A stretch of 64,000 bases of DNA from Elusimicrobiota bacterium. GTDB lineage: Bacteria; Elusimicrobiota; Elusimicrobia; 2-02-FULL-39-32. The notes below the pieces were generated by a model, which saw nothing but the letters and a program-made list of their open reading frames with translations, searched no databases and was not told where the DNA came from. Shown one piece after another: positions 1 through 64,000 of the stretch (the stretch's first letter is position 1; each line of letters begins with the position of its first letter). The position numbers and the translations under genes were made by a program. The stretch lies in assembly GCA_016180425.1 (NCBI GenBank), contig JACPBF010000004.1, positions 62,001-126,000 on the forward strand. The letters are read 5' to 3'.

Positions 1-124
1 GTTTTTTGAAGTAAAATCCAAAATGGTTAAAATCGTAAGAGGAGAAAAGGGAAGGGAGAAAACAGTAGAAATTGAGGGGCGCAGAGAAGAGGAATTAAAA
101 AGAATGATGGAAGCGATTCCTTAA
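1..124 (+). CDS. 3' end of an unidentified gene
   Basis: An open frame enters from the left edge and stops with TAA at 122-124. It leaves about 40 residues, FFEVKSKMVKIVRGEKGREK followed by a glutamate- and arginine-rich tail ending MMEAIP. Only this charged C-terminus is visible and I do not recognise it. It ends 19 bases before mtnA on the same strand, so the two may share a transcript. Confidence 0.55.
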   Translation, partial: FFEVKSKMVKIVRGEKGREKTVEIEGRREEELKRMMEAIP

Positions 125-143
125 AAAAAGAGAGGTTTTTGAT

Positions 144-1238
144 TTGAAAAGAAAGTACGAAAATAAAGTTTTAGCCTTTCGATGGGTTAAGTCGCCATCG
201 AAGAAATTGATGATTTTGAATCAGTTGTTGATTCCTCACCAGGAAAAGTGGATTGAATGCACTCATCACGAAGATGTGGCGGATTGTATCCGTCATATGA
301 ATGTGCGCGGGGCTCCTGCCATTGGCTGTGTAGCCGCGTATGGTCTTGTCTTAAGTTCTTTAGAAAAGAAATTTGCTGATTCCAAAGCTCTGATCTCTTA
401 TCTCTATTCTTCTGCTCAAACCCTATTTTCTACCCGGCCAACCGCAATTAACCTTTATTGGGCATTAGAAAGAATGAAAAAAGCGGTAAAGGATATTAAG
501 CCTCAGGCTAAAAATGAACGGGCAAAGATTAAAGAGATTCGGGAAACCTTAGAAGAGGAAGCGAATAAAATTTATGAGGAAGATTTAGATGGAAATTACC
601 GCATGGGAGATTTAGGCGCTAAGTTGTTTCCAAAAGAGGCTGTTATCCTTACCCATTGCAATACCGGCAGTTTAGCTACTTCTGGCTGGGGGACTGCTTT
701 GGGTGTTATTCGAACTGCCTATCACAAAGGAAAAATTAAGAAGGTACTTGTGGATGAAACCCGTCCTTACCTGCAAGGAGCGCGTTTAACTGCTTGGGAA
801 CTTTCTAAGGATAAAATTCCTTATGAGCTGATTACGGATAATATGGCAGCGCATATGATGAAGACTGAAACCATTCATGCGGTGATTGTGGGCTCTGATA
901 GAATCGCGAGCAATGGAGATGTAGCCAATAAAATTGGAACCTACGGGCTTGCTGTTCTATGCCAGTATCACAAAATTCCTTTTTATGTGGTAGCCCCAAC
1001 CTCTACCATTGATTTAAAGGTTAGCTCTGGGGCTCAAATTCCTATTGAGGAGCGATCTAAAAAAGAAGTAACTCATATTAAAAATTACGCGCTTACTCCT
1101 CCAGACACCATTGCGCGCCATCCTGCGTTTGATATTACGCCTCATTCCTTGATTTCAGCGATTATCACTGAAAAAGGAATTGCTCAACCCCCTTCCATGG
1201 AAACGATTAAGCAATTTTTAAATCACACTCCTAAATAA
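144..1238 (+). CDS. mtnA: S-methyl-5-thioribose-1-phosphate isomerase
   Basis: This cytoplasmic enzyme isomerises methylthioribose-1-phosphate to methylthioribulose-1-phosphate in the methionine salvage pathway. The 364-residue length is normal for the family. Visible family motifs are RGAPAIG near residue 55, THCNTGSLATSGWGTALG with the catalytic cysteine, DETRPYLQGARLTAWEL, and GSDRIASNGDVANKIGTY with the catalytic aspartate. The start is TTG at 144, supported by AGAGAGG about 9 bases upstream. No other salvage genes (mtnK, mtnB, mtnC) lie nearby, so the rest of the pathway is elsewhere or absent. The family also includes eIF2B-like relatives and ribose-1,5-bisphosphate isomerases, but these motifs fit MtnA best. 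Confidence 0.93.
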   Translation: MKRKYENKVLAFRWVKSPSKKLMILNQLLIPHQEKWIECTHHEDVADCIRHMNVRGAPAIGCVAAYGLVLSSLEKKFADSKALISYLYSSAQTLFSTRPTAINLYWALERMKKAVKDIKPQAKNERAKIKEIRETLEEEANKIYEEDLDGNYRMGDLGAKLFPKEAVILTHCNTGSLATSGWGTALGVIRTAYHKGKIKKVLVDETRPYLQGARLTAWELSKDKIPYELITDNMAAHMMKTETIHAVIVGSDRIASNGDVANKIGTYGLAVLCQYHKIPFYVVAPTSTIDLKVSSGAQIPIEERSKKEVTHIKNYALTPPDTIARHPAFDITPHSLISAIITEKGIAQPPSMETIKQFLNHTPK

Positions 1239-1361
1239 GTTTTTGCTTTCTATTTTTATTATGAAAATAGTTTTTAAGATGGTTTATTTTCATACTCCTG
1301 CCAGAAAAATCAGTTTTCATACTCATTGGAGGTCATTAGCCTTAGGGATTCAAAAGTTCTA

Positions 1362-4199
1362 ATGGATTATTCTAAAACAGTTCATTTGCCAAAAACATCC
1401 TTTTCCATGAAGGCGGATCTACCCAAAAGAGAGCCGCTTTTACTGGAATTTTGGCAAAAAAATAAAATCTATGAGAAGATGGTCAACAAAAGAATGGGGA
1501 AGCAAAAATTTATTCTCCATGATGGACCTCCCTATGCCAATGGCCGCATACACATGGGACATGCTTTAAATAAGATTTTGAAAGACATGATTGTAAAATA
1601 TAAAAGTTTAACTAACTTTTATTCCCCTTATGTGCCTGGCTGGGATTGCCATGGGCTGCCGATTGAGCATCAGTTAATGAAAAAATTAGGCAAGAATAAA
1701 CATACTGTGGATCGGGTTGAGTTTAGAAAAAAAGCAGCGGATTTTGCATTAGATTTTGTGGAGATTCAAAAAGAGGAATTTAAGCGTTTAGCTATTTTTG
1801 GGGACTGGGGAAAACCTTATTTAACCCTTACCCCTCCCTATGAAGGGGTCATTCTAAAAACATTTAGAGAACTTTTAGCTAAAGATTTTATTTATCGAGA
1901 TAAAAAACCAGTGCTTTGGTGCGCAGCCTGCGAAACCGCTCTGGCAGAAGCAGAAGTAGAGTACGAAGAAAAAGAATCCCCTGCTATTTATGTGAAGTTT
2001 AGAGTAAATCTGCATTGTCCCGATTCAAAATTTTCAAACATACCAATAAATTCCTTTTATATTGTAATTTGGACCACCACCCCATGGACGTTGCCTGCGA
2101 ACATAGGTCTTATGCTGCATCCAAAGTTAGAATATGAAGTTGTTCATATAAAAACCAGGGGAGAGTATTGGCTGCTGGCAAAAAATCTTTTACAGAATAT
2201 TCTGGAAAATAAACTTAAGTTAAATTCTGAAGATTATGAGGTTGTAGGTTGTTTTAGCGGAGAATATTTTAAAGCATGGAATTATAACAGAATTTTTCCT
2301 GAGGTGGGAAATGAAAGAGTGAGTAAGGTTATCTTAAGCGAGGAGGTTTCAAGTGAAGAAGGTACAGGCATTGTACATATTGCCCCGGGACACGGAGATG
2401 TGGATTATATTCAGGGTCATAGATTGAATCATCTTCCAATTCTTTCACCTGTAGATGATTCTGGAAAATTTAGCGAGGAAGTAAATCACCCGGAATTAAA
2501 AGGATGTTTTGTTTTAAAAGAGGGGAATCAAAAAATTTTAGAAATTTTAGGACAAAGTGGAAACAATTCTTTAGTGTTTCAGGAAACCATTCGTCATTCT
2601 TATCCTCACTGCTGGCGATGTAAAAAACCAGTTATATTCCGAGCCACTTATCAATGGTTTTTAAGCGTAAAGAAGGAAGATTTAAGGGGGAAGATGCTAA
2701 AAGAAATTGAAAATGTAACTTGGATACCAGCCTATGGAAAAAATAGAATTCGTGGAATGGTGGAACAAAGGCCAGATTGGTGTCTTTCCCGCCAAAGGCT
2801 CTGGGGTACCCCAATTCCTATCCTTTATTGCAAGCAGTGTAAGAACCCTTTATTGGAAGATCAGGCGATTGGCATGATTGAAGAGGTTATTGGATTAGAG
2901 GGGTCGGACAGTTGGTTTAAAGAAGGGGCAAATCATTTTTTACAAACAGAATTTGAATGCGAAAAGTGTAAGGGAAAAGAATTTATGCAGGAGCATGATA
3001 TTTTAGATGTCTGGTTTGATTCTGGGGTTTCGCATGAAGCTGTTTTAAAAGGAGAAGAAACTACCTTTAATGGTAAATCTTGGAAAGAAGAACTTTCTTG
3101 GCCAGCAGATCTTTATTTAGAAGGCTCAGACCAGCATCGCGGCTGGTTCCAAACCTCTTTAATTCCTTCCGTAGCCTTGCACGGCACTGCTCCCTACAAA
3201 GCTGTGCTTACTCATGGTTTTATTGTGGATGGGCAAGGAAAAAAAATGTCTAAATCCATGGGCAATGTGATTGCGCCGGAAGATATTTTAAAAGATTATG
3301 GCGCGGATATCTTGCGGCTTTGGGTCGCTAGTTCCGACTATAGGGAAGACATTCGGTTATCGAAAGATATTTTAAAAGGGGTAGCGGAAAATTATCGCAA
3401 AATAAGAAATAGTTTTAGATACATGCTGGGGAATTTAGCGGAATTTAATGTTGAAAAAGAGCTTCTGCCTGAATCACAACTATTAGAAATAGATCGTTGG
3501 GCTTTGATGCGGCTCGCTTTGGCCATAGAAACTTCAAAGAAAGCTTATGAGTCTTATGAGTTTCATCGTGTGGTGGTTAGTTTGGTTGAGTTTTGCGCTG
3601 TGGATGGTTCCTCATTTTATTTTGATGTTCTTAAAGATCGGCTTTACACTTATGGAAAAAATTCCATAGAAAGAAAAAGCGCGCAGACAGCGCTTTATCA
3701 AATTTTATCTTCTCTTTTACCTCTTTTTTCTCCTATTCTTTCTTTTACCTGCGAGGAAGTCTGGCAGGTTGGATTACAGGAAAAACTTTGGTTTGAGGAA
3801 ACTGTTTTTTTAACTTCTTTTCCAGAAAATCATTCGCAGTGGTTAAATAAAGAATTAAATGCAAAATGGGCTGTGATCTTAAAGGTTCGTGAACAGGCGA
3901 ATCTTTCCCTTGAAGCTGCCAGAAGAGAGGGTTTGATTGGCAGCTCTTTAGAATCCAAACTGAACTTTTCAGGCGGGAATGAATTAGAAAAGCAAATTTT
4001 AAGGGAGATGGAAAAAGAGCTGCCCATGATTTTCATTGTTTCGCAAGTTGAATTAGATGGTCTCAATGGGGATTTAAAGATTTTTGTAAAAAAGGCAGAT
4101 GGCTTAAAGTGTAAACGCTGTTGGCGTTATGACATAAGCGTTAAAGAAGAAGGAAACTTTCCAGAACTTTGTAACCGCTGCCATGAAGCGATTAAATGA
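1362..4199 (+). CDS. ileS: isoleucyl-tRNA synthetase
   Basis: This class I aminoacyl-tRNA synthetase charges tRNA-Ile with isoleucine in the cytoplasm and edits mischarged valine. It carries the HIGH-type motif (HDGPPYANGRIHMGHA), the TTPWTLPAN segment of the CP1 editing domain, GSDQHRGWF, the KMSKS loop (GKKMSKSMGN), and a C-terminal zinc knuckle of two CxxC pairs (CKRCW and CNRC). A TTG at 1326 could add 12 residues. However, MDYSKTVHLPKTSFSMKADL from ATG 1362 aligns with the start of E. coli IleS, so I place the start at 1362, giving 945 aa. lspA follows 26 bases later, a common ileS-lspA pairing. Confidence 0.96.
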   Translation: MDYSKTVHLPKTSFSMKADLPKREPLLLEFWQKNKIYEKMVNKRMGKQKFILHDGPPYANGRIHMGHALNKILKDMIVKYKSLTNFYSPYVPGWDCHGLPIEHQLMKKLGKNKHTVDRVEFRKKAADFALDFVEIQKEEFKRLAIFGDWGKPYLTLTPPYEGVILKTFRELLAKDFIYRDKKPVLWCAACETALAEAEVEYEEKESPAIYVKFRVNLHCPDSKFSNIPINSFYIVIWTTTPWTLPANIGLMLHPKLEYEVVHIKTRGEYWLLAKNLLQNILENKLKLNSEDYEVVGCFSGEYFKAWNYNRIFPEVGNERVSKVILSEEVSSEEGTGIVHIAPGHGDVDYIQGHRLNHLPILSPVDDSGKFSEEVNHPELKGCFVLKEGNQKILEILGQSGNNSLVFQETIRHSYPHCWRCKKPVIFRATYQWFLSVKKEDLRGKMLKEIENVTWIPAYGKNRIRGMVEQRPDWCLSRQRLWGTPIPILYCKQCKNPLLEDQAIGMIEEVIGLEGSDSWFKEGANHFLQTEFECEKCKGKEFMQEHDILDVWFDSGVSHEAVLKGEETTFNGKSWKEELSWPADLYLEGSDQHRGWFQTSLIPSVALHGTAPYKAVLTHGFIVDGQGKKMSKSMGNVIAPEDILKDYGADILRLWVASSDYREDIRLSKDILKGVAENYRKIRNSFRYMLGNLAEFNVEKELLPESQLLEIDRWALMRLALAIETSKKAYESYEFHRVVVSLVEFCAVDGSSFYFDVLKDRLYTYGKNSIERKSAQTALYQILSSLLPLFSPILSFTCEEVWQVGLQEKLWFEETVFLTSFPENHSQWLNKELNAKWAVILKVREQANLSLEAARREGLIGSSLESKLNFSGGNELEKQILREMEKELPMIFIVSQVELDGLNGDLKIFVKKADGLKCKRCWRYDISVKEEGNFPELCNRCHEAIK

Positions 4200-4225
4200 T
4201 CTGCTTCATTTAAATTTTTAGTAGA

Positions 4226-4717
4226 GTGAAAAATTTATTCCCGCGTTTTATAGCTCCCTCCATAATTCTAGTAATTTTTCTTTTTGATCGAATAACTAAA
4301 GAGTGGATTAAAAATAAAATGTTTTTAGGAGAAGTTTTAGAAATTTTTCCTTTTTTTAATATTACTTATGTTAGAAACACGGGAGTTGCTTTTGGTTTAG
4401 GGCAGAATAATAATTTATTTTTTATCTTTCTATCTTCAATTTTACTGCTTATCCTTTTTGCTTTTTTAGTCTATTGGGAAAAAATGAAAAACAGTGATCT
4501 AAAACTAAAAATCGCGCTTGGTCTAATTATTGGAGGAGCGCTTGGCAACCTTTTTGACCGGTTTTTGTATGGCAGTGTAATTGATTTTCTTGATTTTTTT
4601 GTTGGATCGTATCATTGGCCTAGTTTTAATGTTGCTGATTCATCTATTTGTGTGGGAGCGTTTCTTTTGGCTTTATCTCAAATGAAACCAAATTCTGTAT
4701 TAGAAAATGGAATTTAA
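4226..4717 (+). CDS. lspA: lipoprotein signal peptidase (signal peptidase II)
   Basis: This inner-membrane aspartyl protease removes the signal peptide of prolipoproteins after lipidation. The 163-residue protein has four hydrophobic segments. Both catalytic aspartate motifs are visible: GALGNLFDRFLYGSVIDFLDF and FNVADSSICVG. The NTGVAFG segment is also family-typical. The start is GTG at 4226. It lies 26 bases after ileS and is probably co-transcribed with it. Its presence supports a lipoprotein-bearing envelope, consistent with the Lol-type genes at the other end of the window. Confidence 0.95.
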   Translation: MKNLFPRFIAPSIILVIFLFDRITKEWIKNKMFLGEVLEIFPFFNITYVRNTGVAFGLGQNNNLFFIFLSSILLLILFAFLVYWEKMKNSDLKLKIALGLIIGGALGNLFDRFLYGSVIDFLDFFVGSYHWPSFNVADSSICVGAFLLALSQMKPNSVLENGI

Positions 4718-4760
4718 TTCGCATTGGCTTGATTTTCACATAGCCAAAATACGGGTTTAA
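4697..4760. repeat. intergenic palindromic repeat, copy 1
   Basis: The sequence from about 4722 contains TTGGCT and AGCCAA, which can pair around a 12-base loop, and ends in ACGGGTTTAA. About 38 bases match the segment at 18298-18336 with roughly five differences. The preceding TTAGAAAATGGAATT (within the end of lspA) recurs in the palindrome at 61023-61190. It ends at the start codon of the next gene, so it could be transcribed in that gene's leader. Confidence 0.6.
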
Positions 4761-5758
4761 TGAAGAGATTAATCTTTATCAAGCAAATCAAAAATAATCA
4801 TCTTCCAAAAAGTCTCAAAATCCAAAACCGCAGTAGAAATGACTTTCAGTGCAGGAACTATTTAAAGTTTTTTCTTTTTTCCATTCTTTTTATTGGGATT
4901 TTCATTCAGGAGAATCCCTGCCTAGCTCAATCCTTAAAAAATAAAAATCTAATTGTCACGCTTTTGTCTGCAGGTCAGGGAGATGCCATTGTTATTCAAA
5001 CCCCAAAAGGCAAAACCTACCTGATTGATACGGGTCCCAATGAAACGCTTTTTGGCGGATCTTTTGACGCTGGCAAAGAAGCCATTGTTCCTTTTCTTAA
5101 ATTTAATAAGATCGCTTTTTTAGATGGAATTTTAGTCACGCATCCGCATTTAGACCATTACGGCGGAACTTTTACCGTATTAGAGAATTTTAAGGTTAAC
5201 CAATTTCTGGATTCTGGGATTCAAACCCGAGCCCCTCCATACTTAAAACTTCTTTTAGAGTTAGAAAAGAAAGGGGTGGGGTACAGAATTGTTAAGGCAA
5301 AAGACAAAATAAATTGGGAACGCGCTTTAAAGCTGGAAATCCTTGCGCCAACTAAAGAACTTTACCCAAATATTGAAGAAAAAAATAATTATAACAATTG
5401 TTCCATTGTTTTAAAGTTGACTTATAAGAGTGTTTCTTTTCTTTTTACAGGGGATATTGAAAAGGAAGCGGAAGAAGTTTTGGCAAAAAAATTAAAAAGA
5501 AAATTAAGATCAAAAATTTTGAAAGTTGCGCATCATGGATCTAAAACCTCTTCTACTCTAGTTTTTTTAATGCGCGTTCAACCGGAGGTGGCGCTTATTT
5601 CTTGCGGAGTTAAGAATCCATTTGGACATCCTCACGCTCTCATTCTTAATCGTTTTAATGATTTAGGAGTAAAAGTTTATAGAACAGACCAGGATGGAAC
5701 AATCCAAATTATTACAGATGGGAAAAAATACAAAATTAAAACAAGCAAAGGAAATTAA
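4760..5758 (+). CDS. exported ComEC/Rec2-type metallo-beta-lactamase-fold hydrolase
   Basis: The first 30 residues are basic, followed by a hydrophobic segment (about residues 36-53, FFLFSILFIGIFI) that ends near CLAQ, suggesting export. The rest matches the C-terminal metallo-beta-lactamase domain of ComEC: AGQGDAIVIQTPKG, the metal-binding THPHLDHYGG, SIVLKLTYKSVSFLFTGDIE, and KVAHHGSKTSS. The large membrane channel domain of ComEC is missing, so this is a stand-alone secreted hydrolase, probably acting on a phosphodiester substrate. A role in DNA uptake is possible but not shown. dprA at 50536 is the only other competence-associated gene in view. ATG 4760 is used; a later start nearer the hydrophobic segment is possible. 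Confidence 0.85.
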   Translation: MKRLIFIKQIKNNHLPKSLKIQNRSRNDFQCRNYLKFFLFSILFIGIFIQENPCLAQSLKNKNLIVTLLSAGQGDAIVIQTPKGKTYLIDTGPNETLFGGSFDAGKEAIVPFLKFNKIAFLDGILVTHPHLDHYGGTFTVLENFKVNQFLDSGIQTRAPPYLKLLLELEKKGVGYRIVKAKDKINWERALKLEILAPTKELYPNIEEKNNYNNCSIVLKLTYKSVSFLFTGDIEKEAEEVLAKKLKRKLRSKILKVAHHGSKTSSTLVFLMRVQPEVALISCGVKNPFGHPHALILNRFNDLGVKVYRTDQDGTIQIITDGKKYKIKTSKGN

Positions 5759-5769
5759 ATTTTTTAGGA

Positions 5770-6717
5770 TCAGAATTTTTTAGAGTAGCTGACGCGGTAG
5801 GCGTGACCTAAGTCGCCAAAAGGTACCCAGGCAAAATCAATCTCATTGTTTTTTAAGTTAAATCCTACCCCGGCGCTAAGGGAAGAAATGCCGCTTATAT
5901 CCGGGGTGTTCCTAGAGTTAAACCCGGCTCTGCCAGCCATGGAAAAATCTTGAGAAATTTTTTTCTTATATTCTATTCCAAGCCCCATGTTGGGATCATT
6001 GTCCCGTGGAAAGTTAATATCTAAAGCCAGGATAAAAGGATCGTTCACTCGATAGGAAGATCCAATTTTAAAGTTTAAGGGCAGGTGATCCAGTTCGTTT
6101 TTAAATTTAAAAGATGGCCCAATATTTTGAGCAGCGATTCCTACCCAGCATTTCTCAACCGGGCTCCAAAGAATTCCTAAATCTAAGGCGCCTGCGTAAG
6201 CGGTTTCAATGATTCTGGATTGGATCAGTTTAGCAGAAACTCCTAGACTAAATTCATTTTTTTCTTCCAGGAATTCCATTTCCAGAAGTTTCATTGCCCA
6301 GCCAATGCTTAAGGCAGTATGCGAGGGTTGGAATGTCCCCACATTGGTTCCAAATTCATCTGTTTGGTCAATTGAACCCGCGTTCAGGTATTGAATCCCT
6401 AATCCAAGGGTGCCAATTTTCCCAAAGCGTTTCGCGTAGGAAGCAAAATCGTAAAAGATTTCTTGCAAGTAAACCGCGTGCATTAATGAGAGAGAATGTT
6501 TTTCAACTTTATCTAATCCTGCGGGATTCCAATAGATGGAGTCAGAACCATCACTGACGGAAGAGTAAGCTTCACCCATTGCAATGGCTCTAGCGTTCAC
6601 TCCTAATTTTAAGAATTGAGCGCTGGTGGTCCCTACGAATCTTCTGCCAAAGGCATGAAGAACCCTAGGATTAAATCCTAAAATGTAAAGTAAGATCAAT
6701 GGTAATAATTTTCTCAT
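5770..6717 (-). CDS. PorV/PorQ-family outer-membrane beta-barrel protein
   Basis: The 315-residue protein has a signal peptide (MRKLLPLILLYILGFNPRVLHA) and the hallmark PorV/PorQ start GTTSAQFLKLGVNARAIAMGEAYSSVSDGSDSIYWNPAGL. The rest is an amphipathic strand pattern typical of a beta-barrel. In Bacteroidota, PorV is the shuttle that carries type IX secretion cargo from the translocon to the attachment machinery. Relatives occur in many phyla without proof of that role. Here it starts one base after the stop of a large fibronectin-III protein with a sorting-like C-terminus, and the two form an operon. The context makes cargo handling for that protein a reasonable inference. No SprA/PorT/GldK-type genes are in the window. 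Confidence 0.85.
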   Translation of the reverse strand: MRKLLPLILLYILGFNPRVLHAFGRRFVGTTSAQFLKLGVNARAIAMGEAYSSVSDGSDSIYWNPAGLDKVEKHSLSLMHAVYLQEIFYDFASYAKRFGKIGTLGLGIQYLNAGSIDQTDEFGTNVGTFQPSHTALSIGWAMKLLEMEFLEEKNEFSLGVSAKLIQSRIIETAYAGALDLGILWSPVEKCWVGIAAQNIGPSFKFKNELDHLPLNFKIGSSYRVNDPFILALDINFPRDNDPNMGLGIEYKKKISQDFSMAGRAGFNSRNTPDISGISSLSAGVGFNLKNNEIDFAWVPFGDLGHAYRVSYSKKF

Positions 6718-6718
6718 C

Positions 6719-9589
6719 TTATTTCTCTACTGCTATTTTCATTTTCTTTCTTGCATTGCCGATGCCTTCAATTAAGACAATATAAATGTCGCTTCCTACT
6801 TTTTCGCCGTAAGAATTTTTAGCGTCCCAGCGAATGGTTCCAGTAGAATCTGTTTTTAATTCCCGAACCAGCTCTCCAGCATAGGTATAAATTTTAATGC
6901 TGGCATGAGCAGTTAAATTCGTAAAGGTCATATCTGTTTGGCCTTTATGCAGACGTAAAGGGTTAGGATAGACTTGCGGGTGATCAATATCTGTGGATGG
7001 AGCCAGAGCCATTAATTGGAATTTGCTCAAGTGTTTTGTAGTCCCTGTAACTGTTTGTGAGGAATGGAGGATGACACTGGGAATAGTAAGCCATCTTTGA
7101 ACTGAATCTTCATAGCGGGTAATCACCAAAGTTTCCGGGTCAGTGCCTGTGATATCTTGACTGCGATATTGGAAAGTGATTTCAATTGGTTGAGAGGGTT
7201 GAATGTTTTTATTGGTATTTAATTCAAGACCTATTCCTAAAGCTTTTAATGTGGATGGAGCTCTTAAAGGGCTTTGACCAAACAAAGGAGATGCGAAAGA
7301 AGTAATCGGAGGAAATTGATCCAGAGCTTTTATTTCCATTTCTACATTTTCTTTCATGATATTAGGTGGAATTGAAGTTTTAAGTTTGCCTTGAGGCAGC
7401 TCTAGTCCGATTAAAAGCGTTTTAGTTCTTTCAGTAGAAAGTGTGGCTTTGGTAATTTGAGGAATTGAAGGATCCAAGTCAAAGGTAAAGGAGTTTAGAG
7501 AGATTTGAAAAATGTGGCTTCCTGAAGGTAAATCCATACTGATTCCGTCATGTTTCATGGGAATGGTTTGTGTGCTTGTGATTTGTAAAGAGTTGTTGGA
7601 TGCGACCATAGTTGTTTTTGAACCTATGGGCAGTTGGAGTTGAATCCCATTTGAATAAGAAACTCTAGCGGATTGTGTGGCAACAAAAATTTGCTCTGTT
7701 CTTCCATCTGAAAGAGTGTTGTTGGTAATGGTGATGCCAGGGTCTGCGGTGAGAGAGATGTCTCCTGAATCATCACTCTCATTGGATGTAATGATGGTTT
7801 CTGTTAGAAGAGTTTCGGTGCTTATAATATTACTGAAAGAAGTAGCCTTACCGTCGCTATTTTGCGCGCGCACTCTGAAATAAAAGGTTCCTCCTGGAGT
7901 TAAGTTTGAAACAGAAGTGGAAGATGGGGATGACAATAGGGAAAATGAAATTGGGGTTGAAATTTGGGAACTGAAATTATCTTTAGACTGGCTTATTTCA
8001 TGGAGGACCGTGGATGGATTAGAATTCTCGTTCCAAGAAAGCGTGACTTTTTTTCTTTTGACATTTATTAGAATCAAATTGTCAGGAGGAGCAGCGAGCG
8101 TATGGCTACTGATGGCAAAGGAATTTGTAGAACTTCCCATACTGTTAAAGGCAGCAATTCTTGCTTGAATAAATTGGTTTGGAGAAAGGCCTGTGAGGGA
8201 GAATGATGTGGTATTGGATGGCAGGGTCGCATAAAAACCGTTTGTAGAATTTAAGATTTTAAACCCTTCTTCATTTTCAGAGTTATCGCTCCAGGAAAAA
8301 GTAATGCTTGAAATCCCAATAGCTGTTACTTTAAAATTTCCAGGTCCAGCAGGCGTAAAGTTAGATGGTGATGTGATAGTAGAAATTTCTGAATTGAAAC
8401 CACTTAACTCCCCATTTTTGCTGAATGCAGCTGTTTTGAAGAAGTAAGCAGTGTTTGGAATGAGATCGGTAAATGTATTTTGTGTTGATGTAGTTAGTAG
8501 GGTTAAAAATGAGGAAAAATCATTTGCTGTTGAAATATAAAGTTCATAGGTTGTTGGAGGAATTAGAGGGTTGCCGTTGGTACCCCAGCTTACAGTAAAG
8601 GAAGTGCTATATACATTATTAAAAAAATTTGTGCCAGGAACTGCAGCGTAAGTGGTTGTAGAGTCGGTTACACTAATTGTCTGAGTGGATGCATTTTCTA
8701 CGCTGCCTAAGACTGCGGCTTGAAAGCTGTAAGCGGTTTGTGGATTTAGATCAGAAATTGTAAGGGTCGTATTTTCCCCTGAAACGCTGCTAATTAAAGA
8801 GTGAGTGACATTATAATTTCCATCAGAGCCAGTAGAAACCATAAGAGTTGTTCCAATGGGATTGCTGTTATTGCCTAAGATAATAGAAATGGAAGTTGAG
8901 AAGACTTTGAACCCTGTTAAAGTTGGCGGTCGCGCTAAAGTGGTGGTAGATGCAATAACGGTCGTTGCGGAACTAGAAAAATTTGTGAAGCCAGTTGCTC
9001 TAGCTTGAAAGGCATAGTTAGTGTTTGGGATCAATTCAGAAAGAACCAATGTGGTATTTGTGGCGATCGCTTCCCCGCTTGAGGTCAATGAGATATCAAA
9101 GTCTCCACTGCTTCCTGTAGAGATATCTAGAGTTAAAGAGGTGGCAGATCCAGAGATGCCTAAGAGGTTATTTAAACCACTGTGGAGATTAAATGAAGCT
9201 GAAGTAGTGAAGATTTGAAATTCAGTTAAACCTGGAGAGACTGGATAGGTGTAAGTGGACAAAGCAACGTAGTTTGAATCTGGGTCCACTGAAACTTTGA
9301 CAAATGTAGTATAGGAAGTATTAGGCTGTAGTTCGTAAAATGAGGTTGTGTGTTGATTTTTGCCGCTTGTTTTGGAAGAAACAATAGTTGAAAATCCAGG
9401 AACTGAGGAAAGGACTACCACATATGATTTCCCACCTTGATTTTGCCATTGCAGAGTAAGAGTATCTGAACTAATTAAAGTATGCCGAAGATTATCTACT
9501 GGCGCAGCATAGAGTTTCTGGCTGTAGGATAGGGTCAGTAGAGTTATCCCTGCCAATAAACAAAATAGAATTGAATTTAATTTTTTCAT
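6719..9589 (-). CDS. large secreted fibronectin type III protein with C-terminal sorting-like domain
   Basis: The 956-residue protein has a signal peptide (MKKLNSILFCLLAGITLLTLSYSQKLYA). About six fibronectin-III-like modules follow, roughly at residues 33-116, 117-215, 220-310, 315-405, 410-500 and 500-595, with recurring LxPNTxYxF strands. A less repetitive region (600-870) ends in a FlgD-Ig/T9SS type A-like domain starting VYPNPLRLHKGQ and ending in a basic KKMKIAVEK tail. That tail resembles the C-terminal signals of proteins exported through type IX secretion. It is probably a surface adhesin or matrix component; the ligand is unknown. Its leader carries a c-di-GMP-I riboswitch, so its expression should follow the second messenger that governs surface attachment. 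Confidence 0.85.
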   Translation of the reverse strand: MKKLNSILFCLLAGITLLTLSYSQKLYAAPVDNLRHTLISSDTLTLQWQNQGGKSYVVVLSSVPGFSTIVSSKTSGKNQHTTSFYELQPNTSYTTFVKVSVDPDSNYVALSTYTYPVSPGLTEFQIFTTSASFNLHSGLNNLLGISGSATSLTLDISTGSSGDFDISLTSSGEAIATNTTLVLSELIPNTNYAFQARATGFTNFSSSATTVIASTTTLARPPTLTGFKVFSTSISIILGNNSNPIGTTLMVSTGSDGNYNVTHSLISSVSGENTTLTISDLNPQTAYSFQAAVLGSVENASTQTISVTDSTTTYAAVPGTNFFNNVYSTSFTVSWGTNGNPLIPPTTYELYISTANDFSSFLTLLTTSTQNTFTDLIPNTAYFFKTAAFSKNGELSGFNSEISTITSPSNFTPAGPGNFKVTAIGISSITFSWSDNSENEEGFKILNSTNGFYATLPSNTTSFSLTGLSPNQFIQARIAAFNSMGSSTNSFAISSHTLAAPPDNLILINVKRKKVTLSWNENSNPSTVLHEISQSKDNFSSQISTPISFSLLSSPSSTSVSNLTPGGTFYFRVRAQNSDGKATSFSNIISTETLLTETIITSNESDDSGDISLTADPGITITNNTLSDGRTEQIFVATQSARVSYSNGIQLQLPIGSKTTMVASNNSLQITSTQTIPMKHDGISMDLPSGSHIFQISLNSFTFDLDPSIPQITKATLSTERTKTLLIGLELPQGKLKTSIPPNIMKENVEMEIKALDQFPPITSFASPLFGQSPLRAPSTLKALGIGLELNTNKNIQPSQPIEITFQYRSQDITGTDPETLVITRYEDSVQRWLTIPSVILHSSQTVTGTTKHLSKFQLMALAPSTDIDHPQVYPNPLRLHKGQTDMTFTNLTAHASIKIYTYAGELVRELKTDSTGTIRWDAKNSYGEKVGSDIYIVLIEGIGNARKKMKIAVEK

Positions 9590-9626
9590 CCGCGCCTAGT
9601 CTCCAAACTTAAATTTTTTCTTTAAG

Positions 9627-9758
9627 AAGTTCGGAAGCTCGGCGGGCTTGGGGAGTAGAAATTGAGGAAGAATGTTAGAGTGGTGAATCCAACACTCAAT
9701 TCCCTTTAGCTCCGTGGTTTTGCGTCTCCGTCTTTCAACGGATTTGCTATTATCGTTT
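9627..9758 (-). ncRNA. cyclic-di-GMP-I riboswitch (GEMM-I)
   Basis: Read on the minus strand, the leader contains AGCAAATCCGTTGAAAGACG, GAGACGCAAAACCACGGAGC, TAAAGGG, and, near the 3' end, GCCGAGCTTCCGAA. These match the GEMM-I consensus in order: a GAAA-capped first hairpin (TCCGT/ACGGA), the invariant GACGCAAA linker, CCACGG with a CTAAAG tetraloop receptor, and the closing GCCGGGCTGCCGA-like strand. The second arm is about 30 bases longer than usual and can form an internal GAGTG/CACTC hairpin. The element begins at the predicted transcription start and ends about 40 bases before the ATG. I see no clear terminator after it, so control may act on translation. Confidence 0.88.
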
Positions 9759-9766
9759 CTGATTGA

Positions 9767-9795
9767 AGTATAACCCCTCTCTCTATATTTGTCAA
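9767..9795 (-). promoter_or_regulatory. sigma70-type promoter of the FN3-PorV operon
   Basis: On the minus strand TTGACA (9795-9790) is separated by exactly 17 bases from TATACT (9772-9767), close to the consensus. Transcription would begin near 9760, at the first paired bases of the c-di-GMP riboswitch. Confidence 0.8.
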
Positions 9796-10108
9796 TGTGA
9801 TTTTTGTCACACCCATCCCATCCTTGTGCTTTTATTAAGTTTTATATATATAAATATAGCAATAAATATGCCAATGTAAAAAACATCATATTTTTGTGGG
9901 TTTTAATTTTTCGTGAGTAATTTTTACAGCTGAGTGTGAAATTTACATACTAACCGGAATAATTTAGTTGAATTCGTAACCCAACTAAACTTAGTTTTTG
10001 GCAATAAGATATTGGATTCAACGACCAAGGTCAAAACTTTTTCCTACCCGCTCGTTTTCTATGACTCATCCTTTGCAAAATAAGGACTGAATGATTTGGT
10101 TTAAAGAT
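9796..10108. other. intergenic region between the riboswitch operon promoter and tRNA-Val
   Basis: About 310 AT-rich bases hold no convincing gene. One hairpin is visible: TTTAGTTG at 9963-9970 pairs with CAACTAAA at 9982-9989 around an 11-base loop. Lying downstream of tRNA-Val on the minus strand, it may help end the tRNA transcript, but it lacks a good U-tract. Confidence 0.5.
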
Positions 10109-10183
10109 TGGTGGGCGATGCAGGGCTCGAACCTGCGACCCCTGCCTTGTAAGGGCAGTGCTCTTCCGCTGAGCTAATCGCCC
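10109..10183 (-). tRNA. tRNA-Val (UAC anticodon)
   Basis: The minus strand starts GGGCGATTAGCTCAGCGG and has the anticodon arm CTGCC-CTTACAA-GGCAG with anticodon TAC. The T arm is GCAGGTTCGAGCCCTGC, and the acceptor end ATCGCCC pairs with the 5' end. Discriminator A and an encoded CCA (complement at 10109-10111) follow. Confidence 0.97.
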
Positions 10184-10262
10184 ATTGTGATAGTAATTAT
10201 AGCATACTCAGTTCAAACTTCTTGATTGAGTAATTCTTCTGAAATGAATAATTTTTTGCCCT

Positions 10263-10940
10263 TTACTGGCGTACAAATATTTTTTCCGCAATTTCTTTTT
10301 CTAAGGCAAGGGTAGTTTCGCCCGCTTCAATTACGTAAGTGGGAAAGGTCTGATGAAGGTTAAAAGGAGTTCCCGGAATCAGACCAAGGGAAAGGAGTTT
10401 ATGCAGGTCTGGATGGTTTTGCAGGATCAGATAGGCAATTTTCCCTTTTGAACCTGGCGTACATTTATCCAAGGATGTGATAATCGGCTCAATGGTTTCA
10501 GTTGCTTTTTCACAGCAATCCCCTTTTGGGATTAGGGAGCCATGGGGGCATTGCGTGGGGTGGCCTAGCAAAGTGCATATGGATTCTGCCACCTCCGTGG
10601 AAATAATATGTTCCAATTTACAGGCATTGGGATCAATCGCTTGAGAACTTAAAGCAAGTACGTCTGAAAGCAGCCGTTCTGCAAGACGATGTCGCCGGGT
10701 AATATCTTTTGCTAACCTTTCCCCTTCTTCCGTAAATAAAATTTTATTATTTTTTTCTTTGATGAGCTCTTTTGATATAAGGATTTTATAGATATTTTCA
10801 TGAACAGTCTCTTCTAAGAGAGGAAGAATGATTTCTAATCTATTTTCCATTAGTTCGGATTGGTGCCAAAGCGCTCCTAAGGCTTCTTCAATATCTTCTT
10901 GTTCAGTTGTGGGAAGCGGATATTTTTTTTCTGTTGTCAT
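10263..10940 (-). CDS. DtxR/MntR-family metal-dependent regulator
   Basis: This 225-residue protein has an N-terminal winged helix-turn-helix (about residues 12-75, with ENIYKILISKELIKEKNNKILFTEEGERLA). A metal-binding dimerisation domain follows (RRHRLAERLLSDVLAL, CKLEHIISTEVAESICTLLGHP, then CPHGSLIPKGDCC). The C-terminal SH3/FeoA-like domain includes LLSLGLIPGTPFNLHQTFPTYVIE. Family members repress iron or manganese uptake genes when the metal is plentiful. It lies 48 bases downstream of feoB on the same strand and is probably the last gene of the iron operon. No separate feoA is present; the FeoA-like domain here is part of the regulator. Iron rather than manganese is inferred from context. 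Confidence 0.88.
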   Translation of the reverse strand: MTTEKKYPLPTTEQEDIEEALGALWHQSELMENRLEIILPLLEETVHENIYKILISKELIKEKNNKILFTEEGERLAKDITRRHRLAERLLSDVLALSSQAIDPNACKLEHIISTEVAESICTLLGHPTQCPHGSLIPKGDCCEKATETIEPIITSLDKCTPGSKGKIAYLILQNHPDLHKLLSLGLIPGTPFNLHQTFPTYVIEAGETTLALEKEIAEKIFVRQ

Positions 10941-10988
10941 TTTTTGACCTCTATAAATTAAATCTATTTTTTTAAAGGCACGCTAATT

Positions 10989-12962
10989 TTAAATATGGAT
11001 CCAGCCGGCTTTAAAAATCCAATTCACTAAACCGCCAATACCTAAAGAAAAACTTAAAACAAATGCTGCAATGAGAAGAGTTGTTTTCAATCCTCTTTCT
11101 TTAATCGTTACAAAGAACTGCGCGATACAAGGCATAAAAAGGGTAATCACTACTAAGGCAACTGTAATTTGAGCTGCATTCATTAAACCATTTTGCGCGA
11201 GCATAAAAAATCCCGCGGCTCCATAATCCCGCCTTAAAAATCCAATAATAAAAGATTCAGTTGCTTTTTCTGGAAGGCCTAGAAAGTTCACGACAATGGG
11301 GTTTCCTAATTTTTTGATAATCCGAAGCAAACCGATTTTATCGGAGATAAAAAGCATAAAAGTTCCCAGCATAAACATGGGCACTGCTTCCCGCACATAC
11401 CAGATGAGGCGCGCCCGCACTTTTTTAAAAAGATTGTAAAATTGCGGTTTACGAATTGGGGGAATTTCCATTAAGAATGGGGATCGAATGCCGGGCAGGA
11501 GTTTAGAAGCTCCCCACCCGACTAGGATCATGGATCCAATCACAATCCCAAGCCAAATCGCAAATACTTTCCAGGAAAGCCCAGCAACCATTCCCAGCAT
11601 AGCTCCTAATTGCGCGGAACAGGGCACACTTAAAGTGAGAAGAAGGCAAACAATAATTTTTTCTTTTTTTGTGTCTAGAACTCTAGTAGTTAAAGTTGCC
11701 ATGGTATCGCAGCCAAGCCCTAAAATCATGGGCAACACAGCTTTACCGTTTAAACCCATGATGCGGAAAATTCTATCTAGCATGATCGCAAGGCGAGGAA
11801 GGTATCCAGAGTCTTCCAAGAATCCAAAGAAAAGAAAAAAACAGGTTACAATCGGAAAGATTAAGGCTAAGGCGTATGTGATCGCCATGGTGAATAAGCC
11901 ATAAGGGCCAATGATCATCTCCTGAATAAATTTTATTGGAATTAAAATTTCCACAATTTTAGTTACTGCTGGATTTAAAATTTTGTTAAAGAGCCCTTCT
12001 TCCATGAGCGCTACTAAATATTGGGCTCCAAATACTCCGACAAATTCATACATGAAAAAAAGTGCTAGCGCTACAAATAAATAGCCTGGCCATGGCTGCA
12101 TGGCCCATTTTCCAATTTTTTGTATCCAGGAAGAATGGATTTGGCCGGTTAATTGAGTGACTTGCGCTCTGATTTCTCCTGCTTTTTGGTGCCTTGAGTC
12201 TAGAGTGAGGAGACTGATGGGTCGCACAAAACGCTTGCGCACCATTTCAGAGCGATCTAAACATTGTTGAAGGGGGGATAAAAGAGATTTGCCCAAAAAA
12301 TGACTGAGAGGGATTGTAATAGAAGAGTCCCCATAGAGAAATGTTTCAGCGATAAATTCTTTTGCAGGGTGTGGGGGTAAAAGCAAAGTAAGAGACTCTA
12401 TTGCCTGTTTAATTTCAGGAAGGAGATTGACTGTTACGGTTGGAATCTGCGCTTTAGAAATTGCGCGCCTTAGGTCGCTCATCCCTTCCCCTGTAATGCC
12501 CACAGTTTCAATCACTGGAATTCCTAAAATTTTAGAAAGAAGTTTAGTTTCGATTTCAATGCCCCTTTCTCTAGCCTCATCGCTGATATTTAAAGCTAAA
12601 ACCATGGGGATTTTTAAGAGAGCAAGTTCTAAGGTAAGAAGAATAGTTCTGTTCAAATTTTTTGCATCAGCTACTTGTAAGATGATTTGGGGTCTTTCTT
12701 CTAGGAGGAGATCTCTAGTGACTTTTTCATCTTCTGACTTTGGGTAAAGGGAGAGAATTCCAGGGGTATCTATGATTTGGATCTGCTGCCCCATAAACCA
12801 TCCGCTTCCTCTAGAAACATCCACAGTTGTTCCCGGATAATTTGAGACAGTGACATAGCGTCCAGTTAATCTGCCAAAAAGTACAGATTTACCCACATTT
12901 GGGTTTCCAACCAAAACAATGGATTGGCTGGCAACGACTTTATCTAAGGTTGTTTCATGCAT
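10989..12962 (-). CDS. feoB: ferrous iron transporter FeoB
   Basis: FeoB imports Fe(II) through the inner membrane and has an N-terminal G domain. The G1 motif GNPNVGKS, the YPGTTVD switch I region and DTPGILSLYP (G3) are visible in the first 90 residues. The membrane part contains the two Gate-like blocks, including CFFLFFGFLEDSGYLPRLA, LPMILGLGCDTMATLTTR, SVPCSAQLGAM and FIIGFLRRDYGAAGFF. An upstream TTG at 12974 would add four residues. ATG 12962 has GGAG six bases before it and is the better start, giving 657 aa. This is shorter than E. coli FeoB (773) but within the family range. It overlaps the end of apbE, indicating co-translation. Confidence 0.95.
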   Translation of the reverse strand: MHETTLDKVVASQSIVLVGNPNVGKSVLFGRLTGRYVTVSNYPGTTVDVSRGSGWFMGQQIQIIDTPGILSLYPKSEDEKVTRDLLLEERPQIILQVADAKNLNRTILLTLELALLKIPMVLALNISDEARERGIEIETKLLSKILGIPVIETVGITGEGMSDLRRAISKAQIPTVTVNLLPEIKQAIESLTLLLPPHPAKEFIAETFLYGDSSITIPLSHFLGKSLLSPLQQCLDRSEMVRKRFVRPISLLTLDSRHQKAGEIRAQVTQLTGQIHSSWIQKIGKWAMQPWPGYLFVALALFFMYEFVGVFGAQYLVALMEEGLFNKILNPAVTKIVEILIPIKFIQEMIIGPYGLFTMAITYALALIFPIVTCFFLFFGFLEDSGYLPRLAIMLDRIFRIMGLNGKAVLPMILGLGCDTMATLTTRVLDTKKEKIIVCLLLTLSVPCSAQLGAMLGMVAGLSWKVFAIWLGIVIGSMILVGWGASKLLPGIRSPFLMEIPPIRKPQFYNLFKKVRARLIWYVREAVPMFMLGTFMLFISDKIGLLRIIKKLGNPIVVNFLGLPEKATESFIIGFLRRDYGAAGFFMLAQNGLMNAAQITVALVVITLFMPCIAQFFVTIKERGLKTTLLIAAFVLSFSLGIGGLVNWIFKAGWIHI

Positions 12963-14053
12963 ATTTTTCTCCAAAGCCGCGATTCGAAAATCTTAAGATT
13001 TTTATTAGATTCTTTATTACGGTATAAAATATAGACCGCTTCTTGTTTAAGCGACTCGCTAAATTCTTTTCCTTTTTTTAAACCCATAACAAAGATCGCT
13101 GTTGAAAGTATGTCGGCATCTAAGGCATTCTTGCCTATTACAGTGACGCTTTCAATCTCATTGTTTACAGGCCAGCCTGTTTGAGGATTTAAAATATGAG
13201 ATAATTTTATTTTTTTTCCATCTTGAGAGAGCGCAGTGATAAATCTTTCATAATTAGCAGTGGTAGAAATTGCGTAAGATTTTGAATTTTTTTTAATCTT
13301 AAAAGCCTGCCAACTTTTTTCAGGATTTAAGGGATTCTTAATGGAAAATTTTTTTTCGCAAGGGGTTTTACACCAGTATAAAATTTCTCCGCCAAAGTTT
13401 AAAGTTGCTGAATTAATTTTAAGATTCGTTATTTTTTCCAAAGTTTTATCCAAAGCATAGCCTTTACCAACACCGCCTGTGTCTAGTCCCATGCCGGTTT
13501 TAAGAAAGCGAAAGGTTTTAGCTGCGGTTGAAAATTCTATATTTTTATAATTCACTTTTTCTTTTTCTCCCGCCACAAGTTCTGGTTCAGGCAGAACTTT
13601 TAGCTCTCTTTCTCTTAGTTTCCAGATTTTTGTTAAAGGTTCAATGGTAATGTCAAAAGCCCCATTTGTCTTATCCATTAGCGGCATGGTTTGAGCAAGT
13701 AAATCAATCACTTTTTCATGAACTGGAACGCTTTCCAGCCCAGCTTCTTTGTTAATTTTTGAAATTTCAGAACTATCCTTATAGTTTGAAAGAAGAGCAT
13801 CCAGTTCTTCAGTTTGAGTAAGCGCGGATTCCATGGCTCTCTCTCCATCTATTTTCGAATCTGTTTCCAGTTCAATTTGTAACAAAGTTCCCATTACATA
13901 ACTCATTTTTGACAATTCAGATGATAAGAGAAAACAGGGGACGTTAAAGAAAAATAGGGTTTGAAGGGCAATAAATTTTAAGTTTTTTATTAACCATTTT
14001 TGAGAGATTTTAAAAGTGGTTTTTTTTCTAAACGTCATAAGAAGTTTATCCAA
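12944..14053 (-). CDS. apbE: FAD:protein FMN transferase ApbE
   Basis: ApbE transfers FMN from FAD onto a threonine or serine of target proteins in the periplasm. After a basic N-terminus and a hydrophobic export segment (about residues 27-44), the family motifs appear: MSYVMGTLLQIEL, FDITIEPLTKIW, GMGLDTGGVGKGYALDK, TLNFGGEI, SHILNPQTGWPV and DADILSTAIFVMG. It overlaps the upstream PepSY-type gene by 8 bases and feoB at its other end. The likely flavinylation target is the FMN-binding protein at 14851-15501, two genes upstream in the same operon. This arrangement is known for flavin-based extracytosolic electron-transfer systems; its use for ferric reduction here is inferred from feoB and the Fur boxes. 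Confidence 0.93.
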   Translation of the reverse strand: MDKLLMTFRKKTTFKISQKWLIKNLKFIALQTLFFFNVPCFLLSSELSKMSYVMGTLLQIELETDSKIDGERAMESALTQTEELDALLSNYKDSSEISKINKEAGLESVPVHEKVIDLLAQTMPLMDKTNGAFDITIEPLTKIWKLRERELKVLPEPELVAGEKEKVNYKNIEFSTAAKTFRFLKTGMGLDTGGVGKGYALDKTLEKITNLKINSATLNFGGEILYWCKTPCEKKFSIKNPLNPEKSWQAFKIKKNSKSYAISTTANYERFITALSQDGKKIKLSHILNPQTGWPVNNEIESVTVIGKNALDADILSTAIFVMGLKKGKEFSESLKQEAVYILYRNKESNKNLKIFESRLWRKICMKQP

Positions 14054-14708
14054 CTTTTCTGCTGATATTCCATAAAATGAGTCCGCTAATAATTAAGATC
14101 AAAAGAGCAACTGCGGAAAAATCATAAACCCAGACAAAAGCTGGTCCAAAGAAGTAGCCATTATGTAAAGTCAATATGAGGCGCATTAAAGGCGTTTTAG
14201 TTTTATCAAAATAGGTTTGGTTCCATTTTTTTCCCTGATCTTTAGAGAGTATCCATCCATGGGAGGTGAGGAGAGCTATTTCTCCTTTCCTGCCAATTGA
14301 AAGTTTTTTTAATTCAATCCCTTCAGATTGAGCATCAAAAGGAAGTTCAATTCTATCCCAGATTTTACCCCCATCCAGTGAAAAAATAATTTTTCCCCAT
14401 TTTTCCAAAACATAGATTTTTTTAGAGTCTTGCGGTGAAAAAACAATATCCACTACTTCCTGTGGAGGATAAAGCATGGACACCTCATTCCAATTTTCTC
14501 CAGCGTTTTCTGAAAAATAAAGCCCCTCTTTTTTTCCGCAATAGATTCTTTCACTTTTTTTTGGATCTAAGGCTATGGTCTCAAGAATGTTTCCTTGAAT
14601 TTTTTTAGGATGATTTAAGAGCACCCCGGTCACTAAGAGCATAATTAGAAACAGGGCGCTAGAAACCCCGAAGATATTATGAATTTTTTTCCACCAGATT
14701 TTATTCAT
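14046..14708 (-). CDS. PepSY-type membrane protein with periplasmic Asp-box (BNR-like) repeats
   Basis: This 220-residue protein has two clear membrane segments: residues about 11-31 (HNIFGVSSALFLIMLLVTGVLL, the classic PepSY-associated first helix) and about 190-212 (VWVYDFSAVALLILIISGLILW). Between them is a periplasmic domain with three Asp-box-like motifs, FSENAGENW, FSLDGGKIWD and LSKDQGKKWN, the pattern of sialidase/BNR or YCF48-like beta-propeller blades. PepSY-type helices recur in flavin-dependent reductases. It overlaps apbE and lies downstream of the FMN-binding protein, so it probably anchors or passes electrons in that system. No heme-ligand histidine array that I can defend is visible, and the electron carrier is unknown. 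Confidence 0.65.
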   Translation of the reverse strand: MNKIWWKKIHNIFGVSSALFLIMLLVTGVLLNHPKKIQGNILETIALDPKKSERIYCGKKEGLYFSENAGENWNEVSMLYPPQEVVDIVFSPQDSKKIYVLEKWGKIIFSLDGGKIWDRIELPFDAQSEGIELKKLSIGRKGEIALLTSHGWILSKDQGKKWNQTYFDKTKTPLMRLILTLHNGYFFGPAFVWVYDFSAVALLILIISGLILWNISRKVG

Positions 14709-14850
14709 CTCTCACACTTTTTAAAAATATTTCAATTCTAAAATAAAACTAATGATCTATCCTAATAGATTGGAAAAAAGAACTATATTTTTCATCTTGA
14801 CTTTCGCCATCAGCATTAGTTCCGGGGTTAAAACCCAGAACCTACAAGAT
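14709..14850 (-). other. 142-base gap inside the iron operon
   Basis: This is the only long gap in the operon. On the minus strand GTTCTGGG and CCCCGGAAC can form an eight-pair hairpin (one G-U pair) just after the FMN-binding gene. It is not followed by a U-run, so it looks more like a processing or stability hairpin than a terminator. Confidence 0.35.
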
Positions 14851-15501
14851 TTATTTTTTAATATAGAGTTCATCCAGAATAATTAATACTTTTTTAATGC
14901 CTGCGGTCATGGCTTGCACAGACATGGTTGCTCCGGTTATATTAAGAATGTCTCTATTAATCCGCAGAGAATCTTTTGCTGATTTTTTACGGAATTGTCT
15001 TAAGAACCTTTGTCTCCTGACTTCCGCGCCCACAGGTTCTCGATAGATCATCACCTCTACTCTTTCAATCTGACCTTTATCCGATACTTTAACAATAAAA
15101 GTAATAGGTTTAAATTTACCAATCTCTTCTGTAATAACAGCATAACCTTTGATGTTTCCATTTTCTAAGCCTTTATAAACAGTGATGTCAGGTTCCTGAA
15201 GAATCCAGCCTAAACGCGCTTCGATTCTATTTTTTTCGCTTGTTTTAAAGGCATGAATCTCTTTTACAATCTCTTGATCTTGGGAAAACACACTTTTAAG
15301 AGCTGTTTGTTCTGTAAGATAGACTTGTTCTACGAAATCTGGATAGTCCTGATCTTTTAAACTTTCTGCTCTTAAATTAAGGGCTCCAAATAAAAATAAC
15401 AGTCCAATATTGATGATCAAGCGCCGCTCCAAGCAAGGCGCCTTGCTTGGAGCGGTTTTTTCATGCAAGCAATCCAAGGAGGGATCTTGCTTGCTTTTCA
15501 T
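14851..15501 (-). CDS. exported FMN-binding (flavinylated) electron-transfer protein
   Basis: This 216-residue protein has a hydrophobic export segment at about residues 28-45 (LIINIGLLFLFGALNLRA), preceded by an unusual 27-residue cysteine- and lysine-containing extension. The C-terminal half is an FMN_bind domain (YKGLENGNIKGYAVI, KVSDKGQIERVEVMIYREP). It ends with the flavinylation motif NITGATMS, in which the threonine of GAT-x-S is the expected FMN attachment site. ApbE, two genes downstream, would supply the FMN. The start six bases after the porin stop is chosen because the RR before the hydrophobic segment suits a signal peptide. The extension is partly encoded by two strong palindromes, so it may be a late insertion. 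Confidence 0.85.
   Translation of the reverse strand: MKSKQDPSLDCLHEKTAPSKAPCLERRLIINIGLLFLFGALNLRAESLKDQDYPDFVEQVYLTEQTALKSVFSQDQEIVKEIHAFKTSEKNRIEARLGWILQEPDITVYKGLENGNIKGYAVITEEIGKFKPITFIVKVSDKGQIERVEVMIYREPVGAEVRRQRFLRQFRKKSAKDSLRINRDILNITGATMSVQAMTAGIKKVLIILDELYIKK
15424..15494. repeat. two adjacent palindromes inside the FMN-binding gene
   Basis: A perfect 32-base palindrome (15424-15455) is made of CCGCTCCAAGCAAGGC and its exact reverse complement with no spacer. On the plus strand six Ts follow immediately (15456-15461), as in an intrinsic terminator antisense to the gene. Next to it GCAAGCAA (15465-15472) pairs with TTGCTTGC (15487-15494) around 14 bases. Together they encode most of the protein's odd N-terminal extension. 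Confidence 0.8.
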
Positions 15502-15507
15502 GATCCG

Positions 15508-16701
15508 TTAGAAGTATGTTGCAAATCCTGCAACGACCGCATCATTATCTTTTTTGGTGCGCAATAGATCTTCATAGTTGATTTGGTAATCTATTTTAAA
15601 GACAGTTTGTTCTACCGGCCTAAAATTAAGTCCAAAAGTAAGTCTTTGAGAGCTGTTATTTATTTGAGTAGAAGTTTGGTTATTAAGATCTAAATCAATA
15701 TGGTCCCATCGCACTACTCCTGTAAATACAGATCCTTTACGCACAGCGTCATCTAAAAAGTGAACATTTAGTTGAGCGTAATAACCATCCATTCTGCCTG
15801 GAATAGTGGTATGGGTCGTGGTAGTTCTTGCTATGTCCGCATTTCCATACTCACCTAAAAATTCTATCGCTTTCCACTGAAATCCCCAGTCCAACGCATA
15901 GACATTGAGACTTTCTTGTCCAGCATCGTCCCATTTTCCTGAATGCGCGGAAACTCCAATTTCAGTTCCAAGGAATGGCGAGAATGCCACTCTGCCTGTC
16001 ATTGCGATATTTTCATTGTTATCTCCTGTTCCATTAACTTTACTGCGGGCATTTCTTAAGCCATTGGTACTTGAAATATTCGCGCTTTTGTTAGATCCAC
16101 CATTAAATCCTTGAGTAAGGTAAAATTGATAATCTAATTTTAAGGGATCCATTGGATAAACAGTTCCAAAAAATCCGGCTCCTGGCTCAAAAAAAGTGGA
16201 GGGCAGGATCATCCGGCTGACTTGTGGGCGATCATTTAAATCATTGATTGGAGAGTCATGGATGAGATTAAATTTTCCTAGAGGAATGAGTACCAACCCT
16301 CCTCTAAACGCAAGCGCTTCCCCTGCTAGTTCATAATCTAATACTGCAAATTCTAATTTAGCATCTCCCGCATCTTTATCCGTGGCTCCGCCATGCTCAA
16401 ACTCTATTTCTGTTGCAAAACGAAGTCCAGGAGCAATATCCCCGTAAATAAATGGAACCATACGAAGGACTTCAAATTTTTGTTTTCCGTCTTGTTTAGA
16501 ACGGTATTCAAAATCAGCATATCCTCCTACATAAGTGCCATGTCCCATTTTTCTCCATACAGGTTTGCTATACAGCCCTTGGCTAATAGGTCCTGTAATC
16601 TCACCTCTCTTGTCTGTGCTTCTTTCTTCTTCTGCAAAAATAGCTGGTGGAATTAAAAGCCCCATCCAAGCTAAGAGAACCAATGATGTTATTTTTTTCA
16701 T
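15508..16701 (-). CDS. outer-membrane porin (phosphate-selective porin-like)
   Basis: The 397-residue protein has a signal peptide (MKKITSLVLLAWMGLLIPPAIFAEE). Alternating hydrophobic strands with many aromatic girdle residues follow, ending in VVAGFATYF with a terminal phenylalanine, the usual signal for insertion by BAM. Segments such as YGDIAPGLRFATEIEFEHGG, GGLVLIPLGKFNLIHDSP and FGLNFRPVEQTVFKIDYQINYED resemble OprP/OprO-type porins. No TonB box or plug domain is seen, so it is a diffusion porin rather than a siderophore receptor. It is the second gene of the Fur-box-bearing iron operon, 6 bases before the FMN-binding gene. Passage of iron species is inferred from that context only. Confidence 0.82.
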   Translation of the reverse strand: MKKITSLVLLAWMGLLIPPAIFAEEERSTDKRGEITGPISQGLYSKPVWRKMGHGTYVGGYADFEYRSKQDGKQKFEVLRMVPFIYGDIAPGLRFATEIEFEHGGATDKDAGDAKLEFAVLDYELAGEALAFRGGLVLIPLGKFNLIHDSPINDLNDRPQVSRMILPSTFFEPGAGFFGTVYPMDPLKLDYQFYLTQGFNGGSNKSANISSTNGLRNARSKVNGTGDNNENIAMTGRVAFSPFLGTEIGVSAHSGKWDDAGQESLNVYALDWGFQWKAIEFLGEYGNADIARTTTTHTTIPGRMDGYYAQLNVHFLDDAVRKGSVFTGVVRWDHIDLDLNNQTSTQINNSSQRLTFGLNFRPVEQTVFKIDYQINYEDLLRTKKDNDAVVAGFATYF

Positions 16702-16721
16702 TTTATTTCTTCCTTCCTTAT

Positions 16722-16934
16722 TTATTGGCTTTGGGTTGCGCGTTTTTCACCAGCCCTGGCCCAAGATGAGTCTGGACTTAAAAGTCCTTTGCTCTTTAAA
16801 AATTCAATCAAATCTGTGAAACATATCGTTTCAAGCCGTTTACACCGCTTGCATTTAATTTCAAGCCCTTCATTAATCAGCATGGCAAGCAATTGCCCGC
16901 AGGGACATCGCTTTTGATAAGAAGGCTTTTCCAT
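16722..16934 (-). CDS. small Com-like zinc-ribbon protein
   Basis: The protein has two CxC/CxxC knuckles, KRCPCGQLLAMLINEGLEIKCKRCKRLE. This is the arrangement of the phage Mu Com translational regulator family and related short zinc ribbons. ATG 16934 gives 70 residues. A TTG at 16964 would add ten, but those bases are the Fur box, so I prefer 16934. It opens the iron operon, 20 bases before the porin. No strong Shine-Dalgarno is visible. Function here is unknown; a regulatory RNA-binding role is suggested only by family resemblance. Confidence 0.65.
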   Translation of the reverse strand: MEKPSYQKRCPCGQLLAMLINEGLEIKCKRCKRLETICFTDLIEFLKSKGLLSPDSSWARAGEKRATQSQ

Positions 16935-16947
16935 TATTTGTTTTATA

Positions 16948-16964
16948 TTGAGACAAAATCTCAA
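16948..16964 (-). promoter_or_regulatory. Fur box in front of the iron operon
   Basis: TTGAGACAAAATCTCAA is a 6-5-6 inverted repeat with the same half-sites as the box upstream of fur (17492-17508). It lies between fur and the Com-like gene, next to the fur stop codon. A repressor bound here would control an internal promoter for the downstream genes. I see TATAAA right after the box but no clear -35. Confidence 0.75.
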
Positions 16965-17402
16965 TTAATCCATCTTATTGCATTTTTTGCAGCGGCCAAA
17001 AATTTCATGCCGATGCCAAAGCGGTTTAAACAAGAATTTTTTAGAAATTTCATCTTGAATTTTTTCAATCGTGGCGTTGGAAAACTCAAGCACACCGCTG
17101 CATTCCACGCAAATCATGTGATCGTGGTGCGGCCTTGCAAATTTATGTTCATAGGCAAGTCTGCCATCCGCAAATTGGATTTTATCTGCGAACCCAGCGT
17201 TTTCTAAGAGATGCAGGGTGCGGAAGACTGTGGCTCTGCCGATGTTTGCATCTTTCTTATTCAGGTCCCGATAAATATCTTCCGGGGTCACATGTTTTCT
17301 TGCTTTGAGCAGGTAATCTAAAATATCTTTTCTTTGTTTTGTAACTTTCAGTCCCTTTGAATTCAGGAGCTGTTCAAAAACTTTATGCGGCTCGCTTTTC
17401 AT
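16965..17402 (-). CDS. fur: ferric uptake regulator family protein
   Basis: This 145-residue metalloregulator has an N-terminal winged helix (KGLKVTKQRKDILDYLLKARKHVTPEDIYRDLNKKDANIGRATVFRTLHLLENAGF). Its C-terminal metal-binding dimerisation domain includes HKFARPHHDHMICVECSGVLEF and HRHEIFGRCKKC, with the two CxxC pairs of a structural zinc site. Fur, PerR and Zur share this fold. Fur is favoured because its own promoter carries a TTGAGAATCAGTCTCAA operator, a typical Fur-box sequence, and iron uptake genes follow. It stops one base from the second Fur box, and read-through into the iron operon is possible. Confidence 0.92.
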   Translation of the reverse strand: MKSEPHKVFEQLLNSKGLKVTKQRKDILDYLLKARKHVTPEDIYRDLNKKDANIGRATVFRTLHLLENAGFADKIQFADGRLAYEHKFARPHHDHMICVECSGVLEFSNATIEKIQDEISKKFLFKPLWHRHEIFGRCKKCNKMD

Positions 17403-17491
17403 TGGTGTTTTCCTTTATCGGAACCCGAGACCCTTTTTTCTATAGGCGCGGGGACTCTTTTTATTTTTACCGCTTTCAATCACAAATGATA

Positions 17492-17537
17492 TTGAGAATC
17501 AGTCTCAATTATATATTTCCTTGCGCGTGCTTGTCAA
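17492..17537 (-). promoter_or_regulatory. autoregulated fur promoter with Fur box
   Basis: On the minus strand TTGACA (17537-17532) and TATAAT (17513-17508) are both perfect matches to consensus, 18 bases apart. The operator TTGAGAATCAGTCTCAA (plus strand 17492-17508) abuts the -10 and covers the start site, so bound Fur would block transcription of its own gene. Confidence 0.85.
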
Positions 17538-17615
17538 GAGGGGGTATTAAATACGTTACCTGAAAAATTGATCAATTGAAATCGTGAGTTAAAAATAGTA
17601 TTTTTATAAACGTTT

Positions 17616-18236
17616 ATGAATCAGTCTTTCTTAAAATTACTTATTTTTGATCTTGGCAAAGTTCTAGTTGATTTTGATTTTTCCATTGCCATTAGAAATT
17701 TAGAAAAATTTGGGGTATTAAATCCTTTAAAGGTTTTTAGCTTGTTTAGAGATTCTAAGCTGGCAGAGGAATGGGATAAGGGTTTATTAGAACCAGAAAA
17801 ATTTTTTGAAATCTTGAGAAGTGAGCTAGAGCTTAAGATTCAAATGGATGAATTCATCCCTATCTGGAACAATATCTTTACTGAAAAAAAGGAAATGATT
17901 GAGATGGTCACTAGCTTGCGCAAAAAATATCAGATTGTAGTTTTATCAAATACAAATCCCTGGCACGCTTCTTATTTAAGGGAGCGTTGTTTCTGGTTAA
18001 ATGAGTTGAATGGTTTTATCGCTTCCTGCGATGTTCATCTTTTAAAACCAAACCCTGAGCTTTTTAAATTGGTTTTAAAAAATTATTCAGTGAAGGCAAA
18101 AGAAACTTTTTTTGTGGATGATTTGAAAGAAAATGTGATTGCTGCTCAATCTTTAGGCATGGAAGCGGTTCTTTTTAAAGAATGGAAGCAGTTTAAATCT
18201 GATCTCAAACAAAGAGCTATTGAGATTCCAGCTTAA
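17616..18236 (+). CDS. HAD-superfamily phosphatase (YihX/epoxide-hydrolase-N type)
   Basis: This 206-residue haloacid dehalogenase hydrolase has motif I DLGKVLVDFD (nucleophile aspartate in LIFDLGKVLVD), motif II LSNTNP, the motif III lysine in LLKPNPELF, and motif IV FFVDDLKENV. The helical cap between motifs I and II (SKLAEEWDKGLLEPEKFFEIL) is the type seen in YihX-like sugar phosphatases. The substrate cannot be read from sequence. It is divergent from fur across a short gap and is followed by a 165-base gap containing a repeat before mutY. Confidence 0.88.
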   Translation: MNQSFLKLLIFDLGKVLVDFDFSIAIRNLEKFGVLNPLKVFSLFRDSKLAEEWDKGLLEPEKFFEILRSELELKIQMDEFIPIWNNIFTEKKEMIEMVTSLRKKYQIVVLSNTNPWHASYLRERCFWLNELNGFIASCDVHLLKPNPELFKLVLKNYSVKAKETFFVDDLKENVIAAQSLGMEAVLFKEWKQFKSDLKQRAIEIPA

Positions 18237-18297
18237 TCCTGTATTTTGAAAAGGCCAATTAGAATCCAACATCAAGAAGTTGTGCATTTCTTGACCC

Positions 18298-18336
18298 ATT
18301 GGCTTGACATTCACATAGCCAATATTCGGGTTAAAC
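18298..18336. repeat. intergenic palindromic repeat, copy 2
   Basis: It contains TTGGCT and AGCCAA flanking a 12-base loop, then AATATTCGGGTTAAA. It matches 4722-4760 closely over 38 bases. It lies in the leader region of mutY. Confidence 0.65.
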
Positions 18337-18400
18337 TTTAAAAAGGGCAGAGTATCATGGGACAACCCAAGGCTATTCATAAAAGTTTAAAATAAATAAT

Positions 18401-19468
18401 TTGATTACCTTCCCTTTTCAAGAGTTAGAATTTTGGTATCAGCAATTTAAAAGAGATCTGCCTTGGAGAAAATTTCAGGATGCTTACCGCGTGTGGGTAT
18501 CAGAGATCATGCTCCAACAAACCCAAGTGAACAATGTTATTCCTTATTATCAAAGGTTTTTAAAAAAATTTCCAACCATTGAGGCGCTTGCCCAAGCAGA
18601 GGAAGAAGAGGTTCTCCCTCTTTGGTCTGGTTTGGGTTACTATACCCGAGCTCGAAATCTTTTAAAAACAGCGAGAATCGTTACGGAAAAGTTTAAGGGG
18701 AATCTGCCTAGTACCTTTGAAGAACTTTTAAAACTTCCAGGAATTGGCCCTTATACAGCCGGCGCACTTCTTTCCATTGCTTACCATTTACCTTATCCAG
18801 TGTTAGACGGAAATGTAAAAAGGGTGTTTAGCCGATTTTTTTTAGAGAAATCTAATCAGAAATTAGAACAGATTGCCAATTCTCTGATCGGCCAATCTTA
18901 TCAATTAAAAAATGACCCATCTTCATTTAATCAATCTTTAATGGAATTGGGAGCTTTAGTTTGTAATCCTCAAAACCCAACCTGTTTAAGTTGTCCGTTG
19001 AAAAAAGGCTGCGGCGCTTTTAAAAAGAATCTGCAGCCATTTTATCCGCAATTAACTAAGAAGAATCAGACGGAATATCGTTTTTTTGCGCTTTTAATGG
19101 CTGTAAAAAAAATAGACGGCTCTATTAAATTTTTAGTGCGAAAGAGGTCTCAAAATGAGCAGTGGTTGAAAGAGTTGTGGGAATTTCCAATGATTCAATT
19201 GAAAAAAGATTTGAAGGTAAGAAATAAACAGGCTCTTTTAAAAGAATTCTTTAAGATTTTTAGTCAGCAGATAAAATGTAAAATTAGAGAATGCGCTTAT
19301 GTAGGAAATTTTTTTCATTCCATTACGCATCACCGCTTGAAAATTCATGTGGTCAAGAGCTCTTTAGACGGCAGTTTACAAGGGTTTGGCCCTACTCAAT
19401 GGGTTGCAAATAAAGATTTAAAAAAGATCGCAAGCTCTTCGATTCTTAAAAAAGCGCTTGCTCTCTAA
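18401..19468 (+). CDS. mutY: A/G-specific adenine DNA glycosylase
   Basis: MutY removes adenine mispaired with 8-oxoguanine. The 355-residue protein shows RDLPWRKFQDAYRVWVSEIMLQQTQV with the catalytic glutamate (SEIMLQQT), a helix-hairpin-helix LPGIGPYTAGALLSIAY, and VLDGNVKRVFSR with the catalytic aspartate. A four-cysteine iron-sulfur motif (CNPQNPTCLSCPLKKGC, spacing 6-2-5) follows. A NUDIX-like C-terminal domain (FRFFALLMAVKK onward, GNFFHSITHHRLKIHV) recognises 8-oxoG. The start is TTG at 18401 without an obvious Shine-Dalgarno; no better start is in frame nearby. Confidence 0.94.
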   Translation: MITFPFQELEFWYQQFKRDLPWRKFQDAYRVWVSEIMLQQTQVNNVIPYYQRFLKKFPTIEALAQAEEEEVLPLWSGLGYYTRARNLLKTARIVTEKFKGNLPSTFEELLKLPGIGPYTAGALLSIAYHLPYPVLDGNVKRVFSRFFLEKSNQKLEQIANSLIGQSYQLKNDPSSFNQSLMELGALVCNPQNPTCLSCPLKKGCGAFKKNLQPFYPQLTKKNQTEYRFFALLMAVKKIDGSIKFLVRKRSQNEQWLKELWEFPMIQLKKDLKVRNKQALLKEFFKIFSQQIKCKIRECAYVGNFFHSITHHRLKIHVVKSSLDGSLQGFGPTQWVANKDLKKIASSSILKKALAL

Positions 19469-19497
19469 AACAGGATTTAGTATATTTCGATTTTAAC

Positions 19498-20016
19498 GTG
19501 ACTTACCTTATTTTTATCTTAGCTGTTTTCTTCTTATTACTGGGGTTTACTTTTTTTTATAGGCCTGCATGGATTGCGCGTTTCAATAAGTTTGTTAGGG
19601 ACCGTCTGCTCAATGACAGCATCCTTCTTCTGGAACGCAGAAAAAAAGGGATTTTATTTTTACTTATTTCCGCGCTCTTTTTTTATATGGGATATTTTTT
19701 GGAGCATTATCGTCCCTCGCGTTTAAGTTATCGGCTGCTATCTAATGACAGGCTTCTCTATCAATCGCTGGTAAATCTACATTCACAACGTTATTGGTGG
19801 TCGAAAAAACTATGTGAGAGAGTTCTATCTAAAGATCCGAATAATTCTCAGGCTCTTTATCAATTAGGCGCCACTTACGTTCTGATGAATATGCCCCAAG
19901 AAGGGGAGAAAGTTTGGCAAAGAGCTTTAGAATTAGAGCCCAACTCTCCTGATGCGGAAAACTTGCGAAAATTAGTAACCAGCCTTAGAAGAGATTCTGT
20001 TTCTTTCTTAAGATAA
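19498..20016 (+). CDS. membrane-anchored TPR protein
   Basis: The 172-residue protein has two hydrophobic segments (about residues 3-22 and 50-67) and then a soluble part with tetratricopeptide-like helices, YQSLVNLHSQRYWWSKKLCERVLSKDPNNSQALYQLGATYVLMNMPQEGEKVWQRALELEPNSPDA. TPRs bind partner proteins; the partner here is unknown. The start is GTG at 19498. It lies 5 bases before pmbA and 29 after mutY. Confidence 0.75.
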   Translation: MTYLIFILAVFFLLLGFTFFYRPAWIARFNKFVRDRLLNDSILLLERRKKGILFLLISALFFYMGYFLEHYRPSRLSYRLLSNDRLLYQSLVNLHSQRYWWSKKLCERVLSKDPNNSQALYQLGATYVLMNMPQEGEKVWQRALELEPNSPDAENLRKLVTSLRRDSVSFLR

Positions 20017-20021
20017 TTCTG

Positions 20022-21398
20022 ATGAATTCCTCTTTATTTAAGAAAGCTCAAAATATTTTTTTATGGGCAAAAAAAGAAATCCCAAACAATTGCGAGCTTG
20101 AAATATATTTAAGTCAAGGAAGATCAAGATCCGTGATTTGGTCTGAAGAAAAGCTGGAGGAACTAAGCCAAGCTGAAGGTGGAGGGGTAGGGATTCGAGT
20201 TATTTTTTTGAGTAAGAAAGAAACGGAATTTTTATTTGGACAGCAAGGGTATGCTTATACCACTGCTGATTCCAAAGAAAGCATAGAAAAAACTACTCAA
20301 CGCGCTTTAGAGATTGCAAAATCACTTCCTCCAGATCGCTTTAGAAGACTACCTGATTTAGCTGAAGGAACTAGCAGAGAAGAACCCTCCTTAGACACAA
20401 GCATTTTTAGCTGTAATATTTCTAGCCTCAAGGATCGTTTAAAGAGCGGTGAGGCATATTTGTTAAAACAAGTTCCGTTTCTTAAATCAATCTTAAGGGC
20501 TGGTTTTAGCGAAGGGTTAAGCGATGCGGCAATCATCAATTCCAATGGAATTGAGCGAGCTTTTTCTGGAACCTATAGCGGGTTAGGAGTATCCTGTCTT
20601 GCGGAAAAAGAGGGAGAACGTCAAGAAGGAGGTTTTGGCCAAACAAAAATATTTCAAAAAGATTTAGATTGGGATTTTATTTTTAAACGCTCTGCTGAAA
20701 GAACTTTGGCTTTGTTAGGGGGAAGACCTATTCCTTCAGGAAAGATTCCTGTGATTTTTGACCCATCCGTAGCCGCAGAGTTTCTCTCTTTAATTTCCAG
20801 CGCGGTATTAGCGGATTCCATTCAAAAGGGAAAATCATTTTTTTTGAATAAGATGGGGGAAAATGTTGCTTCTAAAATGGTTAAGTTAATAGATGATGGA
20901 ACTTTGACCCATGGACTTGCAACAGCTCCTTATGATGATGAAGGTTTGCCAACCCAAAGGACAGTCGTTCTGGAAGATGGAATATTAAAACATTTTCTTT
21001 ACGATACTTATACGGCTTTAAAGGATGGGACACGATCCACAGGCAATGCTTCCAGAGCGGGTTTTAAAAGTTCTCCATCTTCTGGCACCTCAAATTTTTA
21101 TTTAGAATCTGGCAAAAATTTGAGGGAAGCGGTGCTTAAGGAGACAAAAGGTTTATATCTTTATGATGTCATGGGTCTTCATATGGCGGATCCTATTTCT
21201 GGAGACTTTTCCGTAGGAGCTATCGGAGCTTGGTTAGAAAATGGGGAATTTAAATATGGAGTTAGAGGGGTTACCTTAGCCGGTAACTTAATCCATCTTT
21301 TAAGAAATATTGACAGGGTTTGCGAAGATTTAACTTTTTTTGGTTCTACAGGAAGTCCAACTTTTAGAGTTCAAGAAATGGTAGTTAGTGGTTCATGA
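20022..21398 (+). CDS. pmbA: TldE/PmbA-family metalloprotease component
   Basis: TldD and PmbA (TldE) form a complex that processes modified peptides and antitoxins. The 458-residue protein has the family layout: an N-terminal domain with SQGRSRSVIWSEEKLEELSQAEGGGVGIRVI, the central GEGVRQEGG-like segment, and the C-terminal block DDGTLTHGLATAPYDDEGLPTQRTVVLEDGILKHFLYDTYTA, ending with GAWLENGEFKYGVRGVTLAGNL. No HExxxH zinc motif is present, which points to the PmbA/TldE subunit rather than the catalytic TldD. No tldD is in the window. Its stop overlaps the aroE start. Confidence 0.88.
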   Translation: MNSSLFKKAQNIFLWAKKEIPNNCELEIYLSQGRSRSVIWSEEKLEELSQAEGGGVGIRVIFLSKKETEFLFGQQGYAYTTADSKESIEKTTQRALEIAKSLPPDRFRRLPDLAEGTSREEPSLDTSIFSCNISSLKDRLKSGEAYLLKQVPFLKSILRAGFSEGLSDAAIINSNGIERAFSGTYSGLGVSCLAEKEGERQEGGFGQTKIFQKDLDWDFIFKRSAERTLALLGGRPIPSGKIPVIFDPSVAAEFLSLISSAVLADSIQKGKSFFLNKMGENVASKMVKLIDDGTLTHGLATAPYDDEGLPTQRTVVLEDGILKHFLYDTYTALKDGTRSTGNASRAGFKSSPSSGTSNFYLESGKNLREAVLKETKGLYLYDVMGLHMADPISGDFSVGAIGAWLENGEFKYGVRGVTLAGNLIHLLRNIDRVCEDLTFFGSTGSPTFRVQEMVVSGS

Positions 21399-22234
21399 AT
21401 TCATTTACAATTAAAGGAACAACAAAAATCGTGGGAATTTTTGGAGATCCGATTAACTTTACACTATCTCCCGAGATGCATAACTATGCTTTTTCAGAAT
21501 TAAATTTAGATTTTGTCTATCTCCCATTTTTAGTAAAGGAAGAAAAATTAAAAGGAGCGGTAGAAGCTTTAAAAAGTCTGAATTTAGTTGGAGTCAATGT
21601 GACCATTCCGCATAAGCAAAGCATTATGCCTTATTTGGATGAATGTTCTCCGCTTGCAAAAAAAATAGGAGCGGTTAATACAATTATTAACCGCAATGGC
21701 AGATTAATTGGAGATAATACGGATGCTCCTGGTTTTTTATCTTCTTTAAAAGAGGATGGAAAATTTGATCCTTTAGGCAAAAAAGCTGTTATTTTAGGAG
21801 GCGGAGGCACTGCTCATTCAATAGCCGTAGCTTTGTTGGACTCTGGGATAAAGAAAATAGTAGTTTTGAATAGAACTTTGGAAAGAGCCCAAGATTTAAT
21901 AGCGCATCTTAAAAAATGGTATCCGAATTCTGATTTAACGTGCGAAAAGTTTAGTTCAGACGCTTTAAATCATAGTATCAGAGAGTGTGATTTATTTTTG
22001 AATGCTACTCCTAGCAGCGTGGAATTAAACCCGAATTTAATTTCGCCTAGCTTATTTGTTTTTGACGCGCTTTACTCCAAAGCAACACCTTTATTGATTT
22101 CTGCTAAAAATTCTGGAGCAGCCTGTTTAGGAGGGTTAGGCATGCTGATCCATCAGGGAGCTCTTTCTTTTTCTCTTTGGACAGGTGAAAAACCGCCAGT
22201 ATCACTTATGAAAAAAGCTTTGGGGGGTAAATAA
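21395..22234 (+). CDS. aroE: shikimate dehydrogenase
   Basis: AroE reduces 3-dehydroshikimate with NADPH in aromatic amino-acid biosynthesis. Motifs seen are GIFGDPINFTLSPEMHN (substrate-binding serine), GVNVTIPHK with the catalytic lysine, AVNTI, GDNTDAPGF with the catalytic aspartate, the NADP Rossmann loop LGGGGTAHSIAVAL, NRTLERA, and the C-terminal GLGMLIHQGALSFSLWTG. The 279-residue length is normal. It overlaps pmbA by four bases (ATGA) and is followed by aroC after a small zinc protein, so two shikimate steps sit in one transcript. Confidence 0.95.
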   Translation: MNSFTIKGTTKIVGIFGDPINFTLSPEMHNYAFSELNLDFVYLPFLVKEEKLKGAVEALKSLNLVGVNVTIPHKQSIMPYLDECSPLAKKIGAVNTIINRNGRLIGDNTDAPGFLSSLKEDGKFDPLGKKAVILGGGGTAHSIAVALLDSGIKKIVVLNRTLERAQDLIAHLKKWYPNSDLTCEKFSSDALNHSIRECDLFLNATPSSVELNPNLISPSLFVFDALYSKATPLLISAKNSGAACLGGLGMLIHQGALSFSLWTGEKPPVSLMKKALGGK

Positions 22235-22235
22235 A

Positions 22236-22397
22236 ATGATAGATAAAGAATTATTAAAAATACTTGCTTGTCCGGCATGTGAGACTAGACCGCCAGTTCA
22301 ACTGGATGAACAAAACCAAAGATTGATCTGCACGGTTTGCAAGAGGAGTTATCCGATAAAAGAAGGAATACCAATTATGTTGGTGGAAGAATCTTAA
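22236..22397 (+). CDS. Trm112/YcaR-like small zinc protein
   Basis: This 53-residue protein, MIDKELLKILACPACETRPP onward, has CPAC and CTVC knuckles and ends in SYPIKEGIPIMLVEES, the layout of the Trm112p/UPF0434 (YcaR) family. Eukaryotic and archaeal members activate methyltransferases; bacterial function is poorly defined. It begins one base after aroE stops and ends 15 bases before aroC, so it is translated as part of that operon. Confidence 0.9.
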   Translation: MIDKELLKILACPACETRPPVQLDEQNQRLICTVCKRSYPIKEGIPIMLVEES

Positions 22398-22412
22398 AAG
22401 GGTTTAAAAAAT

Positions 22413-23576
22413 ATGGCTGGCGATAGTTTTGGAAAATTGTTCAAAATCATAACTTGGGGAGAATCTCATGGTCCTGCAATGGGGGTAGTGATTGAAGGCT
22501 GCCCGCCCCTACTCTCTTTAAAATGTAAAGAAGAAAAAATTATTTTAAGAACTGAATCTGGCAAGGAAGCGGTATCCCAACTATTTACTTGCGATGAAAT
22601 TCAGAGCGAATTGGATCGAAGAAAGCCAGGACAAACAGGAATCACCACTCCACGTAAAGAACAAGATATTGCCTGGATTCTCTCTGGAGTTTTTGAGGGT
22701 AAAACCACTGGCGCTCCGATAACTATGGTGTCCTGGAATAGGGATGTGCGATCAGAGGATTATGATTTTTTAAAGGAGATAGACCGGCCAGGACATGCGG
22801 GTTTTGCCTATAGGGCTAAATATGGAATTTATGATTATCGGGGAGGAGGCCGCTCTTCTTATAGGGAAACATGGGGACGTGTTGCTGCCGGCGCGATTGC
22901 AAAGAAGATTTTAAGAGAATTTTATGGGTTAGAGATCATCGCTTATGTTTTACAAATTGGTAAGGTCAGCGCAAACGTAAACCCAGAAAAAGTTACTTTA
23001 AAAGAAGTGGAGTCCCATAGCACTCGTTGTCCAGATAGGGTTGCTGCAAACAAGATGGAGAGCCTGATTAAAGAGGCGATGAAAGAAGGGGATTCTCTAG
23101 GAGGAGTTGTGGGCGTGGCGGTTCGCAACATGCCTGTTGGTTTAGGGGAACCTGTTTTCGATAAGTTGGACGCGGATTTATTTAAAGCTTTAAAATCTAT
23201 TCATGCGACAAAATCAGTAGAGATCGGGTTAGGGGGAGAGGCGGCAGAACTAAAAGGTTCCCAGCATAATGATCCCTTTACTGCGGATGCTTCTGGAAAA
23301 GTAAAACCTGCCAGCAATAAAGCAGGCGGGGTTTTAGGAGGCATTAGTACAGGTGAAAATCTTTTGCTGAAAGTTGCTTTTAAGCCAACCGCAACGATTC
23401 GTAAAGAGCAAGAAACAGTAAACATAAAAGGGGAGAAGACTTTTTTAAAAGGCGCTGGCCGTCATGACCCTTGCGTATTGCCTAGAGCAATCGCTACGGT
23501 TGAGGCAATGGTGGCATTAGTTTTGGCAGATCATGCTTTGCGTAATTTTGCTCAATGCGGCCATTTAAAAAAATAA
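22413..23576 (+). CDS. aroC: chorismate synthase
   Basis: AroC makes chorismate from EPSP, the last common step of aromatic biosynthesis, using reduced FMN. The 387-residue protein has all three family signatures: GESHGPAMGVVIEGCPP at the N-terminus, GRSSYRETWGRVAAGAIAKK (about residues 149-168), and the C-terminal RHDPCVLPRAIATVEAMVALVLADHAL. DRPGHAGFAYRAKYG and GGISTGENL are also typical. It closes the pmbA-aroE-trm112-aroC group. Confidence 0.96.
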   Translation: MAGDSFGKLFKIITWGESHGPAMGVVIEGCPPLLSLKCKEEKIILRTESGKEAVSQLFTCDEIQSELDRRKPGQTGITTPRKEQDIAWILSGVFEGKTTGAPITMVSWNRDVRSEDYDFLKEIDRPGHAGFAYRAKYGIYDYRGGGRSSYRETWGRVAAGAIAKKILREFYGLEIIAYVLQIGKVSANVNPEKVTLKEVESHSTRCPDRVAANKMESLIKEAMKEGDSLGGVVGVAVRNMPVGLGEPVFDKLDADLFKALKSIHATKSVEIGLGGEAAELKGSQHNDPFTADASGKVKPASNKAGGVLGGISTGENLLLKVAFKPTATIRKEQETVNIKGEKTFLKGAGRHDPCVLPRAIATVEAMVALVLADHALRNFAQCGHLKK

Positions 23577-23644
23577 ACGAAATTCCTAAAATTCCCTTTT
23601 TAAAATTAAAACCTCGTTTGATTTAATTTATAAAAATTGTTATT

Positions 23645-23680
23645 CTAGCCCGAATAATCCAACTGAATTATTCGAGCTAG
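23645..23680. repeat. hairpin between aroC and tRNA-Glu
   Basis: CTAGC-C-CGAATAAT pairs with ATTATTCG-A-GCTAG around an 8-base loop, with a single mismatch. There is no T-run after it, so it is not a standard terminator. The CCGAATAAT/ATTATTCG core resembles the AACCCGAATATT termini of the repeat family seen elsewhere in this window. Confidence 0.5.
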
Positions 23681-23705
23681 TGTAAAATTGTGCTGGAAAA
23701 TAGAG

Positions 23706-23779
23706 GGCGCCATCGTCTAGCGGCCAAGGACGCTGCCCTCTCAAGGCAGAGACCACGGGTTCAAATCCCGTTGGCGCCA
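23706..23779 (+). tRNA. tRNA-Glu (CUC anticodon)
   Basis: GGCGCCATCGTCTAGCGGCC begins the acceptor and D arm. The anticodon arm CTGCC-CTCTCAA-GGCAG gives anticodon CTC. The T arm is ACGGGTTCAAATCCCGT, and TGGCGCC closes the acceptor stem. Discriminator A at 23779 is followed by AAAA, so CCA is not encoded. Confidence 0.96.
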
Positions 23780-23801
23780 AAAATTTTTATGAAGGATGGT
23801 T

Positions 23802-26288
23802 ATGGCTAAAAAAGAAGGACAGGTAAACATGGAATTTGAACGCATTCTTCCTCGTAATATTGAGGATGAAATGAAAAATTCTTATATTGATTACTCCATG
23901 TCGGTCATTGTGGGAAGGGCGCTGCCGGATGTTCGGGATGGCCTAAAACCCGTTCATAGAAGAATTCTTTACACCATGGATGAAATGGGTTTAGCCCATA
24001 GTAAACCCTATAGAAAATCCGCTAGAGTGGTCGGAGATGTTTTAGGAAAATATCATCCTCACGGAGATACAGCAGTCTATGACGCCTTAGTGCGCATGGT
24101 GCAGGATTTCTCCTTGCGGATTCCTTTAGTAGATGGCCAGGGGAATTTTGGTTCTATTGATGGAGATCCTCCTGCGGCCATGCGTTATACGGAAGTTCGT
24201 TTACAAACAGTTGCCCAGGAAGTTTTGGGAGATATTGAAAAAGAGACGGTTGATTTTATTCCTAACTATGACGGTTCTTTGCAAGAACCAGTGGTCTTAC
24301 CAGCTAAACTTCCCAATTTATTAGTCAATGGTTCCTCTGGAATTGCGGTGGGCATGGCTACCAATATCCCGCCGCACAATTTAAGCGAGGTTTGCGATGC
24401 GCTGATTGCCTATATTGATAATCCTGAAATTACCACAACAGACATTTTAAAATTAGTTAAAGGTCCTGATTTTCCCACTGCGGGAATTATTATGGGCAAG
24501 AATGGGATTAAAGATTATTTTGAGACTGGCAGGGGTTCTATTAAAATTCGCTCCCAAGCTGAAATTGAAGATATTAAAAGCGGACGGCAGGCTATTATTA
24601 TTCATGAACTCCCTTACCAGGTTAATAAAGCCACTCTTCAGGAAACAATCGCGGCTTTAGTCCGGGATAAAAAAATAACTGACATTTCTGACATTCGGGA
24701 TGAATCCTCCAGAGAAGGGATTCGCGTGGTGATTGAAATAAAAAGAGACGGCAATGCCAATATAGTTCTTAATCAATTATTTAAATTGACCCAAATGGAA
24801 GTTTCGTTTGGCGTGATTATGCTGGCGATTGTGGATGGACGGCCAAGAGTGCTTCCATTTAAAGAAGTGCTGCATCAATATGTGCGCCATCGGGAAATTG
24901 TGATTGTTAGAAAGACCAAATTTGAATTAAAAAAAGCTGAAGACCGGGCGCATATTTTAGAAGGTTTAAAGATCGCAATAGACAACCTAAATAAAATCGT
25001 AAAAATTATTCGAGAATCTAAAGACGTGGATGAGGCTCGCGCAAGATTGATGCAAGAATTTGCTCTTTCCAAAATTCAGTCTCAGGCTATTTTAGACATG
25101 AGACTCCATCAGTTAACCGGGTTAGAAAGAAAGAAGATTGAAGATGAGTATTTGGAACTGATTAAAACCATTGCCCGTTTAAAAGGAATTTTAGCTGATC
25201 CAAAAAAGATTTTAGATATTATTAAAGCAGACCTTAAGGAATTAAAAGAAAAATATGGGGATGAACGCAGAACTAAAATTACAGCTCAGACAGGCGAATT
25301 TGAGATTGAAGATCTGATTGAAGATGAAAATGTGGTGGTTACTTTTTCCCATGCGGGGTATGTTAAAAGGATTCCTTTAGATACTTATAGATCCCAAAAA
25401 AGAGGGGGAAAAGGCGTGACCGCCATGGCTACAAAAGAAGATGATTTCGTTGAACAGCTTTTTGTAACCAATACACACGCATATCTTCTTTTGTTTACCA
25501 ATCGGGGCCGTCTTTATTGGCTAAGAGTCTATGAAATTCCAGATGCCAGCCGCACAGCCAGGGGCAAAGCGATTGTGAATTTTGTGCAGTTAGGACCTGA
25601 GGAAAAAATTACCTCTTCCATTCCCATAGACACTTTTGAAGAAAAGAAGGGGGAAGAAACTTATCTTTTGATGTGTACTAGGAACGGGACCATAAAAAGA
25701 ACCCCTCTTTCAGAATATGACAATATTCGTACAAGCGGAGTGTTTGCCATTGGCTTAGATGAGGGCAATGTGTTAGTGGACGTAAAACATACGGATGGCA
25801 AACAGCAGGTGCTAATCGGGACAAAACTTGGCAAAGCGATTCGATTTGATGAGTCTGAAATTAGAGTGATCGGCAGGTCAGGAAAAGGGGTGCGTGGAAT
25901 TCGTTTAGATGCAGATGACCAAGTGATTGGCATGGAAGTAGCCCCAGCCACTTCTAAAGCTTCACTTTTAACTGTCTGTGAAAATGGTTATGGTAAAAGA
26001 ACAGATTTGGCAGAGTATCGAGACCAGTCGCGCGGGGGAAAAGGGGTCATTACCATAAAAACTTCTGATCGTAACGGTTCAGTGCTTGGAATTAAGTTAG
26101 TGACCAATGAAAATGATGTGATGATCATGACGGTTCAAGGCATTGCCATACGTCTCCCTTGCAAGGATATTCGCTTGATTAGCCGCAATACTCAAGGCGT
26201 AAGGCTGGTTCGTTTAGAAGAAGGCGATAAAATTGCCAATGTAGCCTCAGTTGTAAAAGAAGAGGAAGAAGATTCAAATCAATCGTAA
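23802..26288 (+). CDS. gyrA: DNA gyrase subunit A
   Basis: GyrA is the DNA-breaking subunit of gyrase. The breakage-reunion domain has [13 protein letters not shown], the quinolone-region segment [16 protein letters not shown], and AAMRYTE with the catalytic tyrosine. The C-terminal six-blade propeller is complete and includes the GyrA box variant QKRGGKG, which separates it from ParC. At the position of E. coli Ser83 there is Thr; the acidic residue at position 87 is kept as Asp. Two ATGs compete (23796 and 23802). I prefer 23802 because AAGGA lies at a better distance. gyrB is not in this window. Confidence 0.96.
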
Positions 26289-26348
26289 AAGATTGTTTTA
26301 TTTTTTGTAATATTTATTATCTATATAATTTAAACGGCACAATTTTTT

Positions 26349-28409
26349 GTGCAATCAAGAACTCTTTTAATTTTTTGTTTAGCGTTTTTTTTCTTGACAT
26401 TTGGGTTTGCACTGACAACTTCCTTTATTCAATGGGTTCCGCTAGCCCATGATTTTTTCTTTACCTATCATCCACAAAACCATTTGATTTCAGAACTTCT
26501 GGAAAAGGGTGTTTTCCCTTTATGGAATCCCTATCTACATTGTGGAACACCGCTTTTGGCAAATTTAAGAGAAGCAATTTTTTATCCGCCATCTCTTTTC
26601 TTTCGTTTTTTTGAAATACCTCTTGCTTATCAGATATTTCTTTTTTTTCACTATTATTTATGCGGTATTTTTTCTTATTTTTTTGCTCAAGCCTATGGTT
26701 TTAGACGTTTATCCTCCATTCTTTTTTCAACAATATTCACTTTCAATGGTTTTTTGTTTCTGCATAGCGCTTACTTTAATCAATTTGCTGGTATTATTTG
26801 GTTGCCCGCATTGCTTATTTTCTTTCAAAGGGATTTCATAAATTCATATTGTGCGATCCTACTCATTAGCATTTCATTAGCTATTCAATTTTTTTCTGGG
26901 AATCCTTTTTTTGTATATCTCACCTTACTTTTTGTTTTTTTATTTGATTTGGTTCTTGAATTTTTGAATCAAAGTAAATTAAATGAATCTTTTTTTTTAA
27001 AACCATTGAAGCGTTGGTTGTCAATAATTATTCTGTTTCTTTTCCTTTCTGCCGTGCAGCTATTTCCTTTTTGTGAATTGGTTCGATTTTCCACCCGTCA
27101 AGGAGGCATGATTTTTGCTTCTTCGATGTTGTTTTCAGAACCGCCCAAACAATTCATTAGATTTTTATTGAGTCCCTTGTGGAGTTGGCAAAATTTTCCA
27201 ATCGAAGGGGATCTTACTATTACAGGATTTTATATTGGCATTTTTTCTCTAGCTCTCTCGCTATTTGGTTTTAAATATTTTAGAAAAGAGCTTAGATATT
27301 TTTTTAGTTTTGTTCTTTTAATTTCAATTTATCTTTCTTTTGGAATTTACGCTCCTGGAAATTACTATTTATGGGCATGGATACCAGGTCTTAAATTTTT
27401 ACGTTTTCCTTCTCAATGGCTATTTGTTGCCATTTTTTGTTTCGCAGTTTTTTCAGCGCGCGGCTTACAAATACTTAAAAATAATAAAATTAAATGGGCA
27501 GTGACTTTTTTAATTCTTATAGAACTTTTTTTATTTGCGCATAAGAATCCCTTTGGTTTTGTCAAACGGGATTTTTTTCATTTAAGACCCAGTTTAATTC
27601 ATGAGATTCGAAATCAGATAAAAGTTTTTGGAAGAATTAATCATCAAAAAGAGGGATTTGGTTTAGGTAAGGAAAAACTTGAAACCCAAAATGATTGGCT
27701 TTATGCAAAATCTGTCATGTTGCCAAATTTGTCTGTCCCTTACCATATTCCTTCAACTCAAGGGTATGCTGTAGCAGAAACAATTTGGAAGTATCAACTT
27801 TTCGACACGCTATCTGATTCGCAAGATTTAGTTCGATTATGGAATATTATTTCCGCCTCCGCCTTTCAGATGTTTTATCGCAAGGAAAAAGATCGAAGTC
27901 TTGCTTCTTACTTAAATCAAAAAGTTTTACCCTATGCAAGTAGTTTTAATAAAGCAAGTTTTTATGATTCTGATGAATTTTTACTTCGCAGAATTATAGA
28001 TAAAAAATTTAACCCTTATTCGGAAATCCTTATAAGCGGTAAATCTAATTTAATAACAGAAAAAGAAATTTCTTTTCGTGGAATAGAAGATCAACCCATG
28101 CTCCTAAATACAATTTTTAAATCTATTAATAAAAGAGAGTTTAAACTCCCTCCTACTTTTAATGGACAATGGCTTTATTTGGCTGAGTGTTTTTATCCGG
28201 GATGGAAAATATATATGGATGGGCTTAAAAAAAATCCATTTCGCGCTAATTTTGCTTTTATGGCAGTAGGCATAGATAAGAATGTAAAAGATATTACTTT
28301 TTTATATCTGCCTTTTTCTTTTATAATGGGTTTAGTTTTAACGCTTTTAAGTCTATTCACAGCCGCATCAATTTTTTTTATTAAACTTAAAAAAAGATAT
28401 GAGAGTTAA
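26349..28409 (+). CDS. YfhO-family multispanning membrane protein
   Basis: The 686-residue protein has about 12 hydrophobic segments, mainly in residues 1-400 plus one at the C-terminus. The YfhO-type start is clear: WVPLAHDFFFTYHPQNHLISELLEKGVFPLWNPYLHCGTPLLAN. The extracytoplasmic C-terminal domain contains WLYLAECFYPGWKIYMDGLKKNPFRANFAFMAVGI, also typical of the family. YfhO-like proteins resemble glycosyltransferase-C enzymes and act in cell-wall or lipoteichoic-acid glycosylation in Firmicutes; the acceptor here is unknown. The start is GTG at 26349. Its end overlaps rsmA by 11 bases, starting a yfhO-rsmA-hemD-suhB run. Confidence 0.85.
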   Translation: MQSRTLLIFCLAFFFLTFGFALTTSFIQWVPLAHDFFFTYHPQNHLISELLEKGVFPLWNPYLHCGTPLLANLREAIFYPPSLFFRFFEIPLAYQIFLFFHYYLCGIFSYFFAQAYGFRRLSSILFSTIFTFNGFLFLHSAYFNQFAGIIWLPALLIFFQRDFINSYCAILLISISLAIQFFSGNPFFVYLTLLFVFLFDLVLEFLNQSKLNESFFLKPLKRWLSIIILFLFLSAVQLFPFCELVRFSTRQGGMIFASSMLFSEPPKQFIRFLLSPLWSWQNFPIEGDLTITGFYIGIFSLALSLFGFKYFRKELRYFFSFVLLISIYLSFGIYAPGNYYLWAWIPGLKFLRFPSQWLFVAIFCFAVFSARGLQILKNNKIKWAVTFLILIELFLFAHKNPFGFVKRDFFHLRPSLIHEIRNQIKVFGRINHQKEGFGLGKEKLETQNDWLYAKSVMLPNLSVPYHIPSTQGYAVAETIWKYQLFDTLSDSQDLVRLWNIISASAFQMFYRKEKDRSLASYLNQKVLPYASSFNKASFYDSDEFLLRRIIDKKFNPYSEILISGKSNLITEKEISFRGIEDQPMLLNTIFKSINKREFKLPPTFNGQWLYLAECFYPGWKIYMDGLKKNPFRANFAFMAVGIDKNVKDITFLYLPFSFIMGLVLTLLSLFTAASIFFIKLKKRYES

Positions 28410-29205
28410 ATTAAGTCAAAATTTTTTAAAGGATAGAGGGATAGCAGCGCAATCTGTTGAGGGTCTTAAAATTACAAAAAACGATATTGTTTTGGAGATT
28501 GGTCCGGGCAAAGGAATTTTAACTCGGCTTTTATTGGAACAAGCAAAAGAGGTGATTGCTGTAGAAATTGATCCAAACCTACATTGTTTTTTACAGCATG
28601 AATTAAAATCTTATAAAAATTTAATCCTTTTACAAGGGGATTTTTTAGAACTTCCTTGGAGTAAAATAGTTTCTAATCAGTCAAAAGTTAAAATCATAGG
28701 AAATCTTCCTTATGCCGTGGTTTCCCCAATTTTGCAAAAAATTTTGGCGTGGGATCATTGGACCACTCTCGTGGTGATGGTGCAGAAAGAAGTAGGAGAG
28801 CGCATACTCTCTCAGAGCGGATCAAAAAAATATGGTATTCTTTCCATTAGCGTGCAGACTAAAGCCTATGCGGAGAAACTCTTTAGCGTTTCAAAAAACT
28901 GTTTTAAGCCTGTGCCTCAGGTGGAATCCAGCATATTACGTTTTTTTCCTTTGAAACATCCTTTGATCGAAAAAAAAGATGAGGAACATTTTTTTAAAGT
29001 GGTGCGCGCTGCTTTTATGCACAGACGAAAAACGATCCTGAACTCATTAAAAAATTCTCTTAACTGTTCCGCAGAGATTCTTAAATCTGTTTTGGTTCAA
29101 TCTCAAATTTTTTCTGAACGCAGGGCTGAGACTTTGTCTTTGGAAGAATTTAAAAATCTATCCTTGATTTTGCAATCAACACCGCATTATGAAAATTCGA
29201 AATAA
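28399..29205 (+). CDS. rsmA: 16S rRNA dimethyladenosine transferase
   Basis: RsmA (KsgA) dimethylates two adjacent adenines near the 3' end of 16S rRNA during 30S maturation. Motifs visible are LSQNFLKD, the SAM-binding DIVLEIGPGKGILTRLLL and VIAVEID, and the catalytic NLPYAVVSPIL (NxPY). The C-terminal domain includes FFKVVRAAFMHRRKTILNSLKN. It overlaps yfhO at its start and hemD by 17 bases at its end. Confidence 0.95.
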   Translation: MRVKLSQNFLKDRGIAAQSVEGLKITKNDIVLEIGPGKGILTRLLLEQAKEVIAVEIDPNLHCFLQHELKSYKNLILLQGDFLELPWSKIVSNQSKVKIIGNLPYAVVSPILQKILAWDHWTTLVVMVQKEVGERILSQSGSKKYGILSISVQTKAYAEKLFSVSKNCFKPVPQVESSILRFFPLKHPLIEKKDEEHFFKVVRAAFMHRRKTILNSLKNSLNCSAEILKSVLVQSQIFSERRAETLSLEEFKNLSLILQSTPHYENSK

Positions 29206-29983
29206 AACGCTTTTTGGAAAAAATATTGTAGTGACTCGCGCCAAACATCAGGCTTCGGATTTTGCAAAAATTCTTAAGTCCCATGGAGCAAATGTGCTTT
29301 TGTGTCCAACTATTAAAATTTTGTCTCCATTAGATTTTAAGCCTTTAGACAAAGCGATTAAAACATTGTCTATTTATGATTGGCTTATTTTTACAAGCGT
29401 AAACGGGGTTGAAAAGTTTATGGAAAGGGCTAGTAAAATCTATAAAAATTTTATTTGTCCAACTTCCTTAAAGACTTGCGCTATTGGGCCTTTGACAAAA
29501 CAAAAGATGATTTTCTTTGGATTCCCAGTCACCTTGGTCTCAAAGGAGTATGTGGCAGAGTCTATTTTAGAGGCATTGCCTGAAGTAAAGAATAAGAGAA
29601 TTCTCATCCCTCGAGCGCAAAGCGCCAGAGATCTTTTACCTAAAGAGTTGAAAAAAAAAGGAGCGACTGTGGATGTGGTGGAAACCTATAGAACGATTAT
29701 AGATGGATCGAATTTTTCGGAATTGCTTAATTGGCTGGGAAAGAATATGATTGATTGCATAACTTTTACTTCTTCTTCCACAGTTAAGAATTTTTTTTCT
29801 CTTCTAACTAGGCGGCAGAAAAATAAAATATTAGGCAATAAAAATATTTTTTCAGCTTCCATTGGGCCAATTACCACAGAAACTTTAAAAGAGGTTGGTT
29901 GGGATCCAAAAATTATTGCTAAAAAACCAACCACAAAACATTTAGCCGGAGCCATTATAAAATTTTATAAAAATGAACATTAA
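29189..29983 (+). CDS. hemD: uroporphyrinogen-III synthase
   Basis: HemD closes and inverts the D ring of hydroxymethylbilane in tetrapyrrole biosynthesis. The sequence is divergent, as usual for the family, but keeps VVTRAKHQASDFAKILKSHGANVLLCPTIKI, DWLIFTSVNGVEKFMERA, KTCAIGPLTKQ, ILIPRAQSARDLLPKELKKKGATVDVVETYRT, DCITFTSSSTVKNF and ASIGPITTETLKEVG in the proper order. The 264-residue length fits. No other heme genes are in view. It overlaps suhB by 11 bases. Confidence 0.9.
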   Translation: MKIRNKTLFGKNIVVTRAKHQASDFAKILKSHGANVLLCPTIKILSPLDFKPLDKAIKTLSIYDWLIFTSVNGVEKFMERASKIYKNFICPTSLKTCAIGPLTKQKMIFFGFPVTLVSKEYVAESILEALPEVKNKRILIPRAQSARDLLPKELKKKGATVDVVETYRTIIDGSNFSELLNWLGKNMIDCITFTSSSTVKNFFSLLTRRQKNKILGNKNIFSASIGPITTETLKEVGWDPKIIAKKPTTKHLAGAIIKFYKNEH

Positions 29984-30791
29984 TTCAGTAACCAATAAAA
30001 AATTGCTGAGAGAGGTTTTGTTTTTGTGTTTAAAGGAAAGCGGGAAAATTTTGCGCCAAGGCTTTGGCGCAAAATTAAAAATCAGTAAAAAAGGTCCTGT
30101 GAATTTAGTGACAGATATTGACATAGCGAGTGAGAGAAAAATAGTTTCCATTATTAAGGAGAAATTTCCTGACCATAGGATTTTAACAGAAGAATCTAAT
30201 CCTTATGAATCTCCCTCGAAATTTCGTTGGATTATTGATCCGTTGGATGGAACCACAAATTACGCCCATCAAATTTCTTTAGCTTGTATTTCTATTGCTT
30301 TAGAGTTAAATGGAAAACTTCTTCTTGGAGGAATTTATAATCCTTTGCAAAACGAATTATTTTTTGCTGAAAAAGGAAAAGGCGCTTTTCTAAATGGAAA
30401 ACGCATTCAAATTTCTAAAACAACGAAGCTTCAAGAAAGTTTAATGGTTACAGGTTTCCCTTATGACAGGTTAGAAAAAGCTGAATTCTATCTTAAATTT
30501 TTTAAAGGCATGATGGTTCGCTGTCAAGGGGTGCGGAGGTTAGGAGCTGCCGCAATTGATTTAGCTTATGTGGCTTGCGGACGTTTTGACGCATTCTGGG
30601 AATTTAATCTTAAACCCTGGGATGTGGCTGCCGGTATTTTAATTGTGGAAGAAGCAGGCGGAAAAATTTCTGATTTCAAAGGTCTGAGCGCTATCCTAGA
30701 TTCACCTTTTCAAATCCTTGCCTCTAATGGAAAAGTGCATTCACAGATTGTAACTGCTTTTAGACCGATACTTAAGTTGACAAAAAAGTAG
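29973..30791 (+). CDS. suhB: inositol monophosphatase-family phosphatase
   Basis: This metal-dependent phosphatase has LVTDIDIASERKIVSIIKEKFPDHRILTEE, the core motif WIIDPLDGTTNYAHQ, and the second signature WDVAAGILIVEEAGGKISDFKG. It is 272 residues. Likely substrates are myo-inositol-1-phosphate or related sugar phosphates; SuhB also influences ribosome maturation in E. coli, which would fit the neighbouring rsmA. The exact substrate is not determined by the sequence. Confidence 0.92.
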   Translation: MNINSVTNKKLLREVLFLCLKESGKILRQGFGAKLKISKKGPVNLVTDIDIASERKIVSIIKEKFPDHRILTEESNPYESPSKFRWIIDPLDGTTNYAHQISLACISIALELNGKLLLGGIYNPLQNELFFAEKGKGAFLNGKRIQISKTTKLQESLMVTGFPYDRLEKAEFYLKFFKGMMVRCQGVRRLGAAAIDLAYVACGRFDAFWEFNLKPWDVAAGILIVEEAGGKISDFKGLSAILDSPFQILASNGKVHSQIVTAFRPILKLTKK

Positions 30792-30803
30792 GATATTTAT
30801 AAT
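30777..30803 (+). promoter_or_regulatory. possible promoter for the PuuD-like gene
   Basis: TTGACA (30777-30782) and TATAAT (30798-30803) are perfect hexamers, but only 15 bases lie between them, shorter than optimal. A strong AAGGAGGG Shine-Dalgarno follows before the ATG at 30844. Confidence 0.4.
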
Positions 30804-30843
30804 ATTCTTAAACAGTTTTAATTTTAGATTTTAAGGAGGGTTT

Positions 30844-31542
30844 ATGGATTTTTCAATTTTAACGCCAAAAGTAGTGTTTGAGTTTTTTCTGCGCGTTACG
30901 CATTTTTTAGCTGGCATTACCTGGATTGGATTTTTATATTGGTTTAATCTGGTCAATGTGAATTTTCAAAAAACTTTAGAAGCGGATGTAAAACCTAAAG
31001 TAAATCCAAAACTTATTCCTCCTACTCTTTGGTTCTTTCGCTGGGGCGCTGTGGTAACGGTACTTTCTGGTTTTCTTTATTATGTAAGTATATTGCATGG
31101 GGAGCCGGACTCTGGCGCATGGACTCCTTTAATGACATGGATTCTTGTCATAGGCATTACTTACGCGATTATTTATAACGTAATTCGACCAGAAGGGATA
31201 TTGAATAATGGAAGGATTTTAGCTGGGATTATTTCAGTTATAGTTATTTTAATGGCAGTTGTATTATTTGTTCTTTATCGTCGTCAAGGCGTAATAACTA
31301 ATCCTGCTTATGCGATTGGGGTTGGGGGTGGACTCGGGGTTATTATGCTTTTAAATGTTTGGGGCATTATTTGGCCTGCGCAGAAAAGAGTATTAGGCTT
31401 GGTGCCGGTTCAAGAGGGAGTGGAGAAGACAGAATTAGCCAGAAGAGCATTTCTTGCTTCTAGAGTGAATACATGGCTTTCAATCCCCATGCTAATCTTT
31501 ATGGCTGGTTCAACCCACTTACCTTTAATTCGGTGGTATTAA
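30844..31542 (+). CDS. PuuD-like (urate hydroxylase N-terminal type) membrane protein
   Basis: The 232-residue protein has about six or seven membrane segments. The first, VVFEFFLRVTHFLAGITWIGFLYWFNLVNVNFQKTL, matches the N-terminal membrane domain of bacterial urate hydroxylase PuuD. PuuD itself ends in a cytochrome c domain, which is missing here; no CxxCH is present. It may be a relative with a different job, such as a quinone- or heme-linked redox protein. Databases often name such proteins urate oxidase without proof. An AAGGAGGG Shine-Dalgarno fixes the ATG start. A Rieske protein follows after a hairpin. Confidence 0.7.
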   Translation: MDFSILTPKVVFEFFLRVTHFLAGITWIGFLYWFNLVNVNFQKTLEADVKPKVNPKLIPPTLWFFRWGAVVTVLSGFLYYVSILHGEPDSGAWTPLMTWILVIGITYAIIYNVIRPEGILNNGRILAGIISVIVILMAVVLFVLYRRQGVITNPAYAIGVGGGLGVIMLLNVWGIIWPAQKRVLGLVPVQEGVEKTELARRAFLASRVNTWLSIPMLIFMAGSTHLPLIRWY

Positions 31543-31582
31543 ACCAGAATATTTGAAGTTTTTAGTTAACTAGCAGTTTATA

Positions 31583-31662
31583 AATTCCCCTAATCATTTA
31601 TAAAAATATCCAACTTCATTATGATTAGGGGAATTCCATTTCCTAATGCATAATCTTGGTTA
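31583..31662. repeat. 15-bp perfect stem hairpin plus degenerate intergenic repeat
   Basis: AATTCCCCTAATCAT (31583-31597) and ATGATTAGGGGAATT (31621-31635) are exact inverted copies around 23 bases. The flank ATTCCATTTCCTAATGCATA and then TTGGTTAAA resembles the right arm of the palindrome at 61023-61190. There is no T-run, so termination would be inefficient. Confidence 0.6.
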
Positions 31663-31669
31663 AAATTAC

Positions 31670-32011
31670 ATGAAAACTATTTTTGTTGGCAGAGAAGATG
31701 AAATTTTACCTTTTCAATCTAAAAAAATTGTTCTTAAAAAAGGCGCAATTAATCTGGAAGGGTTTATCATAAATTATAAAGGTAAATTTTTTGGATATGT
31801 AAATCGCTGTTCTCATATCTCTTTAGCCTTAGATTGGGGGGATAATGATTTTTTTAGTGAGGATAAAAAATTTCTGCTTTGTAAAAATCATGGAGCCCTT
31901 TACGATCCTGAAACTGGGTACTGTGTGGCAGGCCCTTGCGCTGGGGACTCTTTAGAACAGTTGTCTTTAAAGATAGAAAAAGGGAAACTCTATTGCTCTT
32001 TACTTCAATAG
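31670..32011 (+). CDS. Rieske-type [2Fe-2S] ferredoxin-like protein
   Basis: This 113-residue soluble protein carries both Rieske ligand pairs: CSH within YVNRCSHISLALDW and CKNH within LLCKNHGALYDPETGYCVAGPC. That is the C-x-H / C-x2-H pattern of one [2Fe-2S] cluster. No signal peptide or membrane anchor is visible, so it is probably a cytoplasmic electron carrier like the ferredoxin components of oxygenases or NirD-type subunits. It follows the PuuD-like gene, but the two need not act together. Confidence 0.88.
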   Translation: MKTIFVGREDEILPFQSKKIVLKKGAINLEGFIINYKGKFFGYVNRCSHISLALDWGDNDFFSEDKKFLLCKNHGALYDPETGYCVAGPCAGDSLEQLSLKIEKGKLYCSLLQ

Positions 32012-32023
32012 TCTTTTAAAAGT

Positions 32024-32308
32024 TTATTCGCTCACCTTTACGATTAATCCTATATCTTCTAAAACGCCAGCAACAGCTTCGCAGCGTTCCCTTGGCCCAG
32101 TATAAACCACAGCGCTTCCTTTAGTGTGAACTATCCAAGAATATTCTCTTGCCTGGGCGAGCGAGCAATGGATCGCTTTTAGCAGTTGTCTCTCTACCTC
32201 ATCAAAGGAATGGCAATTGCAGTTAAAAAGAATAGTTTTAGAGAGAAATCCTTTGTGGGTTGTATCTATGGGTTGGTCAGACTTTTTGATTGCTGTAGCG
32301 CTAGGCAT
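32024..32308 (-). CDS. ClpS-like adaptor protein with altered degron pocket
   Basis: The 94-residue protein has the ClpS-type fold signature SKTILFNCNCHSFDEVERQLLKAIHCSLAQAREYSWIVHTKGSAVVYTGPRERCEAVAGVLEDIGLIVKV. ClpS delivers N-degron substrates to ClpAP. The usual NDD segment whose acidic residues bind the substrate amino group reads NCNC here, so normal N-end-rule recognition may be lost. It converges with the Rieske gene and lies 27 bases downstream of rpsI. No clp gene is in the window. Confidence 0.78.
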   Translation of the reverse strand: MPSATAIKKSDQPIDTTHKGFLSKTILFNCNCHSFDEVERQLLKAIHCSLAQAREYSWIVHTKGSAVVYTGPRERCEAVAGVLEDIGLIVKVSE

Positions 32309-32335
32309 AAAAGTGAATCAGCAAGTAGTTGCTGA

Positions 32336-32791
32336 TTATCGTTTGGAGTATTGGAATCTTTTTCTTGCTTTTGGCTGACCAGATTTCTTTCTTTCCACTG
32401 CGCGTGGATCACGGGTAAGATAACCTTCTTTTCTTAAAATTGTTTTAATTTTTGGATCAAATTGAACTAAGGCTCGGGCAATGCCGTAGCGGATAGCTTC
32501 TGACTGGCCAGTAATCCCTCCGCCAGTTACTTTTACGTTAAAATCAAAATTAGATGCATTTTTAACCAGTTGGTAAGATTGGGTGGCAACTAAAGCCTGT
32601 TTTTGATTGCCTCTAAAATATTCCTGCACAGACTGACCATTAATTTTTATTTTTCCGCTGTTATTGCTAGCAACCATTTGTATTTGAGCTATGGCGGATT
32701 TTCTTCTGCCAGTTGCCCAAATCATCTTTTTATTGGATGATGATCCTTTTATAACAGCTTTAGGTTGTTCTAGGTTTGTTTCAGGTTCCAT
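32336..32791 (-). CDS. rpsI: 30S ribosomal protein S9
   Basis: S9 is a 30S head protein whose C-terminal tail reaches the P-site tRNA. ATGRRKSAIAQI, the central GGGITGQSEAIRYGIARALV, LRKEGYLTRDPRAVERKK and the C-terminal RKRFQYSKR are all present. The first 24 residues form a short extension not in E. coli S9. The start codon shares its A with the stop of rplM (TAATG), the standard rplM-rpsI pairing. Confidence 0.97.
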   Translation of the reverse strand: MEPETNLEQPKAVIKGSSSNKKMIWATGRRKSAIAQIQMVASNNSGKIKINGQSVQEYFRGNQKQALVATQSYQLVKNASNFDFNVKVTGGGITGQSEAIRYGIARALVQFDPKIKTILRKEGYLTRDPRAVERKKSGQPKARKRFQYSKR

Positions 32792-33249
32792 TATGAGATT
32801 ACTTCCAATTTAACTGGATTTTGCACTGCGTGGGGATGCGTAGAGCCTTTGTACATTTTTAATCTTAATATTTGTCTGGAAGACATTTTGTTTTTGGGAA
32901 GCATTCTTTTTACTGATAAATAGAGCATTCTCTCTGGTTTTTCTTTTATTAATTCCTGATAAGGTGTTATTCGCGCGCCGCCAGGATATTGTGTGTGATG
33001 AAAAAAATGTTTTTGTCCTACTTTGTTTCCTGTTAGGCGAAGTTTATCCACATTGACTACTATCACAAAATTTCCCAGATCTTGCGAAGTGGTATAAGTT
33101 GGTTTATTTTTACCCATGAGCAGCATGGCAATAGATGTGGATAGTCTGCCCAATACCTGATCCTTGCCATCCACTACATACCAGCTTCGAGCATGGGGAT
33201 TTGTTTTGCAGAAAGTGCTTTTTGAACTTGTAACTGTTTCTAAAACCAT
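32791..33249 (-). CDS. rplM: 50S ribosomal protein L13
   Basis: L13 is an early-assembling 50S protein. Motifs include RSWYVVDGKDQVLGRLSTSIAMLLMGKNKPTYT, VIVVNVDKLRLTGNKVGQK, KMYKGSTHPHAVQNP and the RMLPKNKMSSRQILRLKMYKG segment. The protein is 152 residues with a short N-terminal extension. It is followed directly by rpsI. A 38-base gap separates it from the upstream cyclic-nucleotide-binding gene. Confidence 0.97.
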   Translation of the reverse strand: MVLETVTSSKSTFCKTNPHARSWYVVDGKDQVLGRLSTSIAMLLMGKNKPTYTTSQDLGNFVIVVNVDKLRLTGNKVGQKHFFHHTQYPGGARITPYQELIKEKPERMLYLSVKRMLPKNKMSSRQILRLKMYKGSTHPHAVQNPVKLEVIS

Positions 33250-33287
33250 CTAATAAATATACTAAAATTTCTTTTATTCTGTCAAAC

Positions 33288-33746
33288 TTACCGGGGCTCA
33301 CTCGATTCTGTTAAGGTAGGGACAAGTGGTTGGTCAATCGCTTGACGCAGCCTTGCGGTAAGCACTTGAAATAGTTCAAAGGCAATCGCAGGCTGTTCTA
33401 GGATTAATTCCCTAAAATCATCTCTGGTAATTTTAAGAAAAGCGCAATTTGTCTCTGCAATGATTGTGGCAGAACGTTTATCTTCATCTAAAATAGCCAT
33501 TTCTCCAAAACATTCTGGGGTTATAAGCACTGCAATGGTGCGGCCATCTGGCGCCACCACCTTAACTTCTCCTTGCATAATCAGGTAAAGAGCATCTCCT
33601 TCATCCCCTGCTTTAAAGATGGTGGCGCCTTGCTGAATTTGGATTTCTTCACTGATCGAAGCAATGTGACTTAATTCATCTCTAAGAATATGTTGGAAGA
33701 GTTGCACTTGTCTTAAAAAAATAATTTTTTCAATAGTTGTGATCAT
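33288..33746 (-). CDS. stand-alone cyclic-nucleotide-binding domain protein
   Basis: The 152-residue protein is a single CRP-type sensor domain: FQHILRDELSHIASISEEIQIQQGATIFKAGDEGDALYLIMQGEVKVV, then the phosphate-binding cassette CFGEMAILDEDKRSATIIAETNCAFLKI. The helix-turn-helix of CRP is absent. It lies 107 bases downstream of the transporter-HEAT fusion on the same strand. In several bacteria such HEAT-repeat transporters carry a fused cyclic-nucleotide domain, so this may be the separated sensor for that protein. Ligand (cAMP, cGMP or other) is unknown. Confidence 0.8.
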   Translation of the reverse strand: MITTIEKIIFLRQVQLFQHILRDELSHIASISEEIQIQQGATIFKAGDEGDALYLIMQGEVKVVAPDGRTIAVLITPECFGEMAILDEDKRSATIIAETNCAFLKITRDDFRELILEQPAIAFELFQVLTARLRQAIDQPLVPTLTESSEPR

Positions 33747-33853
33747 TAAATTTCATTATAACACTCTGCTTTTGGCAGTTCAATTGCGCTTAGATATTTG
33801 TTTTTAGGTATGCTCTCTTGGAATAATTTAAAGTTAGTCAAAATTCTGATACA

Positions 33854-36598
33854 TTATTGAGCTGTTGCGAAAACTTCAACTACGATAGGGCTTTTGTCCT
33901 TTTTGAATGATTTTAATAAGGAGCTTTCCTCAGGAGCATCCTTTAGTAGAGCAAAGGCGCATGCGGCCCGAATAACATCAGAGTGGTGAGTGGATAGTAA
34001 TTCCAGAAAGTAATGGATATCAATCCGTTCTTCTTTAAGAATTTCTAGTGCCCATTTTTCAAATTGATCTTTTTCTTGTGGATCAAAAAATGGAAGAAGA
34101 GGCTGAATCAGCTCCTGTGCTCCTAAATTTTCAAAGGCTTCTAAGGCAAGAGATAATTCTTTATTTTTGGCTTTTTCTAGATGGTTCCAAATTTCTAAAG
34201 CAGTTTCTGGACGGGTTAAAAGGCTTAAGGATAAAACAGCTCTTTTTAAGGAGGAAAACCCATCTTCTTTAACTATTTCTACTAAAAATTTTCCAACAAT
34301 CCCATGGAAACGATTTTGGAGCAGCACAGCGCCTTTATGGCTGCGATATGAATTTTTTGTTTGGAGAATCGCAATTTTTTTAAGTTGTTTTTTAACATCT
34401 TCATTAAATGGGGACCATTTTTCTTTTTTATCCTCCATTTCTTTGTTTGCGATTTTAGACCGATAAGCAGCCAGTCCTTCTAAACAAGCATCTAAAATAT
34501 GAGGGTCATCGTCATCCAGCAAACGCATAAAAATTTGTTCACATTCTTTATTGGCGATTTTAGCTAAAGTTTTTGCAGAACCTCTTCGGATCTCCTTTGT
34601 GCTGCTTTCTAAACCGTCTGTTAAAGCTGGAATGGCTTTTTCTCCTATTCCATATACTAAATTATAGCGAGCGTTTTGTTCCAAATAAGGATCCCCTAAG
34701 AGCTGCACTAATTTTCCAGAACCCACAGGTTTGCCAATTTTTCCCAGAGCCCTGCAGGCTCTGCGTTTTACAATTAAATCTGAATCATTGAGCAGCCAGA
34801 GGAGCGATGGCGTAAAATCCGCTAAACGAGTTTCTCCTAAAATTTTTGCCGCCATGGCTCGCACTTTTGGCTCTTCTGATAAAATCATCATATCCAGAGT
34901 CTTATATGCAATTTCTATCCCATCTTTATCAGTTAGTCTGAGGAGAGATATGATCGTTGCTTTTTTTACCTCCTGATCCGGGTCATTCAAGAAGGGTAAG
35001 AAATTTTGGAACTCTGACTTTAAGAGGCCAGCGCTTTCAATCGCTGCTTTTCTAACAGATGGGTCCGGATCTTTTGCTAGAACTAATATGGAAGGGATAT
35101 CTGTTTTGTTTCCTAAAAGCCCAAGAGCTTCCAGAGAACTTGCCCGCACTAAAGCAGAGTTAGAACTGAGAGATTTGCGGATTTCAGGTAAAAGAGAGAT
35201 TAACTTTAATTCCGCGGCAATCAGGATAGCGCTAGAGGCTCTGGCTTTTTCCTCACTATTAATCGCAATGCGCATCGCTTCTAAACTTTCTTTGGTTTTT
35301 AAAGCATCCAGAGTTTCTAAATCGTCCCTAGAGCCTTCCATTAAGGTATCCAACAGAGTGGTTACATATAGATTTTTAATTTTTAGGGCAATAACTAAAC
35401 CGATAAAAGAAGGTATGATTAAAAGACCTGCTAATACTTGGTTATTTAGCAGGGGAATAAAGATGGTAAGAATAAGGAAAGCAAGTCCGCTAGTTATAGG
35501 ACGAATCATATTCACAGCCCAATTGCGCGCCTTAGAGCGAGTTAAAGGAGGCAAGGCATTTAAAAGTAGTCCAAAGGTAGAATCGTGAATGGCGTTTAAA
35601 AGCACCAGGTTTCCTCCATTGGCAAGGCAGGAAGGATAAAAACCAAAAGAGATTGTCATGACAAAGGTGGAAAAAATTAGAAATGCAGGATGAATAATAA
35701 TGGTTCTACTGACTCCCAAATGACGCAAGAGAACAGGAGTAAGTAAAAATTGAAAAATAATAGAGACCAGGCCAATCATGCCATTAAAAAATCCAAAAAA
35801 GGAAGTTAGTTGACCGCTTTCACTATAACGCAGCGTGGATGCCACGCTAAATTGGTAATTGATCACACTAAATACGGGTCCTAAGAACAAAAGATAAATT
35901 AATAGAGTTTTTGGCAGAGGTCTTTTAATGGTTTCATTAAGATCTTCTTTTAATTGAAATTTTTTAGAGGATCCTCTAATTTTTTTTGAGCTCATCACTG
36001 GCAGAGACGGGATAATCTTTTGATAAAGAAGAAGTCCGGCAATGATGGAGAAGAAAATCCAAACGGAAAAAAGTTCCGTATTATTAAAAAGAACAATAAA
36101 TCCTTTACAGCTAAAGCCGCCAGCAATGGAGCCTAATGTGGCGCTGGCAGAAAGCAGAGGGAAAACTCGTTTAGATTCACGGGTATCAAAGAGTTCTGAA
36201 GCAAGTGTCCATGATTGGACAAGAGTAATATTTAACAGCGCTTGCAGCAAAAGATAAAGAGTGATAATCTCCCAGGCTTTTCCACCAATGGCCAGAAACC
36301 GGCAGAGGAGCGCAATCAAGAGAAATCCTAAATAGGAGACTTTTGTTATAAGTCTTAAACTTAAACGGGAACTTAAGTAACTTAATAAAACAGCAGGAAT
36401 TAATCCAAAAAGAGAATTCCAAAGGTAGGTGTAAGGGAGAAGTTTAGGGCCTAGCTGAGGATGGAGTAGAAACAGGGAATCTCTTACAGATTTTCCTAAA
36501 GTAAACCCTACTGTAGTAAAGAAAAAATAAAGAATGAGCGGGGCTGAACGCTGCCATTCATATTTGGAAAGACCTAATATCTTCCGTTCTAAAATCAT
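33854..36598 (-). CDS. nucleotide-transporter-like MFS protein fused to HEAT repeats
   Basis: Residues 1 to about 405 form around 12 membrane helices resembling the ATP/ADP translocase-like branch of the MFS (FTTVGFTLGKSVRDSLFLLHPQLGPKLLPYTYLWNSLFG; VQSWTLASELFDTRESKRVFPLLSASATLGSIAGG). Residues about 430-914 are HEAT repeats with the recurring pattern LKDPDPSVRKAAIESAGLL, LNDPDQEVKKATIISLLRL, LNDSDLIVKRRACRALGKIG. The membrane part lacks proof of nucleotide transport; relatives outside obligate intracellular bacteria are of unknown substrate. The HEAT part probably binds another protein. The cyclic-nucleotide-binding gene follows downstream. Confidence 0.78.
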   Translation of the reverse strand: MILERKILGLSKYEWQRSAPLILYFFFTTVGFTLGKSVRDSLFLLHPQLGPKLLPYTYLWNSLFGLIPAVLLSYLSSRLSLRLITKVSYLGFLLIALLCRFLAIGGKAWEIITLYLLLQALLNITLVQSWTLASELFDTRESKRVFPLLSASATLGSIAGGFSCKGFIVLFNNTELFSVWIFFSIIAGLLLYQKIIPSLPVMSSKKIRGSSKKFQLKEDLNETIKRPLPKTLLIYLLFLGPVFSVINYQFSVASTLRYSESGQLTSFFGFFNGMIGLVSIIFQFLLTPVLLRHLGVSRTIIIHPAFLIFSTFVMTISFGFYPSCLANGGNLVLLNAIHDSTFGLLLNALPPLTRSKARNWAVNMIRPITSGLAFLILTIFIPLLNNQVLAGLLIIPSFIGLVIALKIKNLYVTTLLDTLMEGSRDDLETLDALKTKESLEAMRIAINSEEKARASSAILIAAELKLISLLPEIRKSLSSNSALVRASSLEALGLLGNKTDIPSILVLAKDPDPSVRKAAIESAGLLKSEFQNFLPFLNDPDQEVKKATIISLLRLTDKDGIEIAYKTLDMMILSEEPKVRAMAAKILGETRLADFTPSLLWLLNDSDLIVKRRACRALGKIGKPVGSGKLVQLLGDPYLEQNARYNLVYGIGEKAIPALTDGLESSTKEIRRGSAKTLAKIANKECEQIFMRLLDDDDPHILDACLEGLAAYRSKIANKEMEDKKEKWSPFNEDVKKQLKKIAILQTKNSYRSHKGAVLLQNRFHGIVGKFLVEIVKEDGFSSLKRAVLSLSLLTRPETALEIWNHLEKAKNKELSLALEAFENLGAQELIQPLLPFFDPQEKDQFEKWALEILKEERIDIHYFLELLSTHHSDVIRAACAFALLKDAPEESSLLKSFKKDKSPIVVEVFATAQ

Positions 36599-36866
36599 CT
36601 TATTTTTTTAGCTTAAATATCAGTTAGGCTGTAAAGTTTCATAATTCAGATGATATTTAAAGCTAATATTTTACGATTTTATAATATACTTTGTCATTAA
36701 AGCTAGTTTAAGCCATTAAAGACATCCCAAAAAAAAGGACAACCAGAAAAAACTTTGCTAAAATAGCTTTTAGTTTAGGTTCTAGGAGGCGTGGCCGCAC
36801 TTTTTTCTTATTCCTTTAAAGTAAGGAAAAAGCACAGACCACTTAATCTTAAAGAGATTTTTTAAT
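36599..36866. other. intergenic region before tRNA-Ser with a 5' tRNA fragment
   Basis: The first 180 bases are AT-rich without a gene. At 36785-36797 GGAGGCGTGGCCG repeats the first 13 bases of the tRNA-Ser that starts at 36867, after which the match ends. No other tRNA part is recognisable here. Confidence 0.6.
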
Positions 36867-36956
36867 GGAGGCGTGGCCGAGCGGACGATGGCGCTGGTCT
36901 TGAAAACCAGTAGTGGTGCAAGCTACTCGAAGGTTCGAATCCTTCCGCCTCCGCCA
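36867..36956 (+). tRNA. tRNA-Ser (UGA anticodon)
   Basis: GGAGGCGTGGCCGAGCGGAC begins the acceptor and D arm. The anticodon arm CTGGT-CTTGAAA-ACCAG gives TGA. The long variable arm TAGTGGTGCAAGCTACTC is typical of a class II tRNA. The T arm is AAGGTTCGAATCCTT; CGCCTCC closes the stem, followed by G and an encoded CCA. Confidence 0.97.
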
Positions 36957-37126
36957 CATTTCCGAAAGGGAGTTTTGGCGAAAGAGCGAAGAATAAGGAA
37001 GTTGACCTAAAGAAGTAGAAGAAGAAAGAAAAAAGGCTTGCCCGTCGACGAGGCGGGACTTTTGCGCGCGATAAGTTTGTAAGGTTTTTTTCATTCAAAA
37101 TTTAGGTTTTTTTCCTCCAAAACAAA
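36957..37126. other. gene-free segment between tRNA-Ser and the left inverted repeat
   Basis: About 170 bases hold no supported gene. A short hairpin CCCG/CGGG around the CGTCGACG palindrome lies near 37040-37056, followed further on by T-runs at 37084-37091 and 37106-37113. It may help end tRNA-Ser transcription, though the distance is long. Confidence 0.4.
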
Positions 37127-37311
37127 GTTCGAACCATTTTTGAAAAGACCTTGAAGGAGGATTCTTGACCATACTCGCCATGTCCTCCTTTCACGCTCCC
37201 TCCTGCCTTCGCTTCGCTCCGGCAACCAAGTCGGTCGCTTCGTCTCGCTTTGCTCGCCGTAAACCAATAAGGAAGTTATGCCTTTATAAATTTAGAATTT
37301 CGGCTCTTCGG
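37127..37311 (+). repeat. left copy of a 185-bp inverted repeat
   Basis: This segment, from GTTCGAACCATTTTTGAAAA to CGGCTCTTCGG, is repeated in reverse complement at 39062-39246 with only about four base differences by eye. It is richer in G+C than its surroundings. Open frames across both copies are near-identical, but nothing suggests translation. Confidence 0.93.
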
Positions 37312-37358
37312 TTTTTGATGATTAGAAAAACATCTCGATTCATATCTAAAAATATGAT

Positions 37359-37949
37359 CTAGAGAAAATTAAGAATACGTTTCACTTCCTTCCTTTCTTT
37401 CTTTGTTGGCATCCGTCTAACTAATGACAAGATTCCCTTAATAAGTTCAATAGCTTTTTTATGTTTTACAGTAGAAAAAACATGAATAGTTCTATTATAA
37501 TCATCTAAAATACTACCACTAGGTACGTCTGACAACCATACTCGGATTTGCCTTATAAAATTCTCACATTCTTTAAACATCTTATTAGAAAAACCTAAGC
37601 CATAGTTATATTCTCCATATCTCAAAGCCGATGGCACATAAAAAGAAACCTTATACTTACCCAATGCATCTCTATAATTTTTATCTAAGCTTATGAAAAT
37701 GTCATGTAAATCATGATTTTTTGAAAGACTCTTTAATCTTTCTTTTAATTCATTGACTGATTTAAACTTTCGATCCTTTGCCCAAAGGACTTTCATATAT
37801 TTTTCCATGCTTTGACTTATCATCCAATTGGCTTGCTTATAATATCCTAGATTTAATGTTAGTCTGGCACAAAGCCAATCGTGATATGCAATTTCCTGCA
37901 ATCTTGAAAGCCATGTGTCAAACTGATCGTGTTTTCCAAATTTAAACAT
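37359..37949 (-). CDS. HEPN-domain-like protein
   Basis: The 196-residue protein includes WLCARLTLNLGYYKQANWMISQSMEKYMKVLWAKD. It resembles the first two helices of HEPN domains, where a small protein with QQAxEKxLKAL helices often acts as an RNase toxin or a nucleotide-binding partner. A LSKNHDLHDIF segment follows, but I cannot confirm the R-x4-6-H catalytic motif. The C-terminus is very basic (RRMPTKKERKEVKRIL). No MNT nucleotidyltransferase antitoxin is adjacent. It lies inside the inverted-repeat element. Function is unknown. Confidence 0.55.
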   Translation of the reverse strand: MFKFGKHDQFDTWLSRLQEIAYHDWLCARLTLNLGYYKQANWMISQSMEKYMKVLWAKDRKFKSVNELKERLKSLSKNHDLHDIFISLDKNYRDALGKYKVSFYVPSALRYGEYNYGLGFSNKMFKECENFIRQIRVWLSDVPSGSILDDYNRTIHVFSTVKHKKAIELIKGILSLVRRMPTKKERKEVKRILNFL

Positions 37950-37988
37950 AAAGGAAAATACTGTGATTTAATGGTTTATTGAACAGCA

Positions 37989-38405
37989 TCATTTTAATTC
38001 TAATTCACCCCAATAGGTTATTATTGAAAGACCTGTATGGACATGCTCCATATAGACAAGCTTATTATTCATTTTGCACGCTTTAATGTACCCTGCACCA
38101 TCCGGTAAATAAAAATAATCATAAACCCCAGAGACATTATGATCCAGTTGTCGATTTTCCCTGCTTGTCCAGTAAAACTTTCCATCTATCCGGGTAATAA
38201 TAAGCTTGTTTTTATCCACATCCATTTTGGATAGAGTTTTTCGGACAGTATTGGATTCGTTAGAATCCGTTCTGGATTTTGGAATTCCAATAATGTAATT
38301 GGTCTTCTCATCTATACCAAGTGCTTCAAGCTTTGGAAAAATATTTTCACCCATTATAGGATTGCACAGAACCATCAAAATAATCGTAGACCATATTGTT
38401 TTCAT
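37989..38405 (-). CDS. small secreted protein of unknown function
   Basis: The 138-residue protein starts with a signal peptide (MKTIWSTIILMVLCNPIMG). The mature part is mixed alpha/beta with ITRIDGKFYWTSRENRQLDHNVSGVYDYFYLPDGAGYIKACKMNNKLVYMEHVHTGLSIITYWG. I recognise no family. It sits between the HEPN-like and ORF6N genes within the inverted-repeat element, 39 bases from the former. Confidence 0.6.
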   Translation of the reverse strand: MKTIWSTIILMVLCNPIMGENIFPKLEALGIDEKTNYIIGIPKSRTDSNESNTVRKTLSKMDVDKNKLIITRIDGKFYWTSRENRQLDHNVSGVYDYFYLPDGAGYIKACKMNNKLVYMEHVHTGLSIITYWGELELK

Positions 38406-38438
38406 TACAACCTCCTATTTAGAATTCTGGTGGTATTT

Positions 38439-38966
38439 TTAGTTTTTTCTAAAACCTATCCGCCTTCTCTTAGGTTCAGGCGGAGACATTAATTGACGAA
38501 TTGCTTCAAAAAGCGAATGAATATGCTCATCATGGTTTTCGATTCGGCGTTCCAATTCTGCCAATTTATGAGACAATTCCTTGTGAGTAGAGATCAGTTC
38601 TCGAAGACGCGTAAATGCTCTCATAATTTGAATGTTCACATGAATGGCTTTCTTACTATTTAAAACACTCGACAACATCGCTACCCCATTTTGAGTGAAA
38701 GCATAAGGAAGATACCCGCCCAAACTTCTTTTGGATGGTATCACATTTTGTGATACCAAAATTTCAGCTTCCTTTTTGGTCAATTGAAACATAAAATCTG
38801 CTGGAAAACGGTCTCTATTCCTCTTAACCTGCTGCCTCAATGCTATTGCCTTAACACCATATAAGACAGCAAGGTCTTTATCGAGTATTACTCGATGTCC
38901 TCGGATAATGAAAATTTTTCTTTCTATACTTTCGGTTGTAATAAGATGAGTCATTTTGTCCTCCAA
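38439..38966 (-). CDS. ORF6N-domain DNA-binding protein
   Basis: The 175-residue protein has a full ORF6N domain: IERKIFIIRGHRVILDKDLAVLYGVKAIALRQQVKRNRDRFPADFMFQLTKKEAEILVSQ, followed by GGYLPYAFTQNGVAMLSSVLNSKKAIHVNIQIMRAF. A coiled segment (ELSHKLAELERRIENHDEHI) and a basic tail PEPKRRRIGFRKN follow. ORF6N and KilA-N domains are common in phage antirepressors and mobile-element regulators. An alternative start is ATG 38954 (MTHLIT), four codons in. Confidence 0.9.
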   Translation of the reverse strand: MEDKMTHLITTESIERKIFIIRGHRVILDKDLAVLYGVKAIALRQQVKRNRDRFPADFMFQLTKKEAEILVSQNVIPSKRSLGGYLPYAFTQNGVAMLSSVLNSKKAIHVNIQIMRAFTRLRELISTHKELSHKLAELERRIENHDEHIHSLFEAIRQLMSPPEPKRRRIGFRKN

Positions 38967-39061
38967 ATTTTATGAGTTTCATTATACCTATTTTTGAAAA
39001 CACGAGAATAAAAACAACCTGACTTTTTTGTATAATTTCTTTGTTGTTTTAAAAGAAGTTT

Positions 39062-39246
39062 CCGAAGAGCCGAAATTCTAAATTTATAAAGGCATAACTT
39101 CCTTATTGGTTTACGGCGAGCAAAGCGAGACGAAGTGACCGACTTGGTTGCCGGAGCGGAGCGAAGGCAGGAGGGAGCGTGAAAGGAGGGCATGGCGAGT
39201 ATGGTCAAGAATCCTCCTTCAAGGTCTTTTCAAAAATGGTTCGAAC
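39062..39246 (-). repeat. right copy of the 185-bp inverted repeat
   Basis: This is the reverse complement of 37127-37311 with a few substitutions, for example GTCACTT in place of GTCGCTT and CCCTCC in place of TCCTCC. The outer end GGTTCGAAC resembles the TTCGAA of a tRNA T loop, and tRNA-Ser has GGTTCGAA, but the match is too short to call an attachment site. Confidence 0.93.
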
Positions 39247-39336
39247 GTTGTTAGCGACAGACCGCCAACTTTCATGGTCAGGCGAACCATGGCAGATGTA
39301 ATTGGTCAGGGTTCTTATGAGTCGAAATGAGAAAAC

Positions 39337-39838
39337 ATGAATAAAGAAATAAATATGGCTAAAATTGCAATTTTTCGGAAACGAGAAATTAGAAAGACCA
39401 TCTATAGCAATGAATGGTGGTTTGTGGTTAACGACATCGTTTTTACGCTAACTGATTCACCCAATATTCAGGACTATATCAAGAAGATGCGTAAGCGGGA
39501 CAATGAGCTTGGCAAAGGGTGGGGACAAATTGTCATCCCCCTTTCTGTCAAGACTTCTGGAAGAGATCAAAAGCTTAATTATGCCAATACAGAAGGTATT
39601 TTTCGTATTATCCAGTCAATTCCATCCCCCAATGCAGCCGTTTAAACGCTGGCTGGCTCGGGTCGGTTATGAGCGGATTCAGGAGATAGAGAACCTAGAG
39701 CTAGCGACAAAGAGAGCCATGGCGTTATACAAGGCGAAGGGATATAGTGACGAATGGATTGAGAAGCGGATGCGCGATAATAGTATATTACTTAAAAAAT
39801 CCAGAGAAAAAGTTTTTGTGAAATATATTCAGGAATGA
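39337..39838 (+). pseudogene. frameshifted BRO-N/DinD-type phage antirepressor
   Basis: The first frame (39337-39645) encodes MAKIAIFRKREIRKTIYSNE-WWFVVNDIVFTLTDS and LNYANTEGIFRIIQSIPSPNA, the BRO-N pattern, then stops. The next part of the family sequence, PFKRWLARVGYERIQEIENL and later YSDEWIEKRMRD, continues in another frame to 39838. One extra base near 39642 explains the break. The C-terminus also leaves the family pattern after EKRMR, so the gene is shortened as well. A single-base assembly error could account for the shift but not for the altered end. Confidence 0.8.
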
Positions 39839-40362
39839 GCTTTATTGAAACAAACTAAGGGTACTCAATAGATGCGCCGTTGCCGTTTTTGATTATCCCC
39901 TTAGATGCAGATTTTTAAAAGGTATAAGATAAATGTCATTCAAAGTAAGATTTAATATAATATGATCTTCGAAAAAATATTGATAATTGAGGTGGCGATT
40001 CATTCGCAATAAAGAATTATGAACGAAAATGTAATTGAGAAGATATTGGAAAAAGTAGGCAGTAGTAAGAAAAAAACGGCATATAGAAAACCAACTGCAA
40101 AAAAATCAGAATCAACCATTTTATTAGGAGCACTGCTCTAATAAAAATATTTAGCAATCGTTAATTTATTAATATAGTTGATAAATCAATTCAAATTTAT
40201 AATATTGTCTTTAAAATATATTAGGAATATAGAGAAAAATATTCTACTATAACATACTGTTACATCCTGCTCTAGACAGGAAAAAATGTCTTAACAATTT
40301 TTTACTCTCTCATGACTCATGACCCACAACTCATGACTGGCATGAGCTTAAGGAGAATCATT
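39839..40362. other. gene-poor AT-rich region upstream of mdh
   Basis: Apart from a doubtful 40-codon frame (40019-40141), I see no gene. Just before mdh, 40308-40345 has three close copies of CTCATGAC and a fourth ATGAC-like unit, which supply several in-frame ATGs upstream of the true start. Confidence 0.5.
40019..40141 (+). CDS. possible small lysine-rich protein
   Basis: ATG 40019 opens a 40-residue frame starting MNENVIEKILEKVGSSKKKT and ending STILLGALL. GAGGTGG lies about 25 bases upstream, too far for a good Shine-Dalgarno. It has no recognised family and lies in decayed flanking DNA, so it may be chance. Confidence 0.25.
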   Translation: MNENVIEKILEKVGSSKKKTAYRKPTAKKSESTILLGALL

Positions 40363-41313
40363 ATGGCAAGGAAAAAAATTAGTGTGATTGGAGCTGGCAA
40401 TGTGGGAGCAACTTTGGCGCAAAGGTTAGCGGAAAAAGAGTTGGGCAATGTGGTTATTCTGGATATCCCTATTACAGAAGGCATGCCGGCTGGAAAAGGA
40501 TTAGATATTTTACAATCTGGTCCTATTTATGGATATGATACTTTTGTAAAGGGAACTATTGATTATAGTGATACTGCTAATTCTGACGTGGTAGTAATTA
40601 CTGCGGGAATCCCAAGAAAGCCAGGCATGAGCCGCGATGATCTTTTAAATACCAATGCAGCCATTGTTAAAGCGGTTACAGAACAGGTAGCGCGCACTTC
40701 TCCTAATGCGATTTTAATTGTAGTGTCCAATCCTTTAGATGCCATGTGTTATGTAGCTTTAAAAGTTTCTGGATTTCCTAAACATCGGGTGATTGGCATG
40801 GCTGGGGTATTAGATTCTGCGCGCATGGCTACTTTTATTGCAGAAGCTGCTCAGGTTTCTGTAGAAGATGTGCAAACCATGGTTTTGGGCGGGCATGGAG
40901 ATACCATGGTGCCAATCCTACGTTATTGCACCATTGCCGGAGTTCCTATAGGCGAGATATTGAAAAAAGAGCAGCTGGATGCAATTGTCAAAAGAACTGC
41001 GGAAGGCGGAGCTGAGATAGTTAAACTTTTAAAAACAGGGTCCGCATTTTATGCTCCTTCAGCATCGGTTGCAGCCATGGTTGAAGCGATCTTAAAAGAT
41101 AAAAAAAGAATTCTTCCTTGCGCAGTTTTCCTGCAAGGAGAATATGGGATTAAAGATCTTTTTGTTGGAGTTCCTGTCAAATTAGGAGAACGGGGGATAG
41201 AACAGATCCTACAGCTTAACCTTACTGTTGAAGAGAGAATTGCTCTGCAAAAATCAGCTGATTCCGTGAAAGAACTTACAGAAATCTTGCGCCGGCAGCA
41301 GGTAGTTTCTTAA
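40363..41313 (+). CDS. mdh: malate dehydrogenase (LDH-like type)
   Basis: This NAD-dependent enzyme interconverts malate and oxaloacetate. Motifs are the Rossmann [29 protein letters not shown] (substrate arginines, typical of MDH rather than LDH), [22 protein letters not shown], and GGHGDTMVP with the catalytic histidine. An upstream ATG at 40312 would add 17 residues from a repeat region. ATG 40363 has AGGAG seven bases before it and starts [12 protein letters not shown], so I use it (316 aa). The adjacent fumarase/aspartase-family gene suggests a TCA-type step pair. Confidence 0.95.
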
Positions 41314-41390
41314 CTCAAATAGTTTGTTTGCGTATGAGTTTGGCAACTGCAAAATATTCTTGTGAAATTGATTAGGGAGTTTATAGAAAA

Positions 41391-42803
41391 ATGAAAAAGG
41401 TCATGGTTAGAACTGAAAAAGATTCTTTAGGCGAAAAAGAAGTTCCGCAAGAAGCCTTTTGGGGCATTCAGACTCAAAGAGCCATTGAAAATTTTCCTAT
41501 TTCAGGAATAAAAGCTCATCCAAAATTTATTGATTCTTTTGTTATGGTGAAAAAAGCCTGCGCTCTTGCCAATAAAGAGCTGGGGCTTCTTAAAAAAGAA
41601 ATTGCAGAGGCTTTAGCGCAAGCCGCGGATGAAGTTCTTAAAGGTCTTTGGCGGGATCAGTTTGTAGTGGATGTTTTTCAAATGGGAGCTGGCACCTCTT
41701 TTAATATGAATGTGAATGAGGTTCTAGCTAACCGCGCCATAGAAATCTTAGGGAGCGAACGCGGGGATTATAAACTTTGCAATCCTAATGATCATGTGAA
41801 TATGGCTCAATCCACAAACGATGTTTTTCCTACTTCCATGCGGGTTTGCGCTCGCTTGCTTTTAGAAGAATTAATTCCTGTTTTAAAAGATTTAGAAAGC
41901 GCTTTAGGAGATAAAGGAAGAGAGTTTGATAAAATTTTAAAATCTGGCCGCACCCATTTGCAGGATGCTGTGCCTATTCGTCTCGGCCAGGAGTTTACAG
42001 CTTATTCTCTAACTATTAAAAAATGCAGGGAAAGAGCGCAGGCTGTGGCAGCTCTAGTAGAAGAGCTGGGCATTGGCGGCAGCGCTGTGGGCACTGGGCT
42101 TAATACCCATCCAGATTATCGTTTTAAGGTAGCAGGTTATTTAAAGGATTGGACAAAGATTAATTTCCATTGCGCAGAGGATATGAGGGAAGCGATGCAG
42201 TCCAATTTTCCAGCGGCTGCTGTAGCGGCTGTTCTTAAACTACTTGCGCTAGAGCTTAGCCGGATTGCCAATGATTTCCGTTTGCTTTGTTCCGGCCCTT
42301 TGACAGGTCTTGCAGAGATTGTGCTGCCTGCAGTCCAGCCTGGGTCAAGCATTATGCCCGGGAAAGTGAACCCTTCCATGGCAGAAATGTTAAACATGGT
42401 TTGTTTTCAAGTTGTTGGCAATGAACTAACTGTTTCCATGGCAGCGCAAGCAGGCCAGCTGGAACTAAATGTGATGATGCCTGTCATGACTTTTAATATT
42501 AATTTTTCCATAGAAATTTTGAAGAATAGCGTTCGAGAGTTTACGAATCGCTGCGTAAAGGGAATTGTTGCAAATCAAGATCATTGTCAGCATTATGCGG
42601 AAATTAGTCCTTCTTTGGCAACAGCGCTGAATTCTTATATAGGATACGCGCGCGCGGCAGAAGTGGTTAAAAAAGCTCTAAAAGAAAAAAAGACGATTCC
42701 CCAAGTGGTTAGAGAAGAAAAAATTTTAAGCGAAGAAGAAATTAAAAAAGTGTTAGATCCAAAATCCCTCACAGAGCCTCAAATTGACTCAAAGAAGAAG
42801 TGA
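41391..42803 (+). CDS. class II fumarate hydratase / aspartate ammonia-lyase family enzyme
   Basis: The 470-residue protein belongs to the fumarase-aspartase superfamily: MGAGTSFNMNVNEVLANRA, CNPNDHVNMAQSTNDVFPTSMR, KSGRTHLQDAVPIRLGQEF, GGSAVGTGLNTHPDY and the signature GSSIMPGKVNPSMAE. Fumarase C is suggested by GKVNP and by the neighbour mdh. The segment GQLELNVMMPV is closer to aspartases (GQLQLNVMEPV), and fumarases usually have GHFELNV or GNFELNV. It either hydrates fumarate to malate or deaminates aspartate to fumarate. Sequence alone leaves this open. Confidence 0.85.
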   Translation: MKKVMVRTEKDSLGEKEVPQEAFWGIQTQRAIENFPISGIKAHPKFIDSFVMVKKACALANKELGLLKKEIAEALAQAADEVLKGLWRDQFVVDVFQMGAGTSFNMNVNEVLANRAIEILGSERGDYKLCNPNDHVNMAQSTNDVFPTSMRVCARLLLEELIPVLKDLESALGDKGREFDKILKSGRTHLQDAVPIRLGQEFTAYSLTIKKCRERAQAVAALVEELGIGGSAVGTGLNTHPDYRFKVAGYLKDWTKINFHCAEDMREAMQSNFPAAAVAAVLKLLALELSRIANDFRLLCSGPLTGLAEIVLPAVQPGSSIMPGKVNPSMAEMLNMVCFQVVGNELTVSMAAQAGQLELNVMMPVMTFNINFSIEILKNSVREFTNRCVKGIVANQDHCQHYAEISPSLATALNSYIGYARAAEVVKKALKEKKTIPQVVREEKILSEEEIKKVLDPKSLTEPQIDSKKK

Positions 42804-43375
42804 TTAAATCTTTAACAAAATATTTTTTTAGAGGCATTCTTTTCCTCACACCTTTAGTTTTAACTGTTTATCTCTTTTACGCTGTTTTTGCCAAAATAGA
42901 TGAATTAGGGAATAAGTTATTAGAGCCTTGGATAGGTCAGGGGAATTTGTTGACCGGCATTGGCTTTCTTTTAACCATTTTTTTAATTACTTGCGCAGGC
43001 TATTTTTCTTCTGTTTGGGTTGGAGCCGCTTTTCTACATTGGATTGAAAAACAGTTTTTTCGCAGCCCTTTAATTAAAGGTATTTATGGCAGTATTCGGG
43101 AGATACTTAATTCTTTTTTTGGAAAAGAAAAATTTTTTTCTCGAGCGGTTCTTGTGAATTTTCCTAATCTGGGCTTTAAAAGAGTTGGCTTCATCACACA
43201 GGAGACGGCTTCATTTATGCACAATGGGGAAGAACAAATTGTGGTTTATTTGCCCCATTCTTTTCAGATTTCTGGTAATATGTTGATCGTGGCTAAAACT
43301 CAAGTGGAATTTTTAGACATGCCGCCGGAAAAGGCTTTAAAATTAATTATGTCAGCAGGCATAGTAAAAAACTAA
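42800..43375 (+). CDS. DUF502-family membrane protein
   Basis: The 191-residue protein has two N-terminal membrane helices (about residues 10-30, FRGILFLTPLVLTVYLFYAVF, and 52-75, TGIGFLLTIFLITCAGYFSSVWVG). A soluble domain with SPLIKGIYGSIREILNSFFGKEKFFSRAVLVNFPNLGFKRVGFITQE then follows. This is the DUF502 pattern; function is unknown. The GTG start overlaps the TGA of the preceding gene, so translation is coupled. Confidence 0.88.
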   Translation: MIKSLTKYFFRGILFLTPLVLTVYLFYAVFAKIDELGNKLLEPWIGQGNLLTGIGFLLTIFLITCAGYFSSVWVGAAFLHWIEKQFFRSPLIKGIYGSIREILNSFFGKEKFFSRAVLVNFPNLGFKRVGFITQETASFMHNGEEQIVVYLPHSFQISGNMLIVAKTQVEFLDMPPEKALKLIMSAGIVKN

Positions 43376-43378
43376 CCC

Positions 43379-44215
43379 ATGCTTCTTGCAATAGATATTG
43401 GCAATACGAATATTACTATAGGCTTGTTTCGGGTTCATGGCTCAAAAGAAAATCCTAAACTTTTGCGTTCAAAATTAGATTCTGTGAACTTTGGCTACTC
43501 ATCTCCTTTATTTTCTTGGAGACTTTCTACCTCTTTAACCGCCACAGCAGATGAGGTTGGCACAAAGATCCTTGACCTGCTTCACTATAAAGCTATTGAG
43601 AGAGACAAAATAAAAGCTTTAGCCATTGCCAGCGTGGTTCCGCCTTTAAGCCAAGTTTTTATGGATGCCGCATTTTCTTATTTTAATCTTAAAGCTTATT
43701 TTATTGATGAGAAAACAAAAATTCCTATTCAAAATCTTTATGAAAATCCTAAAGAAGTAGGGGCAGATCGCATTGTAAATTCTGTTTCCGCTTATTTGAA
43801 ATTTGGCGCTCCATGTCTCGTGGTGGATTTTGGCACAGCCACTACTTTTGATTGTGTTACAAAAAAGGGTGAATATGCCGGCGGGGTGATTGTGCCTGGC
43901 CCAAATCTCTCTTCTGAAAGCCTGAGCCTTCACACTGCGAAATTGCCTAAGGTTGCCATTCAAAAACCCGCTAAGGTTATTGGAAGAAATACTGTTGAGG
44001 CGATTCAGTCCGGGCTTTATTTTGGCTATATCGCTCTTGTGGATGGGATGGTAGAGCGATTAAAAAAAGAGTTAGGGGAAAATACAAAAATTATAGCCAC
44101 AGGCGGGCTTGCTTCCTTAATAAGCCAAGATTCAAAAACTATTAAGAAAGAGATGATTTTTCCTGACCTTACTTTAGAGGGTATTGTTAAACTGTGGGAA
44201 AAAAATTGCGGTTAA
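43379..44215 (+). CDS. coaX: type III pantothenate kinase
   Basis: CoaX phosphorylates pantothenate, the first step of coenzyme A synthesis, without feedback inhibition. The ASKHA-fold motifs are clear: LLAIDIGNTNITIGLF (phosphate 1), VPPLSQVF, NPKEVGADRIVNSVSAYLKFGAPCLVVDFGTATTFD, and GGVIVPG. The length of 278 residues is normal. It starts 4 bases after the DUF502 gene and its stop lies in a 9-bp stem hairpin. Confidence 0.95.
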   Translation: MLLAIDIGNTNITIGLFRVHGSKENPKLLRSKLDSVNFGYSSPLFSWRLSTSLTATADEVGTKILDLLHYKAIERDKIKALAIASVVPPLSQVFMDAAFSYFNLKAYFIDEKTKIPIQNLYENPKEVGADRIVNSVSAYLKFGAPCLVVDFGTATTFDCVTKKGEYAGGVIVPGPNLSSESLSLHTAKLPKVAIQKPAKVIGRNTVEAIQSGLYFGYIALVDGMVERLKKELGENTKIIATGGLASLISQDSKTIKKEMIFPDLTLEGIVKLWEKNCG

Positions 44216-44243
44216 ACCCGGTGAAAGCATGATTCGGGTTTAA
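44212..44243. repeat. intergenic palindromic repeat at the coaX stop
   Basis: TTAAACCCG (44212-44220) and CGGGTTTAA (44235-44243) form a 9-bp perfect stem with a 14-base loop. The stem includes the coaX stop codon. It shares its terminal sequence with the other repeats of this window. Confidence 0.65.
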
Positions 44244-44263
44244 TTCTAGAAAAAGGTTTTAAA

Positions 44264-45250
44264 ATGGTAACCAAAAGAGTTTTTTTAGGAGATATTGAAG
44301 AAACCCTGCTTTTGTGCGGGGAGCACGACACTAATTTAAAAGAGCTGGAAAGAAAGTTTGGGGTGCAGATTTTTGCGCGTTCTTCTACTTTAGCGGTACG
44401 GGGAAGCACAAAAAAGGTGGATGAGGCGATCGCTTCTTTAGAAGAACTTAAAGGCAGAATCCGTTCTGAAAGAACAGAATTAAAAAATTCTAAAATTTTA
44501 GGGGGTGAACGGGAATTGGATTTGCAATCTAAAAGTATTAAAACTCTTTATCCTAAAGCAGCCGCAGCAAAAGATGAAATTTTTATTGGGGCTAATGGAA
44601 AACTAATTTATCCACAGTCTTTGCAGCAAAGAAAATATGTGGAAGCTATGGATAAGTACGATTTAGTGATGGGTGTAGGCCCGGCAGGAACCGGAAAAAC
44701 ATTTTTAGCTGTGGTTGCCGCATTAAGAGCTTTGCAGTTTGGCAGGGTAAGAAAGATTGTTTTATCCAGGCCCGTGGTAGAAGCGGGTGAAAAACTTGGG
44801 TTTCTGCCGGGGGATCTATATGAAAAAATTAACCCTTATTTAAAACCTTTATACGATGCTTTTTTTCTTTTACTGGGGCCAGAGCGTTTTAGGATTTACA
44901 GAGAAGATGAAACCATTGAAATTGTGCCTTTAGCTTATATGCGCGGCAGAACCATAGAGAATGCTTTTGCTATTTTAGATGAAGCGCAAAATACGAGCCC
45001 AGAACAGATGAAAATGTTTTTAACCCGCATGGGTTCACGCTCTAAAATGGTGGTTACAGGGGATGTGACTCAGATTGATTTAGATTTTAAGGCAAGGTCT
45101 GGTTTTGTGCACAGCCTTAAAGTGCTTAAAAATATTCCTGAAATCCATGTGGTAGAATTTAGCGAAGAAGATATTATCCGCCATCCTTTGGTGAAAAAAA
45201 TCATCAACGCGTATGATTCTTATTCTGAAAATGAATCTTCTAAAGAATAA
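44264..45250 (+). CDS. phoH: PhoH-like ATPase
   Basis: The 328-residue protein has an N-terminal KH-like segment (residues about 8-65, KELERKFGVQIFARSSTLAVRGSTKKVDEAI) and a C-terminal PhoH P-loop ATPase. Walker A is GPAGTGKTFLA and Walker B is FAILDEAQNTSPEQMKMFLTRMG. GDVTQIDL serves as the sensor segment. PhoH proteins are linked to RNA metabolism, and phoH-ybeY adjacency is widespread, as seen here with ybeY 21 bases downstream. Confidence 0.93.
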   Translation: MVTKRVFLGDIEETLLLCGEHDTNLKELERKFGVQIFARSSTLAVRGSTKKVDEAIASLEELKGRIRSERTELKNSKILGGERELDLQSKSIKTLYPKAAAAKDEIFIGANGKLIYPQSLQQRKYVEAMDKYDLVMGVGPAGTGKTFLAVVAALRALQFGRVRKIVLSRPVVEAGEKLGFLPGDLYEKINPYLKPLYDAFFLLLGPERFRIYREDETIEIVPLAYMRGRTIENAFAILDEAQNTSPEQMKMFLTRMGSRSKMVVTGDVTQIDLDFKARSGFVHSLKVLKNIPEIHVVEFSEEDIIRHPLVKKIINAYDSYSENESSKE

Positions 45251-45271
45251 GCCTAAAAATCAGATAAACTG

Positions 45272-45727
45272 ATGAAGGTCGCTTTTTTTACAAACAAAAA
45301 AATTCCTAAAAAGAATTTGCTTTTACGTTTTAGCCGGGCTGTATTGAGAGAGTTGCCTATTTTAAGAAAAGATGGGGAAATCTGCATACTGTTTGTTTCA
45401 GATAAAAAAATTCAAGAGATCAACAAACGTTTTCTAAATTCCAATAAAACTACAGATGTAATCGCTTTTAACTATGAAGAATTTTTATCAAAGAAAGAGG
45501 TTCCTTTTGGAGATGTTGTTATCTCTTTGGATACAGCTAAACGCCAAGCTCAACAAGGAGGGCATTCAGTTCTTAAGGAATGCGCTTTGCTCATCCTTCA
45601 CGGTTTACTGCATTTGGTTGGGGTTGAAGATAAAACTTTAAAGGAACGAGATAAAATGTTTGCCTTGCAAAAAAAGATATTTCTAAAAATCGCTCCAAAT
45701 TTGGCTCCTCCAGATGTTCTTGCATAA
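45272..45727 (+). CDS. ybeY: endoribonuclease YbeY-like protein with changed metal site
   Basis: YbeY is a zinc endoribonuclease acting in 16S rRNA maturation. The sequence has LFVSDKKIQEINKRFLNSNKTTDVIAFNYEE and GDVVISLDTAKRQAQ, as in the family. The metal motif, normally HGxLHLxGYDH, reads HGLLHLVGVEDK: the first two histidines remain and the third is replaced, with Asp at that position. Metal binding may still occur through Asp, or activity may be reduced. The 151-residue length and the phoH neighbour support the assignment. Confidence 0.88.
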   Translation: MKVAFFTNKKIPKKNLLLRFSRAVLRELPILRKDGEICILFVSDKKIQEINKRFLNSNKTTDVIAFNYEEFLSKKEVPFGDVVISLDTAKRQAQQGGHSVLKECALLILHGLLHLVGVEDKTLKERDKMFALQKKIFLKIAPNLAPPDVLA

Positions 45728-45769
45728 GGATGCAACCATGTCATGATTTGCTGCTTTGAAGACGTTCTA

Positions 45770-45799
45770 TTGACAAGCTTACATGGAATTATTTATGCT
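45770..45799 (+). promoter_or_regulatory. probable promoter for recO-glyQ-glyS
   Basis: TTGACA (45770-45775) and TATGCT (45794-45799) are separated by 18 bases in the 160-base gap after ybeY. Transcription would start near 45806, about 80 bases before recO. Confidence 0.55.
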
Positions 45800-45887
45800 A
45801 AAGGCCTGCTCTGATGAGACAGACAATAAAATCCAGCCAGATTGAAAAAATCAAAACAGTAAATAGATTTAAGAAAAATCATCAGAC

Positions 45888-46550
45888 ATGATTGAAATGG
45901 TGCAAGGCGTGGTGCTGCGGTCTGAAGAGTGTAATGAGTTTGATAAACGCTTAACGCTTTACACAAAAGAATTTGGCAAATTTAAAGCAAAGCTGGTTGG
46001 AGTTAAAAAAAGCGCTTCCAAACTAAGAGGTTTAACGCTTCCTTTTGTAGAATGCCGTTTTCAGATTTATCTTCATGGAACCCCAAGAGCCGGGGTGCGC
46101 GACCCGGGTAGAGTTGTTACCGGTGAAATTTTAAAAGAGTTTCCTTTTTTACAAGATCATTGGGAAAAGGTGGTTGAGGCCTACAAGGTCTGTGAGATTT
46201 TAGAAATGCTGACCCAGCCATTTTACCCTAATCTTAAAGAATATGAGCTTTTTATTTCTACTCTAAGCCAACTGGCAGAAACTCAATTTCCTACTTTAGC
46301 GCGCTGCCGTTTCACATTGCTTTTGTTAAAAATCTTAGGTTATAGTTTAGGCCATCACCCTGTGTGGAGATCCTATTCTTCAGATGAAAAGGATCTGTTT
46401 AAAAAATTAGGAGCGTGGGATTCAAAGGCAGAACTTTTTTCTAAAGAGGAGATGGGGCGCGTAGAAAATCTAACGGAAAATTATCTTTCTTTGTATTTAT
46501 CTAAACCTCTAAAAACAGAGATTTTTCAGAAAAAGATTTCCTTGTCCTAA
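45888..46550 (+). CDS. recO: DNA repair protein RecO
   Basis: RecO helps load RecA on SSB-coated DNA with RecR. The N-terminal OB domain is visible (VQGVVLRSEECNEFDKRLTLYTKEFGKFKAKLVGVKKSASKLRGLTLPFVECRFQIY). The helical domain continues with a typical LLLLKILGYSLGHHP near residue 150. The zinc cysteines found in some RecO proteins are absent, as in E. coli. 220 residues is normal. It begins a run with glyQ and glyS. Confidence 0.92.
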   Translation: MIEMVQGVVLRSEECNEFDKRLTLYTKEFGKFKAKLVGVKKSASKLRGLTLPFVECRFQIYLHGTPRAGVRDPGRVVTGEILKEFPFLQDHWEKVVEAYKVCEILEMLTQPFYPNLKEYELFISTLSQLAETQFPTLARCRFTLLLLKILGYSLGHHPVWRSYSSDEKDLFKKLGAWDSKAELFSKEEMGRVENLTENYLSLYLSKPLKTEIFQKKISLS

Positions 46551-46562
46551 AGTTTAATTTTT

Positions 46563-47420
46563 ATGAACTTACAAGAGATTATTATGGCTTTGCAAAAGTT
46601 TTGGTCTAAGGAAGGGTGCTTGATTTGGCAGCCTTATGATCTGGAAAAAGGAGCTGGCACTTTTAACCCAGCCACCTTTCTTAAAGCTTTAGGCCCTGAA
46701 CCATGGGCTGCGGCCTATGTTGAACCCTGCAGGAGACCCACAGACGGCCGTTACGGAGAAAACCCTAATCGTCTTACCCATTACTACCAATATCAGGTTT
46801 TGATTAAACCTTCTCCGGAAGATATTCAGGAAACCTATCTTAAATCTTTAGAAGCTGTTGGCATTAAGAGAAAAGAACATGATATTCGTTTTGTGGAAGA
46901 CGACTGGGAATCCCCTACTTTAGGAGCTTGGGGTCTTGGCTGGGAAGTGTGGCTGGACGGCATGGAAATAACTCAATTTACCTATTTTCAGCAAGTAGGC
47001 GGCATTGATTTAGATCCAATTTCTGTGGAAATTACTTATGGGTTGGAACGTTTGGCCATGTTTTCTCAAAAAAAATCAAATATTTTTGAAATCCTCTGGG
47101 ACAACAAACAGACCTATGGGGAAATTCATTTTCAGTTGGAAAAAGAATTTTCAAGGTATCATTTTGAACTGAGCGACCCAAAACTTCTTCAACAGAGATT
47201 TGCGGAAGAGGAAGTGGAGTGCTTTAGGCTGCTTAAAGAAAATTGTATTTTGCCGGCTTATGATTCAGTAATGAAAGCTTCACATGTTTTTAACCTTTTG
47301 GATGCCAGGGGAGTTCTATCCCAAGGGGAAAGAACTCATATGATCGGCAGGGTACGCGTTCAGGCAAGCGCAGTGGCTAAAAAATATTTAGAATCCATCT
47401 CCAAGCCGAATCATGGTTAA
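46563..47420 (+). CDS. glyQ: glycyl-tRNA synthetase alpha subunit
   Basis: GlyQ is the catalytic class II subunit of the alpha2-beta2 glycyl-tRNA synthetase. The 285-residue protein has [61 protein letters not shown] (motif 2), [32 protein letters not shown] and [11 protein letters not shown] (motif 3). glyS follows 82 bases later. Confidence 0.97.
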
Positions 47421-47502
47421 AGGAAATGTATTCAAGGGTAGGGCTAGCCATTTCTTAACATGTTGGTTTTGGGGTCGTAACGCATGATTTTGATTTAACT
47501 AT

Positions 47503-49641
47503 ATGATGAAAGAGACCATTCTTACAAAACAAGCTTTATTAGAAATAGGCGTTGAAGAAATTCCAGCTTTGTACATTGAGCCGGCTTTGGAAAGCATGCG
47601 CGCATTTTCTGAAAATTTTTTGCGTTCTAAAAAACTTGAATTTGAAAACATAACAGTTCTGGGCAGCCCCAGGAGGCTTGCTCTTTTAATTACAGGAATT
47701 TCTGCTAAAACTGAAACCAGCTCACAGGAAATATGGGGACCTTCATTGAAAGCCGCAAAGAATTCAGACGGCGAATGGTCCAAAGCAGCCCTTGGGTTTT
47801 CCCGGTCTCAAGATATTTCTATTGAATCTTTACAAATACGCATGAAAAAAGGGGAAGAGTTCCTATGTTTTCTGAAACGCTTTCCAGGTGAAAAAGCGCA
47901 AAAAATTTTAAAAGAGCTTTTTTTAGCTCTTATGCCAGAGATACCTTTTCCTAAAAAAATGGTTTGGAATAGTTCACGTTTTAAATTTGCCCGTCCGATT
48001 CGTAATTTGCTGGCTCTTTATGATCATGAGATTTTACGTCTCAATATTGCAGGCATCATGTCCTCTAACAAAACTTTTGGTTTAAGAGGATATTCTAAGC
48101 ACATTGCTATTTCTTCTCCAATGGCTTATTTAAATACGCTTAAAAATAATTGTATCCTTGTGGATCCAAGAGCCCGCAGGGAATCTATCTTGAATACCAG
48201 CAATCATTTGGCTAATAAGGTTAAAGGCAAGCTTCAAAATTTTGAAGATCTGCTAAATGAAGTTTTGTGGCTGGTAGAGCACCCAGTAAGCCTGCTTTGC
48301 AATTTTGATCCAAAATTTTTAGCTTTACCTCAAGCAATTCTTGTCACCTGCATGAAAAAACATCAAAAATTTTTTTCTATCCTAGACGAGTCTGGTAAAC
48401 TCATGCCTCATTTTATTGGGATCCGCAACGGCATTTCCGAGCATCAGGAGATTGTGCGCAAAGGTTATGAAAAAGTTCTAACTGCCCGCTTAACGGATGC
48501 GGAGTTCTTTTTAAAGGAAGACTTGAAGCTTCCTTTGGAAGCCCATATAAATAAAGCCTCTTCTATTCTTATACAAGAGCAGCTAGGTTCCATTGCGCAT
48601 AAAATAGAAAGAATGAAAAATCTTTCTAAAATTTTTTTAAATGCTCTTCCATCAGAAACAAAGAACAGCGAACTGGATTTAACTCTTTTGGAAAGAGCCA
48701 TTGAACGATCTAAATTCGACCTTTCCACCCATATGGTTTACGAATTTCCAGAACTGCAAGGTATTGTGGGTTTTATTTATGCCAATCATTATGGTGAAAA
48801 TAAGATGGTGGCCCAAGCAATCCAGGAGCATTATTACCCTCTTACAGCTCAAGGGGAACTGCCAGCCAGCCTTTTAGGCAGCATGCTCGCTTTTTTGGAT
48901 AAGTTAGATCATTTAGTAGGGAACTTTTTAGTGGGCAGAGTCTCTTCCGGCAGTTCTGACGCGTATGGCTTGAAACGCGCTTCCACAGGATTTTTAAGAA
49001 TTATTTTAGAAAGAAATTGGGAGTTAGAGCTTAAAGAATTAGTTCAAGGTTCTGTGAAGCAGTTTAATCTTAATTCCAAGGAAAATCATGCGCAGCAGGT
49101 ATTAGATTTTTTAAGAGAGCGTTTTCAGCTTTTAATGCAGGATCAGGGTTATTTTCAGGATGAAATTTTAGCTGTAACCAAAAATTTTCTAGAGAAAGAC
49201 GCTAACGGCATTCAGGTTTTAAACTTAAAGAAAAAAATATCCGCCTTACACGTTACCCGCACCCAGCCAAATTTTGAAGCTGTTACCATCTCCTATAAGC
49301 GGTTAAGTAATATTTTAAGACAAGCTAAAGAAAAAGGAATTTCTTATTCTAAAGAGTCTTTAAACCCAGAGCTATTAAAAATCCTAGAGGAACAGGCTTT
49401 AAAATCTTGGTTAGAGAGCAGTTCAAAAAAAATAGTTGGTTTAACTCAGGAAAAAAAATATGAAGAGGCGCTTTTTGAAATGATGAGCGCGCGCGAATTT
49501 TTAGACAATTTTTTTGAGAAAGTGATGGTCATGGATCCAGACCCCGCGCTTTCTCTAAATCGTTTGTCTTTACTGTCTCTTTTAGAATCTCTCTTTAAAG
49601 AGATCGCTGATTTTTCTTATTTACAACCTTTAAAAAATTGA
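47503..49641 (+). CDS. glyS: glycyl-tRNA synthetase beta subunit
   Basis: GlyS is the tRNA-binding partner of GlyQ. The 712-residue protein includes LLEIGVEEIPALYIEPAL, GSPRRLALLI, WGPSLKAAK, FPKKMVWNSSRFKFARPIRNLLALYD, RFVGIRNG-like FIGIRNGISEHQEIVRKGYEKVLTARLTDAEFFLKEDL, SKFDLSTHMVYEFPELQGIVGFIYA and the HD-like region DKLDHLVGNF with SSGSSDAYGLKRASTG. The C-terminal helical domain is complete. ATG 47503 and 47506 are both possible; the latter is one codon shorter. Confidence 0.96.
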   Translation: MMKETILTKQALLEIGVEEIPALYIEPALESMRAFSENFLRSKKLEFENITVLGSPRRLALLITGISAKTETSSQEIWGPSLKAAKNSDGEWSKAALGFSRSQDISIESLQIRMKKGEEFLCFLKRFPGEKAQKILKELFLALMPEIPFPKKMVWNSSRFKFARPIRNLLALYDHEILRLNIAGIMSSNKTFGLRGYSKHIAISSPMAYLNTLKNNCILVDPRARRESILNTSNHLANKVKGKLQNFEDLLNEVLWLVEHPVSLLCNFDPKFLALPQAILVTCMKKHQKFFSILDESGKLMPHFIGIRNGISEHQEIVRKGYEKVLTARLTDAEFFLKEDLKLPLEAHINKASSILIQEQLGSIAHKIERMKNLSKIFLNALPSETKNSELDLTLLERAIERSKFDLSTHMVYEFPELQGIVGFIYANHYGENKMVAQAIQEHYYPLTAQGELPASLLGSMLAFLDKLDHLVGNFLVGRVSSGSSDAYGLKRASTGFLRIILERNWELELKELVQGSVKQFNLNSKENHAQQVLDFLRERFQLLMQDQGYFQDEILAVTKNFLEKDANGIQVLNLKKKISALHVTRTQPNFEAVTISYKRLSNILRQAKEKGISYSKESLNPELLKILEEQALKSWLESSSKKIVGLTQEKKYEEALFEMMSAREFLDNFFEKVMVMDPDPALSLNRLSLLSLLESLFKEIADFSYLQPLKN

Positions 49642-50018
49642 AAAAAATATTTTTTCTTCTTTTAATCGTCGTTTGGTTTTTTCATTGGTTTTCTGGCTGG
49701 GTGAAAACCGGCGGCATGGACCGCGCCATCGCAGAGCATAAAAATCAGCGGTTTACGCCTAGAGTGTTACGCGTCATCGCTGAAGTCTATAATATTTTTC
49801 AGGAACCAGAGCGTTCCAGTTATTATTATCGTTGGATCGTGGATGAGTATCCTGATGAAAAAGATATCCCCAGGGTTCGCTGGAATTTAGGCAGAAATTA
49901 TGAGGAGATTAAGAGCAAACATCTTGCGGTAGAACAGTATATGGTATTGATCGCATCTTATAGTAAAACTCAGGAAGGTCAGTTAGCTTTAAACCGTTAT
50001 AATCAGATGCGTTTTTAA
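49638..50018 (+). CDS. membrane-anchored TPR-like protein
   Basis: The 126-residue protein starts with a hydrophobic anchor (KKIFFLLLIVVWFFHWFSGW). A helical repeat region follows (AEVYNIFQEPERSSYYYRWIVDEYPDEKDIPRVRWNLGRNYEEIKSKHLAVEQYMVLIASYSKTQEGQLA), resembling the short TPR modules of YbgF/BamD-like envelope proteins. The TTG start overlaps the glyS stop. Its role is unknown. Confidence 0.7.
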   Translation: MKKIFFLLLIVVWFFHWFSGWVKTGGMDRAIAEHKNQRFTPRVLRVIAEVYNIFQEPERSSYYYRWIVDEYPDEKDIPRVRWNLGRNYEEIKSKHLAVEQYMVLIASYSKTQEGQLALNRYNQMRF

Positions 50019-50033
50019 CTTAAAAATTTTAGT

Positions 50034-50080
50034 TTAGAAAATGGAGTGTTCGTTTTTCACTTTCTAACATTCGGGTTAAA
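50034..50080. repeat. intergenic palindromic repeat before the XRE gene
   Basis: TTAGAAA and TTTCTAA pair, with GTG/CAC inside, followed by ACATTCGGGTTAAA. This is a short version of the TTAGAAAATG...CATTTTCTAATGC...TTCGGGTTTAA arrangement at 61023-61190. Confidence 0.55.
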
Positions 50081-50102
50081 AAAGAACTATTTTTTAAAAT
50101 TC

Positions 50103-50480
50103 ATGAAAAGATTTGTTCAACTTATTGAAGAAAAAATGAAAGAAAAGGGAATCTCATTGCGAAAAGTCGCTAAAGAAATTGAGGTGGACCCCTCTTTCTT
50201 TTCTAAAGTTTTAAGCGGTAAACGCACTCCTCCTGGGGATGAAAAAGTGCTTAAAAAATTAGCTTTGCTTTTAGGACTTGATCCTTTAGAGCTTATTATC
50301 TCTACAGGACAAATCCCGGAGGAATTGCAGTCTTTTATGGAAAGCTCAGAATTTTTAAAAATGGTTGAGAGACGTTTTCCTCATCTTGTCTTTAAAGCGC
50401 CTGAGTTTGAAATTCCAATAGAAAAAGAAGTTAGGCAGTTAAGAATAAAATCTCAAGAATTGTCTGAAGATTTACTTTAA
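50103..50480 (+). CDS. XRE-family helix-turn-helix regulator
   Basis: ATG 50103 gives a 125-residue protein. Its HTH covers about residues 5-60: FVQLIEEKMKEKGISLRKVAKEIEVDPSFFSKVLSGKRTPPGDEKVLKKLALLLGLD. The C-terminal part (QSFMESSEFLKMVERRFPHL onward) is helical. A frame from GTG 50046 would add 19 residues translated from the repeat, which I reject. It may regulate neighbouring dprA or a distant target; the operator is unknown. Confidence 0.88.
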   Translation: MKRFVQLIEEKMKEKGISLRKVAKEIEVDPSFFSKVLSGKRTPPGDEKVLKKLALLLGLDPLELIISTGQIPEELQSFMESSEFLKMVERRFPHLVFKAPEFEIPIEKEVRQLRIKSQELSEDLL

Positions 50481-50535
50481 ATTTGAATGTTAAATTAGGG
50501 AATGAAAAAGCGCTTTTGAGAAAAAATGTCCTAAA

Positions 50536-51654
50536 ATGATGAATGAATTAGAAGCAGCACTTTTATTAAATATGGTTCCGGGTATTGGAGCGGTCCGATT
50601 CCAAAATTTGAAAGATACTTTTGGATCCTTGGCAACTGTTTTCCAAGTTTCCAAGAAAGAGCTGCTGCGCGTAGAGGGGCTTTCAGAAAAGATCATCAGC
50701 TCTATTTTAGCTTATGCCAATCGTTTGTATTTAGCAAAAGAAGAAATGGAGTTAGCTGACCAGCATGGGATCAAAATCTTAAGTTTGAACGATTCAAATT
50801 ATCCAACAAATCTAAAAATGATTTATAATCCCCCCCCGATTCTTTATGTAAAAGGGGATTTTTCTCTATTAGAATCTGATTCATTGGCGCTGGTTGGGAC
50901 AAGAACCCCCACACCCTATGGAGAGAAAGTCACTGCTGGGTTAGTGAAGGAATTAGTGGAGTTTGGGCTTATTTCAGTGAGCGGTTTAGCTAGAGGGATA
51001 GATACAATCGTGCATAGAGCTACCTTAGGCAGCAAAGGAAAGACCATTGCGGTTTTAGGTTCCGGTCTTCTTAAACTTTATCCGCCTGAAAATAAAAAAT
51101 TAGCGGAAATTGTTGCGGAAAATGGGGCTTTAGTCAGTGAATTTTCCTTAAAAGTTTTTCCAGAACCAGGACACTTTCCAAGAAGAAATAGAATCATTTC
51201 TGGGATTTCTTTAGGCACAGTTGTGATTGAAGCCGGGCAAATTTCCGGCGCTTTAATTACCGCGCGTTTAGCTTTGGAACAGGGAAAAGATGTTTTTGCC
51301 GTGCCAGGAGCCATTACTTCCAAAATGAGTATTGGCCCAAATCAGTTGATTAAGCAAGGGGCAAAACTTGTGGAAAAAATAGAAGATATTTTAGAAGAAA
51401 TTGGTTCATTAAAAGAAAAATTTAATTGTTTTAAAGAAAGCAGGAAAGAAAGCATAAGCGCAGAGCTTAAAGAATCTGAACTTTCAGCAAAAGAAAAAAA
51501 TTTAGCTGGACTTATTGACTTTGAGCCTGCGAGCATTGATTTTCTTAGCGAACGATCTCCTCTTTCGCAAGGGGATTTTGCGCAAAGTTTATTGAATCTT
51601 GAAATAAAAGGCATTGTAAAATCTTTGCCGGGGAAAAGATATGTCCGGGTCTAA
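50536..51654 (+). CDS. dprA: DNA-processing protein DprA
   Basis: DprA binds incoming single-stranded DNA and loads RecA during transformation. The 372-residue protein has an N-terminal SAM-like HhH domain (LLNMVPGIGAVRFQNL). The Rossmann-fold DprA domain includes LALVGTRTPTPYGEKVTAGLVKELVEFGLISVSGLARGIDTIVHRATL, PRRNRIISGIS and VPGAITSKMSIGPNQLIKQGA. A C-terminal winged helix (FAQSLLNLEIKGIVKSLPGKRYVRV) ends it. It overlaps topA by 14 bases, a frequent dprA-topA pairing. Confidence 0.95.
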   Translation: MMNELEAALLLNMVPGIGAVRFQNLKDTFGSLATVFQVSKKELLRVEGLSEKIISSILAYANRLYLAKEEMELADQHGIKILSLNDSNYPTNLKMIYNPPPILYVKGDFSLLESDSLALVGTRTPTPYGEKVTAGLVKELVEFGLISVSGLARGIDTIVHRATLGSKGKTIAVLGSGLLKLYPPENKKLAEIVAENGALVSEFSLKVFPEPGHFPRRNRIISGISLGTVVIEAGQISGALITARLALEQGKDVFAVPGAITSKMSIGPNQLIKQGAKLVEKIEDILEEIGSLKEKFNCFKESRKESISAELKESELSAKEKNLAGLIDFEPASIDFLSERSPLSQGDFAQSLLNLEIKGIVKSLPGKRYVRV

Positions 51655-53860
51655 AAAAACAAAAGATTTAAATTTAGTGATTGTGGAATCTCCCACAAAA
51701 GAAAAAACTTTAAGTAAGTTTTTAGGAAAAAAATTTGTTGTAAAAAGTTCTTTTGGTCATTTAAGGGATCTTCCTAAAAAGAAATTTGGCATTGATATTG
51801 AGGATGGCTTTAATCCGACATATGAAGTTTTACCTCGCGGCAAAAAAATAATCCTAGACTTAAAAAAAATAACAAAAAATTCTTCCTTAGTTTATTTAGC
51901 CACTGATTATGACCGTGAAGGAGAGGCGATTGCCTGGCATTTGTCCGCTGTTTTAGACTTACCTCAAAAAAAAGTTCAAAGAATTACTTTTCATGAGATC
52001 ACGCCCTCTGCGATTCAAGCTGCTTTAGAATCCCCGCGCAAGATTGACCAAAGATTGGTGGACTCTCAAGTGGCAAGGCGGGTGCTGGATAGAATTGTAG
52101 GTTACCGTCTTTCACCCCTGCTTTGGGAAAAGGTTAAAAGAGGGCTTTCTGCGGGGCGCGTGCAATCCATTGCCGTACGCTTCATTTGTGATCGGGAAAC
52201 GGAAATAGAAAATTTTAAGAGCCAGGAATATTGGACCATTGCGGTAGAGTTAGAAAATAGTTTGGATCAGGAAAAAATTCCATTTTTAGCTCAGTTAGTG
52301 GAATGGCAGGAAAAGAAAATCCAAAAATTAGATGTTAGTTCAAACCTGATGGCTCAAGAACTTCAAACAGAACTGGAGCGGGCAGATTACAAGATACAAA
52401 CCATTACTTACAAAGAAAAACGAAGATCCCCGTATCCTCCTTACATGACTTCTACTTTGGCGCAAGACGCTTCCAGAAAAATAGGATTTTCCGCTAAGAA
52501 AACAATGAGTGTAGCCCAATCTTTGTACGAAGGCGTGGAAATTAATCAGGAGACTGTGGGTCTCATCACATACATGCGCACAGATTCATTAAATGTGAGC
52601 GCGGATGCGCAAAAAGAGACGAAGAAATTTATTGAACAGAAATTTGGCGGAAAAAGTCTTCCCCCAAAACCCAGATTTTATAAAACTAAAGCAAAAGCAG
52701 CTCAGGAAGCGCATGAAGCGATTCATCCAACCTCTGTTTTTAGAGAACCTGAAGGCATAAAAAAATACCTTACTTTGGATCAATTAAAACTTTACGATTT
52801 AATTTGGAAGCGTTTTTTGGCCAGCCAAATGGCGGACGCGGTTTATGATACAGTGACTGTAGAAATTGAAGCGATTGCAAAGGATAAAAAAGGATTATTG
52901 CGCACCACAGGTTCTACTTTAAAGGAATCTGGTTTTCTAATTGTTTATGGGGAAGAGCCGGAAACAGAAGAAAATCAGGACAAAAATGAGGCGTCTCAAA
53001 ATAAAAAACTGCCTAAATTTAAAGAAAACGAAATGCTTAAATTTATTAAGGTTCTTGCAGAGCAGCATTTTACAGAACCTCCTCCCCGGTATAATGAAGC
53101 GAGTTTAATTAAAATTTTAGAACAAAATGGCATAGGGCGTCCTTCTACTTATGCCCCTATTATAGACACCATCCTTTCCAGAGGTTATGTTCGGCTGCAG
53201 GAAAGAAGATTTCACCCTACGGAATTAGGAAAAATTGTAAACCAGCAGCTACTTTCTCATTTTCCAGAAATTGTGGACACTCAGTTTACAGCGAAAATTG
53301 AAGAGAAATTAGATCAAATTGCGGAAGGGGAAATTGCCTGGAATTTGGTGGTGAAAGAGTTTTATGATCCTTTTGCAAAAGATTTAAAGTCAGCAGAAAC
53401 CCAAATGCAAAAAATCAGCGTAGAGCCAAAGGATTCCGGCGAAGTTTGCGAGTTGTGCAAGGGAAAGATGCTGATTCGGGAAAGCAGGTTTGGAAAATAT
53501 CTTTGCTGCGAGAATTTCCCCAAGTGCAGATTTAAAATTTCTTTGGATGCTGATGGTAAAAAAATTGTTCCTAAAGTATTGGATGAAAAGTGTGAAAAAT
53601 GCGGCAGCCCCATGGCTGTGAAGCAGGGATGGCGCGGCCAATTTTTGGCCTGCACCGCTTACCCTAATTGCAAAAATATTATTGGTTTGGACAGGGAAGG
53701 AAATAAAATCATCCGTGCTCAGCCAAAGATGACAGATAAAAAGTGCGAAAAATGCGGCAAGCCCATGCTTTTAAGGGTGGGAAAACGCGGCCCTTTTTTA
53801 GCCTGTTCTGGATTCCCTAAATGTAGAAACATTAAAAAAGCTTCTGCAAGCGATGCTTAA
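51641..53860 (+). CDS. topA: DNA topoisomerase I
   Basis: TopA relaxes negative supercoils. The 739-residue protein has the TOPRIM domain (VIVESPTKEKTLSKFLGKKF; ATDYDREGEAIAWHL) and the active-site region GLITYMRTDSLNVS with the catalytic tyrosine. HEAIHPTSV and RPSTYAPIIDTILSRGYV are also visible. Three C-terminal four-cysteine zinc fingers begin CELCKGKML, CEKCGSPMA and CEKCGKPML. It is translationally coupled to dprA and its stop overlaps the xerC start. Confidence 0.97.
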   Translation: MSGSKKTKDLNLVIVESPTKEKTLSKFLGKKFVVKSSFGHLRDLPKKKFGIDIEDGFNPTYEVLPRGKKIILDLKKITKNSSLVYLATDYDREGEAIAWHLSAVLDLPQKKVQRITFHEITPSAIQAALESPRKIDQRLVDSQVARRVLDRIVGYRLSPLLWEKVKRGLSAGRVQSIAVRFICDRETEIENFKSQEYWTIAVELENSLDQEKIPFLAQLVEWQEKKIQKLDVSSNLMAQELQTELERADYKIQTITYKEKRRSPYPPYMTSTLAQDASRKIGFSAKKTMSVAQSLYEGVEINQETVGLITYMRTDSLNVSADAQKETKKFIEQKFGGKSLPPKPRFYKTKAKAAQEAHEAIHPTSVFREPEGIKKYLTLDQLKLYDLIWKRFLASQMADAVYDTVTVEIEAIAKDKKGLLRTTGSTLKESGFLIVYGEEPETEENQDKNEASQNKKLPKFKENEMLKFIKVLAEQHFTEPPPRYNEASLIKILEQNGIGRPSTYAPIIDTILSRGYVRLQERRFHPTELGKIVNQQLLSHFPEIVDTQFTAKIEEKLDQIAEGEIAWNLVVKEFYDPFAKDLKSAETQMQKISVEPKDSGEVCELCKGKMLIRESRFGKYLCCENFPKCRFKISLDADGKKIVPKVLDEKCEKCGSPMAVKQGWRGQFLACTAYPNCKNIIGLDREGNKIIRAQPKMTDKKCEKCGKPMLLRVGKRGPFLACSGFPKCRNIKKASASDA

Positions 53861-54758
53861 AGAAGATATTGTTCTGGATTTGTGGATTAGGCGATTTATT
53901 CTTTTCATGCGCGCTGAAAGAGCCGCTTCCAGTCATACCATTTTAGCCTACCAAAACGATTTAAAAGAGTTTATTCAATTTGTTAAAAAACCAAGTTTAA
54001 GTTTAGCCAATTTTAGGGAACTGCGATTGTTGGTGCGAGAATATTGGGTAAAGCTTTCTAAAAAGTATAGTCAAATTTCCACTGTTTCCCGCAAGCTCGC
54101 GACCTTGCGCTCTTTTTTTAAATTTTTAGTTAAAGAAGATATTTTGGCTAATAACCCTTTTAATTATTTGGTTTTTCCTAAAAAAGACAAACATCTGCCG
54201 CATTTTTTAACTGAAAATGAGATGGGCTCTTTTCTTTCTGGATTGGAGAGTTCATCCCATCGGTTTAAATTAAGGGACAGGGCTTTAATGGAGCTTCTTT
54301 ATTCTTCGGGCTTGCGCGTGCAGGAGATTGTGAATTTAAATGTAGAAGATTTGGATCTTTGGAATGGCATGCTGAGAGCTTTTGGCAAGGGGAACAAAGA
54401 ACGGATGGCGCCTATGGGGCAAATCGCGACCAATGCGATTGAAGATTATTTAAAAGCGAGTAAGAGAACCGATACTTATAGGGGAGCTCTTTTTTTAAAT
54501 GGGTTTGGCAAACGATTAAGCACCCGAGGAATAAGGAAAATTATCTTGCGTTTGTTAAAAAAGAGCGCCTTGCACAAAAATTTAACACCGCACATGATGC
54601 GCCATTCTTTTGCAACCCATCTTTTAAATAAAGGGTGTGATCTTAGGATTGTTCAGGAACTTTTAGGCCACAAAAGTTTAACAACTACTCAGCTTTATAC
54701 CCACACCTCTATTGAAAATTTAAAACAGACTTACCTGAAGGCACATCCTAGAGCTTGA
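53853..54758 (+). CDS. xerC: tyrosine recombinase XerC
   Basis: XerC/XerD-type recombinases resolve chromosome dimers at dif. The 301-residue protein has the SAM-like core-binding domain (residues about 10-95) and the catalytic domain with ELLYSSGLRVQEIVNL (first arginine), the lysine in GKGNKERMAP, and HMMRHSFATHLLNKGCDLRIVQELLGHKSLTTTQLYTH (H-x2-R, H and tyrosine nucleophile). The topA-xerC position and lack of phage neighbours fit a housekeeping Xer. XerC rather than XerD cannot be settled without the second gene. Confidence 0.92.
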   Translation: MLKEDIVLDLWIRRFILFMRAERAASSHTILAYQNDLKEFIQFVKKPSLSLANFRELRLLVREYWVKLSKKYSQISTVSRKLATLRSFFKFLVKEDILANNPFNYLVFPKKDKHLPHFLTENEMGSFLSGLESSSHRFKLRDRALMELLYSSGLRVQEIVNLNVEDLDLWNGMLRAFGKGNKERMAPMGQIATNAIEDYLKASKRTDTYRGALFLNGFGKRLSTRGIRKIILRLLKKSALHKNLTPHMMRHSFATHLLNKGCDLRIVQELLGHKSLTTTQLYTHTSIENLKQTYLKAHPRA

Positions 54759-54782
54759 ATTTCGGATTATGCATGATTTTAT

Positions 54783-54834
54783 TTTAAACCCAAATATTAG
54801 TCTGACTTTTACAATCCTAATATTTGGGTTTAAA
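54783..54834. repeat. perfect 18-bp stem hairpin between xerC and tRNA-Leu
   Basis: TTTAAACCCAAATATTAG (54783-54800) and its exact complement (54817-54834) flank a 16-base loop. It lies between a plus-strand gene and the 3' end of a minus-strand tRNA, so it could block read-through from both sides, though it lacks a T-run. It is the AAA variant of the AACCCGAAT repeat. Confidence 0.75.
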
Positions 54835-54836
54835 CT

Positions 54837-54921
54837 TGGACAGGGCGGGACTTGAACCCGCACGGCTTCAACAGCCACACCGCCCTGAACGGTGCGCGTA
54901 TGCCAATTCCGCCACCTGTCC
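54837..54921 (-). tRNA. tRNA-Leu (CAG anticodon)
   Basis: On the minus strand GGACAGGTGGCGGAATTGGC starts the acceptor and D arm. The anticodon arm CACCG-TTCAGGG-CGGTG gives CAG. A long variable arm GGCTGTTGAAGCC follows, then the T arm GCGGGTTCAAGTCCCGC and CCTGTCC. Discriminator A is followed by AGT, so CCA is not encoded. Confidence 0.96.
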
Positions 54922-55113
54922 TTTAAAAGAAGATGGATTTTTATTTTAATAATTCTTGAGTACGCTGTAAACATAAATATTGGATTTATGAATATTAATC
55001 CAAGAAATTGGATTGTGGATTTTTGATCTCGCCTGTCCAGAGCGAAGTCAAGGGAGTTCTCTGGAACGGGTTGAATGTTTCGGGGTAATCTAGTAGTCGA
55101 GTAAGTGTAAACC

Positions 55114-55584
55114 ATGTCTCCATCAAATAAAAAAGAAAATAGCATAAAAACAATTTCGCGAAATCGGCGAGCGCATCTAAGATTTACGATTTTAGAATCT
55201 TTGGAAGCAGGCATTGTTTTGCATGGCTATGAAGTCAAATCTTTAAGAGAGGGAAAAGCTCAAATAGAAGACGGCTTGGTGCGCATCCAGAATGGGGAAA
55301 TTTTTTTAATGAACGCTCATATTGCTCCTTACGCGCATTTAGCCCATGCGGACTATAACCCTACGCGCACTCGAAAACTTCTTTTACACAAAACAGAAAT
55401 TAATCGTCTTTATAATAAAATGCAGTTGAAAGATTTTACTTTAGTTCCTTTAGAAGTTTATTTTAAAAATGGAAAAGCAAAGCTAGCCATTGGTCTGGCC
55501 AAAGGAAAGAAAAGAGAAGACAGGCGCGAAGAGATTAAAAAAAGAGAAGTAGAAAGGGAGATACGAAGAAAATATAAGGCTTGA
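55114..55584 (+). CDS. smpB: SsrA-binding protein SmpB
   Basis: SmpB binds tmRNA for ribosome rescue. The 156-residue protein has ISRNRRAHLRFTILESLEAGIVLHGYEVKSLREGKAQIEDG, HIAPYAHLAHADYNPTRTRKLLLHKTEI, YFKNGKAKLAIGLAKGKKREDRREEIKKREVEREI and a basic C-terminal tail. It is complete. The tmRNA gene itself was not found in this window. A restriction-modification pair follows directly. Confidence 0.96.
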   Translation: MSPSNKKENSIKTISRNRRAHLRFTILESLEAGIVLHGYEVKSLREGKAQIEDGLVRIQNGEIFLMNAHIAPYAHLAHADYNPTRTRKLLLHKTEINRLYNKMQLKDFTLVPLEVYFKNGKAKLAIGLAKGKKREDRREEIKKREVEREIRRKYKA

Positions 55585-55685
55585 CCCAAATAATTGATTT
55601 AGATTAAGGAAGTTATTCTTAAAATTTTTTTTGTATTTCGGGTAAAAGTATTTGGAACGATTTTTTAAAAAATACGTTGAATTAT

Positions 55686-55714
55686 TTGACAAGATACCGT
55701 CTTTAGCGTAATAT
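55686..55714 (+). promoter_or_regulatory. strong promoter of the restriction-modification genes
   Basis: TTGACA (55686-55691) and TAATAT (55709-55714) are separated by exactly 17 bases. The start site would be near 55721, about 40 bases before the methyltransferase ATG at 55760. Confidence 0.75.
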
Positions 55715-55759
55715 ATTTTTGTAGTTTTATTCTATTCATTAAAAGATTCCAATTACAAT

Positions 55760-56752
55760 ATGAAAAAGCAACTTATTCTAAAAGATGAACCCTCACTCAT
55801 AATAGAGAATGAGTATAACAAACATGCCGATGTTGTGTTGTTTCCAGGCAATTGTTTAGACTTATTGAAAACCATCCCAGACAATTCTATACAACTTGTA
55901 GTAACCTCGCCTCCTTACAATATAGGGAAAGCATATGAAAAACGCACTTCGCTTGATCGTTACCTTGCAGAACAAGAAAAAGTAATTGGAGAATGCGTCC
56001 GCGTTTTATCTGAAAAAGGTAGTTTATGTTGGCAAGTGGGAAATCACATAAAAAAGGATGGAATTGTTCCGCTTGATATTGCGTTATATCCAATTTTAAA
56101 AAAATTTAATCTTAAGTTGCGCAATAGAATTATTTGGCACTTTGAACATGGACTCCATTGTTCCAAGCGGTTTTCAGGTCGTTATGAAACAATCTGTTGG
56201 TTTACAAAATCCGATAGATATTTTTTTAATCTTGATCCGGTTCGTATTCCTCAAAAGTATCCAAGCAAAAAATATTTTAAAGGTCCTAAAGCAGGGCAAT
56301 TATCCTGTAATCCTTTGGGGAAGAACCCTGGAGATTTGTGGATCATTCCAAATGTCAAACACAATCACGTTGAGAAAACCATTCATCCTTGCCAGTTTCC
56401 TGTAGAACTAATCGAGAGATTGATTCTTTCATTGACTAATCCAGGGAATTATGTGCTTGATCCATTTATGGGAGTAGGCACAACTGCGGTAGCGTCAATA
56501 CTAAATAAAAGAAAATCAATAGGAGCAGAGATTGTCCCTGAATATTTAAAAATTGCTAAAGAGCGTATTAATCTTGCCTATCAAGGAAGGTTGAGAATAC
56601 GTCCGATGAATCAACCTGTCTATGATCCTAATAAACCTCAAAAAAATCGCACCAATTTATATACATCTTACAATCAATTTGGCGACAGTGAGGAACTTCC
56701 TCTTTTTCCACAATTCAATTTTCATAATAAAGAGGATCTAATACATGCGTAA
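55760..56752 (+). CDS. type II DNA methyltransferase (beta class, probable N4-cytosine)
   Basis: The 330-residue enzyme has the catalytic motif TSPPYNIG (SPPY at residues 50-53) before the SAM-binding motif VLDPFMGVGTTAVAS (about residues 232-246), the beta-class order. SPPY is most common in N4-cytosine methyltransferases. GDLWIIPNVKHNHVEKTIHPCQFPVELIERLI is the motif X region found in the class. It protects host DNA from the nuclease that overlaps its last 8 bases. Target specificity is unknown; if it parallels BglII it would modify cytosine in a GATC-containing site. Confidence 0.9.
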   Translation: MKKQLILKDEPSLIIENEYNKHADVVLFPGNCLDLLKTIPDNSIQLVVTSPPYNIGKAYEKRTSLDRYLAEQEKVIGECVRVLSEKGSLCWQVGNHIKKDGIVPLDIALYPILKKFNLKLRNRIIWHFEHGLHCSKRFSGRYETICWFTKSDRYFFNLDPVRIPQKYPSKKYFKGPKAGQLSCNPLGKNPGDLWIIPNVKHNHVEKTIHPCQFPVELIERLILSLTNPGNYVLDPFMGVGTTAVASILNKRKSIGAEIVPEYLKIAKERINLAYQGRLRIRPMNQPVYDPNKPQKNRTNLYTSYNQFGDSEELPLFPQFNFHNKEDLIHA

Positions 56753-57290
56753 AGTTTTTGAGTATTCACATTTAGGTGGCGCAGAAATATTAAGAGTAAG
56801 ATATCCCCAAATTGAAAAAGAAATAAACGAAGTCATTAAAAGCATTAAGGGACTAAAAAAGACGAAAGTTAGTAAAGAAAAAACTATGCATGGAGAATTT
56901 CTTTACAGTCCAATAGAAATTAACAATATTTTTAAAGAATCTTTCCATGAAAAGAATTTTAAAGAACTGAGAGACACTTATACCATAGAAATAGAAAATT
57001 ATCCCAAGAAAATAGAAGGTGCTTTTAAACAAATTGATTTTGTAAAGGACAAAGTACTTGTAGAAGTTCAATTTGGCAAATATGCCTTTATGTTCTACGA
57101 TATGGCAAAATTTCAATATTTTTTTAATGAAAACAAAGCAGCTGTAGGTGTTGAAATTGTTCCCTGTCATTCAATGCATAAGCAAATGTCTACTGGGGTC
57201 TCTTATGGAGAACAACTGATTTATGATATTGAGCGTTTAAAGCGACATTTTCCTGCAGTCCCTGTCAAAGTAATTCTTATTGATGCATAA
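56745..57290 (+). CDS. BglII-family type II restriction endonuclease
   Basis: The 181-residue protein begins FEYSHLGGAEILRVRYPQIEKEI, as in BglII-type enzymes. It has the catalytic set Asp98, Glu107 and Gln109 in QIDFVKDKVLVEVQFGKYAF. BglII uses Asp84, Glu93 and Gln95, the same spacing, and Glu-x-Gln in place of the usual Glu-x-Lys is distinctive. It overlaps the methyltransferase start-to-stop by 8 bases. No controller protein is present. The recognition site may be AGATCT or a degenerate GATC site as in BstYI, but this is inference. Confidence 0.88.
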   Translation: MRKVFEYSHLGGAEILRVRYPQIEKEINEVIKSIKGLKKTKVSKEKTMHGEFLYSPIEINNIFKESFHEKNFKELRDTYTIEIENYPKKIEGAFKQIDFVKDKVLVEVQFGKYAFMFYDMAKFQYFFNENKAAVGVEIVPCHSMHKQMSTGVSYGEQLIYDIERLKRHFPAVPVKVILIDA

Positions 57291-57306
57291 CTTAAGAAAA
57301 ATCGTT

Positions 57307-57828
57307 TCAAACTTTTTGTTTTCTCTTTTTTATCTTAAGAAAAAGAAAGAATGAAGTGAGTAAAAAGTAGTTGGAAACTAAAAATAGGGGAGTGGCCCAA
57401 CGAAAACCATTGACAAAGGGTGTTGGAAAAGGCCAAAGAAAAGGGGTGGGGAAGTAGCGGACAGTGTGAGTAGGAATATCACAGAGTATATGCAGAGCCC
57501 AAGCGCAAAAAATCCATAGAGGCTTTTTTAAAAATACCCAGAACAATAAAAAAAGCGCAGTCCATATTATCAAGCTGTGAGTGATATTGTAAAGCTGAAA
57601 AACATAACTGGGTATGATGGATAAAGGCGGAGGCTCTCCAATTTTTCTTTGATAAGCTGGAAAACCGGAAAATGCCCAATAAATAAAAGATGGGGAAAAA
57701 CTTATTAGGTCTGGTCCAGCTCCCAGCAAAAAAGCGAGCCAGAAATCTTTTTTATTATGTTTAGCGGCAAATGGTTTTTCTTTGCCAAACAGAGCTGCTC
57801 CCCAAAGTCCGTGAGATAAAGTATCCAT
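57307..57828 (-). CDS. YdjM-like (DUF457-type) membrane protein
   Basis: The 173-residue protein has a conserved start DTLSHGLWGAALFG and a FLLGAGPDLISFSPSFIYWAF segment, then about three to four membrane helices with histidines (HILCDIPTHT). This resembles the YdjM/DUF457 family of inner-membrane proteins annotated as predicted metal-dependent hydrolases. The function is not established. It converges with the restriction endonuclease and starts 9 bases after the RND gene stops, so it is probably in the pump operon. Confidence 0.65.
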   Translation of the reverse strand: MDTLSHGLWGAALFGKEKPFAAKHNKKDFWLAFLLGAGPDLISFSPSFIYWAFSGFPAYQRKIGEPPPLSIIPSYVFQLYNITHSLIIWTALFLLFWVFLKKPLWIFCAWALHILCDIPTHTVRYFPTPFLWPFPTPFVNGFRWATPLFLVSNYFLLTSFFLFLKIKKRKQKV

Positions 57829-57837
57829 TTGAACTCT

Positions 57838-60800
57838 TTAAAGAGAGGATAGTTCTTTGGTTGCTTCTTTAAGTTCTTGGTCGTGCTTATGGCTTTCTAA
57901 TTTAGAAAGAAGACTGTAAGCGCAAGGAACAACAAAGAGAGTTAGAAAAGTAGAGACCAAAACTCCGCCAATCACAACCACAGCCATGGGAATTCTGGTT
58001 TCAGCCCCTGGTCCTAAGGCAAGAGCAGGGGGAATGGCAGCAGCTATGGTTGAGAAGGAAGTCATTAAGATGGGGCGTAACCGAATTGGGCAGGCTGTGA
58101 GCAGCGCTTCATAAGTTTCCATTCCTTCCTTTCTTCTTTCATTAGTAAAGTCCACCAACAAAATAGAATTTTTCTTTACAATTCCCATGAGTAAAATAAT
58201 TCCAATCATGCTGTAAATATTTAAAGTTTTACCGCTAAGCATTAGCGCGATTAAAGCGCCGGTAATGCTAAAAGGCAGGGCTAAAAGCACAGTAAAAGGA
58301 TGAATAAAACTGTTAAATTGAGAGGCAAGCACCATATAAGCTACAAAGATGCCAAAAATCAAGGCAAAGATTAAACTCTGAGAGGATTCCTTAAAAGTTT
58401 GAGCGCTTCCTGAAAGCACGCTTTTATAGCCATCTGGCAAAATCCGTTTGCTGATTTTTTCTACCTCTTTTAAAGATTCAGCTTGAGATTTTCCCGGAGC
58501 CACATTGGCAAAAATGCTAATGGCTCTTTCCCTATTTTTTCTAGAGATTGAAAGAAGAGTGGGTTTCTGTATAATTTGAACCACTTCTGAAAGACGGATC
58601 ACTTCTCCATGATTATTTCTTACCCAGATTTTGGAAATATCTTCCATTTGGGTTCTATCTTTTGCCACTAGTCTTAAACGAATATCGTATCTTCTGCCTC
58701 CACGGGTGTATTTGCCAACCCTCACTCCTCCAATCATGGCATTGATCGCATTGCCAATAGAGGAAATACTTACGCCTCTGGCAGCTGCTTTTTTTCTATC
58801 TGGAATCACTTTTACTTCTGGCATGCCTAGGCGATAATCTGAATCCACATCTACTACTAGGCCAGACGCTTCCATCTGTTTTTGAATTTCTTCGCTGAAC
58901 TGTTCTAATTTGTCCCATTCTTTGCCGCGCAAAGTAAACTCCACAGGAAAACCCCTTTGAGAAGTAAAACCAGATAAAGAAAGATCTTGGACGATCGCCT
59001 TATTGATCCCTGGAATTTTTGTAAATTCTTTGCGCACTAAAGACATTAAATCTTTTTGGCTTAAAGGATGGTTTGCTGGAGGAACTATGGGCCTGGCTTT
59101 TGGCGGTTTTAGGGTTATAAACATAATGCCTGTATTTACTTCTCCTCCCCCAAAGCCGCCAATAGCTCCAAAATATCGGTCTGTTTCTGGACGAGACATG
59201 ATAAAGGATTCAGCTTTTTTAAAAGCCGCATCTGTTGTTTCTAAAGAGGAGCCTACCGGGGATTGCAAGCGCACTAAGAACCTGCTTTGCTCTTGCGCTG
59301 GAACAAATTCTTTTTTGATTTTTTTTGTTAAAGATAAAGAAGCAAAGAAAATAAAAAAAGCGATAAGAATGACTGACCAGCGGCGGCGCAAAGATTTGGT
59401 CAATAGAATTTTGTAAAGTTCTGTGATTTTTTTCATTCCATTGTCCATCCATCTTCCTAACCTTGTAGTGCGGCCAGCCTGCAAAAACTGAGAGCAGCGC
59501 ATGGGAGCAAGGGTTAGGGCTTCCAGGAGTGAAAGCATCACAGCTACTGACATGGTTACTCCAAATTGGAAAAAGAATTTTCCCATAATGCCTTTCATAA
59601 AAACTACAGGAATAAAAATAGCTAAAATAGCAATGGAAGCAGCCATGGCGGCAAATGTAATTTCTCTGGCTCCAACCAGAGCTGCTTTAACTTTGGACAT
59701 CCCCTGTTCATGATAGCGCACAATGTTTTCTAAAACCATAATGGCATCATCCACTACAATTCCAATCGCCAGGGTTAGACCAAGAAGAGTAAAGGTGTTT
59801 AGAGTAAATCCTAAAAAGTAAAGAATAATAAAACTGCCAACAATAGAGGTGGGGATGGCAAAAATAATATTTACGGTAGAGCTCCAGTAGCCAAGGAATA
59901 GCCAACAAACAAAAGCGGTTAAAAGAGAAGAAAGAAGAAGGGTAAAATTTAATTCTCTGGCAGACTCTTCAATAAATCGGGTGGCATCAAAGTTAATTCC
60001 TAGTTCAAAACCCTCTGGCAGATTTTTTTGAACCTCTTTTATGCGCTTTTTTATATTTTTAGCAACTTCTACTGCGTTTGCTCCACGTTGTTTTTTTACC
60101 CCTAGCCCCACAGCAGGTTTGCCCAGAACTCTGGATATTCTGCGAATATCCGCAAGCCCGTCTTCCACTTCAGCCACATCTTTAATGCGAAAGGTTCTCC
60201 AGATCGGAGAGCCTTTGCGGCCAGGAATAATGATGTTGCCAAATTCTTCTACACTGCTAGCTTCTCCCATGACCCGCACATTCAGTTCCTGCTTCCCTGT
60301 TTCAATTCTGCCTGCAGGAACTTCTGTATGTTCACTCTGAATCGCGGCAATAATATCGTCCACCACCAGCTCTCGTTTTTCCATCTCTTCTAAATTTAGC
60401 CATACCCTTAAATTAGGCTCAACAAAACCGCCTAAAAATACATCTCCTACTCCGGATACAGTGGTAAATTCATCTTTTAGATGGTCTCTGGTATATTCCA
60501 TTAGCTCTTTTAAAGGTTTGTTGCCCGATAGAGAAATCCACATAATGGGCTGATCTTCAGGATTGGTTTTAGTCATCACTGGCGGGTCTATTTCTTTAGG
60601 CAAGTTTCTTTGCGCTTGGGCAATTTTTGTTTGCACTTCTTGCAGAGCAGCGTCAATGTCCCGATTTAGCTCAAATTCTATGGAGATCGTGGCTTGACCA
60701 TGCCTGGAGGTAGAAGAAATTTCTTTTACGCCTTCCACGCTCATCAAAGCATCTTCAATCACATCCGCTACTTCTGTTTCCATTACTTCCGGCGCAGCCC

Positions 60801-60957
60801 CTTCTAAAGACAAGGATACAGTCACCATTGGAAAGTCAACATCCGGCAGCTGGCTAACTCCCATGCGTTGAAATGAAATCCCGCCAAATAGAATTAAGCC
60901 CGCCATTAGCATCCAGGCAAAAACTGGTTTTTTAATTGCAATATCTGAAAGTGTCAT
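57838..60957 (-). CDS. RND-family efflux permease (AcrB/HAE1 type)
   Basis: The 1039-residue inner-membrane pump has the RND layout: TM1 near residue 12, a periplasmic loop with GVKKQRGANAVEVAKNI, TM2-6 including the proton-relay motif GIVVDDAIMVLENIVRYHEQG, a second periplasmic loop, and C-terminal helices with MGIVKKNSILLVDFTNERR. It probably exports drugs or other small toxic molecules out of the periplasm. tolC lies 230 bases upstream on the same strand. No membrane-fusion adaptor gene lies between or beside them, which is unusual. Confidence 0.93.
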   Translation of the reverse strand: MTLSDIAIKKPVFAWMLMAGLILFGGISFQRMGVSQLPDVDFPMVTVSLSLEGAAPEVMETEVADVIEDALMSVEGVKEISSTSRHGQATISIEFELNRDIDAALQEVQTKIAQAQRNLPKEIDPPVMTKTNPEDQPIMWISLSGNKPLKELMEYTRDHLKDEFTTVSGVGDVFLGGFVEPNLRVWLNLEEMEKRELVVDDIIAAIQSEHTEVPAGRIETGKQELNVRVMGEASSVEEFGNIIIPGRKGSPIWRTFRIKDVAEVEDGLADIRRISRVLGKPAVGLGVKKQRGANAVEVAKNIKKRIKEVQKNLPEGFELGINFDATRFIEESARELNFTLLLSSLLTAFVCWLFLGYWSSTVNIIFAIPTSIVGSFIILYFLGFTLNTFTLLGLTLAIGIVVDDAIMVLENIVRYHEQGMSKVKAALVGAREITFAAMAASIAILAIFIPVVFMKGIMGKFFFQFGVTMSVAVMLSLLEALTLAPMRCSQFLQAGRTTRLGRWMDNGMKKITELYKILLTKSLRRRWSVILIAFFIFFASLSLTKKIKKEFVPAQEQSRFLVRLQSPVGSSLETTDAAFKKAESFIMSRPETDRYFGAIGGFGGGEVNTGIMFITLKPPKARPIVPPANHPLSQKDLMSLVRKEFTKIPGINKAIVQDLSLSGFTSQRGFPVEFTLRGKEWDKLEQFSEEIQKQMEASGLVVDVDSDYRLGMPEVKVIPDRKKAAARGVSISSIGNAINAMIGGVRVGKYTRGGRRYDIRLRLVAKDRTQMEDISKIWVRNNHGEVIRLSEVVQIIQKPTLLSISRKNRERAISIFANVAPGKSQAESLKEVEKISKRILPDGYKSVLSGSAQTFKESSQSLIFALIFGIFVAYMVLASQFNSFIHPFTVLLALPFSITGALIALMLSGKTLNIYSMIGIILLMGIVKKNSILLVDFTNERRKEGMETYEALLTACPIRLRPILMTSFSTIAAAIPPALALGPGAETRIPMAVVVIGGVLVSTFLTLFVVPCAYSLLSKLESHKHDQELKEATKELSSL

Positions 60958-61022
60958 TTAAGTTAATGGATAATTCCCTAAAATTTTTTTGTTGCAAAAC
61001 GATTTTTTGGAACTCTAATCAA

Positions 61023-61190
61023 TTTAACCCGAATATTGCATTAGAAAATGGAATTCGACAGAAAATCTAGCTATTTTTTTCTCACAAAAAAGTTCGCGAA
61101 TACTTTCAAGTATTCTCTCACTTTTTTGTTTCGAAAAAATGGCTATCTTTTCCGTCTCGGTTCTCATTTTCTAATGCAATTTCGGGTTTA
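61023..61190. repeat. 168-base imperfect palindrome between tolC and the RND gene
   Basis: The left arm TTAACCCGAATATTGCATTA continues GAAAATG and is mirrored by CATTTTCTAATGCAATTTCG followed by GGTTTAA at the right. The arms stay partly complementary to the centre (GAATACTT/AAGTATTC around 61106). It spans the tolC stop codon. Length and terminal conservation suggest a MITE- or REP-like element rather than a simple terminator. Confidence 0.75.
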
Positions 61191-62504
61191 AGGCAACTCC
61201 TCTAGAGTTATTTTTAATTGCAGATAATTTAGTTTTGTTTGAATTATGGTTTTGTCCAGACGATGCTGCGCATCTTGTAGAGCGTGGATCGCTTGCAGAA
61301 CCTCCAGATTATTGACCAAACCCAGACGATACTCTTTTACGTGCAGCTCATAACTTTCATTCGCTTTTTTAAGAGCCTGTTCCAAGACACTAGACTGCGC
61401 TAGGGAGGTATGAAAAACAATAGTAGCTTTTTTTATTTCTGACTCATTTTTTCTATAGAGTTTTTTTAATTCCAGCTCAATCTGTTGAGCTTGAGATACA
61501 GCCAGCCTTAAAGATGCAAGGTTTGTTCCTCCTTGAAAGATGGGGAAATCCAAAGTGAATAATAGATCCCAATCAATTTGTTCCTGAAATCCTACTCTTT
61601 TTGTGTAGTAGTTACCTAGAAGGTTCAGGGTTGGATAAAAGTTTCCCTGCGCTAACTTCATTTGGGATTTTTTAGATTTTAGTTCTTCCTCTAAAGCTTT
61701 AATTTCTGTTTTTGAAGAAACTTTTTTTAAAAGCTCTGCTAAAGGTTTTACTTCTTCCAATTTAAGTTCATCCACTAACCCTGCGGGTTCCAAGGGCAGG
61801 CCTAAGAGAAAAGAAAATTCTTCTTTAGCAGTTGAAATCTCCCCTTTAAGTTGCTCTACTGAAGATTGTAAGGTAGCTTCTTCAGATTCCAGACTTAAGA
61901 GTTCACTAGGCCTGGATTTGCCTAATCTAACCCTTTCGCTGAGTTCTTTGATTCTATTTTGAGTAAGATTTAGCGCAGTTTGCACATTTTTCAGCTCTTT
62001 TTCTAATTCAAGGATTTTATAAAAAGAGATGGCAACTTCCCGGAAGAGCAATTTAGCTAGATGCTGCAGTAGAAATGTCTCTTTCTTAGATTCATGTTTT
62101 AAGGCAGACATGCCGTAAAATTCTTTTAATCCAGCAAAAATGGGTTGTCTTAAAGTTACTTTTGCTTCTGGCCGATCCTTGCGGGTAAAGGTTCCTCCTA
62201 CGCCGCTAGATCCGGTCTCAACTCCGCTCGTGTCTTGGTAAAATTGGGTGAAGATAAAGTTAAGATGGGGGAATACAGAGGAAAGGGTTTGTTTATAGTT
62301 TTCATCTGTTTGAATAATTTTTTGGGTTTGGATTAAAATCGTTTCATTATTTTTTAATGCCAGAAGATAGCACTGGCTTAAATTTAGAGTTCCAGTTTTT
62401 TCCAAAACAGGGCTTTTTTCTATTCCCCACCCATGGGTTGCAAAGGAAGAAAATATAAGAAAAAGGAACAGAGAATGAAACATATTTTTTTTCCAGAAAA
62501 CCAT
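61188..62504 (-). CDS. TolC-family outer-membrane efflux protein
   Basis: The 438-residue protein has an N-terminal export segment (MFHSLFLFLIFSSFATHGWG) and two OEP domains of long amphipathic helices. LNLSQCYLLALKNNETILIQTQKI starts the first, and TLNLLGNYYTKRVGFQEQIDWDLLFTLDFPIFQGGTNLASLRLA starts the second. SYELHVKEYRLGLVNNLEVLQAIHALQDAQ is the typical second-repeat motif. It would form the outer-membrane duct for the RND pump. The last codon lies inside a long palindrome. Confidence 0.92.
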   Translation of the reverse strand: MVFWKKNMFHSLFLFLIFSSFATHGWGIEKSPVLEKTGTLNLSQCYLLALKNNETILIQTQKIIQTDENYKQTLSSVFPHLNFIFTQFYQDTSGVETGSSGVGGTFTRKDRPEAKVTLRQPIFAGLKEFYGMSALKHESKKETFLLQHLAKLLFREVAISFYKILELEKELKNVQTALNLTQNRIKELSERVRLGKSRPSELLSLESEEATLQSSVEQLKGEISTAKEEFSFLLGLPLEPAGLVDELKLEEVKPLAELLKKVSSKTEIKALEEELKSKKSQMKLAQGNFYPTLNLLGNYYTKRVGFQEQIDWDLLFTLDFPIFQGGTNLASLRLAVSQAQQIELELKKLYRKNESEIKKATIVFHTSLAQSSVLEQALKKANESYELHVKEYRLGLVNNLEVLQAIHALQDAQHRLDKTIIQTKLNYLQLKITLEELP

Positions 62505-62643
62505 TTTTTAATTATATTATTTGCGAATTTTAATATAAAGCAAATAGTTGAAAAATTAACTGTTTCCCTCTCTCTAAAAAAAGTCAGCGGGGGACTTATA
62601 AGTTTGACTTTAAAGTTTTATAAATAGGATAATTCTTAAGAGA

Positions 62644-63411
62644 ATGAAAAAAATAAAATTAATTCAGATATTTACTGTTATTTTATTTTTTAATGCGGTT
62701 CTATATTCTCAGGAGTTTACAGCCAGAGAATTAGTGGACCAAGCCAATAAAGTCCTTCGGGGAAATTCCAGCCATGCGCTTTTAAATATGACCATTACCG
62801 CTTCCCGCTGGACTAGAACCATGGAAATAGAGGGATGGAATAGAGATCGCGAGGATGCTTTTATTTTAATTCATGCCCCTCCTAAAGAAAAGGGGACTAC
62901 AACACTGCGATTGAAGCAGGAGATGTGGTTATGGAAACCCTCAGTGGAAAGAGTCATTAAGATTCCAGCCACCATGATGCAGTCTTCCTGGATGGGGTCT
63001 GATTTTACCTATGAGGATATTGTTAAGGCGGATTCTATTGTTAAGGAATACACGCACAAAATTTTAAAACACCAAGAGCTTGAAGGAAAAGAAATTTTTA
63101 CAATTGAGGCTTTGCCTAAGCAAGATGCTCCGGTAGTTTGGGGAAAAGTAATTCTTTTGGTTTTGCGTTATCCAGATGGTCAGGCGGTCCCTTTAAAAGA
63201 GGAAGATTACAGCGAACGCAGAGAGCTGATTCGAACATTAGAATTTTCTGAAGTGAAAATGATTAAAAATAAAAGAGTTCCCACTAAAATTGTTTGCCTG
63301 CCTCATAGAAAAAAAGAGCAAAAGACTGAGATCCATTATAAAGAAATAGATTTTGATATTTCTTATCCAGAGAATTTTTTTAGTCTTTCTCGTTTGCAAA
63401 AAGGAAAATAA
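62644..63411 (+). CDS. LolA-like outer-membrane lipoprotein-sorting protein
   Basis: The 255-residue protein has a signal peptide (MKKIKLIQIFTVILFFNAVLYS). A LolA-like region follows: TARELVDQANKVLRGNSSHALLNMTITASRWTRTMEIEGWNRDREDAFILIHAPPKEKGTTTLRL, then EMWLWKPSVERVIKIPATMMQSSWMGSDFTYEDIVKADSIVKEY. This type is common beside LolE/FtsX-like permeases, as here 8 bases downstream. Together they may move lipids or lipoproteins, or drive an uncharacterised envelope transport process. It is divergent from tolC. Confidence 0.85.
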   Translation: MKKIKLIQIFTVILFFNAVLYSQEFTARELVDQANKVLRGNSSHALLNMTITASRWTRTMEIEGWNRDREDAFILIHAPPKEKGTTTLRLKQEMWLWKPSVERVIKIPATMMQSSWMGSDFTYEDIVKADSIVKEYTHKILKHQELEGKEIFTIEALPKQDAPVVWGKVILLVLRYPDGQAVPLKEEDYSERRELIRTLEFSEVKMIKNKRVPTKIVCLPHRKKEQKTEIHYKEIDFDISYPENFFSLSRLQKGK

Positions 63412-63418
63412 AAAATTT

Positions 63419-64000
63419 ATGATCAGGCTTGCTTGGCGCAATATCTGGCGAAACCAAAGACGCAGTTTAATTACCATTCTCTCTATTGGCTGCGGTTTTA
63501 GCGCTATTATGTTTGGTCAAAGCATGATCCATAGCGTTCAGATCCAATTGGTGGAAAAATCTACTGGGATCATTACAGGACATATTCGGGTCATGAATAA
63601 AAATTGTAAGGATTTAAAAATTCCGGATGAAGATATTGAAAATCCTCAACCTATAGAAAAAGCTCTTGAAGGAATCCCCGGGATTCAGGTCTTTGGTCAG
63701 CGCATTCTTTTTACAGGGCTCATCTCTTCTCCAATCACTTCCAAAGGGGTTTTGGTTTGCGCGGTTCAACCAGAAAAGGAAAGTAAGATTATAAAAATCC
63801 CACAATATATCATTCAAGGCCGTTTTTTCTCTGGCAGCGGCAGGGAGATTGTTTTAGGAGATAAATTAGCAGAGGAATTAGAAATTCGTTTAGGGGAAAA
63901 AGTAGTGCTCCTCTCTCAAGCCAGAGATGGGAGCATGGCCGCAGAAGCTTTTCGCTTAAGCGGAATTTACCATACTGGCAGCACATCTTTTGACGGCCAA
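63419..64000 (+). CDS. ABC transporter permease (LolE/FtsX type), truncated by window end
   Basis: The frame starts at ATG 63419, MIRLAWRNIWRNQRRSLITI, and runs open for 194 residues to the edge. The basic N-terminus followed by a hydrophobic segment (LSIGCGFSAIMFGQSMI) and an extended periplasmic region (GHIRVMNKN, GIPGIQVFGQRILFTGLISS) are typical of LolC/LolE and MacB-like permeases. The start is 8 bases after the LolA-like gene. The ATPase partner must lie to the right. Confidence 0.88.
   Translation, partial: MIRLAWRNIWRNQRRSLITILSIGCGFSAIMFGQSMIHSVQIQLVEKSTGIITGHIRVMNKNCKDLKIPDEDIENPQPIEKALEGIPGIQVFGQRILFTGLISSPITSKGVLVCAVQPEKESKIIKIPQYIIQGRFFSGSGREIVLGDKLAEELEIRLGEKVVLLSQARDGSMAAEAFRLSGIYHTGSTSFDGQ

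Follow-up and report, generated by a model that had tools for sequence, protein, structure and literature searches.

A Fur-boxed operon of an Elusimicrobiota bacterium links a porin and a flavinylation module to FeoB and may serve TonB-independent, reductive iron assimilation

In this work we analysed a window of 64 kb (64,000 nucleotides) from the genome of a little-studied environmental bacterium of the phylum Elusimicrobiota (2.6 Mb in 43 contigs, with an estimated completeness of about 98%). A previous sequence-only reading of this DNA had described eight adjacent same-strand genes running from fur to a DtxR-type regulator, and all eight were recovered in their places on the minus strand: fur, a small zinc-ribbon open reading frame (ORF), a porin gene, an FMN_bind gene, a PepSY_TM gene, apbE, feoB and dtxR-feoA. 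The operon is closely packed, with overlaps between the PepSY gene and apbE and between apbE and feoB, the exception being a gap of 142 nt between the FMN_bind and PepSY genes. This spacer (14709-14850) is about 130 nt longer than in the sister genome G001, where it measures about 12 nt. The genes and the associated sequence features are as follows:

17508-17537, minus strand: sigma-70 promoter TTGACA-N18-TATAAT heading the fur-led operon (sequence match, 12 of 12 consensus positions)
17491-17509, no strand: Fur box 1, ATTGAGA-ATCAG-TCTCAAT, abutting the -10 element (exact match; position conserved in six genomes)
16965-17402, minus strand: fur, ferric uptake regulator, 145 aa (PF01475, E 5e-35; HHDH and two CxxC motifs conserved)
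16947-16965, no strand: Fur box 2, ATTGAGA-CAAAA-TCTCAAT, right after the fur stop and ahead of the remaining operon (exact match)
16722-16964, minus strand: small Com-like zinc-ribbon ORF (CxC...CxxC), accessory (no Pfam or NCBIfam family)
15508-16701, minus strand: outer-membrane porin-like beta-barrel, 397 aa, with signal peptide and C-terminal F (weak matches of homologues to PF07396 Porin_O_P; FMN_bind neighbour across the class)
15426-15453, minus strand: 28-bp perfect palindrome (RNA hairpin, 14-bp stem) at the porin/FMN_bind junction (fold z -5.75)
14851-15501, minus strand: secreted FMN_bind (RnfG/NqrC-like) flavoprotein with the motif NITGATMS (PF04205, E 5e-8)
14046-14708, minus strand: PepSY_TM protein of two helices whose extracytoplasmic domain is BNR/Ycf48-like with three blades (PF03929, E 2.7e-15; also Sortilin/PSII_BNR)
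12944-14053, minus strand: ApbE, FAD:protein FMN transferase (PF02424, E 3e-64)
10989-12974, minus strand: FeoB, ferrous iron transporter, 661 aa (TIGR00437, 379 bits)
10263-10940, minus strand: DtxR/MntR-type regulator with a C-terminal FeoA domain (PF02742, E 8e-26; PF04023, E 2e-11)

The presence of ApbE and FeoB, as named in the sequence-only reading, is confirmed. ApbE scores 217 bits against PF02424 (cut-off 25.6), matches 7esa by phmmer (E 6e-39), has an N-terminal hydrophobic segment (25-43) as secretion signal and conserves the motifs GG(I/V)GKG, H(I/L)(L/I)(N/D)PxTG and ADxxSTA-type. FeoB has its G domain and membrane domain at full length, covering positions 1-594 of the 594 in TIGR00437 (cut-off 315.65 bits); the genome has one such full-length protein, its other FeoB_N matches being far weaker and resembling other GTPases. 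The operon holds no separate feoA, and the FeoA domain forms instead the C-terminus of the DtxR protein; the regulator had been correctly typed, as its PF02742 match shows, but this domain had gone unreported. The small second ORF, which we take to resemble the Com zinc ribbon, encodes 80 aa from a TTG or 70 aa from an ATG at 16934, and has homologues in G006 and G008, its N-terminal half being deleted in G001. Elsewhere in the window, a c-di-GMP-I riboswitch (9630-9758, minus strand; Rfam RF01051, 62 bits) lies directly upstream of a gene for a 956-aa surface-like protein with fibronectin type III domains (6719-9589), followed by one for a PorV/PorQ-family protein (5770-6717); judging by this arrangement, control of a putative secreted adhesin by c-di-GMP is probable at that locus.

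Zero-mismatch copies of TTGAGA-N5-TCTCAA occur in the 64-kb window only at the two listed Fur boxes, which are two of the seven copies in the whole genome (2.6 Mb). The classical Fur box TGATAATNATTATCA shows no enrichment in the window, the recurring form at fur being TTGAGA-N5-TCTCAA. In six family genomes a promoter of the form TTGACA-N17/18-TATAAT (11-12 of 12 positions) stands directly ahead of the box upstream of fur, the relatives with this architecture being G001, G002, G003, G006 and G008. Fur box 2 also follows fur in G001, G002, G003 and G006 (shuffle-test p of about 0.005 or less in each), and was not found after fur in G008. The shared Fur boxes previously proposed are thus two exact copies, both footprinted phylogenetically in relatives from the family. 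Since box 1 lies at 17491-17509 and the promoter ends at 17508, bound Fur would cover the -10/start region, and a conserved box that overlaps or abuts the promoter places the operon among putative members of a Fur regulon. The conserved boxes are direct sequence evidence for a predicted autoregulation of fur and for a putative Fur site before the downstream genes. No Fur regulon of the whole genome could be defined by the box alone, as the exact sites inspected elsewhere in the genome lie within or near unrelated genes, with no recognisable iron genes among them.

The conservation of the locus was surveyed across the class Elusimicrobia, in which the relatives are metagenome assemblies, one of them of the same genus (Elusimicrobia bacterium RIFCSPLOWO2_02_FULL_39_32); a wider contig scan used one sequence and gave four close relatives. 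Conserved gene order, which the sequence-only reading had set as a test, was borne out in the family wherever the assembly allows: the order fur, porin, FMN_bind, PepSY, ApbE, FeoB, DtxR of family f1 was found in G001, G003 and G006, and G002 is consistent with it across two contigs, while the contig of G004 starts within the 3' end of fur and that of G008 stops inside feoB. PepSY and ApbE look fused in G008, and ApbE looks split in G006, but both appearances are artefacts caused by N runs in these assemblies. Of 13 loci read from further families of the class, 12 have the FMN_bind gene adjoining a homologous porin gene (the exception is L051), with ApbE also adjacent in most and Fur recognised nearby in five. 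PepSY_TM was found in 13 of the 98 class genomes, chiefly in the source family, and FeoB is widespread in the class; outside the family, where both could be located, feoB lies on a different contig from the module (e.g., G010, G013, G020, G091). What had been called a fusion of the module with FeoB and the porin is therefore operon linkage only, with feoB unlinked outside the family. From this distribution, and not from a tree, porin-FMN_bind-ApbE looks like the older core, to which PepSY and FeoB would be family-level additions; as the core occurs in other families without PepSY and unlinked to feoB, it need not act through either. The genes beside the core in those families (redoxin, ThyX, HemQ-like, cyclophilin) showed no consistent partner; in G010 (L047:8744-12806) the order ApbE-porin-FMN_bind is followed by a 165-aa uncharacterised ORF, a CbiX-like gene, ThyX and a chlorite dismutase/HemQ-family gene. 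In G075 (L054:7129-10131) a two-segment PepSY_TM protein without a BNR match adjoins a TonB-dependent receptor, which suggests that other Elusimicrobia pair the PepSY_TM family with TonB uptake instead.

The earlier assignment of a porin holds for a porin-like barrel, in that four of the 18 porins in the homologue set match PF07396 Porin_O_P weakly, but the protein itself has no direct Pfam match. Its AlphaFold (AF2) model (pLDDT 36) was too poor for use, and a porin profile run against PDB chains returned nothing useful. The flavinylation site NITGATMS reported for the FMN_bind protein is present and gives the exported FMN_bind domain an SGAT-type motif that includes the acceptor Thr; the homologues carry a (T/S/A)GA(T/S)-type motif, with one TGSS in L045, and the structural matches are to RnfG (9eri/7zc6). 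At the porin/FMN_bind junction the listed hairpin is joined by a second one at about 15455-15490 (minus strand). The stem in G001 is longer (z -10.8), and the stem differences between G000 and G001 are compensatory. Neither hairpin has a T-run on the coding strand, and they may thus serve mRNA processing or differential expression. Judged by the hairpin position, the FMN_bind gene probably starts with the TTG (15420) and not with the ATG (15501).

The description of a PepSY-type protein needs amending, as the match to PF03929 PepSY_TM stands but there is no PepSY domain: the match is split, with its two halves flanking an insert that matches Sortilin/Ycf48 propellers. PF16357 is also matched (E 1.3e-11), so that a PF03929/PF16357 protein stands beside ApbE and FMN_bind, as in the PepSY-like flavinylation systems. 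The hydrophobic segments (12-30 and 197-215) fall within the two long helices (3-32 and 189-219) of the AlphaFold (AF2) model (pLDDT 77), which has approximately three blades, these being confident; Foldseek matched the model to BNR/GH74/Ycf48 propellers over about 140-155 columns. H10, H33 and H182 are invariant in an alignment with five relatives. At least four helices are described for the characterised PepSY_TM reductases and for proteins related to them, and FoxB has axially paired His on both sides of the membrane (PMC13038864). With two helices per chain the protein could fill an equal role only as a dimer, in which two chains would supply four helices and six blades; both dimer and heme are conjecture. 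Homodimers have precedents in FezC and MsrQ, as modelled (PMC10979944).

ApbE, FMN_bind and PepSY_TM each occur once in the genome, and a lone ApbE with a lone FMN_bind gene makes the product of the latter the obvious ApbE substrate among the candidates considered, which were FMN_bind proteins. As the sole FMN_bind gene is that of the operon, neither an RnfG nor an NqrC subunit was found. A search for TonB-dependent receptor barrels, which was positive in the E. coli, Caulobacter and Bacteroides controls, detected none in the genome, and this adds weight to the view that iron enters through the porin. The genome also encodes ALAD, a marker of heme synthesis, and a Complex I-type subunit, making heme and an electron-transport chain plausible.

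We consider it probable that Fur represses the operon and that its genes serve a reductive assimilation of iron that is independent of TonB. With falling iron, Fur would leave the promoter-abutting box and the operon would be transcribed. The porin would admit Fe(III)/Fe(II), inorganic or bound by weak chelators, to the periplasm, where the FMN_bind protein, on which ApbE is strongly predicted to load covalent FMN, would reduce Fe(III) or hold iron ferrous. Electrons would be sent outward by the PepSY_TM protein, probably as a heme-carrying dimer fed by the quinone pool. FeoB, as expected from its family, would import Fe(II), and the DtxR-FeoA protein may act as cytosolic metal sensor and second regulator. 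The complete pathway seen here by the sequence-only reading, in which Fe(III) is admitted and reduced and Fe(II) imported, is one that we infer.

The porin-FMN_bind-ApbE loci of class relatives that have no feoB nearby also fit a reading in which the genes are clustered as a regulon and form no pathway: Fur would control the porin and FeoB, which serve the uptake of Fe(II), and would separately induce a flavin electron carrier that reduces a non-iron substrate, since flavins stand in for iron-based carriers during iron shortage; such an iron-sparing role has been proposed for flavinylation (PMC8238504). We regard this as rather unlikely, given that the direct neighbour of the porin across the class is FMN_bind and not feoB, and that PepSY, apbE and feoB overlap or almost touch in the source family. 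Still less likely is an extracellular reduction, in which porin and flavoprotein would be an electron outlet of the outer membrane to iron minerals or shuttles, with FeoB taking up the Fe(II) that diffuses back; their tight class-wide pairing has a layout like that of porin-cytochrome conduits, but the flavoprotein is small and single-flavin, without a multi-flavin domain, the porin is like ordinary Porin_O_P barrels, and Fur control suggests assimilation and not respiration. A reading in which copper or a further metal is reduced in place of iron, by analogy with CrpH, a PepSY_TM protein linked to copper for which this has been proposed (PMC13038864), is very improbable in an operon without copper genes whose Fur boxes, FeoB and DtxR-FeoA indicate iron.

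The proposed reductive assimilation of iron by the operon can be compared with several known systems. The PepSY-like flavinylation systems defined by Meheust et al. (2021), which are Fur-repressed in Shewanella and Caulobacter and linked to the ferrous transporter VIT1, likewise bring together ApbE, an extracytosolic flavin carrier and a PF03929 protein, with Fur control and, in some clusters, a ferrous transporter (PMC8238504). The operon differs from them in having FMN_bind and not DUF2271/DUF4198, FeoB and not VIT1, a porin and not a TonB receptor, and a PepSY_TM protein that has a BNR insert and two helices where three transmembrane helices are typical; DUF2271/DUF4198, frequent but not obligatory in those systems, have no match in the operon, whose flavinylation candidate is FMN_bind. 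The main text of that study mentions neither FeoB nor a porin (PMC8238504). In Bradyrhizobium reduction by FsrB is followed by import through FeoAB, and the reductase for inorganic iron is stated to be unknown (PMC10760861). FsrB (PMC10760861) and FoxB (PMC13038864) are membrane proteins of the PepSY family that reduce their substrates in the periplasm ahead of FeoB, and the operon is predicted to share this order of steps. FsrB and FoxB act on siderophore substrates delivered through outer-membrane receptors, are larger, and have PepSY domains, four heme-ligand His and no described flavinylated partner; the PepSY_TM protein of the operon lacks a PepSY domain; it has two helices, and three of its His are invariant. 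The operon also resembles the Fur regulon of Geobacter and Desulfuromonas, with its fur2-feoB1-R operon and its Fur-boxed porins, including psp, which is weakly like PF07396, and porin-feoA-feoA-feoB2 (Rodionov 2004), though those operons name no ApbE, FMN_bind or PepSY (PMC545781). RnfG and NqrC share with the FMN_bind protein their fold and an SGAT-type flavinylation site; unlike them, the protein of the operon is stand-alone and secreted.

Our literature searches found no paper that joins FeoB with ApbE/FMN_bind in one system. Published work already covers Fur-controlled clusters of the PepSY-like flavinylation type that contain ferrous transporters (PMC8238504), Fur-boxed porins with feo and the fur-feoB-R operon (PMC545781), and reduction in the periplasm with import through FeoB after it (PMC10760861). 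With such precedents for the parts and for the concept, the originality is less than the sequence-only reading implied, and lies in a new arrangement of known modules, with altered components, that is conserved in the family. A bolder and rather doubtful extension is that the class-wide porin-flavoprotein unit is a single device for iron reduction and entry that replaces TonB-dependent uptake, and that in the source family it has been wired to FeoB and supplemented with a half-propeller PepSY_TM donor dimerised to a four-helix heme protein.

The operon extends the links between flavinylation and iron to FeoB and to the Elusimicrobiota, and offers a PepSY_TM architecture in which a BNR half-propeller replaces the PepSY domain. 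Little is understood of ferric iron acquisition in diderm bacteria that lack TonB receptors. Here candidates for entry, flavin loading, reduction, import and regulation share one switch, in a genome where a TonB route was not detected, and the pathway may therefore be rebuilt from a handful of genes.
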